47,066 nucleotides of DNA from an uncultured Oscillospiraceae bacterium. GTDB taxonomy: Bacteria; Bacillota; Clostridia; Oscillospirales; Oscillospiraceae. The DNA lies in assembly GCA_944385675.1 (NCBI GenBank), contig CALWYD010000109.1, positions 1 to 47,066 on the forward strand, in the 5' to 3' direction. The position numbers were made by a program, and so were the translations under genes. The notes under the pieces were generated by a model. The model had not been told where the DNA came from. It saw only the letters and a program-made list of their open reading frames with translations, and did not search any database. Below are positions 1 through 47,066 of this stretch, piece after piece. Positions within the stretch are counted from its first letter, which is position 1. Every line of letters starts with the position of its first letter.

Positions 1-412
1 CTGGAACAAGACCACCTTCGGTAAGAACATGTTCGCTCTGGGCTCCAACGAAGAGGCCGCCCGGGTTTCCGGCGTCACCGTGTTTATGACCACCATCCTG
101 GTCTTCGCCCTGGCCGGCGCCATGTACGGCTGGACCGGTTTCGTGGAGGGCGCCCGCATCGGCTCCAACACCGCCAACACCGGCTTTAACTACGAGCTGG
201 ACGCTATCGCAGCCTGCGTCATCGGCGGCGTCTCCTTTGTAGGCGGCATCGGTAAGATCCGGGGCATTATCATCGGCGTGCTGCTGCTGCGCCTGATCTT
301 CGTGGGGCTGAACATGGCCTATGTGCCTCAGGACCTGATTTATATGGTTAAGGGCGGCATCATCCTGTTTGCCTGCGCTTTGGATATGCGCAAGTATCTG
401 GTTAAGAAATAA
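1..412 (+). CDS. mglC: Galactose/methyl-galactoside ABC transporter permease MglC (C-terminal part)
   Basis: This is the 3' end of a gene that begins before the window; the frame is open from base 2. The protein is the membrane permease of a sugar ABC importer of the Mgl/Rbs (BPD_transp_2) family. Visible features are the conserved cytoplasmic stretch FGKNMFALGSNEEAARVSG, then hydrophobic segments and the typical AIAACVIGG and GGIGKIRG motifs of the last third of such permeases. The assignment to galactose rather than ribose rests on similarity to MglC as remembered and on the MglB-like lipoprotein and Leloir genes downstream. The gene ends in TAA and is followed at once by a strong hairpin, so it is probably the last gene of an mglBAC operon. 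The two-component system downstream is therefore a separate unit. Confidence 0.85.
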   Translation, partial: WNKTTFGKNMFALGSNEEAARVSGVTVFMTTILVFALAGAMYGWTGFVEGARIGSNTANTGFNYELDAIAACVIGGVSFVGGIGKIRGIIIGVLLLRLIFVGLNMAYVPQDLIYMVKGGIILFACALDMRKYLVKK

Positions 413-428
413 ACAGATGGAGTTGCCG

Positions 429-465
429 GGGCGTCCGTCCGCGTTTGCAGGCGGGCGCCCTTTTC
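429..465 (+). terminator. Intrinsic terminator after mglC
   Basis: A GC-rich stem pairs 429-442 with 447-460 around a 4-base loop. It has two G-U pairs and one mismatch, and is followed by TTTT at 461-464. It closes the upstream sugar transport operon. Confidence 0.75.
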
Positions 466-487
466 TATTCCACAATGAAGTGAGCTA

Positions 488-496
488 TGGTATACT
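488..496 (+). promoter_or_regulatory. Possible extended -10 promoter for the two-component operon
   Basis: TGG directly followed by TATACT (491-496) makes an extended -10 element between the mglC terminator and the regulator start. No good -35 is visible. A start site near 503 would give almost no leader, so this is a weak call. Confidence 0.3.
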
Positions 497-517
497 ATGG
501 TAAAGGAGGGAACTTTC

Positions 518-2125
518 GTGGAGCCCTATCGCGTGCTGCTGGCAGACGATGAGGAGGAAATCCGGGTAGGAATCAGCCAAAAAATAGACTGGTCTGCCCT
601 GGGCTTTGTGTTGGTGGGAGAGGCGGAAAACGGGGCGGAAGCCCTGGAATTGGCAGAGCAGCTGAAGCCAGATGTGGTACTTACCGACATCAAGATGCCC
701 TTTATGGACGGACTGGAGCTGTGCCGGCGCCTGAAGCAGCCCCTGCCAGCGGCAAAGATGGTGGTATTCTCCGGCTTTGATGACTTTGAGTACGCCAGGC
801 AGGCAGTAAGCATGGGAGTATCGGAGTATATCATGAAACCCATCAACGCTCCGGAGCTGGCTGCAGTGCTGGAGAAATTGCGGCATCAGCTGGATGAGCA
901 ACGCCTGGAACGTCGGGACATGGAGGCCCTGCGCCGCCGCTATGAAGAGAGCCTGCCTGTACTGCGGGAGCTGTTTTACACCCGCTTGCTGGACGGACAG
1001 GTGAGCCAGGATCAGATCCAGGATCGGGCGGTTCGATATGAGATTGAGCTTCCTCAAGGCACTTGGACGGCTGCCCTGGTTCAGGTGGATGGCATGAGTG
1101 AGGCAGGAAAGGTGGAACGGGACGAACTGCTGTTGTTGTCTGTGCGGGCCTTTCTTCAGGAGCACTTTACTTTGCCTGGTTGTTCGGTACGGGCCATTTT
1201 GTATAACGATGCAGTGGCCCTGCTGGCTTGCTTGGAGGGGAAAGAGCAGATCTACCCTCTGATTGAGGAGATGGAACGGCTGTGTGCCCTGTCCCATAGT
1301 TATCTTGGAATGTCTTTAACGGTTGGTATCGGTCTTCCGTGCCAGGGTCCGGGGGAACTTCATGCCTCGGTAGAGGAGGCGCGTTCCGCGCTGGACTACC
1401 GGGTGCTGATTGGGGGAGATCGGGCCATCTACATCGGTGATTTGGAGCCAGACCGCTCCCTGCGCCTGTCCTTGGAGGAGGAAGACCAGCGCACCCTAGC
1501 TGCGGCAGTCAAACTGGGCAGTGAGAGCCAGGTGGAAGAGATGGTGCGCGGACTTTTGGACCGGGTACGGGAGAGACGGCTCTCCCTTTCCCAATGCCAT
1601 CTGTATTTCCTGGAAATTGTTACGTGCCTTATTAAACTGGCCCGTTCCGGCGGTGCAGAGGTGGAGGATGTGTTTGGCCCGGGCTTTACGGGGGTGGTGT
1701 CCATTACGGATTTCAGCTCCCTGGAGGAGTTGGGGCGGTGGCTGAACAGCCGCTGCTTGAGGCTGCGGGAACTGTTGGGGCGTCAGCGCACGGATTCAGC
1801 CTGGAAAACAGTGGAACGGGCCAAGGATTTTATTGCCCGAAATTTTGACAGCGGCGATCTGAATGTGGAAACGCTGTGCGATTATCTCCACCTGTCTCCT
1901 GCCTATTTCTCCACGCTGTTTAAACGGGAGACAGGGATGAGCTTTACCGCCTATGTCACAGAACTCCGGATGGAGCGGGCGGCAGAGATGCTCCGGGAGA
2001 CAGATGAAAAAACCTATTTGATTGCGGAAAAGACGGGATATGTGGACCCAAACTACTTCAGCTATGTATTTAAACGCCATTTTGGAGTAACACCGTCCAA
2101 GTTCCGGGCTGGGCAGAGTAGATAG
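518..2125 (+). CDS. Response regulator with AraC-type DNA-binding domain (YesN-like)
   Basis: This is the transcription factor of a two-component system that probably responds to a sugar. Residues 1-120 form a receiver domain with the acidic pocket D10-D11, the phosphoacceptor D57 in LTDIKMP and K107-type switch residues (YIMKP). The middle about 300 residues are the poorly conserved linker usual in the YesN family. The last about 100 residues are an AraC helix-turn-helix pair (LSPAYFSTLFKRETGMSF and PNYFSYVFKRHFGVTPSKF). I start at GTG 518 because AAAGGAGGG (502-510) sits 7 bases upstream; an ATG at 497 lies inside or before that site. The product is 535 residues, usual for the family. The kinase gene follows after 40 bases. 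The target is inferred to be the sugar uptake genes just upstream. Confidence 0.88.
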   Translation: MEPYRVLLADDEEEIRVGISQKIDWSALGFVLVGEAENGAEALELAEQLKPDVVLTDIKMPFMDGLELCRRLKQPLPAAKMVVFSGFDDFEYARQAVSMGVSEYIMKPINAPELAAVLEKLRHQLDEQRLERRDMEALRRRYEESLPVLRELFYTRLLDGQVSQDQIQDRAVRYEIELPQGTWTAALVQVDGMSEAGKVERDELLLLSVRAFLQEHFTLPGCSVRAILYNDAVALLACLEGKEQIYPLIEEMERLCALSHSYLGMSLTVGIGLPCQGPGELHASVEEARSALDYRVLIGGDRAIYIGDLEPDRSLRLSLEEEDQRTLAAAVKLGSESQVEEMVRGLLDRVRERRLSLSQCHLYFLEIVTCLIKLARSGGAEVEDVFGPGFTGVVSITDFSSLEELGRWLNSRCLRLRELLGRQRTDSAWKTVERAKDFIARNFDSGDLNVETLCDYLHLSPAYFSTLFKRETGMSFTAYVTELRMERAAEMLRETDEKTYLIAEKTGYVDPNYFSYVFKRHFGVTPSKFRAGQSR

Positions 2126-2165
2126 GGGGCTGTGCCCTGGGTGCCGGGAAAGAGGGGGAGACGCA

Positions 2166-3983
2166 GTGGGAAGCTTTGTCAAAGGGTTTGCCGGCCGAAT
2201 GGCCAGGCGCTATGGGAAGATGAGCATCCAGATGGTAATCTCCCTGTCTTTTACGGCTGTGGCGGTAGTAGGCATGGTATTTATGGGGCTGAGTCTCTCC
2301 TGGCGCTTTTCCGCCGGCGCGGAGATGCTGGTGGAGGACAACAGTCAAAGAGTGCTGTCCCAGGTCAATATGAATTTGGACAGCTACCTACGCCGGATGA
2401 TGCGGGTGTCGGACACTGTGTACTATCGGGTCATCAAGGATGCGGATCTTGCCCAGGATGACCTGATGCCGGGGCTGGAACTTCTGTATGAGGAAAACCG
2501 GGATGACCTGGTGTCCATTGCCCTGTTCAACGGGGAGGGGGAGTTGGTGGCTGCGTCGCCCCTGTCAGGACTGAAGGCCTCTGCAGTTCCCCAGGAGAGT
2601 CTGTGGTTTCAGGCGGCGATGGAAAAGATGGAAAATCTCCACTTTTCTGCTCCTCATATCCAGAATATTTTTGAGGATCCTGATTACCGTTACCAGTGGG
2701 TGGTCTCCCTCAGCCGCTATGTGCAGTTGACCCGGGAGGGAAGCACAGAGAGCGGAGTGCTCCTGGTAGATATGAGCTTTGCGGGAATTGAACAGGTGTG
2801 TCGGGATGTGGAGCTCTCAAACGACGGTTACCTCTATCTCATTGATGCCAGTGGAGAGCTTATTTATCACCCCAAGCAACAGCTGATTTATGCCGGACTG
2901 TGGGAAGAGAATAACCTGGCGGCGGCAGGTTACCGGGATGGAGTACATGGAGAGACGTTCCAGAACGAAAACCGGCAGGTGATTGTAAAGACAGTAGGGT
3001 ATACGGGCTGGAAACTGGTGGGTGTAGTACCCAGGGAGGGCCTTGGAGGCGACGTGCGGCAGACGTTCCTGTTTGGCTTGTCTCTACTGCTGTTTTCTGT
3101 ATTTCTCATGGCCTTCCTTAATTTCCGCATCTCTGCCCATATTTCTGATCCAATACGCCGGCTGGAACAGGCCATCAAGGAATTGGAGGCGGGACGGGAG
3201 GATGTGGAAATCCCACAGGAGGGGTGCTATGAGGTGCAGCGTTTGGGCCACTCCATCTCCTCCATGGTCTCTACCATGCGTCATCTGATGAATGATATTA
3301 TTCAGCAGGAGCGGCAAAAGCGGCGCAGTGAACTGGAGGTGCTTCAATCCCAGATCAATCCCCATTTCCTGTATAACACATTGGATTCCGTCATTTGGAT
3401 GACAGAGGCCGGCCGGTACGAGGAGGCCATTCAAATGGTTACCTCTCTGGCCCGTCTGTTCCGCATTTCCCTCAGCCGGGGCAGAAGCGTGATTCCCCTG
3501 GCCGATGAACTGGAACACGCCCGGAACTATATGAATATTCAGCAGATCCGCTATAAGAATAAGTTCACCACCCAGATTACTGCCCAGCCGGAGACAGAGG
3601 GCCTGTTCACCCTGAAGCTTATTGTGCAGCCCATTTTGGAAAACGCCATCTACCACGGCATGACCTGTGCGGAGGGGGATGGAATTATTTCCGTAACCGC
3701 CCGGCGGGAGGGGGATGATTTGCTCATTGAGGTGACGGATAACGGGATTGGAATGCGCCCGGAGGTGGCAGCTTCCCTGCTGGATGATGACCGCCCCGAT
3801 GTACGTACCACCGGTTCCGGAATTGGAGTACGCAACGTACACCAGCGCATCCGGCTGACCTTTGGCCCGGAGTATGGACTGACTATCCTCAGTGAGCCGG
3901 ACGAGGGAACTACAGTCCGCATTCGCTTGCCCGCCCTGGACGAGGCCGGGGTGGCCCCCTATGAGAGGGAGGAAACCCCATGA
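2166..3983 (+). CDS. Sensor histidine kinase (YesM/LytS-like, His_kinase family)
   Basis: This membrane kinase is the partner of the AraC-type regulator before it. A transmembrane segment lies near residues 24-46, followed by a large extracellular sensor region of the dCache type, a second membrane segment near 300-322, a HAMP linker, and the His_kinase motif QINPHFLYNTLDS with the phosphorylated His400. The ATPase domain shows the N box (ILENAIYHG, Asn493), G1 (DNGIGM, 525-530) and G2 (GSGIGV, 550-555). The start is GTG 2166, five bases after a GAGGGGGAG ribosome site. The 605-residue length fits YesM kinases. Its stop overlaps the next gene by 4 bases (ATGA), so kinase and binding-protein-like protein are translationally coupled. 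This suggests that the sensor receives its signal from that protein. The ligand is inferred to be galactose or a related sugar. Confidence 0.88.
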   Translation: MGSFVKGFAGRMARRYGKMSIQMVISLSFTAVAVVGMVFMGLSLSWRFSAGAEMLVEDNSQRVLSQVNMNLDSYLRRMMRVSDTVYYRVIKDADLAQDDLMPGLELLYEENRDDLVSIALFNGEGELVAASPLSGLKASAVPQESLWFQAAMEKMENLHFSAPHIQNIFEDPDYRYQWVVSLSRYVQLTREGSTESGVLLVDMSFAGIEQVCRDVELSNDGYLYLIDASGELIYHPKQQLIYAGLWEENNLAAAGYRDGVHGETFQNENRQVIVKTVGYTGWKLVGVVPREGLGGDVRQTFLFGLSLLLFSVFLMAFLNFRISAHISDPIRRLEQAIKELEAGREDVEIPQEGCYEVQRLGHSISSMVSTMRHLMNDIIQQERQKRRSELEVLQSQINPHFLYNTLDSVIWMTEAGRYEEAIQMVTSLARLFRISLSRGRSVIPLADELEHARNYMNIQQIRYKNKFTTQITAQPETEGLFTLKLIVQPILENAIYHGMTCAEGDGIISVTARREGDDLLIEVTDNGIGMRPEVAASLLDDDRPDVRTTGSGIGVRNVHQRIRLTFGPEYGLTILSEPDEGTTVRIRLPALDEAGVAPYEREETP

Positions 3984-4918
3984 GACAAAAACGCAATGTA
4001 GTCATCCAGCTGACCATTCTGGTGGCTTTGGGAACGGCGGTCATTTTAACACTGGTATTGCCCCAGTTGACCATTACCCGCACCAGTACGCCCCCGGTGG
4101 AGCTTTCCGTTATTTTGCGGGATTCGGACAGTACCCTGTGGTCCAACGCCCGTCTTGGGATGGAGCAGGCCGCAGGGGAACTGCGGGCGGAGCTGCGCTT
4201 TCTGACCCTGTCATCTGCAAATGACAGCGCAGAGCAGGCGGATTTGATAGCCAGGGAAGCAGAAGGAGGAGCAGATGTAATGGTAGTAGTTCCCGCTGAC
4301 AGCGGCCAGCCGTTGGCAACGGAACAACTGCCTGTGGTTACAATGGAGTCTTGGGCAGAGGGGGCAGCCGTCACAGTGTCTCCGGACAACGAGGCTCTAG
4401 GACAGGAGTTGGCTCAGTGTGCATTGGAGGACTGGGCCGGAAGCCCTGTGCTCCTCATCCAAACGGCACCAGCCAGCGCGGGGGTGTCTCAACGGTTGGC
4501 TGCGGCCCGCCAAACTTTGGAAGAAGCGGGCGTATTGGTAGAAGCAGCTGAGTGCCCTGTGGAGGAGTTGGTTTCTGTATTGCCAGACTTGCTGAAACAG
4601 ACGGGGGCCGGACAGGTCATGGTCTTTGAGCCGGCAGCCACTCAGCGGGCTGCAGAATATAAGGAAAATGTAGGCCTGTCGCAGATGCTGTATGGTGTGG
4701 GAGTGACTTCCAGAATTGCTGCCTACCTGGAACGGGAGACGGTGACAGCTGTAGCCGCCTGGAGCGATTTTGCCGCCGGTTACCTGGCGGTGGAGGGGGC
4801 AGTCCATGCAGCGCAGAGGAAACCGTATCAGGCAGATCCACTGCCCTTCACTGTGCTGCGAGGGGAGGATATTTATGAACCGGATAACCAGAAGCTACTC
4901 TTTCCCGTTACCAATTAG
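3980..4918 (+). CDS. Membrane-anchored periplasmic-binding-protein-like protein
   Basis: The 312-residue product has one N-terminal hydrophobic segment (about 7-29) with no lipobox cysteine, so it is probably anchored by an uncleaved helix. The rest reads as a type 1 periplasmic sugar-binding fold of the RbsB/LacI-core kind: a first lobe with VELSVILRDSDSTLWSNARLGMEQA and GADVMVVVPADS, then a second lobe with SPVLLIQT and a final strand region near FTVLRGEDI. It is shorter and more divergent than the MglB-like protein that follows. Four-base overlap with the kinase and a 44-base overlap with the next gene place it tightly inside the operon. I infer a signalling role, passing sugar occupancy to the kinase, as known for XylFII with LytS in Clostridium beijerinckii. 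A plain transport role is less likely because no ATPase or permease is adjacent. Confidence 0.7.
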   Translation: MRQKRNVVIQLTILVALGTAVILTLVLPQLTITRTSTPPVELSVILRDSDSTLWSNARLGMEQAAGELRAELRFLTLSSANDSAEQADLIAREAEGGADVMVVVPADSGQPLATEQLPVVTMESWAEGAAVTVSPDNEALGQELAQCALEDWAGSPVLLIQTAPASAGVSQRLAAARQTLEEAGVLVEAAECPVEELVSVLPDLLKQTGAGQVMVFEPAATQRAAEYKENVGLSQMLYGVGVTSRIAAYLERETVTAVAAWSDFAAGYLAVEGAVHAAQRKPYQADPLPFTVLRGEDIYEPDNQKLLFPVTN

Positions 4919-5933
4919 GCTTCTACTGCTGACACTTGCAGTGGCTGTGTTGCCGCTACTGCCCGGCTGTGGAAGGGGACAGGAAGAGGAAAGCACCTTG
5001 CGCATAGGTGTAGCGCTCTATACCCAGGATGACACCTTTATTGCTACTATAGCCCAGGAATTGGAGCGCATGGCGCAGGAAGAGGAGGCAGAGGGTGAGA
5101 TAAAAATCAACCTCTCTATTGCCGATGGGCGCAGTAACCAGACCACACAACTGGATCAGGTGGACCAGTTTATCAGCCGCGGCTGTGATGTGATGTGTGT
5201 AAATATTGTGGATCGAACCGCGGCAGCAGTCCTGATTGACAAGGCGGAGGAGGCAGATATCCCGCTGATTTTCTTTAACCGTCAGCCTGTGCTGGAGGAT
5301 ATCCAGCGGTGGGAGAAGACGTACTATGTGGGCGCCAGGGCAGAGGAGGGAGGTGTTCTCCAGGGACAGATTGTCGTGGACGCATGGCTTTCCAATCCAG
5401 ATCTGGACCGCAACGGAGATGGGGTGCTCCAGTACGTGATGCTGGAGGGTGAGCCGGGGCATCAAGATGCGATGCTGCGCACTGAATATGCTGTAAAGAC
5501 TTTGACACAGGCCGGCATTGAAGTAGAAAAACTTGTCAGTGGGACGGCCAACTGGAAGCGGGGACAGGCCATGACAAAGACGCTGCAGTGGCTGGACGAA
5601 TTTGGAGATGGAATTGAAGTAGTCTTTGCCAACAATGATGATATGGCCTTGGGGGCCATTGACGCTTTCCTGGAGACGGGGCGGAGCCTTCCCTTGGTGG
5701 TGGGTGTAGATGCCACAACGCCTGCGTTGGAGGCTGTGGCCGATGGAACGTTATATGGAACCGTGCACAACGATGCGGGGGGCATTTCCAGAGCGATGTT
5801 GGATCTGATACTTGCCCTGACCTCAGGGGAGGATCCGGCTCAGAGGGTGGAGCTGGAGGAGGAACACTATATTTGGCTGCCTTATCAGCAGGTGACGGGC
5901 AGCAACCTGGAAGACTTTTATCCGGGGGCATGA
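4875..5933 (+). CDS. D-galactose/glucose-binding lipoprotein, MglB-like
   Basis: This is a sugar-binding lipoprotein of the MglB family, 352 residues. The N-terminus has a hydrophobic signal segment ending in a lipobox (LLPGC, Cys32). An EF-hand-like calcium loop is visible at residues 176-186 (DLDRNGDGVLQ), a hallmark of galactose-binding protein, together with MglB-like stretches FFNRQPV, EGEPGHQDA, FANNDDMALGAIDA, GVDATTPALEAV and GTVHNDAGG. I start at ATG 4875 because GGGGAGG lies 6 bases upstream; longer forms lack a ribosome site. The start is inside the preceding gene. Since the transporter permease lies before the regulators, this may be a second copy dedicated to sensing, or the only copy of MglB in the locus; the genes upstream of the window would decide. 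Confidence 0.85.
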   Translation: MNRITRSYSFPLPIRLLLLTLAVAVLPLLPGCGRGQEEESTLRIGVALYTQDDTFIATIAQELERMAQEEEAEGEIKINLSIADGRSNQTTQLDQVDQFISRGCDVMCVNIVDRTAAAVLIDKAEEADIPLIFFNRQPVLEDIQRWEKTYYVGARAEEGGVLQGQIVVDAWLSNPDLDRNGDGVLQYVMLEGEPGHQDAMLRTEYAVKTLTQAGIEVEKLVSGTANWKRGQAMTKTLQWLDEFGDGIEVVFANNDDMALGAIDAFLETGRSLPLVVGVDATTPALEAVADGTLYGTVHNDAGGISRAMLDLILALTSGEDPAQRVELEEEHYIWLPYQQVTGSNLEDFYPGA

Positions 5934-5955
5934 GGATACAGCCCCAAAAACAAGT

Positions 5956-5984
5956 AAAAAAGAGGCCCGGACAAAGATGTCCGG
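5956..5984 (-). terminator. Intrinsic terminator of galM
   Basis: A 7-bp perfect stem (CCGGACA at 5967-5973 with TGTCCGG at 5978-5984) reads on the minus strand into GCCTC and then a run of six T (5956-5961). It lies between the convergent ends of the lipoprotein gene and galM. Confidence 0.6.
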
Positions 5985-6016
5985 ACCACAGAACCTATAG
6001 ATGGTGAGGGGGGGAT

Positions 6017-7060
6017 TTATTTTCTGCCAAAAGTAAATTGGGTGGTATGGTCGTAGTGTTCCCCCGCCTTTAAAACCGCGCTGGGGAAGGCGGGCTGGTT
6101 GGGGGAGTCGGGGAAAAACTGGGTCTCCAAACAAAAGGCGTGGCGGGGGCCATAGAGTGCTCCGCCTTTGCCCCTGCGATGGGCAGGAATAAAGTTAGCA
6201 GTATAAAATTGCAGACCGGGCAGGGTGGTTTCCGTCTCCATGGTGATACCAGTCTCTGGGCAGTGGGTCCAGGCGGCCGGCCGTAGCGTGCCCATGGGTC
6301 CGTCCACCACATAGTTGTGGTCGTAGCCATTGCCCAGAATCAGCTGGCGGAAGGGCTGATGGATTTGAGCGCCGATAGAGGTAGGTGTGCGCAGATCCAT
6401 GGGGGTACCTTCTACTGGGTCGATGGTCCCATAGGGAATACTGGTCTCATCGGCGGGGGTGTAGTAGGAGGCATGCAGCTGCACCAGCTGTCCCAGTACA
6501 GAGCCGGAATTGTGACCACCCAGATTGAAATAGCTGTGGTTCGTCAGGTTGCATAGGGTATCCCGGTCTCCCTGAGCCTGGTAGTGCAGGGAGAGAGTAC
6601 TTCCCGTCAGCTCATAAGTGACGCGCAGGAACAGGTGCCCCGGGTACCCCTCTTCCATGTGGGGGCTGTCCAAGGTGAGTACTGCACGGCAACTGGTGAG
6701 CTGCTCAACTGTCCACACCCGGTAGGAGTAACCAACTACCCCACCGTGGAGATGGTTGGGACCGTTGTTGGTAGCCAGGATATAGCTGTGCCCGTTGAGA
6801 GAAAAGCGTCCTTTTGCAATACGGTTTGCAAAGCGGCCTACCACAGCCCCCAGATAGCCGTCCTGTGTCTCATATTCTTCCAGTGTATCATATCCCAGCA
6901 CGACATCCACTGGACAGCCATTTCTGTCCGGCACGTACACAGCACGTAAAGCAGCGCCGAACGTTATGATCTGGCAGGAGAAAGTGCCATTGTCAAGAGT
7001 GAGAAGTTCAACAGGTTCCCCCTTGCTAGTGACGCCAAAGGGGCGGCGGCATTGGTTCAT
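6017..7060 (-). CDS. galM: Aldose 1-epimerase (galactose mutarotase)
   Basis: The enzyme interconverts alpha and beta anomers of galactose and feeds alpha-D-galactose to galactokinase in the cytoplasm. Family signatures are clear: GRFANRI near 76-82, the NHLHGG loop with His105, the catalytic His175 in NLTNHSYFNLGG and the catalytic base Glu312 in CLETQFFPDSPNQP. The product has 347 residues, the usual length. I start at ATG 7060 because AAGGAGG lies 8 bases upstream; the open frame extends 30 codons further without a ribosome site. The gene is divergent from galR, galK, galE and galT, which supply the other Leloir steps. Confidence 0.93.
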   Translation of the reverse strand: MNQCRRPFGVTSKGEPVELLTLDNGTFSCQIITFGAALRAVYVPDRNGCPVDVVLGYDTLEEYETQDGYLGAVVGRFANRIAKGRFSLNGHSYILATNNGPNHLHGGVVGYSYRVWTVEQLTSCRAVLTLDSPHMEEGYPGHLFLRVTYELTGSTLSLHYQAQGDRDTLCNLTNHSYFNLGGHNSGSVLGQLVQLHASYYTPADETSIPYGTIDPVEGTPMDLRTPTSIGAQIHQPFRQLILGNGYDHNYVVDGPMGTLRPAAWTHCPETGITMETETTLPGLQFYTANFIPAHRRGKGGALYGPRHAFCLETQFFPDSPNQPAFPSAVLKAGEHYDHTTQFTFGRK

Positions 7061-7105
7061 GGAAAGGACCTCCTTAATCTGACAAGCTCTTTTACGGTAG
7101 AATTG

Positions 7106-7114
7106 ATTGTAGCA
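7106..7114 (-). promoter_or_regulatory. Possible galM promoter (extended -10)
   Basis: On the minus strand TGC is followed by TACAAT (7106-7111), an extended -10 about 45 bases before the galM start. No clear -35 hexamer is seen. Confidence 0.45.
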
Positions 7115-7143
7115 GATTTTCATACAAAAAGAAATCTCCCCCC

Positions 7144-7172
7144 TTGCCAAAGTGAAGAAAATACTGTATTTT
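7144..7172 (+). promoter_or_regulatory. galR promoter
   Basis: TTGCCA (7144-7149) and TATTTT (7167-7172) are separated by exactly 17 bases. The predicted start site near 7180 falls in the palindrome at 7175-7185, which suggests autoregulation. Confidence 0.6.
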
Positions 7173-7174
7173 AA

Positions 7175-7185
7175 TTTTAGTAAAA
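7175..7185. promoter_or_regulatory. Probable GalR operator at the galR start site
   Basis: TTTTAGTAAAA is a perfect odd-length palindrome centred on G7180. The same core occurs again in the galK promoter at 8309-8325. LacI-family regulators in Firmicutes commonly bind A/T-rich palindromes of this kind; binding by the adjacent regulator is inferred. Confidence 0.7.
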
Positions 7186-7203
7186 ATTATGGAGGGAAGG
7201 CCT

Positions 7204-8238
7204 GTGGCAACCTTAAAGGAGTTGGCGGATCGGACGGGGTACTCGCCCGCTACCATTTCCCGGATACTCAGCGGAGATCCTTCGCTGTCGGTCACACCGG
7301 AGGCCCGGCGAAAAGTGCTGGAGGAGGCGGGACGGCTGAATTATACAGCTACCCGCAGCCGTCGGGGACGAACCCCCAAGGGATTTTTGCGCATTGGGGT
7401 GGCGGAGATGCTTACCCCCGCCCAACAGTTGGACGACCCCTATTACCTGTACTTAAGCAGCTTTGTCCGACAGGGCTGTATGGACAGGAAGTACACCTGT
7501 TTGACCCTGGAGGGCAGGGGAGAGGGGTTTGTGCCGCCAGAGGGGGAGCGGCTGGACGGTATTGTAGCAATCGGCCTGTTTACCACGGGTCAGATCGAAT
7601 CCATGGCATCCCTGTGTTCCAACATAGTCTTTGTGGACTCCTCCCCCTTTGAACAGCGGTTTGATTCGGTGGTTTTAGGTTATGAATTAGGGATTTCCCT
7701 GGCGCTGGAACATTTAACCAAACTGGGACACCGCAGCATTGGTTTTATCGGTCCTACCTATAAATTGGATGATTATCGCCGCCGTGCACCGGAGGTGCGC
7801 CGACAGCTGTTTTTGAAGTTGATGGAGCGACATCGGCTATTGAAAGAGGCCCGGCTGGTGGACTGTCCCATGGAGACCCAGGCGGCTGCTAAGGCTGTTG
7901 GGAAGCTGTTGGCCTCTGGGGAGCGGTGCCCAACTGCCTTCCTGTGTGCCAATGAGGAGAGTGCCATTGGAGCTCTCCGGGCCCTGGATGAGGCCGGGAT
8001 GGCAGTGCCAAGAGAAGTGTCTGTGGTCTCCTTTAATGATACACCCAAATCCTCCCTGGTGGATCCCCCCCTTACCTCTGTGTCCACACATGTGGAGGAA
8101 ATGGCCAATACTGCGCTGCGCCTTCTGGGAGAACGGGTTGTCCTGCCAGGAAAAGAGCCGGTACGCACCCTTCCCCTCAAGGTAGTAGTGCCTCCCTCTC
8201 TGGTGGTACGGGAGAGCAGTGCCCAGGTTCGCCTGTGA
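7204..8238 (+). CDS. galR: LacI-family transcriptional regulator, probable galactose repressor GalR
   Basis: A 344-residue regulator with an N-terminal LacI helix-turn-helix (residues 1-47, ELADRTGYSPATISRILSG, then the hinge region LNYTATRS) and a C-terminal sugar-binding core (LEHLTKLGHRSIGFIG, PTAFLCANEESAIGALRALDEAG, VSVVSFNDT). I start at GTG 7204, preceded by GGAGG 8 bases upstream; an ATG at 7189 overlaps that ribosome site. It sits between galM and galKET with a palindrome in its own promoter and another in the galK promoter, so it most likely represses the Leloir genes and itself and is released by galactose or a galactose metabolite. The effector cannot be read from the sequence. 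Confidence 0.85.
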   Translation: MATLKELADRTGYSPATISRILSGDPSLSVTPEARRKVLEEAGRLNYTATRSRRGRTPKGFLRIGVAEMLTPAQQLDDPYYLYLSSFVRQGCMDRKYTCLTLEGRGEGFVPPEGERLDGIVAIGLFTTGQIESMASLCSNIVFVDSSPFEQRFDSVVLGYELGISLALEHLTKLGHRSIGFIGPTYKLDDYRRRAPEVRRQLFLKLMERHRLLKEARLVDCPMETQAAAKAVGKLLASGERCPTAFLCANEESAIGALRALDEAGMAVPREVSVVSFNDTPKSSLVDPPLTSVSTHVEEMANTALRLLGERVVLPGKEPVRTLPLKVVVPPSLVVRESSAQVRL

Positions 8239-8305
8239 AGATGTCCAGAAACGGATGCCTGTTTCTGTGCATACCGCTGAAGTTTAGAAAAGCAAAAAAT
8301 TGAGG

Positions 8306-8334
8306 TTGAATTTTTAGTAAAAATTAAATATACT
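8306..8334 (+). promoter_or_regulatory. galKET promoter
   Basis: TTGAAT (8306-8311) and TATACT (8329-8334) are 17 bases apart. The 17-bp palindrome at 8309-8325 fills the spacer and overlaps the -35, so a bound repressor would block RNA polymerase. Confidence 0.75.
8309..8325. promoter_or_regulatory. Probable GalR operator in the galK promoter
   Basis: AATTTTTAGTAAAAATT is a perfect 17-base palindrome around G8317. It shares the TTTTAGTAAAA core with the site at the galR start. Confidence 0.78.
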
Positions 8335-8365
8335 GAAATCAATAAGAATGATGAGGTGAGTGCCC

Positions 8366-9667
8366 ATGTATTCCTGTCAAGCGCTGCTGCGTTCTCTGTC
8401 TGCAGGAGAGCATGATAAAATTCTGGCGAAGCTGTATGCTTTGGATGGGTCGGACAGCAGCCTGGATGCTGCCCGTGCCCGTGCCCTCCGGGTGGTAGAG
8501 TCTTTCCGGGAGCGCTTCACCCCCGCTGAAGAGGTCCAGGTTGCTCTGTTTAGTGGCCCTGGCCGTACGGAAATTGGTGGAAATCACACGGATCATCAGC
8601 ATGGACGGGTGTTGTGCGGCAGTGTGGATCTGGACATGCTGGCCTGTGCGGCGCCCAATGGACTGCAGGTAATCCGTGTGGTGTCAGAAGGGTATCCCGC
8701 CCTGGCGGTGGAGCTGGATAAGCTTATTCCCCGCAAGGAGGAACGCAACACTTCTGCTGCTTTGGTACGGGGGGTAGCGGCAAAGATACAAGAGTTGGGC
8801 TACCAGTTGACCGGGTTTGACGCCTTTATCACCTCTAACGTGTTGTCCGGCTCCGGATTATCCTCCTCAGCTGCCTATGAGGTACTCATGGGCAATATTA
8901 TCAACGACTTCTGCTGTGGCGGGGAGCTGGATCCTGTGGAGCTGGCAAAAATCGGTCAGTATGCGGAAAATGTGTATTTTGGGAAGCCCAGCGGCCTGAT
9001 GGACCAGATGGGGTCCTCAGTGGGCGGGGCGGTAGCCATTGACTTTGCCGATCCGGCTGCCCCGGCGGTGGAGAAGGTGGAGTACGACTTTACCCGCTCG
9101 GGCCACGTGCTGTGTATTGTAGACACTGGGTCCTGCCACGCAGACCTGACCGATGACTATACTGATATTACCAGGGAAATGGGTGCCGTGGCCAGCTATT
9201 TTGGGCAGACTTATTTGCGTCAGGTTCCGGAGTCCAAGTTTCTGGCGGCTATTCCAACCCTGCGGGTACAGTGCGGTGACCGGGCGGTGCTGCGGGCGAT
9301 GCACTTTTTTGAGGATGACCGCCGGGCAGCGGAGGAGACGCAGGCCCTGAAGACGGGAGATTTTCAGGGTTTCTTGAAGCTGCTGCAGGCCTCCGGGCTG
9401 TCCTCCGCCCTCCATCTGCAGAACACCTGGTCCATTGCCAACCCCAGGCAGCAGGCCATTCCCATAGCGTTGGCGGTGGGAGAGCGGCTGCTGGAGGGAA
9501 GTGGGGCCATTCGAGTTCACGGAGGCGGTTTCGCCGGTACCATCCAGGCCTTTGTTCCCCAGGAGAAGCTTGACAGCTTCAAATCGGGTATGGAGGCGCT
9601 GCTGGGCAGTGGAAAATGTCATGTGCTGCATATCCGACCAGTGGGCGGTTGTGTGGTAATCAAGTAA
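8366..9667 (+). CDS. galK: Galactokinase
   Basis: The enzyme phosphorylates alpha-D-galactose to galactose-1-phosphate with ATP. The galactokinase signature GRTEIGGNHTDHQ lies at residues 66-78, the GHMP-kinase glycine/serine loop LSGSGLSSSAA near 160-170 and the third motif VHGGGFAGTIQAF near the C-terminus. The product has 433 residues. I prefer ATG 8366, with GAGGTGAG placed at good distance, over GTG 8360, which is part of that site. It is the first gene after the operator-controlled promoter and is followed by galE after 25 bases and galT, so the three form one operon. Confidence 0.95.
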   Translation: MYSCQALLRSLSAGEHDKILAKLYALDGSDSSLDAARARALRVVESFRERFTPAEEVQVALFSGPGRTEIGGNHTDHQHGRVLCGSVDLDMLACAAPNGLQVIRVVSEGYPALAVELDKLIPRKEERNTSAALVRGVAAKIQELGYQLTGFDAFITSNVLSGSGLSSSAAYEVLMGNIINDFCCGGELDPVELAKIGQYAENVYFGKPSGLMDQMGSSVGGAVAIDFADPAAPAVEKVEYDFTRSGHVLCIVDTGSCHADLTDDYTDITREMGAVASYFGQTYLRQVPESKFLAAIPTLRVQCGDRAVLRAMHFFEDDRRAAEETQALKTGDFQGFLKLLQASGLSSALHLQNTWSIANPRQQAIPIALAVGERLLEGSGAIRVHGGGFAGTIQAFVPQEKLDSFKSGMEALLGSGKCHVLHIRPVGGCVVIK

Positions 9668-9692
9668 GGCGGTAGGAAAGGAAGGAATTAAA

Positions 9693-10682
9693 ATGGCAAT
9701 TTTAGTTTTAGGCGGGGCCGGCTATATTGGTTCCCACACGGTATATGAACTCATTGAGGCGGGCAGGGATGTAGTGGTAGCAGACAACCTGCTTACTGGC
9801 TTCAAAGCGGCCGTTCATCCCAAAGCGCGCTTCTATCAGGCGGACATCCGGGATCGGGCGGCGATGGATGAGATTTTCGAGCAGGAGAGCATTGATGGCG
9901 TCATTCACTTTGCCGCCTCTTCCCAGGTAGGGGAGTCCATGTCCAACCCCCTGAAATATTACGACAATAACCTGTGCGGAACCTGCGTCCTGCTGCAGTC
10001 CATGGTGGCCCACGGAGTGGACAAGATTGTGTTCTCTTCCACCGCTGCCACCTATGGCGAGCCGGAGCGGGTGCCTATTCTGGAGACAGACAAGACGCAG
10101 CCTACCAACTGTTATGGGGAAACAAAGCTGGCCATGGAGAAGATGATGAACTGGACCGGGCGGGCTCACGGACTGCGGTATGTGGCCCTGCGGTATTTTA
10201 ACGCTTGCGGCGCCCATCCCTCTGGGGCTATTGGGGAGGCCCACAACCCGGAGACCCACCTCATTCCCCTTATCCTTCAGGTGCCCAACGGTAAGCGGGA
10301 GAAGATTTCCATCTTCGGAGATGATTACGCCACCCACGACGGAACCTGTATTCGGGACTATATCCACGTCTCTGACCTAGCTCAGGCCCATATTCTTGCC
10401 CTGGACTATCTGCTCAAAGGTGGGGAGAGCAACGTATTTAATCTGGGCAACGGGGTAGGCTTTACTGTCAAGGAAGTCATTGACGTAGCCCGGAAGGTCA
10501 CCGGCCACCCCATCCCCGCTGAAGTTTGCCCCCGCCGGGCAGGGGATCCCGCCCAGCTGGTGGCTTCCTCAGAGAAGGCCCGCACCGTCCTGGGCTGGAA
10601 CCCCAAGTATGCCGACCTGGAGACTATCGTCTCCTCTGCCTGGTCCTGGCACAAGAGCCATCCCAACGGCTTTGAGGGCTGA
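9693..10682 (+). CDS. galE: UDP-glucose 4-epimerase
   Basis: The protein interconverts UDP-galactose and UDP-glucose using bound NAD. The Rossmann glycine motif GGAGYIGSH is at residues 7-15, and the short-chain dehydrogenase catalytic pair Y141-x3-K145 is in CYGETK. ALRYFNACGAHPSG and RDYIHVSDLA are typical of GalE. The product has 329 residues, the standard length. An AGGAAAGGAAGG ribosome site precedes ATG 9693. It lies between galK and galT in the Leloir operon, so its main job is galactose use, though it can also supply UDP-galactose for surface polymers. Confidence 0.95.
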   Translation: MAILVLGGAGYIGSHTVYELIEAGRDVVVADNLLTGFKAAVHPKARFYQADIRDRAAMDEIFEQESIDGVIHFAASSQVGESMSNPLKYYDNNLCGTCVLLQSMVAHGVDKIVFSSTAATYGEPERVPILETDKTQPTNCYGETKLAMEKMMNWTGRAHGLRYVALRYFNACGAHPSGAIGEAHNPETHLIPLILQVPNGKREKISIFGDDYATHDGTCIRDYIHVSDLAQAHILALDYLLKGGESNVFNLGNGVGFTVKEVIDVARKVTGHPIPAEVCPRRAGDPAQLVASSEKARTVLGWNPKYADLETIVSSAWSWHKSHPNGFEG

Positions 10683-10715
10683 GGCGCGGTCCAATTTGAA
10701 TTGAGGTGATGTGAC

Positions 10716-12206
10716 ATGATGGACGCCGCTGTGTCCAAGCTGGCCACCTATGCCCTGCGCACGGGGCTGATAGAAGAGAGCGAGTATGTCTGGGCAATCA
10801 ATACCATTCTGGATGTACTGAAACTGGACGGTTACACCGATCCGGGCCAGGAGTGGGGGGAGATTGATCTGGCCGCAGTGCTGGAGGAGCTGCTGGATGA
10901 TGCCCACGCCCGGGGAGTACTGGCAGAAAACTCTGTAGTTTACCGGGACCTGTTTGACACAGAACTTATGGGCCGGCTCACCCCCAGGCCTGCCCAGGTT
11001 ATTGCCCGTTTCCAGGCGCTGTATGCTCAGGAGCCCAAGGCGGCCACCGACTGGTACTATAAGTTCAGCCAGGATACCAATTATATCCGCCGGGACCGCA
11101 TCGCCAAGGATATGCAGTGGAAGGCCCAAACCGAGTACGGGGAACTGGACATCACCATCAACCTGTCCAAACCGGAGAAGGATCCCAAGGCCATTGCCGC
11201 TGCCCGGAACCTGCCTGCCTCCAGCTATCCCCGCTGTCAGTTGTGCGCGGAGAACGAGGGCTACGCCGGGAGGGTGAACCATCCCGCCCGACAGAACCAC
11301 CGCATTATTCCCATCACGATTAACGCTGCCCCCTGGTTCCTCCAATACTCCCCCTATGTTTACTACAATGAGCACTGTATTTGTCTCAACAGTGTCCATA
11401 CACCCATGAAGATAGACCGGGCCTGCTTTGGAAAACTGCTGGACTTCGTAGCCCAGTTCCCCCACTATTTTGTAGGTTCTAATGCCGATCTGCCCATTGT
11501 AGGCGGCTCCATTCTGGCTCACGACCACTTCCAGGGTGGGCGGTACACCTTCGCCATGGAGAAGGCCCCTGTGGAGTACCCCGTTACCTTTCCCGGATTT
11601 GAGGACGTGAAGGCGGGCATTGTCAAGTGGCCTATGTCCGTCGTCCGACTGACCTGCCCGGAGCGGGAGCGGCTGGTAGAATTGGCTGACCGCATCCTGC
11701 TGTCCTGGCGGGGCTACACGGATGAGGCCGCAGTCATCTTTGCCGAAACCGAAGGGGTACCTCACAATACCATCACCCCCATTGCCCGGAGAAGGGGGGA
11801 GGATTTTGAGCTGGATCTGGTGCTGCGCAATAACCTTACTACACCGGAGCATCCTCTGGGGCTCTATCATCCCCACAGTGAACTCCACCATATCAAGAAG
11901 GAGAATATCGGCCTTATTGAGGTCATGGGCCTTGCGGTGCTGCCTGCCCGACTTAAGGAGGAGCTGGCCGCAGTGGCCGATGCCTTGGTAGATGGCTCGG
12001 ACCTGCGGGGCAATGAGTTGACGGAGAAGCACGCCCGGTGGGCGGAGGGCTTCCGAGATAAATACCACATCACGAAGGAAAATGCGCTGGATATTGTCCA
12101 AAAGGAGACGGGCCTGGTGTTTGCCCAGGTGCTGGAGCACGCTGGCGTCTATAAGCGAACCTCCCAGGGACAGGAGGCTTTCCTGCGCTTTTTAAAGCAG
12201 GTATAG
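10716..12206 (+). CDS. galT: UDP-glucose-hexose-1-phosphate uridylyltransferase, class II GalT
   Basis: GalT transfers UMP from UDP-glucose to galactose-1-phosphate. The 496-residue length and sequence match the Firmicutes type of GalT (class II) rather than the roughly 350-residue E. coli type. Recognisable parts are the N-terminal helical region (YALRTGLIEESEYVWAIN), CQLCAENEGYAGR, the HRIIPI stretch and the active-site-type motif GGSILAHDHFQGG. ATG 10716 follows GAGGTGA by 6 bases; the next codon is also ATG. It closes the galK-galE-galT operon; I see no strong terminator before the aromatic operon promoter at 12247. Confidence 0.93.
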   Translation: MMDAAVSKLATYALRTGLIEESEYVWAINTILDVLKLDGYTDPGQEWGEIDLAAVLEELLDDAHARGVLAENSVVYRDLFDTELMGRLTPRPAQVIARFQALYAQEPKAATDWYYKFSQDTNYIRRDRIAKDMQWKAQTEYGELDITINLSKPEKDPKAIAAARNLPASSYPRCQLCAENEGYAGRVNHPARQNHRIIPITINAAPWFLQYSPYVYYNEHCICLNSVHTPMKIDRACFGKLLDFVAQFPHYFVGSNADLPIVGGSILAHDHFQGGRYTFAMEKAPVEYPVTFPGFEDVKAGIVKWPMSVVRLTCPERERLVELADRILLSWRGYTDEAAVIFAETEGVPHNTITPIARRRGEDFELDLVLRNNLTTPEHPLGLYHPHSELHHIKKENIGLIEVMGLAVLPARLKEELAAVADALVDGSDLRGNELTEKHARWAEGFRDKYHITKENALDIVQKETGLVFAQVLEHAGVYKRTSQGQEAFLRFLKQV

Positions 12207-12246
12207 CGATGGGTACCAGGACAGGGAAAAAAGTTTAAAAAAACAG

Positions 12247-12275
12247 TTGACAGCGCCCCAAATGGGTGCTATGAT
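12247..12275 (+). promoter_or_regulatory. Promoter of the aromatic amino acid operon leader
   Basis: A consensus -35 TTGACA (12247-12252), 17-base spacer and TATGAT (12270-12275) form one of the best promoters in the window. Transcription would start near 12282, about 30 bases before the leader peptide. Confidence 0.85.
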
Positions 12276-12311
12276 GCGTCTTGGAATTTGGAAAGGCAGA
12301 GGAGTTTACCC

Positions 12312-12425
12312 ATGAAGAATCTGTTTGCAGCTTTCTTTTATGGCTACTTTTACTTTTTTAGCTTTAGTGCTGACAAGGTAAAAGTGCTTTTTGCTGCAAA
12401 TCAAGGTACGACCTCCTTTGCGTAA
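12312..12425 (+). CDS. Phe/Tyr-rich leader peptide of an attenuator
   Basis: A 37-codon ORF with its own AGAGGAG ribosome site 7 bases upstream of ATG 12312. Residues 5-18 contain ten aromatic residues out of fourteen (seven Phe, three Tyr), and the whole peptide has nine Phe and three Tyr. It lies between a consensus promoter and a strong intrinsic terminator, directly before the DAHP synthase gene of an operon that ends in phenylalanine synthesis. This is the layout of pheL-type ribosome-mediated attenuation: scarcity of charged Phe or Tyr tRNA stalls the ribosome in the run and changes the downstream fold. The peptide itself probably has no other function. No Trp codon is present, which argues against control by tryptophan. 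Confidence 0.85.
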   Translation: MKNLFAAFFYGYFYFFSFSADKVKVLFAANQGTTSFA

Positions 12426-12443
12426 GAAAAAGGGATCGGATTT

Positions 12444-12483
12444 AAGGCCTGCGGTGAAAAACACTTCACCGCAGGCCTTTTTC
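12444..12483 (+). terminator. Attenuator terminator before aroF
   Basis: A perfect 15-bp stem pairs 12444-12458 with 12465-12479 around a 6-base loop, and T12478-T12482 form the T run. It begins 18 bases after the leader peptide stop. A candidate antiterminator (12391-12402 with 12439-12443 and 12451-12457) is interrupted and rich in G-U pairs, so I regard it as weak. Confidence 0.88.
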
Positions 12484-12535
12484 ATTGCCTGTGGGGAGAG
12501 TCCGCCGGCACATACAGGAAAGGAACGAGGAAGCC

Positions 12536-13555
12536 ATGATTATCATTGTCAAACAGGATGCCAAAGAGGAGCGTATACAAGATCTGATTCACTGGATTGA
12601 ATCCCAGAACCTGCGCACCCATGTCTCGGCAGGGGATTATTCCACCATTATCGGTATTATCGGCGACACCAGCAAGCTGGACGATGATCTTATCTCGGGC
12701 CTGGACATTGTGGAGGGAGTCAAGCGGGTGTCCGAGCCCTTTAAAAGTGCCAACCGGAAGTTCCATCCCCAGGACTCCGTTATTGAGGTAGGGGAACAGA
12801 AGCTGAAGGTAGGCCATGGCAACTTTGCCATGATTGCCGGCCCCTGTTCGGTGGAGAGCGAGGAACAGATTATCTCTGTGGCTAAGAGCGTCAAGGCAGC
12901 CGGAGCCACCATGCTTCGGGGGGGAGCATTCAAGCCCCGCACCTCTCCCTATGACTTCCAGGGCCTGAAGGCCGACGGCATTGAGTTGCTGTTGGAGGCC
13001 AAGCGGGAGACCGGGCTGCCCATTGTCACCGAAATTATGAACGCCAACCACCTGCCCCTCTTTGAGGATGTGGACGTCATCCAGGTAGGGGCCCGGAATA
13101 TGCAGAATTTTGAGCTGCTCAAGGAGCTGGGTAAGCTGCAAAAACCCATTCTGATCAAGCGGGGATTGGCCAACACCATCAAGGAACTGCTCATGAGCGC
13201 CGAGTATATTATGGCCGGAGGAAACGAAAACGTCATCCTGTGTGAGCGGGGCATCCGGACGTTTGAGACGGCCACCCGCAATACCTTGGATCTGTCTGCG
13301 GTTACGGTCCTCCACGAGCTGACCCATCTGCCGGTGGTAGTGGATCCCAGCCACTCTACCGGAGTAGCCCGGTATGTAAAGCCCATGGCTATGGCGGCGG
13401 CGGCTTGCGGGGCAGACGGACTAATTATCGAGGTACACAATGATCCGCCCCACGCCCTGTGTGACGGGGCCCAGTCCCTGCGGCCGGAGCAGTTTGAGGA
13501 TGTGGCCCGGGCTGTGCGGGCCATCCGGGCCACCGCGCTGGAGGTAACGCAATGA
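12536..13555 (+). CDS. aroF: 3-deoxy-7-phosphoheptulonate (DAHP) synthase
   Basis: This is the first shikimate-pathway enzyme, condensing phosphoenolpyruvate and erythrose-4-phosphate. Residues 1-70 form a ferredoxin-like N-terminal domain (IIIVKQDAKEERIQDLI) as in the Thermotoga-type DAHP synthase, where it mediates feedback inhibition by Phe or Tyr. The catalytic barrel shows IAGPCSVES (about 100-108), LRGGAFKPRTSPY, the metal-site stretch and VDPSHSTG. ATG 12536 is preceded by GAGGA; upstream codons in frame lie in the terminator region. It is 339 residues long and overlaps aroB by 4 bases. It stands directly behind the Phe/Tyr leader, so both transcription and enzyme activity are probably tuned to aromatic amino acids. 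Confidence 0.93.
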   Translation: MIIIVKQDAKEERIQDLIHWIESQNLRTHVSAGDYSTIIGIIGDTSKLDDDLISGLDIVEGVKRVSEPFKSANRKFHPQDSVIEVGEQKLKVGHGNFAMIAGPCSVESEEQIISVAKSVKAAGATMLRGGAFKPRTSPYDFQGLKADGIELLLEAKRETGLPIVTEIMNANHLPLFEDVDVIQVGARNMQNFELLKELGKLQKPILIKRGLANTIKELLMSAEYIMAGGNENVILCERGIRTFETATRNTLDLSAVTVLHELTHLPVVVDPSHSTGVARYVKPMAMAAAACGADGLIIEVHNDPPHALCDGAQSLRPEQFEDVARAVRAIRATALEVTQ

Positions 13556-14628
13556 GAACCCTGCGCGTAAACACCTCCCGTCCCTACGATATTGAAATTG
13601 ACCGGGGACTGCTGGATCGGGCAGGGGAGAGGTGCCGGGCGGCAGTACCCCGAGTCCAGCGGCTGTTTGTGGTAACAGACAGCCATGTGGGCCCCCTGTA
13701 CGGGGAGCGGCTGGTTCGTTCTCTGGAGGATGCCGGCTTCCAGGTGGGGCTGCACACTGTTCCTGCCGGGGAGGAGAGCAAGTGCTCCCGCTGTTTGGTG
13801 GAGCTGTGGGAGGCCATGATGGCCTTCGGGCTGACCCGAACGGATGGCGTGGCCGCCCTTGGGGGCGGCGTAGTGGGCGACTTGGCGGGATTTGCCGCGG
13901 CCACTGTGCTGCGAGGAGTGGACTATATCCAGATTCCAACTACCCTGCTCTCCCAGGTGGACTCCTCAGTGGGCGGAAAGGTAGCCATTGATCTGGAAGC
14001 AGGGAAAAACCTGGCCGGGGCCTTTTGGCAGCCCAGCGCAGTACTGATTGACCCAGAGTGTTTGAATACCCTGAGTGACCGGATTTTCTCCGATGGAATG
14101 GCCGAGGTCATCAAGTACGGCTGTATTCTGAATAGGGAGTTTTTCCATCTGTTGGATAGGTGCGGCGGCCGCCAGGGAGTCATGGACCACATTGAGGAGG
14201 TCATTTATACCTGCTGCGACCTGAAGCGACAAGTAGTGCTTCAGGATGAGCGGGACACCGGAACCCGGCAGCTGCTGAACTTCGGCCATACCATTGGCCA
14301 TGCCTTTGAGCTGGCTGGCGGCTATCAGCGTTGGACTCATGGTCAGGGTGTGGCCGCTGGAATGAATTGGGCTGGGCAGCTGGGCGTCACACTGGGTGTC
14401 ACACCCGCCTGTGTAGTGGGGGACATTCAGAATATTCTGGCCAAGTACCAGCTTCCGCTGGATATTCCCTGCCCCTGGGAGGTTATGACCCAGGCGGTGG
14501 GGCTGGACAAAAAACGGGCAGGGGATTCCATTACTTTAATTTTATTGACGCAACTGGGATGCGCAGTGCGCCGCACCATGAAGAAAGAGGAGCTGCTTGC
14601 CCTGCTGAAACCTCTGTTTGGAGGATAA
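13552..14628 (+). CDS. aroB: 3-dehydroquinate synthase
   Basis: AroB converts DAHP to 3-dehydroquinate with bound NAD and a divalent metal. Visible signatures are GGGVVGDLAGFAA (NAD-binding), TTLLSQVDSSVGGKVAID, KNLAGAFWQP, the metal ligand region GMAEVIKYG and the HTIGHAFE helix. The product has 358 residues, the normal length. Its ATG overlaps the aroF stop by 4 bases, so the two are translationally coupled. Confidence 0.95.
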   Translation: MRTLRVNTSRPYDIEIDRGLLDRAGERCRAAVPRVQRLFVVTDSHVGPLYGERLVRSLEDAGFQVGLHTVPAGEESKCSRCLVELWEAMMAFGLTRTDGVAALGGGVVGDLAGFAAATVLRGVDYIQIPTTLLSQVDSSVGGKVAIDLEAGKNLAGAFWQPSAVLIDPECLNTLSDRIFSDGMAEVIKYGCILNREFFHLLDRCGGRQGVMDHIEEVIYTCCDLKRQVVLQDERDTGTRQLLNFGHTIGHAFELAGGYQRWTHGQGVAAGMNWAGQLGVTLGVTPACVVGDIQNILAKYQLPLDIPCPWEVMTQAVGLDKKRAGDSITLILLTQLGCAVRRTMKKEELLALLKPLFGG

Positions 14629-14633
14629 CCGGT

Positions 14634-15869
14634 ATGGATCTGACCATTGTCCCCGCTAAACTGCGAGGAAAACTTACTCCGCCCCCCAGTAAGAGCCAGG
14701 CACACCGTCTCATTCTGTGTGCCGCCCTGGCAGAAGGAGAGAGCCTGCTGAAAAACGTGGCCCTCTCTCAAGATGTAGAGGCGACCCTCTGCTGTGCACA
14801 GATCCTGGGGGCCAGGTGGCGCCGGGAGGAAGGCGGCCGGCTGCGGATATGGGGGACAGGGGGACAGCTATGGAGCGGGAAGGACCTGCCCCGCTTTGAT
14901 TGCGGGGAGTCGGGCTCCACCCTGCGTTTTCTGATTCCCGTTGCCCTGGCTCTGGCCGGGGGCGGGATATTTACCGGCCGTGGACGCCTGATGGAGCGGC
15001 CTCAGGAGCCCTATATCCGCCTGTTCCAGGAGAAAGGAATTTCTTGGGAGCAAGAGGGAGGCACTTTGACGGTGCGAGGACGGCTGGAGGCGGGGGAGTA
15101 CCGTCTGCCCGGCAACGTGTCCAGCCAGTTTTTCACTGGCCTTCTCTACGCCCTGCCTCTGGTGGAGGGCACGTCCCGCATTGTGCCCACCACCCCTGTG
15201 GAGAGTTGGGACTACATCGCCATGACCGTGGACGCCTTGGCAGGGGCGGGGGTCACCGTGACAGTGTCTCACAGAGCTGCAACGTGTTTTTACATGACAG
15301 GGAAGATGGATTACCAGGCAGTGGATTGCACAGTAGAGGCCGACTGGTCCCAGGCGGCGTTTTGGTACGCTGCAAATTTCCTGGGGGCAGAGGTGGCTAT
15401 TCAGGGTCTTCATCCTGATTCTGCCCAGGGGGATAAGGCAATTGCCCCCTTTTACTGGAAACTGGCCCGGCCGGGGGATGTGGAGCTGGATGTGTCCCAA
15501 TACCCTGATCTGGTACCCCCACTGGCCGCCATGGCGGCGGTGCGGCGGGGGACGGCCCGGCTCACCCACGCGGCCCGGCTGCGGATGAAGGAGAGCGACC
15601 GGCTCTCCTCTGTGACGGCCGCCCTCAACACCCTGGGGGCCCAGGTGGAGGAGCATCCGGACAGCCTGACTATTCGGGGCCTGGACAGCCTGGTCGGCGG
15701 CGGGAGGGTGGATTGCCGCAATGACCACCGGATTGCCATGATGGCTGCAGTGGCGGCGTCGGCCTGTGAAACGCCCTTCACCTTGTTGGGAGCGGAGTGT
15801 GTGGAGAAGTCCTATCCGGAGTTTTGGAAGCACTATGAGATGCTGGGAGGGAAGATTGATGTCCTCTGA
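14634..15869 (+). CDS. aroA: 3-phosphoshikimate 1-carboxyvinyltransferase (EPSP synthase)
   Basis: The enzyme joins shikimate-3-phosphate and phosphoenolpyruvate. It has the two-domain EPSP synthase layout in 411 residues: PPSKSQAHRLILCAALAEG at the N-terminus, the GESGSTLRFL loop, GNVSSQFFTGLLYALP, and the second-domain motifs RMKESDR and DHRIAMMAAVA. I start at ATG 14634, 9 bases after GGAGG and 5 bases after aroB; the open frame continues upstream inside aroB without a ribosome site. The usual QNAGT-type segment reads as ESGST here, as in many Clostridia. The end overlaps aroC by 11 bases. Confidence 0.94.
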   Translation: MDLTIVPAKLRGKLTPPPSKSQAHRLILCAALAEGESLLKNVALSQDVEATLCCAQILGARWRREEGGRLRIWGTGGQLWSGKDLPRFDCGESGSTLRFLIPVALALAGGGIFTGRGRLMERPQEPYIRLFQEKGISWEQEGGTLTVRGRLEAGEYRLPGNVSSQFFTGLLYALPLVEGTSRIVPTTPVESWDYIAMTVDALAGAGVTVTVSHRAATCFYMTGKMDYQAVDCTVEADWSQAAFWYAANFLGAEVAIQGLHPDSAQGDKAIAPFYWKLARPGDVELDVSQYPDLVPPLAAMAAVRRGTARLTHAARLRMKESDRLSSVTAALNTLGAQVEEHPDSLTIRGLDSLVGGGRVDCRNDHRIAMMAAVAASACETPFTLLGAECVEKSYPEFWKHYEMLGGKIDVL

Positions 15870-16977
15870 ACTGGGAACCCATGTACGGGTGTCCATTTTC
15901 GGCCAGTCCCACGCACCGGCCATCGGTGTGTGTGTAGATGGTCTGCCCGCCGGGGAGCGGGTGGATCTGGAAGAGTTGGCCGCCTTCTTAAGCCGTCGGG
16001 CACCGGGACGGGATGATATTTCCACTCCACGGCGGGAGGAGGACCGCCCACGGATCTTGTGCGGGCTGGTGGACGGAGTGACCTGCGGTGCGCCTTTGGC
16101 GGCTGTGATTGAGAACACGAATACGCGCTCCGGGGACTACGACGGCCTGAAAGATGTGCCCCGGCCTGGCCATGCGGATTACACCGCCCAGGTGCGTTAT
16201 GGGGGCTGGCAGGATACAGCGGGCGGCGGTCATTTTTCCGGACGGCTCACCGCGCCCTTGTGTATCGCAGGGGGGATTGCCCTGCAGATTCTGCGTCGCC
16301 GGGGTATCTTGGTGGGGGCGCACATTTGGAGCATTGCCGGGGTGGAGGATCGCCCCTTTTCTCCTCTTGGAGAGCCGAAGAAAATACTGGAGAACCTGGC
16401 TGCGGCCCCTCTGCCCGTGCTGGATTCCCAGGCGGGAGAGAAGATGCGCCGGCGGATTCTGGAGGCCCGGAGTGAGGGCGATTCAGTAGGTGGAGTAGTG
16501 GAGTGCATGGTCACAGGCCTGCCCGGGGGACTGGGCGGTCCCCTATTCGGAGGGATGGAAAGCCGGCTGGCTGCCGCGCTGTTTGGTATCCCTGCGGTGA
16601 AAGGGGTAGACTTTGGCGCCGGCTTCCGGGCTGCGGAAATGCGGGGCTCGGAACACAATGACCCATTTGGCATAGAGAACGGACGGGTGGTCACCACCAC
16701 CAACCAAGCCGGAGGGATTCTTGGGGGTATTACCACCGGGATGCCCCTGATTTTCCGGGCAGCTTTTAAACCAACCCCCTCCATTGCCAAGGAACAGGGG
16801 AGTGTCTCCCTGTCCCGCAGGGAGGAGGAGCGCTTGGTGGTGCGGGGCCGTCACGACCCCTGTGTGGTTCCCCGGGCCGTGCCGGTGGTGGAGGCCGCTG
16901 CAGCTCTGGTCGTGTTGGATGCCCTGATGGACAGTCCGGCCCGCCTACCGGATGGAGCGGATTGGTATAAAAATTGA
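15859..16977 (+). CDS. aroC: Chorismate synthase
   Basis: AroC turns EPSP into chorismate using reduced FMN. The 372-residue protein shows the FMN/substrate motifs at the N-terminus (HVRVSIFGQSHAPAIGV with the conserved GxSH), R48-type residues in RRAPGRD, RPGHADYTAQVRYGG, GSEHNDPF and the C-terminal GRHDPCVVPRAVPVVEA. Start at ATG 15859 is supported by GGGAGGGAAG just upstream and by the domain start; this ATG lies inside aroA. pheA follows after 29 bases. Confidence 0.95.
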   Translation: MSSELGTHVRVSIFGQSHAPAIGVCVDGLPAGERVDLEELAAFLSRRAPGRDDISTPRREEDRPRILCGLVDGVTCGAPLAAVIENTNTRSGDYDGLKDVPRPGHADYTAQVRYGGWQDTAGGGHFSGRLTAPLCIAGGIALQILRRRGILVGAHIWSIAGVEDRPFSPLGEPKKILENLAAAPLPVLDSQAGEKMRRRILEARSEGDSVGGVVECMVTGLPGGLGGPLFGGMESRLAAALFGIPAVKGVDFGAGFRAAEMRGSEHNDPFGIENGRVVTTTNQAGGILGGITTGMPLIFRAAFKPTPSIAKEQGSVSLSRREEERLVVRGRHDPCVVPRAVPVVEAAAALVVLDALMDSPARLPDGADWYKN

Positions 16978-17006
16978 AAGAAAACAAAATCAGGAGGCTG
17001 AGGAAT

Positions 17007-18158
17007 ATGAGTGAACAATTGGAAGAGCTGCGCGGTCGCATTGATGACATTGATCGCCAAATGGTGGAGCTGTTTAAGGCGCGTATGGAGGTCGCTGGGG
17101 AGATTGCGGACTATAAGCAGGAGCATGGAATGCCTGTTTATGCTGCCGCCCGGGAGCGTGCCCTGTTGGGGAAGGTGGGAGATCAGGCGGGGGAGGAGTT
17201 GGCCGACTACGCTCAGTCTGTTTACCGCGCTATCCTCTCGGTCAGTCGCTCCTATCAAAATGGAAGGATAGGGAAAAACTCCCAGGTATATGAGGGGATT
17301 CGCAAAGCCCTTGCGGCAACCCCATCTCTGTTTCCTCAGCGGCCTACGGTGGCCTGTCAGGGCATTGAGGGGGCCTACTCTCAAATTGCCTGTGACCGGC
17401 TCTTCAAGGCGCCCACCATTATGTATTTCCAGACCTTTGACCATGTGTTCAAAGCGGTGGAGAGCGGCATGTGTCAGTATGGCATCCTGCCCATTGAGAA
17501 CAGTACTGCGGGCTCCGTGAAGGCGGTGTACGATCTGATGTTGCGCCACAACTTCTCCATTGTCCGCTCTGCCCGGTTGAAGGTGAGCCACAATCTGTTG
17601 GCCAAGCACGGGACAGACCTGTCCCAGATTCGAGAGGTTTTCTCCCATGAACAGGCTATCAACCAGTGTTCCGGTTACCTGGCGGGGTTGAAGGACGTGA
17701 AAGTGACCGTGGTGGAGAATACCGCTATCGCCTCCCGTATGGTGGCCGAGTCTGACCGCACGGATGTAGCCGCGCTTTCCTCCCGGTTCTGTGCAGAGCA
17801 TTATGGCCTGAACATCCTTCAGGAGAATGTCCAGGACCAGGATAACAATTACACCCGCTTTATCTGCATCTCCAAAAAGTTGGAGATTTACCCCGGGGCG
17901 GATCGTACCTCTCTGATGATTACCCTACCCCATAAGCCGGGCACCCTTTACAATGTGCTGGCCAAATTCTATGCCCTGAATATTAACCTGCAGAAATTGG
18001 AGAGCCGTCCCCTGCCCGGGCGGGAGTTTGAGTTCATGTTTTACTTCGACCTGGAGGGCTCCGTCTACGCCCCGGAGGTGGAGAAGCTGTTCCGGGATCT
18101 GGAGTCTGAGAGCGAGCAGATACGCTATCTGGGCACATACAATGAGGTGATCTGCTGA
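17007..18158 (+). CDS. pheA: Bifunctional chorismate mutase / prephenate dehydratase (P-protein)
   Basis: This is the committed enzyme of phenylalanine synthesis. Residues 1-90 are an AroQ-type chorismate mutase (LRGRIDDIDRQMVELFKARM). About 112-290 is prephenate dehydratase (VACQGIEGAYSQIA, the catalytic TRF motif T283-R284-F285). The C-terminal 295-383 is an ACT domain with the Phe-binding ESRP motif at 332-335 (ESRPLPG), which normally gives feedback inhibition by phenylalanine. ATG 17007 follows an AGGAGG site by 9 bases. The presence of pheA but no prephenate dehydrogenase gene shows that the operon leads to Phe, in agreement with the Phe-rich leader peptide. The stop overlaps the next start by one base. 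Confidence 0.94.
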   Translation: MSEQLEELRGRIDDIDRQMVELFKARMEVAGEIADYKQEHGMPVYAAARERALLGKVGDQAGEELADYAQSVYRAILSVSRSYQNGRIGKNSQVYEGIRKALAATPSLFPQRPTVACQGIEGAYSQIACDRLFKAPTIMYFQTFDHVFKAVESGMCQYGILPIENSTAGSVKAVYDLMLRHNFSIVRSARLKVSHNLLAKHGTDLSQIREVFSHEQAINQCSGYLAGLKDVKVTVVENTAIASRMVAESDRTDVAALSSRFCAEHYGLNILQENVQDQDNNYTRFICISKKLEIYPGADRTSLMITLPHKPGTLYNVLAKFYALNINLQKLESRPLPGREFEFMFYFDLEGSVYAPEVEKLFRDLESESEQIRYLGTYNEVIC

Positions 18159-19390
18159 TGCAGGATCCTTTGGAGTACGGGCTTATCGGGGAGAAGCTGG
18201 GGCACAGCTTTTCCCCGGACATTCACCGCAAGCTGGCCGGCTATGATTACCGTTTGGTTGAACTGAAGCCGGAGGAACTGGGCCCCTTTTTGGAGCGGGG
18301 GGCCTTTTTCGGATTGAACGTAACCATCCCCTACAAGAAGGCTGTGATTCCCTATTGCAGCAATTTGACCGATCAGGCCAGGCGTATTGGCAGCGTGAAC
18401 ACCATTCTGCGCAGGAAGGACGGCACCCTTCTGGGACACAACACGGATTATGACGGCTTTTGCTATCTTCTGCGTGAGGCGGGGGCCCAGGTGGCGGGGA
18501 GAAAGGCTTTAATCCTGGGGACCGGGGGCGTCTCCCTCACAGTGCGTACGGCGTTGGAGGATCTGGGAGCAGGTGAGATTGTCTTTATTTCCCGCTCCGG
18601 GCCGGATAATTACGAGAACCTGGATCGACATGCTGACGCTCAGATCCTGGTAAACGCCACCCCTGTGGGGATGTATCCTAAAACAGATGCCTGTCCGGTA
18701 GAGCTGTCACGTTTTCCCCAACTGGAAGGGGCCTTTGACCTTATTTATAATCCCTCCCGAACCCGGTTTTTCCAACAGGCGGAAAAACTTGGGGTGGCGC
18801 GGGTCAATGGACTTGGGATGCTGGTGGCCCAGGCAAAGGCGGCTGCAGAACGTTTCCTGGATATTTCCCTGCCTGATGAGCGGGTAAAGGAAATTGCCCG
18901 GGAGATAGAGGGACGCACCCGCAACCTGCTGCTTATTGGTATGCCTGGCTGCGGCAAGACCACTGTAGGCCAGGCTCTGGCCCAGCGTCTGGGCCGGCCT
19001 CTGGTGGATACAGATGACCTGGTGGAGAAGACTGCGGGCTGCTCTATCCCTGAGATATTCTCCAGGGATGGGGAGGAGGTGTTCCGCCGCCTGGAGCATG
19101 AGGCCATCTGCCAGGTGTGCCGGGAATCCGGGCAGGTCATTGCTGTGGGCGGAGGTGCGGTGACACGGGAAGAAAATCTAGGCCCTATGCGGGAAAATTC
19201 AACGGTTATTTTTCTGCGCCGCCCTGTGGACCAGCTGCCGGTGGAGGGGCGCCCTATCTCCCAAGCCAACAATTTAGAGGAGTTGTACCGCCGTAGATTG
19301 CCGTTGTACCAGAAGACGGCTGACCTGTCAGTGGAGAACTGTCAGATGGAGGAGACTGCAGAAGAAATTATAAGGAGGCTGGAACTGTGA
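18158..19390 (+). CDS. Fused shikimate dehydrogenase / shikimate kinase
   Basis: One 410-residue reading frame carries two consecutive-pathway enzymes. Residues 1-245 match AroE: shikimate-binding GEKLGHSFSP, NVTIPYKK with the catalytic lysine, GHNTDYDGF with the catalytic aspartate, and a nucleotide loop GTGGVSLTV (121-129). Residues about 250-410 match AroK: Walker A GMPGCGKTT (261-269), DTDDLVE, the GGGAVTREEN shikimate-binding stretch and the Arg-containing lid RRPVDQLPVEGRP. The linker is short (about 246-256). No stop or ribosome site separates the halves, so it is a true fusion. The dehydrogenase loop departs from the usual GAGGAS. The gene overlaps pheA by 1 base and aroQ by 4. Confidence 0.93.
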   Translation: MQDPLEYGLIGEKLGHSFSPDIHRKLAGYDYRLVELKPEELGPFLERGAFFGLNVTIPYKKAVIPYCSNLTDQARRIGSVNTILRRKDGTLLGHNTDYDGFCYLLREAGAQVAGRKALILGTGGVSLTVRTALEDLGAGEIVFISRSGPDNYENLDRHADAQILVNATPVGMYPKTDACPVELSRFPQLEGAFDLIYNPSRTRFFQQAEKLGVARVNGLGMLVAQAKAAAERFLDISLPDERVKEIAREIEGRTRNLLLIGMPGCGKTTVGQALAQRLGRPLVDTDDLVEKTAGCSIPEIFSRDGEEVFRRLEHEAICQVCRESGQVIAVGGGAVTREENLGPMRENSTVIFLRRPVDQLPVEGRPISQANNLEELYRRRLPLYQKTADLSVENCQMEETAEEIIRRLEL

Positions 19391-19836
19391 AGCTTCTTGT
19401 CATCAATGGCCCAAATTTGAATCTGCTGGGTATTCGGGAGCCGGATATCTACGGCCGTCAGGATTACCAGGCCCTCACAGCATTGGTTAAGGAGACCTGC
19501 GCCAGATTTGGGATAGGAGTGGATCTGTTTCAATCCAACCATGAGGGAGCTATTGTGGATCGCATCCAGGCTGCCCTGGGCCAGGAGGACGCCATTGTCA
19601 TCAATCCTGCCGCCTATACCCACACCAGCATAGCTATTTTAGATGCCCTGAAGGCGGTGGGTCTACCGGCAGTGGAGGTACATCTGTCCGATGTGAAGAG
19701 CAGGGAACCGTTTCGGCAGATATCCTATGCCGGGATGGCCTGTGAAAAAACCATCATAGGGAAAGGCTTTCAGGGCTATGTAGAGGCCATTGAGTACTTG
19801 GCTACACAATATGGAGATGGACAGTCACAGCCGTGA
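19387..19836 (+). CDS. aroQ: 3-dehydroquinate dehydratase, type II
   Basis: AroQ dehydrates 3-dehydroquinate to 3-dehydroshikimate. The 149-residue length and motifs are those of the type II dodecameric enzyme: VINGPNLNLLGIREPDIYG with the catalytic Tyr loop region, FQSNHEGAIVDRI, VINPAAYTHTSIAILDAL and EVHLSDVKSREPFRQISY. It starts with GTG overlapping the previous stop by 4 bases. It is the last gene of the aromatic operon and is followed by a clear terminator. Confidence 0.95.
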   Translation: MKLLVINGPNLNLLGIREPDIYGRQDYQALTALVKETCARFGIGVDLFQSNHEGAIVDRIQAALGQEDAIVINPAAYTHTSIAILDALKAVGLPAVEVHLSDVKSREPFRQISYAGMACEKTIIGKGFQGYVEAIEYLATQYGDGQSQP

Positions 19837-19851
19837 AAGACGGAAGTCCAT

Positions 19852-19883
19852 GCCGCGGGGATAGAACACCCCGCGGCTTTTTT
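19852..19883 (+). terminator. Terminator of the aromatic operon
   Basis: GCCGCGGGG (19852-19860) pairs perfectly with CCCCGCGGC (19869-19877) and is followed by six T. Confidence 0.88.
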
Positions 19884-19930
19884 ATGGGATAGAAAGACAG
19901 AAAGAGGGTCTTTCCCTTTTGTAAAAATTG

Positions 19931-19939
19931 TGCTAAACT
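19931..19939 (+). promoter_or_regulatory. Possible promoter of the MATE gene (extended -10)
   Basis: TGC followed by TAAACT (19934-19939) forms an extended -10 behind the operon terminator. No good -35 is visible. Confidence 0.4.
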
Positions 19940-20016
19940 CAAACCCGTAATAAATGGCGTATCCATGTCCCTTGGGCATGAGGGCGGAAGGTAGAAAGAA
20001 GAGAGGGAGAACAGAG

Positions 20017-21396
20017 GTGCCCCAGGTTCAAAATGACTTTTCTAAAGGTAGTGTGTCCCACAATATTATGGCGCTGGCGCTGCCCATGACGGCAGCCCAG
20101 CTGGTCAACGTACTATACAGTGTTGTGGATCGCATCTATCTGGGCCGCCTGCCGGGTAGCAGCCACCTGGCACTCACCGGGCTGGGCGTCACCATCCCTA
20201 TCGTATCTATTATCATGGGCCTGGCCAATCTGTGCGGTACCGGAGGAGCCCCGCTGTGCTCTATTTGCAGGGGACATGGAGAAAATGAGGAAGCGGAAAA
20301 TGTAATGGGAAATTCCTTCACATTACTGATGATTCTTGGAACCGCAGCAACAATATTTTTTCTGGCACTGCAAGAACCTATCTTGTATCTCTTTGGGGCC
20401 AGTGCAGATACCTTTCCCTATGCTAACCAGTACATGACCATCTATTTGTGCGGAACATTGTTTGTAATGATTAGTTTGGGGATGAATCCCTTCATCAATT
20501 CCCAGGGATTTGGGCGCATGGGAATGATGACGGTGGTCATTGGGGCTGCGCTGAATATTATTCTGGACCCCATCTTTATTTTCCTGTTGGATATGGGTGT
20601 GCAGGGGGCAGCCCTGGCCACTGTGATATCTCAGGGCGTTTCTGCGATATGGGTTCTGCAATTTTTAACTGGCCCCAGGGCTATTCTGCGTTTACAGTTT
20701 AGGTGCCTGCGTCTACAGCGCAAAAGGGTGTCCCGTATTATCAGCCTGGGGCTGTCCGGTTTTTTTATGAACATGACCAACAGCCTGGTCCAGGTGGTGT
20801 GCAATGCCACTCTTCAGGCCTATGGCGGGGATCTCTATGTGGGAATCATGACCATTATCAACTCCTTGCGGGAGGTCTTTACCATGCCGGTCAACGGCCT
20901 GACCAATGGCTCTCAGCCGGTTACCGGCTACAACTATGGGGCGGGGAAATACAGCCGGGTGCGCAAGTCCATCCGTTTTAGCGTGGGTGTCACCGTAGCT
21001 TACTCCGCTGCTTTCTGGGCAGTGGCTATGTTGGCCCCCGGCCTGTTGATTCGGGTATTTAATGACGGAGCTGAGGTAATTGAGAAGGGGATTCCCGCCT
21101 TGCGCATCTACTTTGGGCTGTTCATCCCCATGTCGCTGCAGATGGCGGGGCAGGGCGTGTTTGTGGGACTTGGACGGTCTAAGCAGGCGGTGTTCTTCTC
21201 CCTTTTGAGAAAGGCGATTATCAACGCCCCCCTTACCGTTATTTTGCCCATCTGGATGGGGACCACCGGAGTGTTTGTGGCCGAGGCGATTTCACAGCTG
21301 GTGGGTGGACTGGCCTGCTTTTTGACCATGTATTTCACGGTTTATCGCCCTTTGGTTCGGATAGAGGATGATGCTCCTCTGCCTGAGCATATATAG
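20017..21396 (+). CDS. MATE-family multidrug/Na+ antiporter
   Basis: The 459-residue membrane protein has about twelve hydrophobic segments in two similar halves, as in MatE transporters. Typical parts are the N-terminal ALPMTAAQLVNVLYSVVDRIYLG, the repeat-end region GMNPFINSQGFGRMGM, and in the second half GLTNGSQPVTGYNYGA. I chose GTG 20017 because a GAGGGAGA site lies 7 bases before it and the family homology begins close behind; an ATG at 19978 would add a basic tail without a better ribosome site. The substrate cannot be deduced. It seems to be transcribed alone after the aromatic operon terminator. Confidence 0.85.
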   Translation: MPQVQNDFSKGSVSHNIMALALPMTAAQLVNVLYSVVDRIYLGRLPGSSHLALTGLGVTIPIVSIIMGLANLCGTGGAPLCSICRGHGENEEAENVMGNSFTLLMILGTAATIFFLALQEPILYLFGASADTFPYANQYMTIYLCGTLFVMISLGMNPFINSQGFGRMGMMTVVIGAALNIILDPIFIFLLDMGVQGAALATVISQGVSAIWVLQFLTGPRAILRLQFRCLRLQRKRVSRIISLGLSGFFMNMTNSLVQVVCNATLQAYGGDLYVGIMTIINSLREVFTMPVNGLTNGSQPVTGYNYGAGKYSRVRKSIRFSVGVTVAYSAAFWAVAMLAPGLLIRVFNDGAEVIEKGIPALRIYFGLFIPMSLQMAGQGVFVGLGRSKQAVFFSLLRKAIINAPLTVILPIWMGTTGVFVAEAISQLVGGLACFLTMYFTVYRPLVRIEDDAPLPEHI

Positions 21397-21509
21397 CCTG
21401 ATAAAAAGGGAGGTATACAGCTTGCTGCCGGCTGCTGCTTTCCTGAAAGGGTCAATTTATCACAAAACAGGGCATCCTAACACTGATTTTCCATATGGGA
21501 GCTTGGTAT

Positions 21510-23879
21510 ATGAACGATTTGTTTGAAAAATCCATTCAAACTCTGGAGCTGCCCCAGGTTCTGGAACTGCTGGCTGACTGTGCCGCTACGGAGGAGGGAA
21601 GGGAGACCTGCCTGTCCCTGAGGCCTATGACTGACCGGGACGATGTGGAGCGGGCACAGAAGGAGACCAGCGCCGCTGTCAAGATGCTGGTACTTCGGGG
21701 CAGCCCGGGTTTTTCCGGAGTGCGTCCGGTGGGGCCGTCCCTGCAGCGGGCGGACATGGGGGGTAGCCTGTCCACCAGGGAGTTGCTGGATATTGCGGCA
21801 GTGCTGCGCTGTGCCAGAAGCGTAGGGGAGTACGGGGCAGGGGAGGAGAAAACCCCCATTTCCCATCTGTTTCAGGCACTGACGCCCAATCGTTTTTTAG
21901 AGGAAACCATTACAAATTCCATTCTGGGGGAAGAAGAGATTGCTGATTCAGCCAGTTCCGAGCTGGCTTCTATCCGGCGACATATGAGGGCCGCCGAGGC
22001 CAAGGTGCGGGATATCCTCCAGAAACTAATCTCTTCCAACCAGGCCAAATACCTTCAGGAGGCCATTATTACCATCCGTTCTGACAGGTATGTGGTGCCG
22101 GTGAAGTCAGAACATAAAAACGCTATTCCAGGTCTGGTACACGACGTGTCTTCCTCCGGATCCACCTTTTTTATCGAGCCCATGGGGGTGGTGAAGGCCA
22201 ACAACGAGCTGCGGGAACTGGCAGCCAGAGAGAAAAAAGAAATTGAACGTATCCTGGCCCAACTGTCTGCCGACTGTGCCGCCCACAAAGAGGATATCCT
22301 GGAGGACTACCAGTTGCTCATCTGGCTGGACGCCATCTTTGCAAGAGCACAGCTCTCCTTAAAACTGGAGTGTACTGAGCCTACTTTATCTGACAAGTAT
22401 TTGCACCTGCGGGGGGCTCGTCACCCGCTCCTGGATCGAAAAACAGCGGTATCCAATGACCTGGAGTTGGGAGAGCGGTTTGATACCCTGGTGATCACCG
22501 GGCCCAACACCGGCGGCAAGACGGTAACGCTGAAGACCCTTGGGCTTATTACCCTGATGGCCCAGTGCGGACTGCACATCCCGGCAAAAGACGACTCCAC
22601 TGTGCGGGTATTTCACCGTGTGCTGGCAGATATCGGGGATGAACAGTCCATTGCCCAGTCCCTATCCACATTTTCTTCCCATATGACTAACATTGTGGGC
22701 ATTCTGGATCAGGCGGATAGGGACTCCCTTATCCTCTTTGATGAGTTAGGGGCGGGCACTGACCCAGTGGAAGGGGCGGCGCTGGCTGCGGCCATCATCG
22801 AGTATGCCAGAAGTCTGGGTGCCGGTGTAGCGGCCACCACCCACTATGCGGAACTGAAAGTGTATGCTATGACTACCCCTGGGGTAGAGAATGCCTCCTG
22901 CGAGTTCAACGTAGACACACTCGCACCCACCTACCGCCTGATTTTGGGGATTCCGGGGAAGTCCAATGCTTTCGCCATCTCTCGGCGTCTTGGCTTGCCG
23001 GAGTATATTATTGAAAAGGCGGCCGCCCGTCTAGATGCGGAAAATGTACGTTTTGAAGATGTACTCACCCGGCTGGATCAGCAGCGCCAGGAGATGGAGC
23101 GGGAGCGGGAAGAGGCCAGAAAGCTGAAACTGGAGATGGAGCAGTCCGCCTCCAAAGCGAGGGAGTACCGGGAGAAACTTGCGGAAGAGCGGGCTAAAGT
23201 GATGGAAAAGGCCCAGGCGGAGGCCAAATCCATTATTGAGGAAGCCAGGGCAGCCAGTGACTTGGCCCTGTCCGAGCTGAAGGAACTGAAACGTCAGCAG
23301 GATAAGCTGGACTGGCAGCAGGTCAACGACGGCCGTGCAGAGGCCCGCCGCCTACTCAATGAGGCGGAGCGAAACATTGGGGGACCCGCACCGGAGCCCC
23401 AGGTCCCGCCTCCCACACGCCCTGCAGTAGCGGGGGACACGGTAGAGCTGGTGAAAATGGGTACGCGGGCCACAGTCCTGTCTGTAAATAGGGATGGAAC
23501 GCTGCAGCTTCAGGCCGGTATTCTAAAAATTTCTGCCAAGCAGGAAGAAGTTCGGGTGGTGGAGGGGGAGACTCAGACGCAAAAAGAGGCCCGCCGGATT
23601 ATCACCCGGGCGGAACACACGCTGCGCACGGCTCCAGTGCCCTCCCAGGTGGATTTGCGGGGCATGATGACAGATGAAGCCATTGCTGTGCTGGAGCGCT
23701 TTTTAGACACCGCTATGATGGGTAAGCTGGAGACTGTAACCATTATCCACGGCAAAGGAACCGGAGCGGTACGCAGCGCCGTGCGTACCTATCTCAAACG
23801 AAGCCGCTATGTGAAATCTTTTCGACCCGGCCGCTACGGCGAAGGCGAGGACGGCGTGACCGTGGCAGAGCTGAAATAA
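21510..23879 (+). CDS. mutS2: Endonuclease/ribosome-rescue ATPase MutS2
   Basis: MutS2 is a MutS-related ATPase with a C-terminal nuclease domain; in Bacillus it acts in suppressing recombination and in splitting collided ribosomes. The 789-residue protein shows the MutS core with Walker A GPNTGGKT (331-338), Walker B ILFDELGAGTDP and THYAELK, a long charged coiled coil (about 510-620), a KOW-like segment near 640-690, and the Smr domain from VDLRG (714) through HGKGTG (747-752) to the end. I start at ATG 21510 (GGGAG 7 bases upstream); an ATG at 21495 overlaps that site. There is no mismatch-recognition domain, which separates it from MutS. Confidence 0.93.
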   Translation: MNDLFEKSIQTLELPQVLELLADCAATEEGRETCLSLRPMTDRDDVERAQKETSAAVKMLVLRGSPGFSGVRPVGPSLQRADMGGSLSTRELLDIAAVLRCARSVGEYGAGEEKTPISHLFQALTPNRFLEETITNSILGEEEIADSASSELASIRRHMRAAEAKVRDILQKLISSNQAKYLQEAIITIRSDRYVVPVKSEHKNAIPGLVHDVSSSGSTFFIEPMGVVKANNELRELAAREKKEIERILAQLSADCAAHKEDILEDYQLLIWLDAIFARAQLSLKLECTEPTLSDKYLHLRGARHPLLDRKTAVSNDLELGERFDTLVITGPNTGGKTVTLKTLGLITLMAQCGLHIPAKDDSTVRVFHRVLADIGDEQSIAQSLSTFSSHMTNIVGILDQADRDSLILFDELGAGTDPVEGAALAAAIIEYARSLGAGVAATTHYAELKVYAMTTPGVENASCEFNVDTLAPTYRLILGIPGKSNAFAISRRLGLPEYIIEKAAARLDAENVRFEDVLTRLDQQRQEMEREREEARKLKLEMEQSASKAREYREKLAEERAKVMEKAQAEAKSIIEEARAASDLALSELKELKRQQDKLDWQQVNDGRAEARRLLNEAERNIGGPAPEPQVPPPTRPAVAGDTVELVKMGTRATVLSVNRDGTLQLQAGILKISAKQEEVRVVEGETQTQKEARRIITRAEHTLRTAPVPSQVDLRGMMTDEAIAVLERFLDTAMMGKLETVTIIHGKGTGAVRSAVRTYLKRSRYVKSFRPGRYGEGEDGVTVAELK

Positions 23880-23952
23880 AAGGGATAAAGTGGTAAACTT
23901 ATGGGAGAAAAATTTGGTTAAATTACAAGGTGGGGGGGCAGACTCTTTCAGG

Positions 23953-23990
23953 ACGGGGGAAGGGAAAGGATATCAATTCCCCCGTTTTCT
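23953..23990 (+). terminator. Terminator after mutS2
   Basis: ACGGGGGAA (23953-23961) pairs with TTCCCCCGT (23977-23985) around a 15-base loop, followed by a short T run. The rest of the 308-base gap to HPr holds the inverted repeats at 24077-24104 and the HPr promoter. Confidence 0.65.
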
Positions 23991-24076
23991 CCCGTAAAAA
24001 ATGGCCTTTGTTATCCAGACATAGGGAAAAATTGAGAAGTTTTTGGTGAGAATGAAATAAAAAATGGAGAAGCGAC

Positions 24077-24104
24077 CGCAATTTTTGTTTAATTGCGCTG
24101 CAAT
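24077..24104. repeat. Two overlapping inverted repeats upstream of the HPr promoter
   Basis: CGCAATT (24077-24083) pairs with AATTGCG (24091-24097), and ATTGC (24092-24096) can instead pair with GCAAT (24100-24104). They end 17 bases before the -35 and could be a regulator site or a small hairpin. No known binding consensus is recognised. Confidence 0.4.
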
Positions 24105-24121
24105 ATTTGTGAAAAATGTCA

Positions 24122-24151
24122 TTGACGTGAATGGGATAAATCTGGTATGCT
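24122..24151 (+). promoter_or_regulatory. Promoter of the HPr gene
   Basis: TTGACG (24122-24127), 18-base spacer, TATGCT (24146-24151), about 30 bases ahead of the HPr start. Confidence 0.7.
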
Positions 24152-24187
24152 AGTGTCACACAAAACGACGAGGCGGAGGTACAATTT

Positions 24188-24451
24188 ATGTATAGTCAGG
24201 AAGCAGTCGTGAATAATCAGGTTGGTCTGCATGCCAGACCCGCTACCTTCTTTATCCAGAAGGCCAATGAGTTTAAAAGCTCCATCTGGGTTGAGAAGGA
24301 GGAGCGCAAGGTCAATGCCAAAAGCCTGCTTGGTGTACTGTCCCTGGGTATCGTGAAGGGCACGCCTATCAAGCTGATCGCAGACGGTCCGGATGAAAAG
24401 GAAGCGGTCGAGGCATTGTATAAGATGATTTCCTCTGATTTCTCTGAGTAA
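24188..24451 (+). CDS. ptsH: Phosphocarrier protein HPr
   Basis: HPr is the small phosphocarrier of the sugar phosphotransferase system. The 87-residue protein has the active-site His15 in GLHARPAT and the regulatory Ser46 in NAKSLLGVLSLG, the site phosphorylated by HPr kinase in Gram-positive carbon catabolite control. Because His15 is intact it is HPr and not Crh. The gene stands alone, with its own promoter and terminator, and no enzyme I gene follows; the other PTS genes must be elsewhere. GGCGGAGGT precedes ATG 24188. Confidence 0.93.
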   Translation: MYSQEAVVNNQVGLHARPATFFIQKANEFKSSIWVEKEERKVNAKSLLGVLSLGIVKGTPIKLIADGPDEKEAVEALYKMISSDFSE

Positions 24452-24464
24452 CCTTGCCATCAGC

Positions 24465-24494
24465 AAAAAGGCACCGCTTTGCGGTGCCTTTTTT
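24465..24494 (+). terminator. Terminator of the HPr gene
   Basis: GGCACCGC and GCGGTGCC pair within a 13-bp stem (24465-24477 with 24481-24493) around a TTT loop, ending in a T run. Confidence 0.9.
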
Positions 24495-24530
24495 GATATG
24501 TCTAAGTAGGTAGACCTTTGGGAGGATCCT

Positions 24531-26384
24531 ATGACCTTTGAGGAACTGAAAGAGAAGGCCCGCTCGCTGCCCTTGAAGCCGGGAGTTTATATTATGCAGG
24601 ACGCCAAAAATACAGTCATCTATGTGGGCAAAGCCAAGGCATTGAAAAATCGGGTCAGCCAGTATTTTCAAGAGTCAGCTGCCCATACGGAGAAAACCAG
24701 GGCCATGGTCTCCCAGATTGACCACTTTGACGTCATTATCGCTGACAGCGAATTTGAGGCGCTGGTGCTGGAGTGCTCCCTTATTAAGCGGCACCAGCCC
24801 CGTTACAACATCCTGCTTAAGGATGATAAGGGCTATCCCTATGTGCGCCTGACGGTGAGGGATGCCTACCCAAAATTTTCCCTGGCTACCCGGCCGGCGG
24901 AGGACGGGGCGCGGTACTTTGGCCCTTACGCCAGCCGCCACAGCACCCAAGCCATTATCGATGCCCTGCGTTCTGCTCTTCGTCTGCCCTCCTGCGGCAG
25001 AAAATTCCCCCGAGATATTGGGAAAGAGCGTCCCTGCCTCAACTTTCACATGGGAAAATGCGACGGCTACTGCCGGAGCGGAGAGCTGAAGGAGCGCCAT
25101 GATCAGGCAATCGCCCAGGCTGTCTCACTGCTTGAAGGGCGTTTTCAGCAGGTGAAAGAGGAACTGACGGCGGAGATGGAGCAGGCATCAGAGGAACTTC
25201 GGTTTGAGCGGGCGGCAGAGCTGCGGGATCGGCTGCGTGCCATTGAACTGCTTGGGGCCCGGCAGAAAGTGGTCGCCGGTTCTTTGGCAGACACTGACGT
25301 CACTGGATTTTTCCGGGGGACAGCCAAAAGCTGCTTTGTGGTACTCCACTATGTGCAGGGAGATCTGGCAGCCAAAGATTTTGATTTGATTGAAACCCCC
25401 ATGGAAGAGGAAGAAGAGGCGGTGCTGTCCTCTCTGGTGCGGGAATACTATGTGGGCCGGCCCCGCCTGCCCAGGCAGATTTTGCTGCCTTGGGAGTTGC
25501 CCGACCAGGTCCCCTTGACCCGGATGTTATCTGAGCAGGTGGGCCGGCGGGTGGAGCTGCTGACCCCGCAGCGGGGCGCTAAGATGGAGTTAATCAAGCT
25601 GGCCAACGAGAATGCCCGTGAAGAGGTGGAACGATCCACCACCAGAGAGGAGCGGCAGAATAAGCTTTTGGAGCTGTTGGGCCGGATGCTGGCTCTGGAG
25701 GGAGCCCCCAAGCGGATGGAATCCTATGATATTTCCAACACGGGAGCCAGTGATATTGTGGCCTCCATGGTGGTCTATGAGAACGGGAGGCCCCTGAAAC
25801 GGGACTACCGCCGCTTTAAATTGAAGGATATGGCGGGGCCTGATGATTACGCATCCATGGAGCAGGTACTCACCCGCAGATTTCGCCGTTACCTGGAAGG
25901 AGACGAGAAATTTTGCCGCCTGCCGGATCTCCTGCTCATCGACGGCGGGCTGGAGCATGTGCGGGTAGCCCGACGGGTGTTGGAAGCGCTGAATCTGGAT
26001 ATTCCAGCTTTTGGTATGGTGAAGGATGACCGTCACCGCACCCGGGCGCTGGTGCATCCTGACGGGCGGGAAATTGGTATTCAGGCGGTGCCGGCGGTGT
26101 TTGCCCTTATCGGCCAAATACAGGAGGAGACGCACCGGTTTGCTATTGAGTATCACCGTCAGCTCCAGGTGGGGCACGTGAAAACCTCTGTGCTGGATCA
26201 AATCCCTGGGGTAGGAGAGGCCCGGCGCAGGCAGCTGCTGAAGCACTTTAAAAGCGTCAAAGGAGTGAAGGGGGCTTCCCTGGAGCAACTGCAACAGGTC
26301 GTGCCCCGGAATACCGCCCGGGCGGTATACGGGTATTTCCATCCCCCGGAGAAGAACGGGGCGGAAGCGCCTTCACAGGTATAA
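24531..26384 (+). CDS. uvrC: Excinuclease ABC subunit C
   Basis: UvrC makes both incisions in nucleotide excision repair. The 617-residue protein begins with the GIY-YIG nuclease domain (PGVYIMQDAKNTVIYVGKAKALKNRV, about 18-43), has the cysteine-rich segment LPSCGRKF...CLNFHMGKCDGYC near 150-183, a UvrB-interacting UVR helix pair near 203-237, the RNase H-like endonuclease half (ESYDISNTGASDIVASMVV, LLLIDGG) and a C-terminal helix-hairpin-helix pair (LDQIPGVGEARRRQLLKHF). ATG 24531 has GGGAGG 6 bases upstream. It starts the uvrC-rsmD-coaD cluster. Confidence 0.96.
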   Translation: MTFEELKEKARSLPLKPGVYIMQDAKNTVIYVGKAKALKNRVSQYFQESAAHTEKTRAMVSQIDHFDVIIADSEFEALVLECSLIKRHQPRYNILLKDDKGYPYVRLTVRDAYPKFSLATRPAEDGARYFGPYASRHSTQAIIDALRSALRLPSCGRKFPRDIGKERPCLNFHMGKCDGYCRSGELKERHDQAIAQAVSLLEGRFQQVKEELTAEMEQASEELRFERAAELRDRLRAIELLGARQKVVAGSLADTDVTGFFRGTAKSCFVVLHYVQGDLAAKDFDLIETPMEEEEEAVLSSLVREYYVGRPRLPRQILLPWELPDQVPLTRMLSEQVGRRVELLTPQRGAKMELIKLANENAREEVERSTTREERQNKLLELLGRMLALEGAPKRMESYDISNTGASDIVASMVVYENGRPLKRDYRRFKLKDMAGPDDYASMEQVLTRRFRRYLEGDEKFCRLPDLLLIDGGLEHVRVARRVLEALNLDIPAFGMVKDDRHRTRALVHPDGREIGIQAVPAVFALIGQIQEETHRFAIEYHRQLQVGHVKTSVLDQIPGVGEARRRQLLKHFKSVKGVKGASLEQLQQVVPRNTARAVYGYFHPPEKNGAEAPSQV

Positions 26385-26403
26385 GAGGAAAGGAAGAGAA
26401 CGC

Positions 26404-26961
26404 ATGCGCGTGATTTCGGGCTCTGCCCGGGGAAGACGGCTCAAAGAGCTGCAGGGGATGGACACCCGCCCCACGACAGATAAAGTGAAAGAATCTCTTT
26501 TTAATATTATCCAATTTGAAATTGAAAGCCGGCGGGTTCTGGATTTATTTGGTGGGACTGGACAGCTGGGGATTGAGGCCTTGTCCCGAGGAGCTGCCCA
26601 CTGTACCTTTGTGGATGCCCGCAGGGAGGCTGCCTCCCTAATCCGGGACAACCTGCGCCTGTGCGGGTTGAGCGAGCGCTCACGGGTGATTCAGGGGGAT
26701 GCCCTGTCGTTTCTGGACGCCTGCCGGGAAAAGTTCCAATTGATTTTTTTGGATCCTCCTTACCAAACGGGACTACTGGAAAAGAGCATGCAGGCCGTGG
26801 CCAGGTTTGACATTCTCTCGGAACATGGTATAATGATATGCGAGAGTGCCGCGGATCAGGTTTTGCCCCCGCTGGCGCCCCCCTATTTCCAGGGGAGAGA
26901 GTACCGGTACGGAAAGATTAAACTGACGGTCTTTCACCGGGCGGGGAGTGAGCGAGGATGA
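26404..26961 (+). CDS. rsmD: 16S rRNA (guanine966-N2)-methyltransferase RsmD
   Basis: RsmD methylates G966 of 16S rRNA. The 185-residue protein starts with the family signature MRVISGSARGRRL and TRPTTDKVKESLFNII, has the SAM-binding VLDLFGGTGQLGIEALSRGA and the catalytic DPPY motif at residues 117-120. It overlaps coaD by 4 bases; the rsmD-coaD pair is a common arrangement in Firmicutes and supports both calls. Confidence 0.95.
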   Translation: MRVISGSARGRRLKELQGMDTRPTTDKVKESLFNIIQFEIESRRVLDLFGGTGQLGIEALSRGAAHCTFVDARREAASLIRDNLRLCGLSERSRVIQGDALSFLDACREKFQLIFLDPPYQTGLLEKSMQAVARFDILSEHGIMICESAADQVLPPLAPPYFQGREYRYGKIKLTVFHRAGSERG

Positions 26962-27455
26962 GCATAGCTATCTATCCCGGCAGTTTTGATCCGGTGACGC
27001 TGGGCCATCTCAATATTATTAAGCGGGCCGCCGCCTGTTTTGATAAGCTGATTATTTGTGTCATGAACAATTCTAAAAAGCAGGGGATGTTTACCCCCGA
27101 GGAACGGGTGGAGCTGCTGCGCCGCTCCACAGCCCGGTTTCCTAATGTAGAGGTGGACTACTCTGACGAGTTGCTGGCTGCCTACGCCAAGCGTCGGCGT
27201 GCCCATGTAGTTGTAAAGGGCCTGCGGGCGGTGTCTGATTTTGAACAGGAGGTTCAGATGGCGGTCATAAACCGCAAGCTCAACCCAAAGCTGGAAACCA
27301 TGTTTCTGGCCTCCAGTGAAAAATATACCTACCTCAGCTCTACCATCGTCAAGGAAATGGCCCGGTATGGGGCAGATTTGGCGGAATTTGTACCTCGGGA
27401 GATTGTAGACGATGTGAACCAGAGAATGGGTCAAATGCAGGGAAAGGAAGGATAA
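26958..27455 (+). CDS. coaD: Phosphopantetheine adenylyltransferase
   Basis: CoaD makes dephospho-CoA from phosphopantetheine and ATP. It has the nucleotidyltransferase motif YPGSFDPVTLGH with His17, KGLRAVSDFEQEVQMAVINR, and the second motif EKYTYLSSTIVKEMA. At 165 residues it has the standard length. ATGA overlap with rsmD shows translational coupling. Confidence 0.96.
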   Translation: MSIAIYPGSFDPVTLGHLNIIKRAAACFDKLIICVMNNSKKQGMFTPEERVELLRRSTARFPNVEVDYSDELLAAYAKRRRAHVVVKGLRAVSDFEQEVQMAVINRKLNPKLETMFLASSEKYTYLSSTIVKEMARYGADLAEFVPREIVDDVNQRMGQMQGKEG

Positions 27456-27458
27456 CGC

Positions 27459-27983
27459 ATGGCGAGCGGCGTGGAAGAATTATTGGACATGCTTTTTGAA
27501 ATGATTGACGAGGCGAAAAATGCCCCGTTGTCCAGTGAAAAATGTATTATTGAACGAGACAGGGCGCTGGATCTCATTGACGACATACGCAGCCAGTTTC
27601 CCATTGAACTGTCTGAGGCCAGGAAAATGATGGCAAACCGGGCGGAGATGGTGGCCTCGGCCAAGCGTGAGGCGGAAGCAATCCGCAAAGCTGCTGAGGA
27701 CAGAGCCCGCCAGATGGTTGCGGAGGACACAATTACATCTCAGGCCAGGCAGAGGGCCAATGAAATGATGCGGCAGGCGGAGGAGCGCAGCCGGGAGCTG
27801 AAGCGTTCGGCCAATGAGTACTGCGAGGACGCCCTGCGCCGCACGGAAGAAGCGGTAGCTGAGGCCTATGATGAGATTAAGAAATCCAGGGCCCGCTTTC
27901 GGGCGGCTGCGGGAGTATCCTCTGTCCCTGCTTCGGGGACAGGCTCCCGGCCCATCTATGATGCAGCCGCAGATGAAGATTGA
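27459..27983 (+). CDS. Coiled-coil protein of unknown function
   Basis: The 174-residue product is rich in Ala, Glu, Arg and Lys and reads as an almost continuous helix from about residue 45 to 145 (EARKMMANRAEMVASAKREA and following). It resembles DivIVA or ATP-synthase b-subunit-like coiled coils. There is no signal peptide or membrane segment, and the C-terminus is a short disordered, acidic tail. It starts 4 bases after coaD with GGAAAGGA upstream and ends in a strong terminator, so it is the last gene of the uvrC cluster. Genes of this type often follow coaD in Clostridia, as remembered. I cannot name a function. Confidence 0.8.
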   Translation: MASGVEELLDMLFEMIDEAKNAPLSSEKCIIERDRALDLIDDIRSQFPIELSEARKMMANRAEMVASAKREAEAIRKAAEDRARQMVAEDTITSQARQRANEMMRQAEERSRELKRSANEYCEDALRRTEEAVAEAYDEIKKSRARFRAAAGVSSVPASGTGSRPIYDAAADED

Positions 27984-27986
27984 GAA

Positions 27987-28023
27987 AGAACCCCCCGGAG
28001 CTCAGGCTCCGGGGGGTTCTTGT
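27987..28023. terminator. Bidirectional terminator
   Basis: A perfect 15-bp stem (27987-28001 with 28006-28020) with a 4-base loop lies between convergent genes. T-rich sequence follows on both strands. Confidence 0.88.
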
Positions 28024-28044
28024 AAGGAGTATGGGGAAAATCGA

Positions 28045-29364
28045 TTACCAGGGCAGCCAGCTGTTATCCTCTCGGGCGGCCATTACGTCCAGGGCACCGT
28101 CCAACAGCTCCGCCACCTCTGAACGGGTCAACTGGCTGGAGAGAGAGGACGGGCCAGCCTCCTCGCTGCGTAAAACACCGGATGCAGCTAAATTGGCAGC
28201 AGCCTGGGAGGCCCAATGATCTGTGCTGCCGTCAAAAAAGACCTCCGCAGGTACGTCGCTGACGCCCAGCAAATTGTTGAGCATGACGGTGGCCTCTGCC
28301 CGGGTGATATAGCTGTTGGCCTGGAACACCGGGGCACCCTCTTCATTTCGGCTGCCCTGAATGGCGCCGGCCTTCAAAGCCGCAGACACAGAGCCTTTGG
28401 CCCAGGTGGGGATTGCCTCATCGTCCTGGAAACCGGTGACGGTTACGTCCTCTAAAGGCTCCAGCCCACATACTGACATAGCCATGGTGAGAAACTGTGC
28501 CCGGCTGACAGGCTGGTCAGGATTGAAAAAGTATTGCCCGTCTACATATTCTCCTACATAGATGCCCTCTTCAGCAAGGCGGATGGCCGCTTTGTGGGCA
28601 CTGTTTCCCTCCAGATCTGCATAGGTCACGGAAGTGGAAGGTTTTTCAATGCGGACAGAAATCTTTGCCTCAGGGGAGGTGTTTCCGGCTGGATCCACCG
28701 CCACATAAGTGAAGGAGTCGCTGCCTGTTTTATTCTCGTAAGGGGTATAGACAAAACGGCTGGAGCCGTCCTCCGCCAAGGTAACTGCGCCCCGGGCCGG
28801 CGTGGAGGTAAGTTGGAAGGTGAGAAGATCGCCGTCCGCATCCACCGCATCAAAGTAGCCGGTAATAGCTACATTCTTATAGGTGGACAACTCCATATTC
28901 TTGGCAATGGGGGCCTGATTTTCCTCAGTGAGCAAATAGACCGTGACAGTGGCCTCCGGACAGCTTTGTGCGGAGGAGAGAATCGGGGTAAAGGTGAAGG
29001 TGGCGGTGGTCACTGAGGGGTTAGGGGAGCACTGAAAACGCAGGCCGGCCAAAGCGGAGCGCTCCAGAGTGGAGCCAACCTGCAGCGGCTGGCCTCCAAC
29101 CGTCAGTGTCCCAGCCCCGGGGTCAGGCAGGGTGTTAATGGTGATACCGCTTAACGCGGCGTCACCCCCATTGTTCAACACGAAGTCCTCCTGGGCAAAG
29201 GAAATCACCGTGCCTACCAGGCCGTTTTTAGAGAAGTCGGCCACCACAGGGTTCTCCTCCTTCCGGTTCCAGAAGAAAGCGGAGGCGGGGACAGTGAGGG
29301 GAAGCGCCAGACTCAGGGCCAGTACAAAGGGCAACAGCGTACGGCGCAGAACGGGTCGATTCAT
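28045..29364 (-). CDS. Exported S-layer-homology protein with cadherin-like domain
   Basis: This is a secreted cell-surface protein of 439 residues. A signal peptide (residues 1-29, cleavage after ASA) is followed by a beta-rich region, then a cadherin/VCBS-like repeat near 150-250 (DAVDADGDLLTFQL, DSFTYVAVDPAGN), and three S-layer homology repeats in the last 180 residues (ADLEGNSAHKAAIRLAEEGI; TWAKGSVSAALKAGAI; DHWASQAAANLAASGVL). SLH repeats bind pyruvylated wall polymers, so it is probably non-covalently attached to the wall. ATG 29364 has AAGGAGG 8 bases upstream. The ligand of the beta-rich part is unknown. Confidence 0.88.
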   Translation of the reverse strand: MNRPVLRRTLLPFVLALSLALPLTVPASAFFWNRKEENPVVADFSKNGLVGTVISFAQEDFVLNNGGDAALSGITINTLPDPGAGTLTVGGQPLQVGSTLERSALAGLRFQCSPNPSVTTATFTFTPILSSAQSCPEATVTVYLLTEENQAPIAKNMELSTYKNVAITGYFDAVDADGDLLTFQLTSTPARGAVTLAEDGSSRFVYTPYENKTGSDSFTYVAVDPAGNTSPEAKISVRIEKPSTSVTYADLEGNSAHKAAIRLAEEGIYVGEYVDGQYFFNPDQPVSRAQFLTMAMSVCGLEPLEDVTVTGFQDDEAIPTWAKGSVSAALKAGAIQGSRNEEGAPVFQANSYITRAEATVMLNNLLGVSDVPAEVFFDGSTDHWASQAAANLAASGVLRSEEAGPSSLSSQLTRSEVAELLDGALDVMAAREDNSWLPW

Positions 29365-29453
29365 TGGGATACCTCCTTGGTTTGGTGAGTGTATCCCTAG
29401 TGTGCATTTGGAAAAGGCAAATTATGCGATTCTAAAAACTGGAAAGGACATTA

Positions 29454-30377
29454 CTACTGGGCAAACATAGGGGAAGAGAGATAGCGATCTCCTGAGTCGG
29501 GCAAAATAGCAACCACAGTCTTGTTCCGATTCGCTTCCCTGGCGGCTACCTGTCTTGCGGCCCAGAGAGCAGCGCCAGAGGAGATACCCACCAACAGGCC
29601 GAAGGATTGGGCCATTTCCCGTCCGGTGGCAAAGGCGTCCTGATCCGTGACCTGCACTACCTCGTCCAGCAGGGAACGATCCAGGGCTTTGGGGATGAAG
29701 TTGGCTCCGATACCTTGAATTTGATGGGGACCCGCCTGGCCGCCGGAGAGCAGGGGGGAGGCAGCAGGCTCCACCGCCACCACCTGTACCTGGGGGTTGT
29801 GTTCCTTGAGATACCGCCCTGTCCCGCTGATAGTCCCCCCGGTGCCCACACTGGCCACCAGGATATCTACCTTGCCCTCAGTGTCCTTCCATATCTCCGG
29901 ACCGGTGGTGCGGTAGTGGGCAGAGGGGTTTGCAGGGTTTTCAAATTGGCCGGGGATAAGACTGCCTGGGATGGCCCTGTGAAGCTCCTCTGCCTTGTCC
30001 ACCGCACCCTGCATCCCAAGCGCGCCGGGGGTGAGCACCAGTTTGGCTCCATAGGCACTGAGCATGGCCCGACGCTCGGCGCTCATGGTATCTGGCATAG
30101 TGAGGATCACCTGATACCCCCTTGCAGCTGCCACACAGGCCAGACCAATACCGGTATTGCCCGAAGTAGGCTCAATGAGAGTGGCACCTGGGCGGAGGAG
30201 GCCTCGTTCTTCCGCATCCAGTATCATGAAAAGAGCGGCACGCTCCTTTATGCTGCCAGCGGGATTTAGGTACTCCAGCTTGGCCAGCAGCCGGGCACCT
30301 GTGGCCTGATTTTTTTCTACAAGGAACAAAGGTGTATTGCCAATCAACTCAGTGACACAAGAAAAAATTCTTGACAT
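29454..30377 (-). CDS. cysK: Cysteine synthase (O-acetylserine sulfhydrylase)
   Basis: A PLP enzyme making cysteine from O-acetylserine and sulfide. The PLP lysine is Lys44 in NPAGSIKERAA; other family marks are the substrate loop EPTSGNTGIGLA, the phosphate loop GTGGTISGTGRYL and GISSGAALWAA near the end. The product has 307 residues, typical of CysK. I start at ATG 30377 with AAAGGA upstream; 63 further open codons upstream include the promoter and so are not translated. It is divergent from the patatin-like gene and has its own consensus promoter. Confidence 0.94.
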   Translation of the reverse strand: MSRIFSCVTELIGNTPLFLVEKNQATGARLLAKLEYLNPAGSIKERAALFMILDAEERGLLRPGATLIEPTSGNTGIGLACVAAARGYQVILTMPDTMSAERRAMLSAYGAKLVLTPGALGMQGAVDKAEELHRAIPGSLIPGQFENPANPSAHYRTTGPEIWKDTEGKVDILVASVGTGGTISGTGRYLKEHNPQVQVVAVEPAASPLLSGGQAGPHQIQGIGANFIPKALDRSLLDEVVQVTDQDAFATGREMAQSFGLLVGISSGAALWAARQVAAREANRNKTVVAILPDSGDRYLSSPMFAQ

Positions 30378-30444
30378 GGCCAACTTCCTTTCTGAAATAT
30401 GTGACCCGCCCCAAAGACAGGGGGGTGGGAAAATCACTGAGTTT

Positions 30445-30473
30445 ATCATAGTCTCTGCTGGCCAAGATGTCAA
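30445..30473 (-). promoter_or_regulatory. cysK promoter
   Basis: On the minus strand TTGACA (30468-30473), a 17-base spacer and TATGAT (30445-30450) form a near-perfect sigma-A promoter about 60 bases before cysK. Confidence 0.85.
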
Positions 30474-30478
30474 TTCGT

Positions 30479-30507
30479 TTGCAAAGAGGGAAAAAGGGAG
30501 GTATAAT
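30479..30507 (+). promoter_or_regulatory. Promoter of the patatin-like gene
   Basis: TTGCAA (30479-30484), 17-base spacer, perfect TATAAT (30502-30507). It is back to back with the cysK promoter, the two -35 elements being 5 bases apart. Confidence 0.8.
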
Positions 30508-30591
30508 AATACCATAGGTCGCTCAGCGGTGAGACGGCTTACAAGGAAAATACTGGTCAGACCCACGAGAGTTTAACAAAGAGGATATGGC

Positions 30592-31452
30592 ATGAAAACA
30601 GGACTTGTTTTGGAGGGCGGGGCCCTGCGCGCAATTTTTTCCAGCGGAGTGTGTGACTGCTTGCTGGATGGAAAGATTATGGTAGATTATGTAATCGGTG
30701 TATCGGCAGGAATTGCTTATGGCGTCAGTTATGTCTCCAGACAGCCTAGAAGAAACTTGGAGGTAGTCACCAGATATGCAAACGACCGGCGCTATATGGG
30801 CCTAAATAATCTGGCAGATAAGGACAATCAAAGCTATTTTGGCCTGCGTTTTGCTTATGATACCATCCCAAATCAACTAGTGCCCTTTGACTACGACACT
30901 TTTGCGGCCTACCCGGGACAGGTGGAGGCGGTGGTCACAAATCTGAACACGGGCCGGGCGGACTACCTGGAAGTGCCACGACAAGATCGGCATTCTCTGG
31001 TGCTACAGGCCACCTGTGCCATGCCGCTGCTTTTCCCGGTCTATGAACTGGATGGGCAGCCCTATCTGGACGGAGGCGTGGCAGATTCTATTCCGTGGCG
31101 CCGGGCCCTAGAACAGGGGTGCGATCGGGTTTTGGTGGTACTGACCAAGACCCGGAACTATGTGCGTAGGTCGGACAGAATGATGGCTATGATAAGACGA
31201 AAGTATAAAGAGTACCCCAAATTTGTATCCGCCATGGAACACCGGGCGGAGCGCTATAATGAAAGCCGAAAATGCCTATTCCAACTTGAGGAGCAAGGGA
31301 AAATACTTGTCATTGCGCCCCGTTCAACTCTTGGGGTTACTCGTACGGAACGGAACACGGAAAAGCTGCGCCTTCTGTGGGCAGAGGGGTATCAGCAGAC
31401 AGTGGAGCGCATAGAGGAGATTCGGAGGTATTTTGACTGCTCTGGGCAGTAA
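30592..31452 (+). CDS. Patatin-like phospholipase family protein
   Basis: This is a 286-residue predicted lipid acyl hydrolase with the Ser-Asp dyad of patatins. The oxyanion loop is LEGGALRA (7-14), the nucleophile Ser38 lies in GVSAG (36-40), and the dyad aspartate is Asp160 in DGG. No signal peptide is visible, so it should be cytoplasmic; it resembles the YjjU-type bacterial group. The substrate is unknown. Its last 116 bases overlap a small gene on the opposite strand. ATG 30592 follows AAAGAGGA. Confidence 0.87.
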   Translation: MKTGLVLEGGALRAIFSSGVCDCLLDGKIMVDYVIGVSAGIAYGVSYVSRQPRRNLEVVTRYANDRRYMGLNNLADKDNQSYFGLRFAYDTIPNQLVPFDYDTFAAYPGQVEAVVTNLNTGRADYLEVPRQDRHSLVLQATCAMPLLFPVYELDGQPYLDGGVADSIPWRRALEQGCDRVLVVLTKTRNYVRRSDRMMAMIRRKYKEYPKFVSAMEHRAERYNESRKCLFQLEEQGKILVIAPRSTLGVTRTERNTEKLRLLWAEGYQQTVERIEEIRRYFDCSGQ

Positions 31453-31681
31453 AACCGGTAGAGGACGAAGGTGCGCTTGCTTTCGGACTGAGGTTGTAAG
31501 TACACTGTGTCAGCTGAGGCTGCAGGGCAAACAGGGCCAGAATATCCCCCAGAACAGTGAAAAAGGCCGCCATCCGCCCCATTTCTTCACTGTCTGAATC
31601 TTTGGAGAGATAAAGGGCCATGGCCACTGCCAGCACCAGCAGGCTGCGGCTGTCTTCTTCCGCATGGAAGCAATATGACAT
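31337..31681 (-). CDS. Small protein of unknown function (DUF6774-like N-terminus)
   Basis: A 114-codon frame starting at ATG 31681 with GGGAGGTGG upstream. The N-terminal half (residues 8-60) contains LLVLAVAMALYLSKDSDSEE and MAAFFTVLGDILALFALQ. This resembles the small clostridial proteins grouped as DUF6774, as remembered. The C-terminal half is low-complexity and runs antisense into the patatin 3' end for 116 bases. The good ribosome site and the recognisable first half support a real gene; the tail may be a read-through after loss of an earlier stop. Confidence 0.55.
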   Translation of the reverse strand: MSYCFHAEEDSRSLLVLAVAMALYLSKDSDSEEMGRMAAFFTVLGDILALFALQPQLTQCTYNLSPKASAPSSSTGFTAQSSQNTSESPLCAPLSADTPLPTEGAAFPCSVPYE

Positions 31682-31764
31682 CAAACCACCTCCCGGCCAT
31701 CCTATGCGGTGGTTCGGGGGATGGTTTCTTTTTGAGTAGAAGCCGGACAAAGACGGGTTTTTCT

Positions 31765-31792
31765 TTGCAAAACAAAGAAAATATGGTAAGCT
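31765..31792 (+). promoter_or_regulatory. Promoter of the DUF3842 gene
   Basis: TTGCAA (31765-31770), 16-base spacer and TGG-TAAGCT extended -10 (31787-31792). A small 7-bp hairpin (31761-31779) overlaps the -35. Confidence 0.5.
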
Positions 31793-31821
31793 GAAATGGT
31801 GATGGAAGAAAGGGGAAAAGC

Positions 31822-32241
31822 ATGAAAATTGTGGTTGTAGACGGTCAGGGGGGCCGCCTTGGGAAATTATTGGTGGAAGAAGTAAAGCGCAGGTTGCCTC
31901 AAGCGCAGGTTTTGGCCCTGGGCACCAACAGCATTGCCACAGCCGCTATGCTCAGGGCGGGAGCTGATTTAGGTGCCACAGGAGAAAATCCGGTGGTGCG
32001 GGGCGTAATGGAGGCGGATGCAGTATTAGGCCCTATGGGCATAGTGGTAGCCCACGCTATTTTAGGGGAGGTGACTCCGGTCATTGCCGAAGCCATAGGG
32101 GGCTGCAGGGCGAAAAAGTTTCTAATTCCTATGAATAGCTGCGGCGTGGTGGTTTCTGGAGTAAGAGAGCAGGCACTGCCGGTTCATGTGGCACAGGCAG
32201 TGGAGCAGATGGCGCAGGAACTGGAAAGAGAGAGGGAGTGA
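31822..32241 (+). CDS. DUF3842 family protein
   Basis: A 139-residue conserved protein of unknown function found in Clostridia. It begins with a Rossmann-like strand-loop (KIVVVDGQGGRLGKLLVEE), has GTNSIATAAMLRAGAD, the glycine-rich GENPVVRG and DAVLGPMGIVVA, and ends with NSCGVVVSGV. The glycine loop suggests a nucleotide or cofactor site but no activity can be named. It has GAAAGGGG before ATG 31822 and its own promoter, and ends ahead of a bidirectional terminator. Confidence 0.85.
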   Translation: MKIVVVDGQGGRLGKLLVEEVKRRLPQAQVLALGTNSIATAAMLRAGADLGATGENPVVRGVMEADAVLGPMGIVVAHAILGEVTPVIAEAIGGCRAKKFLIPMNSCGVVVSGVREQALPVHVAQAVEQMAQELERERE

Positions 32242-32286
32242 GCGTATCTTAGGCCTGAACATAGCGGCACCTGTGGCTGGAATCAG

Positions 32287-32324
32287 AAAAATCCTGAACG
32301 GACGCTGCTCCGTTCAGGATTTTT
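32287..32324. terminator. Bidirectional terminator between convergent genes
   Basis: A perfect 16-bp stem (32287-32302 with 32309-32324) whose ends are A5 and T5, so it serves both strands. The stop codon of the minus-strand kinase gene (32314-32316) lies inside the stem. Confidence 0.9.
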
Positions 32325-33372
32325 CTGTCTCTCCTGAGACAAAGATATGGCAGTGCTCCTTTACCGAACAGGACGCAAAGTACTGATTTTCCAACGGAAT
32401 CCATTTCTCCTGAAAGCGTGCCAGACAGCCGGGCCCTCCCCGCAGTTTAAGTCTGGCCAGACGCTGATCCAGATCCGCCTCTATCCACACCCGAAGGTGG
32501 TAGCGCTCCCGCAGGGCGGGGTGAAGGGAGTAGCTGCCTTCCACAACTGTCAAATGGGCGGGAGAAAGCTGGATTAAGGGACCAAATTGTCCCTCCCGGC
32601 ACAGCCACGGACGGTATTGCGCCCCCTCGCCCCGGCACAGAGGAGTCAGTACTTCCCGGTCAAAGCGTTCCCAATCCACATTTCCGCCGGGCTGCTCCAG
32701 ACGTTCAGGGGTTCGCTGAGCGGGCTGAAGGTAGAAGTCATCCATGTGAACCAGGGGACAGCCATAGATTTGGGCCAACGCCTGCCCCAGCGTGGATTTT
32801 CCCGAGGCACAAGGGCCATCAATGGCTACCCGCACCGGAGCGTCCTGGGACAGCAAAGCGTCAATTGCGGCCAGCAGAGGGACAATAGCCGCATCGTATT
32901 GGGTAACCACCCGATAGGCGGGGGCATAGGCAGTGCGGTAACGGGAACTGTGCCCAACGGGTGGACAGCCTTGGCTGCGATACTGAGCTAAAGCCCGCTT
33001 CACTTGGTCGTGGGGAAAGGGAAGCGTATCTATCAGCTCCAGTGCCTGCTGGAATCCCTGCAGGTCGAAGATAGCCTGACGGGCTGAGTGGAGGGTGAGA
33101 GAGAACAAAGTTTTACTAGAAAGTCCTATCCCTTTACATGCATTCAGGTGGAGCCGACACATCCCATTTCCAAGGGGCTCTGTCCGGGATTTGCAGGGTT
33201 CCGGCTCCACCTGGGTCCACTCCTCTTGTAGGCGGGCAAGAGCCCTCTCCTGGTTGGTCAAGAGATGGCCTGGCCCCATGTAGCTCTGATACAGAAATTT
33301 AAGCCCATCCTGGATTTCCATATCCGGGTGGCTGAGAAAATGCTCCTTTAGGAGCTGGGCCATGTTTTCCAT
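32314..33372 (-). CDS. Uridine-kinase-like P-loop protein with extra N-terminal domain
   Basis: A 352-residue two-part protein. The C-terminal half is a phosphoribulokinase/uridine kinase-like fold: Walker A GPCASGKST (186-194), LVHMDDFYLQPAQR and the VDWERFDREVL motif, TVVEGSYSLHP and a lid with RLKLRGGPG. The first about 170 residues (YMGPGHLL, CRLHLNACKGIGLSS) are a domain I do not recognise. The start ATG is 3 bases after the stop of the ECF gene and has no ribosome site of its own, so it is probably translated by re-initiation. Coupling with the transporter suggests that it phosphorylates what the transporter brings in, a nucleoside-like or vitamin-like substrate. That is inference. Confidence 0.8.
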   Translation of the reverse strand: MENMAQLLKEHFLSHPDMEIQDGLKFLYQSYMGPGHLLTNQERALARLQEEWTQVEPEPCKSRTEPLGNGMCRLHLNACKGIGLSSKTLFSLTLHSARQAIFDLQGFQQALELIDTLPFPHDQVKRALAQYRSQGCPPVGHSSRYRTAYAPAYRVVTQYDAAIVPLLAAIDALLSQDAPVRVAIDGPCASGKSTLGQALAQIYGCPLVHMDDFYLQPAQRTPERLEQPGGNVDWERFDREVLTPLCRGEGAQYRPWLCREGQFGPLIQLSPAHLTVVEGSYSLHPALRERYHLRVWIEADLDQRLARLKLRGGPGCLARFQEKWIPLENQYFASCSVKEHCHIFVSGETEKS

Positions 33373-33375
33373 GGT

Positions 33376-33912
33376 TTAGGCTGTCTGCACCAGTCGGGCC
33401 TTTTGCAGGGCCAGCACAACCACAGGAACTGCGACCAATTGCAGAATGATACCTGGAATGGCATTGGTAAAGGCACCGGCTACGAAGGCTGCAAAAGTGA
33501 AACCATCTCCGTTGAGCAGGAGCAGCGCGGTTACAATTCCCCACACTGCCCGGCCGCACAGCATGGCGGCTATCAAAGCGGTGTAGATACCCACCAGATT
33601 TTTCGGCAGGCGGCGGTAGAGAAAGCCAGATACAAAACCGTAGGCTGCCATTTCAAAGGCCATGGCCAAGGCCGTTGGGTACATAAGGGGCTTTGTCAGG
33701 ATGAGAGAGCGCATCAGCGGGGCCACAAAGCCAACTGCAGCGCCCCAGGGCCCACCGCACAAAAACCCGCACAGGATGGTGGGCAAATGCATGGGCAGGA
33801 GCATAGCGCCAATTTGAGGGATATTGCCTGTGAAATTGGGCAGTATGTAGGCGAGGGCCAGCATCAAGGCCGCCGTAACGAGGTGCCGGATAGTTTGTGC
33901 TTGTTTTGTCAT
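33376..33912 (-). CDS. ECF transporter substrate-binding (S) component
   Basis: A 178-residue integral membrane protein with about six hydrophobic segments, of the size and pattern of energy-coupling-factor S components. The N-terminus TIRHLVTAALMLALAYILP and the MHLPTILCGFLCGGPWGAAVGFVAP segment are typical of this superfamily, including the small-residue A-x3-A-like helix used to dock on EcfT. The ATPases and EcfT are not in the window, so it would use the shared module. The substrate is unknown; the downstream kinase gene and the structured leader upstream are the only hints. AAGGAG lies before ATG 33912, close behind the leader terminator. Confidence 0.85.
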   Translation of the reverse strand: MTKQAQTIRHLVTAALMLALAYILPNFTGNIPQIGAMLLPMHLPTILCGFLCGGPWGAAVGFVAPLMRSLILTKPLMYPTALAMAFEMAAYGFVSGFLYRRLPKNLVGIYTALIAAMLCGRAVWGIVTALLLLNGDGFTFAAFVAGAFTNAIPGIILQLVAVPVVVLALQKARLVQTA

Positions 33913-33930
33913 AAAATCCTACAACTCCTT

Positions 33931-34051
33931 TTAAAAATGCCGCACAGGCGCTTTGCCCTTCTGGGCAAAGTATACCTGCGCGGCATAACAAATAGACAAT
34001 ATAAATATTTTGAACGGGTAGTGCCTGGGTGTCGGCTTCATGCCAACTGTT
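33931..34051 (-). ncRNA. Riboswitch-like leader of the ECF-kinase operon
   Basis: The minus-strand transcript has a hairpin of 6 bp with a 5-base loop (34031-34047), a mostly unpaired C-rich and then A/U-rich stretch, and a terminator that ends just before the ribosome site. Eight bases of the hairpin (34038-34045) can pair instead with the 5' arm of the terminator (33981-33988), giving mutually exclusive on and off folds. I compared it with the preQ1, THF, TPP, FMN, fluoride and NAD riboswitch patterns I remember and found no match, so the ligand is unknown. Confidence 0.6.
33932..33986 (-). terminator. Leader terminator before the ECF gene
   Basis: On the minus strand a 12-base arm (33975-33986) pairs with 33937-33948 with one G-U-like defect, enclosing a second hairpin with 7-base arms (TTTGCCC and GGGCAAA). 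It is followed by a run of T (33932-33936). Confidence 0.8.
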
Positions 34052-34057
34052 GGAAAA

Positions 34058-34087
34058 ATTATAGCACAGGGAATGGCAGACAGTCAA
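34058..34087 (-). promoter_or_regulatory. Promoter of the ECF-kinase operon
   Basis: Minus-strand TTGACT (34082-34087), 18-base spacer, perfect TATAAT (34058-34063), only 20 bases beyond the phosphoketolase stop. Confidence 0.85.
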
Positions 34088-34107
34088 TCCCGGAGTTGGT
34101 TGGGCCT

Positions 34108-36546
34108 TTAATAGTTGCCCCGGCCCTCGTTCCAGCGCCACTGGCGCACCTCAGGCAGATCCTGGCCATAAGTATTGATATACTGCCGATGTTCCACCAG
34201 TTTATCCTTCATCTCCTGGATGAGGTAGGCGGCGCTGTTGCCCAGCTGGGGCAGGCGTTTGACCGTGTCCATGACCAGGTGGAAACGGTCAATGTCGTTG
34301 CGCACCCGCATGTCGAAGGGGGTGGTGATGGTGCCCTCTTCCTTGTAGCCTCGGACATGGAGTTTTTTGTTGTGCCGGCGGTAGGTCAGCTCGTGTACCA
34401 GGGTGGGGTAGCCGTGGAAGGCGAAGATAATGGGGGCATCGGTGGTGAAGAGGGCGTCGTAGTCTTCGTCGGTAAGACCGTGGGGGTGTTCGGTATGGGG
34501 CTGAAGCTTCATAAGATCCACTACGTTGACAACGCGGATTTTTAGGTTGGGCAGGTGGTGGCGCAGAATGGTGACCGCGGCCAAAGTTTCTAAAGTGGGG
34601 GTGTCACCACAGCAGGCCAGCACTGCGTCTGGCTCGTACCCTTGGTCATTGGAGGCCCACTGCCAAATGCCGATGCCGTGGGTACAGTGCTTGATGGCTT
34701 CGTCCATATTCAACCACTGAGGACGGGGGAGTTTGGAGGCAACCATCACATTGATTTGATCCCGGCTTTGGATGCAGTGGTCAAAACAGCACAGCAGGCA
34801 GTTGGCATCAGGAGGAAGATAGAGGCGTACCACGTCCGCCTTTTTGTTAGCCACATGGTCCAAAAACCCCGGATCCTGATGAGTAAAGCCATTGTGATCC
34901 TGCTGCCATACATTGGAAGCTAAGACATAGTTGAGAGAGGCGATGGATTGGCGCCAGGGCAATTGCCGGCACACCTTTAACCACTTGGCGTGCTGAGCCA
35001 CCATGGAGTCCACAATGCGGATAAATGCCTCATAACTGTTGAGAAAACCGTGGCGTCCGGTGAGCAGGTATCCCTCCAGCCATCCTTGACACAGGTGCTC
35101 GGACAAAGCTGCGTCCATCACCCTTCCGTCCCGGGAGAGGTTCTCATCACAGTCTGGGTCAATGGGATCGTTCCAGCGCCGGCCAGTGGCATCAAAGATG
35201 GGGGAGAGGCGGTTGGAGGCGGTCTCATCCGGAGCGAAAATACGGAAGTTACGCCCTGTCAGGTTGCGTTTGGTTAAATCCCGCACATAGTTGCCTAGCA
35301 CCTCCATATCCGCGGCTTCCACTGCACCCGGCTGGGGGACGTCTAGCATATAGCTGCGAAAATCAGGAACCCGCAGATCCCGCAGCAGTAGTCCGCCGTT
35401 GGCATGGGGATTGGCTCCCATGCGCCGATCCCCGGTGGGGGAAAGTTCCCGCAACTGGGGGACAAGAGCGCCGGTTTCGTCGAAAAGTTCCTCGGGGTGG
35501 TAGCTGCGCAGCCAGTCTTCCAATTCCTGCAGTCGGCCGGGCTGGCCGTCGTGGACAGGAATAGGTGGGGTGTGAGAGCGCCAACTGCCTTCCACCTGCT
35601 TGCCATCTACCTCTTTTGGCCCGGTCCAGCCCTTTGGGGAGCGCAGAATAATCATAGGCCAGCGGGGGCGAGTGGAGTCGCCGGAGGTGCGTGCATATTC
35701 CTGAACCCGTTGGATCTCTCGCACTGCCCAGTCCAGAGCAGCAGCCATCTTCTGGTGCATGACTTTAGGGACGTCTCCCTCCACAAAGCGGGGTTCCCAG
35801 CCGCAGCCTTTGAAGAACATCTCCAGTTCTTCGTGGGTGATGCGAGAAAAAATGGTGGGGTTAGAGACTTTAAAGCCATTTAAATGGAGGATAGGGAGAA
35901 CCGCTCCGTCAGTGATGGGGTTTAGGAACTTGTTGGAATGCCAGGCGGCAGCCAGCGGGCCGGTTTCTGCCTCGCCGTCCCCTACCACACAGGCAGCAAT
36001 CAGTTCGGGGTTGTCCATCACGGCCCCGAAGGCGTGGGCCAGAGAATACCCTAACTCGCCCCCTTCATTGATGGAGCCGGGGGGCTGGGGGGCGGTGTGA
36101 CAGGGGATGCCGCCGGGAAAGGAGTACTGACGGAACAGGCGCTTCATTCCCTCTACATCCTGGCTAATATTAGGATAGATTTCGCTGTACGAGCCCTCCA
36201 AATAGGTCTGGGCTACCACAGCATTTCCTCCGTGGCCGGGACCGCAGATATAGATCATATTCAGATCATATTTAACAATGGCACGGTTCAGGTGTGTGTA
36301 AATAAAATTTTGTCCCGGGCAGGTACCCCAGTGGCCCACAATATTTTGCTTCAGATGTTCAGGGCGCAGAGGTTCCCGCAGCAAAGGGTTGTCCAGCAGA
36401 TATAGCTGGCAGGCGGACAGATAGTTGGATGCCCTCCACCAAGCGTCGATGGCTTGAAGCTGCTCACGGGTTAAAGGGTCTTTTTCGGACATGCGGGCCG
36501 GCGCCTTTACGGCGGCCTTTGACACGCTGCTGGCGGTCTTAGGCAT
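34108..36546 (-). CDS. xfp: Xylulose-5-phosphate/fructose-6-phosphate phosphoketolase
   Basis: A thiamine-diphosphate enzyme splitting xylulose-5-phosphate (and often fructose-6-phosphate) to acetyl phosphate and a sugar phosphate. The 812-residue length is typical. Visible are the N-terminal [27 protein letters not shown], the GPGHGGNA loop, the ThDP/Mg motif [17 protein letters not shown], and the C-terminal [17 protein letters not shown] 36546 has AAGGAGG upstream. It gives a route from pentoses to acetyl phosphate and ATP; no acetate kinase gene is in the window. Confidence 0.95.
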
Positions 36547-36591
36547 AGGGGTGCCTCCTTATTGGAAGTTTATATTATATATGATATAATA

Positions 36592-36619
36592 AGTATAGTC
36601 TAAAGGAGAAAAAAGTCAA
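36592..36619 (-). promoter_or_regulatory. Phosphoketolase promoter
   Basis: Minus-strand TTGACT (36614-36619), 16-base spacer and TATACT (36592-36597). The leader that follows is very A/T-rich. Confidence 0.65.
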
Positions 36620-36724
36620 TTCTTAAAAGAAAAATAAGGGAGGAACGTGGATACTTTAGAGTTAAAGTACAGATAGCTGCAGATAAGTAGGATACAATAA
36701 GCCTCTAACAACAAATAAGGAACA

Positions 36725-36765
36725 ACGAAATAAGAACTCCGCCCTTCTCGCGGGAGAGGGCGGAG
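36725..36765 (-). terminator. Terminator of leuA
   Basis: On the minus strand CTCCGCCCT and AGGGCGGAG (36737-36745 with 36757-36765) pair, with more pairs inside, and run into TTCTTATTT. The stretch 36620-36724 shows no gene. Confidence 0.7.
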
Positions 36766-36795
36766 GGGAGTGAAAAGGCAGAACCGACGGGTCAA

Positions 36796-38487
36796 TCAGC
36801 TGTTATGGCGCTTGGCGCGATTGATGGCGGCCAAAATGGCGCGCAGGGGGGCCAGATTAATATTGTGAGACAGCCCCACACCCCAGTACTTCTTGCCGTC
36901 CCGCTGGTCCTGGAGCAGGATGTAGGCCACACCCTGGGAATCAGAGCCGTCTGTAATGGCGTGGGAGGCATAGTCCAAGAAGGAGAAGCGGGCCATCTTT
37001 TCATCTTTAATGGCATTGAAGAAGGCATCAATGGGGCCGTTGCCCTCTCCAGAGACTTTGAAAATAGTGTCTGTATGCTGCAGAGTACCCCAGAAGGTGA
37101 CGTGAGAGTGACCCTCCCCATCCACGCTCTCCTGGAAGGCGTGTTTGAGCAGCTTGTAGGGCCCCTTGACTTCGATATATTCCTGGTGGAACAGCTCATT
37201 AATACGCTGGGGAGTAATTTCTTTGCCTACGGCGTCAGACTCTTTCTGGATGATGGCACCAAATTCAGGCTGCATGGCCTTTGGCAGATCAAAGCCAAAG
37301 TTATGCTCCATGATGTAGGCGGCACCACCCTTGCCGGACTGGGAGTTGATGCGGATGATAGGTTCGTACTCCCGTCCCACATCAGCGGGATCGATGGGCA
37401 GATAGGGAATCTCCCAGTACTCCGACTTGGATTCCTTCATATACTGGGTGCCCTTGTTGATGGCATCCTGGTGACTGCCTGAGAAGGCGGTAAATACCAA
37501 CTTGCCTGCGTAGGGCTGGCGGTCACCGACAGGCATTTTCGTACACCGCTCGTACATCTCCTTAATTTGATTAATATTGGAGAAATTCAGCTGGGGATCC
37601 ACTCCCTGGGTCCACATATTCATAGCCAGGGTAATCATGTCCACGTTGCCGGTGCGCTCACCGTTTCCGAATAAGGTGGCCTCTACGCGCTCCGCTCCGG
37701 CCAGCAGGCCCATTTCCGCGGTAGCCACACCACATCCCCGGTCATTGTGGGGGTGAAGGGAGATGATAGAACAGTCCCGGGAGGGGAGTTTCCGAATAAA
37801 GTACTCCAGCATGTCAGCAAACTGGTTGGGCATACAATTTTCCACCGTAGTAGGCAAGTTTAGAATAACCTTATTGTCCGGGGTGGCGTGCAGATGCTCC
37901 AGCACCGCCTGGCAGATGTCCACAGCATAGTCCATCTCTGTGCCCATAAAAGATTCGGGGGAGTATTCAAAACGCAGGTTCATTCCCTGTGCCAGCATAG
38001 GCTGAGACATCTCGTAGATGAGGTCGGCGGCATCAGTGGCAATCTTAGTAATGCCATCCATGTCCATATGGAACACCACCTTACGCTGAAGGGTGGAGGT
38101 GGAGTTGTAGAAATGGAGGATTACATTTTTGGCCCCCTGGATGGCCTCAAATGTTTTCTTAATCAGATGTTCCCGGGCCTGTACCAGAACCTGAATGGTC
38201 ACATCATCGGGAATATGTCCCCCTTCAATCAGCTCCCGGCAGATCTCATACTCTGTCTCACTGGCCGACGGGAATCCAATCTCAATCTCCTTGACGCCAA
38301 TATCAACCAGAGCATGAAAATATTCCAATTTCTCCTGCAGGTTCATGGGATCCACCAGAGCCTGGTTGCCGTCCCGCAGATCTACCGAACACCACACAGG
38401 GGCCTTTTTGATGACCTTATCGGGCCAGGTACGGTTTTGAATGGGCTGGGGTTTGAAAGGGATGTACTTTTCGAAGCCGGGTTTCAT
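36796..38487 (-). CDS. leuA: 2-isopropylmalate synthase
   Basis: LeuA makes 2-isopropylmalate, the first committed step of leucine synthesis. The 563-residue protein is the longer LeuA type. It has the HMGL-like barrel with SVDLRDGNQAL near the N-terminus, the metal-binding SLHPHNDRGCGVA, the GNGERTGNVDMITLAMN motif, and a C-terminal LeuA allosteric domain that normally gives leucine feedback. I start at ATG 38487 (AAGGAGG upstream); upstream in-frame codons overlap the leader region. It is preceded by a T-box RNA and its own promoter, so transcription depends on uncharged tRNA. No leuB, leuC or leuD is adjacent. Confidence 0.95.
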   Translation of the reverse strand: MKPGFEKYIPFKPQPIQNRTWPDKVIKKAPVWCSVDLRDGNQALVDPMNLQEKLEYFHALVDIGVKEIEIGFPSASETEYEICRELIEGGHIPDDVTIQVLVQAREHLIKKTFEAIQGAKNVILHFYNSTSTLQRKVVFHMDMDGITKIATDAADLIYEMSQPMLAQGMNLRFEYSPESFMGTEMDYAVDICQAVLEHLHATPDNKVILNLPTTVENCMPNQFADMLEYFIRKLPSRDCSIISLHPHNDRGCGVATAEMGLLAGAERVEATLFGNGERTGNVDMITLAMNMWTQGVDPQLNFSNINQIKEMYERCTKMPVGDRQPYAGKLVFTAFSGSHQDAINKGTQYMKESKSEYWEIPYLPIDPADVGREYEPIIRINSQSGKGGAAYIMEHNFGFDLPKAMQPEFGAIIQKESDAVGKEITPQRINELFHQEYIEVKGPYKLLKHAFQESVDGEGHSHVTFWGTLQHTDTIFKVSGEGNGPIDAFFNAIKDEKMARFSFLDYASHAITDGSDSQGVAYILLQDQRDGKKYWGVGLSHNINLAPLRAILAAINRAKRHNS

Positions 38488-38551
38488 AGCAGTGTCCTCC
38501 TTAAAATGCGGCTCCCGCAGATAAAAGCGGGGCAAGTCGTCCGCCAGGGGA

Positions 38552-38827
38552 TAAAAAAACGCCCCTGACTTTCAAAAGTCAGGGGCGTGAAGTAGTCTCA
38601 CGCTGTACCACCCTGGTTCAGCCGCCGGTTACCCAAGCGGCCCTCAAAAGCCTCCAACAAGGCTGTGGCCGGTAACGGGGCCAGACGTTCCATCCTACTA
38701 AGGGCAGGTTCGGAGGGACCGCTCGGGGACCAGTTATACACAAAAGTGTCACACACCGGTTCGCACCAACCACCGGTTCTCTGAGAGGGCAGCTCCTGTC
38801 TTTATTCCCTTCATCGCGTTTGAAATT
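38552..38827 (-). ncRNA. T-box leader RNA of leuA
   Basis: The minus-strand transcript contains a stem I with the GA-motif and terminal loop pattern (CAGAGAACCGG, GGTTGGTGCGAACC, about 38757-38790), and the T-box sequence AGGGTGGTACAGCG at 38601-38614, which differs by one base (C to A) from the usual AGGGTGGTACCGCG. A 13-bp terminator stem (38560-38572 with 38575-38587) with seven T follows. Uncharged tRNA, presumably tRNA-Leu, would favour the antiterminator. I did not fix the specifier codon; CTG at 38731-38733 is a candidate. Confidence 0.88.
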
Positions 38828-38833
38828 AAAGCC

Positions 38834-38862
38834 ATTGTAGCGAAACCCGTCAAATTTGTCAA
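38834..38862 (-). promoter_or_regulatory. leuA T-box promoter
   Basis: Minus-strand TTGACA (38857-38862), 17-base spacer, TACAAT (38834-38839); start site about 38827. Confidence 0.85.
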
Positions 38863-38916
38863 GGGGAAAATTTATGTTGGCCAGCATAGACTGGAGAGGG
38901 GGAGAGGGTGACTGGC

Positions 38917-39468
38917 ATGGAACGGAGACTGGGGATGACAGGCGGAGGGACGCTGACCATTAAGCAGGAGGGGCCAAGGGTCCGACTGGAGGCCCGGCGC
39001 AACGCAGATGGTCGGGGGCTATACAAAGTGTGGCTTACCGGGGAGCCGGGTGGCCGTCTGCTGTTAGGCACTTTGGCACCAGAGGGGGAAGAACTGCGGC
39101 TGAGCCGTATCTTATCCCTGGGAAAACTGGAACAGGCAGGTTGCTGGCCGGTGAGAGAAGCAGAAGCACCGTTGGCGTTCCCGTTTGAGCGGGAAAAGGT
39201 GTGGTATTGCGAGCCACGGCCGGGGCATTTAGTACAGGACAGTCTCTTGCAGGAATTGCTGCGCCGCCCTATGCTCTGCAGGAGAACGGGACAGGGATTT
39301 GAACTTGCTGCCCCTTTTACGGGGGATAGCCCGATAGTGCTTAATACGTTGCTGTGCTTTGCGCGGACAGGGGAAGTGGAGGGGCGGCCTCACTTGATAT
39401 GGACTTTTGACCAGGGTGGGAAGCCTGTGATGCTGGGAGAGGGTAGTAATCCTATCAAACGAAAATGA
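38917..39468 (+). CDS. Hypothetical protein
   Basis: A 183-residue protein if started at ATG 38917; a GTG at 38908 is equally possible since GA-rich ribosome-like sequence precedes both. No signal peptide or membrane segment is seen. The chain reads as a beta-rich domain (VWLTGEPGGRLLLGTLAPEG, LSRILSLGKLEQAGCWPV) followed by a cysteine- and arginine-containing region (LLRRPMLCRRTGQGFEL). I do not recognise a family. It stands alone between the divergent leuA T-box promoter and the promoter at 39515. Codon use looks like its neighbours, which supports a real gene. Confidence 0.65.
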   Translation: MERRLGMTGGGTLTIKQEGPRVRLEARRNADGRGLYKVWLTGEPGGRLLLGTLAPEGEELRLSRILSLGKLEQAGCWPVREAEAPLAFPFEREKVWYCEPRPGHLVQDSLLQELLRRPMLCRRTGQGFELAAPFTGDSPIVLNTLLCFARTGEVEGRPHLIWTFDQGGKPVMLGEGSNPIKRK

Positions 39469-39514
39469 TTTGCAAATCCCAAAAAAGAATCTTGCATTTT
39501 TGAAAAAAATTCTC

Positions 39515-39543
39515 TTGACAAATTTAAATAAAAGGTTTACAAT
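39515..39543 (+). promoter_or_regulatory. Promoter of a short mini-ORF transcript
   Basis: Consensus TTGACA (39515-39520), 17-base spacer, TACAAT (39538-39543). Transcription near 39550 would begin directly with a 9-bp stem-loop having one mismatch (39551-39573). Confidence 0.85.
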
Positions 39544-39605
39544 AAACCGGTCAAGGGGAGTAAATCCCATTGAAAACTACTTTGAGAGGAAAGAGGTGGC
39601 ACAGG

Positions 39606-39689
39606 ATGCCAGTGAAACGTTATGTTACCCAGGGCGGCTGTATGGGCTGCAGGCGTGGAGAGCAGACTGTGCGTGAACGAGTGGCCTGA
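39606..39689 (+). CDS. 27-residue Cys/Arg-containing mini-ORF, possible leader peptide
   Basis: The ORF begins at ATG 39606 with AAGAGGTGG 6-7 bases upstream. The peptide has a CMGC motif (Cys12, Cys15) and five arginines of 27 residues, ending in an R-E-R-V-A tail. Its stop codon is 2 bases before the 5' arm of a stem that would exclude a downstream terminator. Either it is a leader peptide that controls the attenuator, or the region is a structured RNA that happens to be open. The signal (Arg, Cys or an antibiotic-type arrest) cannot be decided. Confidence 0.5.
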   Translation: MPVKRYVTQGGCMGCRRGEQTVRERVA

Positions 39690-39691
39690 TA

Positions 39692-39754
39692 GGCCTGCGA
39701 ATTCCAAACACAATCATTTCCTCCATCGTTTGCAGGCCGAACGATGGTATTTTT
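39692..39754 (+). terminator. Attenuator-like terminator with competing stem
   Basis: CCATCGTT (39723-39730) pairs with AACGATGG (39740-39747), followed by TATTTTT. GGCCTGCGA (39692-39700) can instead pair with TTGCAGGCC (39730-39738). That helix crosses the terminator stem, so both cannot form. Confidence 0.65.
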
Positions 39755-39788
39755 GTACCCATTTTTAGTAGGAAAGGAGCAATAAATC

Positions 39789-39914
39789 ATGACAATGCTG
39801 AAAAGAGAAGTAAACAGCATCTGGTCCCGTGTCCGTGCTGATGTGGACGTGGATGATCTGATCTTTAACGACGACACCCATTCCCGGGAGGAACAGACTT
39901 GCAGCCAGAGGTAA
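39789..39914 (+). CDS. Small protein of unknown function (41 residues)
   Basis: ATG 39789 follows AGGAAAGGAG. The 41-residue product is acidic in the middle (RADVDVDDLIFNDD) and carries one cysteine near the end. It stops at TAA 39912; a different frame continues without a stop to TAG 39953 with a plausible helical, charged sequence (LQPEVIDMERETRQ), so the gene may be frameshifted or the overlap may be chance. It ends before a 12-bp hairpin. No family is recognised. Confidence 0.45.
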   Translation: MTMLKREVNSIWSRVRADVDVDDLIFNDDTHSREEQTCSQR

Positions 39915-39955
39915 TTGATATGGAGCGGGAAACGCGACAAAATACAGATCACTAG

Positions 39956-39993
39956 GCGCCGCGGCAGGCAAAAAAACTGCCGCGGCGCTTGTC
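39956..39993 (+). terminator. Hairpin terminator of the mini-ORF transcript
   Basis: A perfect 12-bp GC-rich stem pairs 39956-39967 with 39977-39988 around an A-rich loop. The T run after it is poor (TTGTCTAT), which lowers certainty. Confidence 0.6.
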
Positions 39994-40046
39994 TATATAA
40001 AGGACGGAAAGGAAGGAAAAAGCCGTGAGATTTTGCAAGAAAGGGG

Positions 40047-40075
40047 TTGCGCTGTAGGAAAAGATATACTAAAAT
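40047..40075 (+). promoter_or_regulatory. Possible promoter of the carboxylase subunit gene
   Basis: TTGCGC (40047-40052), 17-base spacer, TAAAAT (40070-40075). The expected leader is about 110 bases long. Confidence 0.45.
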
Positions 40076-40115
40076 AACGATAAATGGCTGTGTGAGGAAG
40101 AAAAATCCCAACTAA

Positions 40116-40145
40116 CCGCCCTCGTTTTCTTAAGAAAACAGGCGG
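40116..40145 (+). repeat. Inverted repeat in the leader of the carboxylase gene
   Basis: The 14-bp palindrome TTTTCTTAAGAAAA (40125-40138) is flanked by CCGCC (40116-40120) and GGCGG (40141-40145). No T run follows, so it is a leader hairpin or a protein-binding site and not a usual terminator. Confidence 0.5.
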
Positions 40146-40193
40146 CTCCCATTTAAAATTGCTCCATATTGAGCGCTACGGAGGTTGATAACC

Positions 40194-42170
40194 ATGAAAA
40201 AAGTGAACTTCACGGAGACGGTGCTGCGTGATGCCAACCAGTCGCTGATTGCGACCCGGCTGCCGTACAGCAAGTTTGAACCCATCCTGGAAACCATGGA
40301 TAAGGCCGGCTTCTACTCTGCTGAGGTCTGGGGCGGCGCAACCTTTGATGTCTGCCTGCGCTATCTCCAGGAGGATCCCTGGGAGCGGCTTCGGAAGATT
40401 CGGGCGAAGATGCCCAACACTAAGCTGCAGATGTTGCTGCGGGGCCAGAACATCCTGGGTTACAAGCACTATCCCGACGATGTGGTGCGCAAGTTTGTGG
40501 AGTATTCCGTAAAAAACGGTATTGATATCATCCGTATTTTTGATGCACTCAATGATGTGCGCAATCTTGAGGTGGCTATTGATGAGACGGTGAAGCAAGG
40601 TGCCCATGCCTCCGGTACCATCTGCTTTACCACCAGTCCGGTACATACCCTGGAAAAGAACGTTCAGATGGTGAAGGATCTTAAGAGCATGGGCGTCTCC
40701 TCCATCTGTATCAAAGATATGGCCGGTATCATGGGCCCCAAGGAGGCTTATGACCTGTCCGCCGCCATCAAGGACGCAGTGCCTGAGCTGCCCCTGGTCA
40801 TCCATACCCACTGCACCACCGGCCTGGCCTTTATGACCGACCTGAAGGCGGTGGAGGCGGGAGCCGACGTTATTGACACCGCTATCTCTCCCTTCTCTGG
40901 CGGAACCTCTCAGCCCGCCACAGAGACCCTGGCCTACGCCCTGCGCCACCTGGGTTATCAGGTGGATTTGGACGACCAGGTTTTGACAAAAATGGCCGAT
41001 TTCTTTAAGGGCGTACGAGCTGACTTCCTTAAGGATGGCACTCTGGATCCCATTTCTATGGCCACGGATACTCAGTGCCTGAATTACCAGATCCCCGGTG
41101 GTATGCTCTCCAACCTGATTTCTCAGCTAAAGATGATGAACGCTATCGATAAGCTGGACCAGGCCCTGGCTGAGACGCCCAAGGTTCGGGCGGATCTGGG
41201 GTATCCCCCCCTGGTGACCCCCACCAGCCAGATGGTGGGCTCCCAGGCCGTGCAGAACGTGCTGGCCGGTGAACGTTACAAGGTAGTGGGCAAGGAGATT
41301 AAGGCATACTGCCGCGGTGAGTATGGCCGCACGCCTGCTCCCATTGACCCGGAGATCCAAAAAAAGATTCTGGGTGATACCCCCCTGGTGGAAGGCCGCT
41401 TTGCCGACTCCCTGGAACCGGAATTTGAGAAGACGAAGAAGGAACTGGGGGCAACGGCCAAGAGCGATGAGGATGTCCTGTCTTACATTGCCTTCCCCCA
41501 GGTGGCCATGGCCTTCTTCAAAGACCGGGAGGCGGGCTTCCCCAAGAAGGAGGAGCCAAAGAAGGCCGCAGCCCCCGCAGCTGCTCAGGCGCCCAAGCAG
41601 CCTGAGACTGCGCCGCTGCCTGCATGGCAGGGCCATGTGTACTATGCCAGAGTGCCCGCGCCTGCTGGCTGTGGCTATACGGCCCGACCCATTGAGCCCT
41701 TCGCCGCTTCCTATCAGCCGCCTCATCTGGTACTGGGAACCCGGGATGACTGCACAGGTACCTTTACAGTTACCATTGATGGAAAGCCCTACCAGGTGTC
41801 TGTAGAAAAAGCGGACGGACCGGCTCCTGCCGCCCCTGCTGTCGTTGCCCCGGTGGCCGCCCCTGTGGTCCCGGCACCGGCTCCTGCCCCTGCTCCCACT
41901 GCTGCACCTGCGCCAGCCGCCGCCCCTGCTCCCGCTCCTGTCGCCCCCACTGCTGGTGAGACCGCAGTAAACAGCCCCATGCCGGGCAATATCTTTAAGG
42001 TGGAGTGTTCCGTGGGCCAGCGTGTGAAGGCCGGGGACGTGCTGGTGGTGCTGGAGGCCATGAAGATGGAAATTGAGGTCTCCGCTCCCGTAGACGGCAC
42101 AGTCAAGTCCGTGGCCGCTGTGGTGGGCTCCACTGTCAACACCGATGACTTGTTGGTGGTGCTGGGTTAA
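40194..42170 (+). CDS. oadA: Pyruvate carboxylase subunit B / oxaloacetate decarboxylase alpha subunit
   Basis: A 658-residue biotin enzyme subunit that transfers CO2 between oxaloacetate/pyruvate and biotin. Residues 1-270 form the HMGL-like carboxyltransferase barrel (NFTETVLRDANQSL, SICIKDMAGIMGP, VIHTHCTTGLA). A conserved PYC_OADA domain follows to about 450 (TDTQCLNYQIPGGMLSN). Residues about 543-587 are an Ala/Pro linker. The C-terminal biotinyl domain has the biotin lysine Lys624 in EAMKMEIE. I start at ATG 40194 (GGAGG 9 bases upstream). The beta and gamma subunits of the Na+ pump and a biotin carboxylase are absent nearby, so the choice between the two activities stays open. Confidence 0.92.
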   Translation: MKKVNFTETVLRDANQSLIATRLPYSKFEPILETMDKAGFYSAEVWGGATFDVCLRYLQEDPWERLRKIRAKMPNTKLQMLLRGQNILGYKHYPDDVVRKFVEYSVKNGIDIIRIFDALNDVRNLEVAIDETVKQGAHASGTICFTTSPVHTLEKNVQMVKDLKSMGVSSICIKDMAGIMGPKEAYDLSAAIKDAVPELPLVIHTHCTTGLAFMTDLKAVEAGADVIDTAISPFSGGTSQPATETLAYALRHLGYQVDLDDQVLTKMADFFKGVRADFLKDGTLDPISMATDTQCLNYQIPGGMLSNLISQLKMMNAIDKLDQALAETPKVRADLGYPPLVTPTSQMVGSQAVQNVLAGERYKVVGKEIKAYCRGEYGRTPAPIDPEIQKKILGDTPLVEGRFADSLEPEFEKTKKELGATAKSDEDVLSYIAFPQVAMAFFKDREAGFPKKEEPKKAAAPAAAQAPKQPETAPLPAWQGHVYYARVPAPAGCGYTARPIEPFAASYQPPHLVLGTRDDCTGTFTVTIDGKPYQVSVEKADGPAPAAPAVVAPVAAPVVPAPAPAPAPTAAPAPAAAPAPAPVAPTAGETAVNSPMPGNIFKVECSVGQRVKAGDVLVVLEAMKMEIEVSAPVDGTVKSVAAVVGSTVNTDDLLVVLG

Positions 42171-42197
42171 GCCGGCTTTATAACGTGATCTGACAAG

Positions 42198-42245
42198 AAG
42201 CCCTGCCCAAGCGGTCTCAACTGCTTGGGCAGGGCTGTGAATTTT
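42198..42245 (+). terminator. Terminator after oadA
   Basis: A perfect 14-bp stem (42198-42211 with 42222-42235), then GTGAA and TTTTT. Confidence 0.75.
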
Positions 42246-42265
42246 TGAAGGAAAACAGGGAAAGA

Positions 42266-42294
42266 CTTGTAAACTTTGACGGCCCATGGTACAA
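42266..42294 (+). promoter_or_regulatory. rmlA promoter
   Basis: TTGTAA (42266-42271), 17-base spacer and TACAAT (42289-42294) preceded by TGG. Confidence 0.7.
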
Positions 42295-42368
42295 TGATAG
42301 CCGCGGCAGGGGCAGCAAACCTGACCCGCAGACCACATACGTTGGACAGTCTATATAGGAGGACTATC

Positions 42369-43226
42369 ATGAAGGGTATCGTTTTGGCCGCAGGGAAGGG
42401 CACGCGGTTGTATCCCATGACTAAACCAGTTTGCAAGCCGTTGCTTCCTGTTTATGACAAGCCGCTAATTTATTACCCCATCTCTATTTTAATGCAGGCC
42501 GGTATTTCAGATATCCTGGTCATTGTTCCCCCGAAAGAGACGGAAACATTTGTCTCTCTGCTGGGAGACGGCGGACAGTATGGGGTGCATATCTCCTATG
42601 CCGAACAGCCGGTTGCCCGAGGGATTGCCGATGCGCTGCTCATCGGTCAGGAATTTGTGGGCGGGGACCGGGTATGCTTGGTGTTGGGGGATAATATTTT
42701 CTATGCACCCACGCTGGGCGCTACCTTGAAGCGGGCGGCCGCCAATGACTGGGGGGCCACTGTTTTCGGCTATTGGGTGGAGGATCCCAGGCCCTTCGGC
42801 GTGGTAGAGTTTGATAAGGAGGGGCGCGCCATCTCCATTGAGGAGAAACCACGCTATCCCAAGTCCAACTATATTGTCCCGGGCCTGTATTTTTACGACC
42901 ACCAAGTGATGGAGATTGCTCAGAATTTGAAGCCTTCTGCCAGAGGAGAGCTGGAAATTACCGATGTGAACCTGGAATATTTGCGCCGGGGAGAACTTCG
43001 GGTAATCCCCCTGGAAAAGAACTTTACTTGGCTGGATGCAGGAACTGCAGACAGCCTGCTGTGTGCCGCCCAGACCGTTAAGCAAATTCAGGATTCTACA
43101 GGCCGTTATGTGGGCTGCTTGGAGGAGTTGGGTCTGTATGAGGGCTGGATTAGCGAGGAGCAGGTTCATGCCATCGGGGACGAGCTGTCCATGACGTTGT
43201 ATGGGAAATATTTACAGTGCTTGTAA
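42369..43226 (+). CDS. rmlA: Glucose-1-phosphate thymidylyltransferase
   Basis: RmlA makes dTDP-glucose from dTTP and glucose-1-phosphate, the entry to dTDP-rhamnose for cell-wall glycans. The nucleotide-binding signature LAAGKGTRLYPMT starts at residue 6, with KPLLPVYDKPLIYYP and LVLGDNIFY following; EITDVNLEYL and WLDAGTADSLL are typical of the short RmlA type. Length 285 residues is standard. I start at ATG 42369 with AGGAGG upstream; the open frame before it covers the promoter. The rest of the rhamnose genes are not adjacent. Confidence 0.93.
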   Translation: MKGIVLAAGKGTRLYPMTKPVCKPLLPVYDKPLIYYPISILMQAGISDILVIVPPKETETFVSLLGDGGQYGVHISYAEQPVARGIADALLIGQEFVGGDRVCLVLGDNIFYAPTLGATLKRAAANDWGATVFGYWVEDPRPFGVVEFDKEGRAISIEEKPRYPKSNYIVPGLYFYDHQVMEIAQNLKPSARGELEITDVNLEYLRRGELRVIPLEKNFTWLDAGTADSLLCAAQTVKQIQDSTGRYVGCLEELGLYEGWISEEQVHAIGDELSMTLYGKYLQCL

Positions 43227-43402
43227 GCATGCGGGACGATAGCATCATTTTCTTTTGGCTGTATTATGGTCGCTTGAGACGGGATAGGATAACTTGCTGC
43301 TGCATATTTTATCAAAAAATATTGCATGGAAGTTTTGGCACAATCCAATGTGTGCCATGTACCAGAACAGGCGGGAGGATTTGTGGATTCAGGAGGTAGC
43401 AG

Positions 43403-45346
43403 TTGAACACTTTTCGCAAGCTGTCTGTTTTCGTCATATCTCTGTTCCTGCTTTGCACCCTGACGATTATGGCCGGAGCAGATGGTCCGGTCAATGAGAC
43501 AACTGTGCTGTTTACGCATGACCTCCACTCCCATTTTTTTCCCCAACGCACCCAGGAGGGGGCTGAATCAGGGGGCTATGCCCGTCTGATGACGGCGCTA
43601 GAGGAAGAACGGAAGGAACATCCGTATGCTTTGACAGTGGATGGGGGGGACTTTTCTGTAGGTTCTCTGATTTATGCTTTATCTTCCTCTCAGGCGGCAG
43701 AGCTGCGCACCATGGGAGCGATGGGGTATGATGCAACCACTGCAGGAAACCATGAGTTTGATGCAACGGGTCTTGGCTTTGGAGAGATGCTCTATACTGC
43801 GGCGCTCAGCGGAGATAAAGTTCCTGCCCTGCTGATGGCAAACTATAAGCCAGCCCGAGATAATTCAGACAGGCTGAGCATTCAGCAGGATATGGCGACT
43901 TACGGGGTACGGGAATACCTGCTGCTGGAACGGGGCGGCGTATGTTATGGAATTTTCGGGTTGATGGGGGAGGAGTCCCACTCCATGGCGCCTGCTTCCG
44001 GATTTGTACTGGAGGAGCCAACACAGGCCGCCCAGCGTTGTGTGGACGCCCTGCGGGAGCAGGGGGCTGAATTTATTATCTGCCTATCCCACGGGGGAAC
44101 AGATGAGGAAAAAAGCCGTTCGGAAGATGAGCAGCTGGCAGAGAACGTGGATGGTATTGATCTGATTGTCTCCGGGCATAGCCATACTACTCTAGAACAC
44201 CCCATTGTGCAGGGAGATACTTATATTGTTTCCTCCGGCCCGTACTGTGAAAATTTAGGCTCTATCACCCTATCCTGGGACAGCACAGGGAAAAAGACGT
44301 TGGTGGACTACCACCTGACCGCCATCGATGAAACGCTGCCAGAGGATCCTAAGATTGCCCAGCTGGTGGAGGGATGGAAACGGCGTGTGGATTCCTCCTA
44401 CCTCTCCGCCTATGAGCTGACGTATGACCAGGTCCTTACCACGACTGCTTTTGACCTGGAAAGGCCCCGCTCCGGGGTACAGGAGGAGAATCCGCTGGGG
44501 AATTTGGTGGCCGACGCCTACCTCTGGGCGGCAGAGAACCTGGAAATGGACAGCCCCAATATGGACACCGTGGCAGTAACTGCGTCAGGCGTGCTGCGGG
44601 CGCCTCTTTGCAAGGGGGAGATTACTGTTTCCCAGGCCTTTGACGTACTGTCTATGGGGCAGGGAGAGAACGGGACAGCCGGGTACCCGCTGGTTTCCTG
44701 TTATCTGACCGGGAAGGAACTAAAGGCAGTCATGGAAGTGGATGCTTCGGTAACTCCAATCATGCCGGAGGCACAGCTCTACCTGTCCGGAGTCTCTTAC
44801 TCCTTTAATGTCCACCGGATGATTTTTAACCGGGTGACAGAGGCTGCGCTTACAGAAGCGCCATTTTTGAATCAATCCAGTTCCCAGGGTTTGGAACAAC
44901 TGGAGAATGACAAGCTCTATCGAGTAATTTCCGGAATGTACTGTGCCCAAATGCTGGGAACCGTGACAGACAAATCCTTTGGAATTTTATCTGTCATTCC
45001 CAAGGATGAAAATGGAAGTGAGATTACCGACTTTAACCAGCGTATTCTGCGCGGTGACTCCGGGAAGGAAATCAAAGAGTGGTACGCCTTAGCGGCCTAC
45101 CTACAGTCTTTCGGGGAGGAAGGTGTGCCAGGCAGGTATGCCTTTGGAGATGGCCGTAAAGAGGTCAGCCGCAGCTGGAATCCCGTTGAACTGCTCAAAC
45201 ACCCCAGTTGGATCACCCTTGCGGCAGTGTTCCTTGCTGTTGTGCTGATCGTTTTGGGGGTACTGTTGGTGAGGAGAGTTCTCCGATGGCACCGGCGGAG
45301 GCGTTACGGCGGAGGATATCGTCCTCGGCGCCGGTTTAGCCGGTAA
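43403..45346 (+). CDS. Cell-surface 5'-nucleotidase / metallophosphatase family protein
   Basis: A 647-residue exported protein of the UshA/YfkN family, presumably releasing phosphate from nucleotides outside the cell. An N-terminal hydrophobic segment (7-24) is a signal peptide or anchor. Metal-binding motifs are D40-x-H42 (THDLHSH), GGDF near 83, GNHEFD (115-120), CLSHGG and GHSH (258-261). The C-terminal substrate domain follows from about 345 (ENPLGNLVADAYL). A final membrane helix (about 605-627) is followed by an arginine-rich cytoplasmic tail. TTG 43403 is chosen because AGGAGGT lies 5 bases before it. The first motif has Ser where the family usually has Gly (DxHG). Confidence 0.87.
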   Translation: MNTFRKLSVFVISLFLLCTLTIMAGADGPVNETTVLFTHDLHSHFFPQRTQEGAESGGYARLMTALEEERKEHPYALTVDGGDFSVGSLIYALSSSQAAELRTMGAMGYDATTAGNHEFDATGLGFGEMLYTAALSGDKVPALLMANYKPARDNSDRLSIQQDMATYGVREYLLLERGGVCYGIFGLMGEESHSMAPASGFVLEEPTQAAQRCVDALREQGAEFIICLSHGGTDEEKSRSEDEQLAENVDGIDLIVSGHSHTTLEHPIVQGDTYIVSSGPYCENLGSITLSWDSTGKKTLVDYHLTAIDETLPEDPKIAQLVEGWKRRVDSSYLSAYELTYDQVLTTTAFDLERPRSGVQEENPLGNLVADAYLWAAENLEMDSPNMDTVAVTASGVLRAPLCKGEITVSQAFDVLSMGQGENGTAGYPLVSCYLTGKELKAVMEVDASVTPIMPEAQLYLSGVSYSFNVHRMIFNRVTEAALTEAPFLNQSSSQGLEQLENDKLYRVISGMYCAQMLGTVTDKSFGILSVIPKDENGSEITDFNQRILRGDSGKEIKEWYALAAYLQSFGEEGVPGRYAFGDGRKEVSRSWNPVELLKHPSWITLAAVFLAVVLIVLGVLLVRRVLRWHRRRRYGGGYRPRRRFSR

Positions 45347-45439
45347 ACTGATTTGTGATCTGCGTGGCACGGCCGCGTTTCTGAAATATAGGCAGATGCC
45401 GGGACGTGCCGGCAGAACAATTTGGGAGGAGGAACATCT

Positions 45440-46288
45440 GTGAAGAAGTATGAAATCGCAAAGAAAAAGACGCTCACGCCTGAGATCGGCCAGATTTCGG
45501 TGTATGCGCCGCTGGTAGCCGCCAAGGCAAAAGCGGGGCAGTTCATCATTCTGCGCGTGGACGAGGAAGGCGAGCGAATCCCACTGACCATTTCCAGCGC
45601 GGCAGATGGATTGGTCACAGTTATCTACCAGAAGATTGGCGGCACCACTCTGGCGCTGGATCAGTTGAATGAAGGGGATTGTCTCCACGATTTCGTAGGG
45701 CCCCTGGGCGTTCCCACTGAGGTGGAGGGATACGGCCGGGTTGCGGTTCTGGGCGGCGGTCTGGGCTGTGCCATTGCGCTGCCTGTTGCCCGGGCGCTAC
45801 ATGAAGCGGGCAACCAGGTGGATCTGATTGGCGGCTTCAAGACAAAGGATATTGTAATCCTGGAGGAAGAGATGTCCCACGCCTGTACGGATCTGCATAT
45901 CTGTACCGATGATGGAACCTACGGCTACCACGGCTTTGTTACCGGAAAGCTGGAGGAGCTTATTAACAGCGGTGTGAAGTTTGACCATGTCTTTGCCATT
46001 GGACCTCTGCTGATGATGAAGTTTGCCTGTAAGCTGACTGAAAAGCACAACATCCCTACCACCGTCAGTATGAACCCCATCATGATTGATGGTACGGGCA
46101 TGTGCGGTTGCTGCCGCCTGACTGTGGGGGGCGAGGTCAAGTTCGCCTGTGTGGACGGCCCGGATTTTGACGGACATAAGGTAGACTTTGATGAAGTCAT
46201 TGCCCGCAACGCTACTTACAGAGATTTTGAAGCAAGGGCGAAAGAGAAACATCTCTGCCGCCTGGGAGGAGGTGCCATGAATGGCTAA
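45440..46288 (+). CDS. nfnA: NfnA-type ferredoxin:NADP+ oxidoreductase, FAD/2Fe-2S subunit
   Basis: This is the small subunit of an NADH-dependent reduced ferredoxin:NADP+ oxidoreductase or of the closely related sulfide dehydrogenase. The 282-residue protein has an FAD domain (IPLTISSAADG), an NAD-binding Rossmann loop (VAVLGGGLGCAIALPVARAL) and a C-terminal cysteine cluster DGTGMCGCCRLTVGG...FACVDGP for a [2Fe-2S] centre. GTG 45440 is selected (GGAGGAGG 7 bases upstream). It overlaps the next gene by 8 bases. In anaerobes the complex makes NADPH by electron bifurcation; this activity is inferred from the pair of subunits. Confidence 0.88.
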   Translation: MKKYEIAKKKTLTPEIGQISVYAPLVAAKAKAGQFIILRVDEEGERIPLTISSAADGLVTVIYQKIGGTTLALDQLNEGDCLHDFVGPLGVPTEVEGYGRVAVLGGGLGCAIALPVARALHEAGNQVDLIGGFKTKDIVILEEEMSHACTDLHICTDDGTYGYHGFVTGKLEELINSGVKFDHVFAIGPLLMMKFACKLTEKHNIPTTVSMNPIMIDGTGMCGCCRLTVGGEVKFACVDGPDFDGHKVDFDEVIARNATYRDFEARAKEKHLCRLGGGAMNG

Positions 46289-47066
46289 TATGCAGATGAA
46301 TAAGACCCCCATGGCGGAACAGGACCCCAAGGTGCGCAGCACAAACTTTAAAGAGGTGGCCCTGGGCTATACCCTGGAGGAGGCCATGAACGAGGCCAAG
46401 CGCTGTTTGAACTGTAAGAACCGTCCCTGCGTCAGCGGCTGCCCGGTGGGCATTCCCATCCCCGACTTTGTGGGGAAGGTGGCAGAAGGTGATATTGCCG
46501 CCGCTTATGAGCTTCTCTCCAATGCCAACGCCCTGCCCGCCATCTCCGGCCGTGTCTGTCCTCAGGAGACCCAGTGCGAAGGCAAGTGCGTCCGGGGTAT
46601 CAAGGGTGAGCCGGTATCCATCGGCCGTATTGAGCGCTTTGTGGCTGATTGGGCCGCTGAGCACGGGGTATCCAATGTGGCCACCGCCCCCAAGAACGGA
46701 CATAAGGTGGCGGTTATCGGCTCCGGTCCTGCCGGCCTGACCTGCGCTGGGGAGCTGGCCCGTATGGGCTACTCCGTCTCGGTGTTTGAGGCCTTCCACA
46801 CACCCGGCGGTGTGCTGAGCTACGGTATCCCGGAGTTCCGTCTGCCCAAGGCCATTGTGAAGCGGGAAGTATCCAACCTGGAGAAGATGGGCGTGGATAT
46901 CGAGCTGAACATGGTGATCGGGAAAGTACTCACCATCACAGAACTGTTTGAGATGGGGTATGAGGCAGTCTTTATCGGATCCGGAGCTGGACTGCCCATG
47001 TTCATGAAGATTCCCGGCGAATCCCTGGTGGGCGTGTACTCCGCCAACGAGTATCTTACCCGCATT
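46281..47066 (+). CDS. nfnB: NfnB-type glutamate-synthase-like flavoprotein subunit (partial, runs off the end)
   Basis: The first 262 residues of the large subunit paired with NfnA. It has an N-terminal 4Fe-4S cluster domain with two cysteine groups (CLNCKNRPCVSGCPVG and CPQETQCEGKC), then an FAD Rossmann loop (VAVIGSGPAGLTCAGELARMG) and the start of the second nucleotide domain. This is the layout of GltD, NfnB and SudA. Direct overlap with nfnA supports NfnB over a glutamate synthase small subunit. ATG 46281 has GGAGGAGGTG 6 bases upstream. The window ends before the C-terminus. Confidence 0.88.
   Translation, partial: MANMQMNKTPMAEQDPKVRSTNFKEVALGYTLEEAMNEAKRCLNCKNRPCVSGCPVGIPIPDFVGKVAEGDIAAAYELLSNANALPAISGRVCPQETQCEGKCVRGIKGEPVSIGRIERFVADWAAEHGVSNVATAPKNGHKVAVIGSGPAGLTCAGELARMGYSVSVFEAFHTPGGVLSYGIPEFRLPKAIVKREVSNLEKMGVDIELNMVIGKVLTITELFEMGYEAVFIGSGAGLPMFMKIPGESLVGVYSANEYLTRI

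Follow-up and report, generated by a model that had tools for sequence, protein, structure and literature searches.

An uncultured Oscillospiraceae bacterium very probably controls its aro operon through a ribosome-mediated transcription attenuator that lies before the operon and senses charged tRNA-Phe and tRNA-Tyr. The operon is part of a stretch of 47,066 nucleotides, which was analysed whole and is referred to here as the window. A first-pass annotation of this DNA had proposed leader-peptide attenuation of a shikimate-phenylalanine operon, and the codon runs and terminator pairing of related loci support this as the reading that comparison most favours. All support is computational, and the attenuator is known here from sequence, folding and comparison. 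The anatomy of the leader region, the mutually exclusive predicted pairings of its RNA and their conservation among relatives can each be read from the sequences.

The leader region and its operon

The region upstream of aroF contains the following features.

10716–12206: galT-like gene, upstream neighbour of the leader (Pfam)
12247–12275, + strand: promoter, with −35 box TTGACA (12247–12252), a 17-nt spacer and a TG-extended −10 box TATGAT (12270–12275)
12300–12304, + strand: Shine-Dalgarno sequence AGGAG, 7 nt upstream of the ATG at 12312
12312–12425, + strand: Phe/Tyr-rich leader ORF of 37 codons
12324–12365, + strand: control codons FAAFFYGYFYFFSF, 10 of 14 aromatic (7 Phe, 3 Tyr, no Trp)
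12444–12479, + strand: intrinsic terminator of 15 bp (12444–12458 with 12465–12479), with a 6-nt loop and a T run at 12478–12482 (sequence and fold)

The promoter had been called perfect; it is strong, and with 11 of 12 consensus positions near-perfect. Transcription probably starts at about 12283. Promoter-like sites number 2 in 1.5 kb, with 0.9 expected from shuffles. The ribosome site, the 37-codon ORF with ten aromatic residues in 14 positions and the 15-bp terminator ahead of aroF are all present in the sequence as first described. The ORF translates as MKNLFAAFFYGYFYFFSFSADKVKVLFAANQGTTSFA (37 aa), and none of 2,000 dinucleotide shuffles of 12207–12535 is equally rich in aromatics, the maximum being 8 in 14. 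The terminator has an energy of −28.5 kcal/mol; terminator-like sites number 2 against a shuffle mean of 1.9, and the other site has only 6 bp. The fold of 12280–12500 reaches −82.5, whereas shuffles average −59.2 (sd 4.7; z −4.96) and none of 200 folds as well.

Behind the leader, Pfam domains confirm the gene order that had been given, aroF-aroB-aroA-aroC-pheA-aroEK-aroQ.

12536–13555, + strand: aroF, DAHP synthase (PF00793 and PF18152)
13552–14628, + strand: aroB, 3-dehydroquinate synthase
14634–15869, + strand: aroA, EPSP synthase (ATG at 14634 chosen; frame open from 14331)
15859–16977, + strand: aroC, chorismate synthase (ATG at 15859 chosen; frame open from 15766)
16974–18158, + strand: pheA, chorismate mutase - prephenate dehydratase - ACT
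18158–19390, + strand: aroEK fusion, shikimate dehydrogenase (N-domain) - shikimate kinase
19387–19836, + strand: aroQ, type II dehydroquinase
19852–19877, + strand: operon-end terminator 3′ of aroQ, 9 bp, all GC (sequence scan)

No promoter match was found on the + strand within 13400–20100, and weaker terminator-like matches inside the operon genes stand at shuffle level (7 found, 5.6 expected). Among the matches listed, the closest named relative of this aroF comes from a Lawsonibacter MAG (L031, 87% identity), and the window probably belongs to that neighbourhood.

Several features by which attenuators are recognised are found together here: a predicted short ORF with a ribosome site between the promoter and the structural genes, a codon run for the operon end products Phe and Tyr, and an intrinsic terminator ahead of the first gene, aroF. 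Two more concern the RNA, namely an antiterminator exclusive with the terminator, tested on own against permuted partners, and a predicted 1:2 (pause/protector) hairpin.

Alternative pairings and the proposed switch

Three segments of the leader RNA take part in the predicted alternative pairings.

12324–12331, + strand: segment 1 (TTTGCAGC), pairs with 12393–12400 in ribosome-free RNA (MFE)
12382–12398, + strand: segment 2 (AAGTGCTTTTTGCTGCA), upstream antiterminator strand (folding and cross-locus pairing)
12450–12466, + strand: segment 3, downstream antiterminator strand (folding and cross-locus pairing)

Segment 3 consists of the upper nine bases of the 5′ arm of the terminator, its six-base loop and the first 2 nt of the 3′ arm. 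The antiterminator had been described as not clear, but a clear pairing was found between 12382–12398 and 12450–12466, in which 16 of 17 positions pair with one C-A mismatch; the duplex has an energy of −21.0 kcal/mol, and none of 25 shuffles is as good. The earlier candidate (12391–12402 with 12439–12457), which is interrupted, gives way to this pairing of 15–16 bp, predicted at every stall tried.

To model stalls, only the RNA free of the ribosome was folded, with the transcript out of the polymerase to 12467 and an assumed footprint reaching from 18 nt upstream to 14 nt downstream of the first base of the A-site codon. With the ribosome at codon 8, 10, 12, 14, 16 or 18, every MFE fold contains the antiterminator, with 16 bp in each case except codon 8, where it has 15. 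With the ribosome at the stop codon the MFE fold contains the terminator, and in ribosome-free RNA segment 1 pairs with 12393–12400 and the terminator forms. In the full-length RNA the terminator is favoured over the antiterminator whether or not a ribosome is stalled, which requires a kinetic switch with the antiterminator forming first. This is the general view of how such attenuators act.

We infer leader translation, stalling, kinetic trapping and a starvation response as follows. RNA polymerase would start at about 12283, with the leader peptide translated behind it. Where Phe and Tyr are ample, the ribosome would cross segment 2 toward the stop codon, segment 3 would pair with segment 4, and the terminator at 12444–12479 would then halt transcription ahead of aroF. 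Where either charged tRNA is scarce, the ribosome would stall within 12324–12365 and leave segment 2 free to pair with segment 3. This 2:3 pairing would tie up the top of the 5′ arm, the loop and the first bases of the 3′ arm while the remaining 3′ arm is still inside the polymerase, and the operon would be read. Without a ribosome, segment 1 would pair with segment 2 and the terminator would form. In the window, 24 nt separate segment 2 from the start of the stop codon, one of the longer distances among the loci, so a ribosome paused at that codon would cover segment 2 poorly; the block of segment 2 must then come during passage of the ribosome.

Conservation among relatives and competing explanations

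Upstream regions of aroF were compared in two sets. The first comprised 30 loci from the family, where 321 of 400 genomes had a match, and the 80 best of 585 in the genome collection; the second comprised 80 further family loci, hand-picked from lower ranks of the family search. The 190 loci include 5 records drawn twice, leaving 185 distinct. A leader was counted where an ORF upstream of aroF has 6 or more aromatic codons within a stretch of 14. In the first set a terminator lies within 260 nt upstream at 92 of 110 loci and an aromatic run at 88; in the second the run is present at 71 of 80 loci, a terminator at 73 and both at 69. With a run at 154 of the 185 distinct loci (at least 8 of 14 at 102 of them), the aromatic leader is what most of the loci examined have before aroF, and no isolated oddity. 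Named relatives that carry it include Angelakisella massiliensis (L094), Yanshouia hominis (L091), Sporobacter termitidis (L080), Aminicella lysinilytica (L071) and Emergencia sp. (L070).

The run is far more frequent than in controls. In comparable windows, at least 6 of 14 codons are aromatic on the true strand at 87 of 109 loci; the reverse strand reaches this at 8 of 109, and shuffles do so in 38 of 545 cases. For at least 8 of 14 the figures are 67 of 109, 2 of 109 and 0 of 545. Since 7% of shuffles reach 6 of 14, some counted leaders may be chance. Homologues lacking the codon run, the outcome that the annotation had named as speaking against its proposal, do occur, in a minority only (22 of 110 and 9 of 80 loci below threshold); among the 22, one has just 57 nt upstream and several others carry a shorter run (5 of 14).

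Both Phe and Tyr codons are present in 153 of the 154 distinct leaders, the exception being Phe-only (L280), and in 158 of 159 when repeat records are kept. Across those 159 leaders the 2,226 codons include 696 for Phe, 576 for Tyr and 12 for Trp. Mean aromatics over the 88 leaders of the first set are 8.5 in the reading frame, against 2.6 and 2.5 in the other frames. The annotation had also asked for Phe/Tyr codons conserved while the sequence drifts. Among seven congeneric or near loci, codons swap between Phe and Tyr (TTC/TAC, TAT/TTT) and between synonyms while remaining aromatic at most places, which speaks for selection on the codons. Attenuation by a Phe/Tyr leader, common in the Clostridia sampled, is the best reading of these comparisons.

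The antiterminator is likewise kept across loci despite differing bases: AGCGAU pairs with AUCGCU in L014, AGUGAU with AUCACU in L007 and AGGCUAAUUUGUG with CACAGGUUAGACCU in L009. Over 92 loci the mean duplex energy is −18.2 kcal/mol for own partners, −12.1 with the upstream strand shuffled and −13.4 with the terminators of others; a looser first scoring had given −23.0 against −19.0 kcal/mol. At 48 of the 92 loci the own pairing beats all 25 shuffles and at 44 at least one shuffle is as good; three loci (L020, L038, L063) are beaten by most of their own shuffles. As terminator loops align poorly (alignment A1), pairing conservation was measured as own against permuted partners, and the 154 loci with both run and terminator were dereplicated to 96. 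Own pairs average −17.7 against a permutation mean of −12.9 (sd 0.28; z −17), and none of 20,000 permutations is as good. After removal of row and column means, the residual is negative at 92 of 96 loci. The upstream strand of the window pairs equally well with 2 of 95 other terminators.

The 1:2 pairing averages −16.1 kcal/mol over 83 loci, against −11.7 with the partners of others and −11.0 when shuffled, though this advantage does not hold at every locus. In the same 83 loci the median distance from the last aromatic codon to segment 2 is 15 nt, which fits a ribosome footprint. From the end of segment 2 to the terminator the median is 38 nt, and the end of the stop codon lies a median of +20 nt from the start of segment 2, with wide spread (range −121 to +52).

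These comparisons bear on the competing explanations. A nascent-peptide arrest leader of the TnaC/SecM kind, in which the peptide would jam the ribosome on free Phe, Tyr or another signal, is very unlikely. The ORF does sit before an attenuator, and endings like KVKVLFAA or KVKVIFAA recur, but the peptides conserve composition and not sequence. The recurrent ending resembles the RNA of segment 2, alike nucleotides being read in another frame (SDLCCK) in L017, L061 and L066, and some loci have segment 2 downstream of the stop codon.

Control of the terminator by a T-box or metabolite riboswitch, with an ORF of no consequence, is extremely unlikely; we rejected it on Rfam searches and on loci whose leader is absent or doubtful. 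T-boxes are the usual device for amino acid genes in Firmicutes, as the annotation fairly remarked, and they are common in this genome, with 16 matches, of which 3 are above the Rfam cut-off. A T-box match also stands before leuA in the window (38578–38823, minus strand; 92.1 bits, just below the cut-off of 93); with a leader peptide at aroF, one genome thus seems to use both devices. Against T-box or riboswitch control of aroF, the window gave no Rfam match at gathering score. A permissive search of 12200–12560 gave 14 weak matches, the best being PyrR (25.7 bits, cut-off 54, E 0.15), with no match to the T-box (RF00230, gathering cut-off 93) upstream of aroF. The conserved features are instead the aromatic reading frame and the 2:3 and 3:4 pairings. 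None of 20 loci with an absent or doubtful leader, including three that barely reach 6 of 14 (L092, L242, L278), has a gathering-score T-box before aroF, and the sole T-box among them (L030) lies on the opposite strand.

That the ORF encodes a functional small hydrophobic membrane protein, its gene placed by chance before the operon terminator, is just as improbable: a Phe/Tyr-rich peptide is hydrophobic, and peTrpL is a leader peptide with a reported trans function (PMC7298713), but length and ends vary widely, residue order is unconserved and the RNA pairing with the terminator is conserved. Beside attenuation, the peptide could still have a role in trans.

The choice of Phe and Tyr may reflect the end products of the pathway. 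A search for anthranilate synthase I (PF04715) gave hits in 4 of the 34 genomes that bear the leader, or in 3 if only the 25 of best quality are counted, and none in the genome of the window, which is 87% complete. Prephenate dehydratase is present in 32 of the 34, within ~7 kb of aroF or the leader in 28, and prephenate dehydrogenase in 33, within ~2 kb in 27 (both by hand count). In the 30 of 34 genomes without an anthranilate synthase I hit, the pathway apparently supplies Phe and Tyr and not Trp, which would explain codons for just these two. Because Trp codons are also missing from the leaders of the four trpE genomes, this explanation is a hint only.

Trp codons as a mark of Trp-making strains are unsupported: the trpE genomes G098, G209, G233 and G658 carry Trp-free leaders (L011, L009, L012 and L148, respectively), and G128, which is without trpE, has a leader with a Trp codon. 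Nor is there support for the suggestion that Tyr codons disappear once the operon loses tyrA. Four genomes with a relocated tyrA (G000, G039, G237, G342) keep their Tyr codons, and no aromatic leader with a terminator was seen before the relocated gene in these four.

Known systems and similar switches at other genes

Switches of this kind are already known. The enterobacterial pheA leader (RF01859) scores 18.1 bits here against a cut-off of 55 (E 1.4). It shares a short ORF with a Phe run, an alternative between antiterminator and terminator, and an aromatic gene downstream. The present leader differs in carrying Phe and Tyr codons, in an operon that opens with DAHP synthase and in an antiterminator that spans the loop of the terminator. 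The pheL leader of E. coli has Phe codons and is not known to contain Tyr codons, and classical antiterminators generally stay on the 5′ arm. The T-box (RF00230), for which the aro leader has no match, likewise senses tRNA charging at a terminator, and does so by binding the tRNA directly. In a Firmicute, a Leu-rich attenuator peptide reportedly controls branched-chain amino acid synthesis in S. aureus (PMC5794164), which is the same kind of device with leucine and other genes.

A search of open-licence papers, by title and start of abstract, found no description of this leader in Clostridia. Attenuation in bacteria is said to have been surveyed by Lopatovskaya et al. in 2010, where an earlier prediction is possible. 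The closest published system found is uORFC-13-1, a motif described as a uORF with at least one Phe codon just 5′ of a terminator before Acholeplasma aroF and as a likely attenuator, with 24 sequences from Acholeplasma and unknown environmental organisms (PMC8632094). Compared by text, the section on this motif names no Tyr run and no loop-spanning antiterminator. His leader peptides have been proposed before hisS and hisZ in bacilli (PMC2965389); these also stand in for T-boxes in Firmicutes, but for another amino acid, at other genes and in Bacilli. As far as these searches show, what is new is how widely the device occurs in Clostridia, the combination of Phe with Tyr codons, the loop-spanning antiterminator and a similar design at other genes with different codons. 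Such breadth would place ribosome-mediated attenuation among the common controls of aromatic amino acid synthesis in Clostridia, a group in which T-boxes would be expected, and gives gene-specific predictions of which amino acid opens which operon.

Similar switches were sought with a covariance model (R1) built from 30 aroF leaders of one terminator subtype and insensitive to others. In the genome of the window it matched only the aroF leader site, all other sites having E 0.298 or worse. At E ≤0.01, 55 of the 391 genomes searched in the class gave a match, a figure that is no prevalence. Outside the genome of the window, 49 of 65 R1 places were inspected; 20 have a fitting leader and gene, 16 of them before aroF, and the other 29, weaker and without a fitting leader, were taken as chance. 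Matches at other genes include a Phe-only leader before pheA in G658 (L169), a leader with Tyr-Tyr-Tyr before tyrS (L153; TyrRS by Pfam) and one with Phe codons (L159) before a gene with AMP-binding Pfam domains, which we read as PaaK-like (phenylacetate-CoA ligase). The aroF leader of G658 is Tyr-rich (L148). Control codons thus tend to follow the downstream gene; against this, the leader matched before pheA in G706 (L137) holds Tyr as well as Phe.

Across 398 genomes of the phylum, R1 gave 5 with a match at E 0.001, one of them the genome of the window. Three genomes outside the class (G1072, G1152, G940) have aroF leaders, with genes read by eye, and G516 has its match at E 0.001 without an aroF leader. 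In the family of G1152, 13 of 20 genomes have an R1 match at E 0.05. Ile/Leu/Val-rich leaders before leuA in G1152 and G1072 are weak matches (E 1.5e-4 and 0.008), and G1178 (L309) has a Phe-rich leader before a PaaK-like gene, also with an R1 match.

Loop-spanning antiterminators at these other genes were each tested against 100 shuffles. The number as good is 0 for pheA of G706, 2 for pheA of G658 and 0 for tyrS, and 7 and 1 for the PaaK-like genes of G506 and G1178. For leuA it is 1 in G1152, 0 in G1072 and 0 in G686; two further leuA loci, with two terminators each, give 1 and 0 (G024) and 5 and 0 (G233).

It is possible, if somewhat doubtful, that one modular switch runs through Clostridia, its segment 2 capturing the loop and upper arm of the terminator, and that this switch stands in for the T-boxes of neighbours or relatives. 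Its exchangeable codons would be Phe and Tyr at aroF, Phe at pheA and PaaK-like genes, Tyr at tyrS and Ile/Leu/Val at leuA. Such a switch may have spread by duplication and codon replacement, and not by fresh origin at each gene. The aroF leader and leuA T-box match of the window, together with the Ile/Leu/Val leaders at leuA of some relatives, offer a natural series for replacement between T-box and leader peptide in either direction. At leuA, an Ile/Leu/Val-rich ORF with a terminator is present at 5 of 30 loci inspected, a count without chance control, and a T-box at gathering score at 7 of 20 scanned.

Predicted control of leuA

In the window, leuA lies immediately downstream of a T-box match, both on the minus strand:

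38578–38823, minus strand: T-box match, 92.1 bits, just below the cut-off of 93
36796–38535, minus strand: leuA ORF, with a LeuA_dimer domain

As read from sequence, a single window would combine predicted T-box control, at leuA, with leader-peptide control, at the aro operon. In some of the fetched loci of relatives (L-numbers), leuA is preceded by an Ile/Leu/Val-rich leader ORF, a terminator and a loop-capturing antiterminator, in which an upstream strand pairs with the upper arm and loop of the terminator:

L227, 1501–1597: leader ORF, terminator and antiterminator before leuA
L319, 1501–1603: the same arrangement before leuA
L330, L342 and L346: the same arrangement 5' of leuA

The leuA leaders of L330 and L342 appear to carry two tandem terminators, each with an antiterminator.

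Leaders at other aromatic genes

Phe-rich leaders also precede an AMP-binding enzyme, PaaK-like by our own reading, in two genomes, G506 (L159/L360) and G1178 (L309/L361). The next gene in G506 encodes a protein with a pair of ACT domains (Pfam), and a similar ORF, identified by eye, occupies this position in G1178. The antiterminator before the G506 gene is weak, with 7 of 100 shuffles equally good. These Phe-led genes perhaps serve Phe salvage from phenylacetate.

A Tyr-Tyr-Tyr leader with a matching predicted attenuator precedes the tyrosyl-tRNA synthetase gene of G752 (L153/L362), a genome in which a search found no prephenate dehydrogenase. In the window's own genome and three congeners (G000:C120, L218), tyrA is separate from the aro operon, and no aromatic leader with terminator was seen upstream of it.

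Trp synthesis and leader distribution

The standard route to Trp seems closed to most of the 34 leader-bearing genomes: anthranilate synthase I was found in only four. In G098, a T-box above cut-off (L209, 1085–1334) lies upstream of an anthranilate synthase I gene; the aroF of this genome has the Phe/Tyr leader.

Similar aroF leaders occur in two metagenome-assembled genomes assigned by record title to Treponema/Treponemataceae (L040, L053), which may reflect either horizontal transfer or mis-binned contigs.
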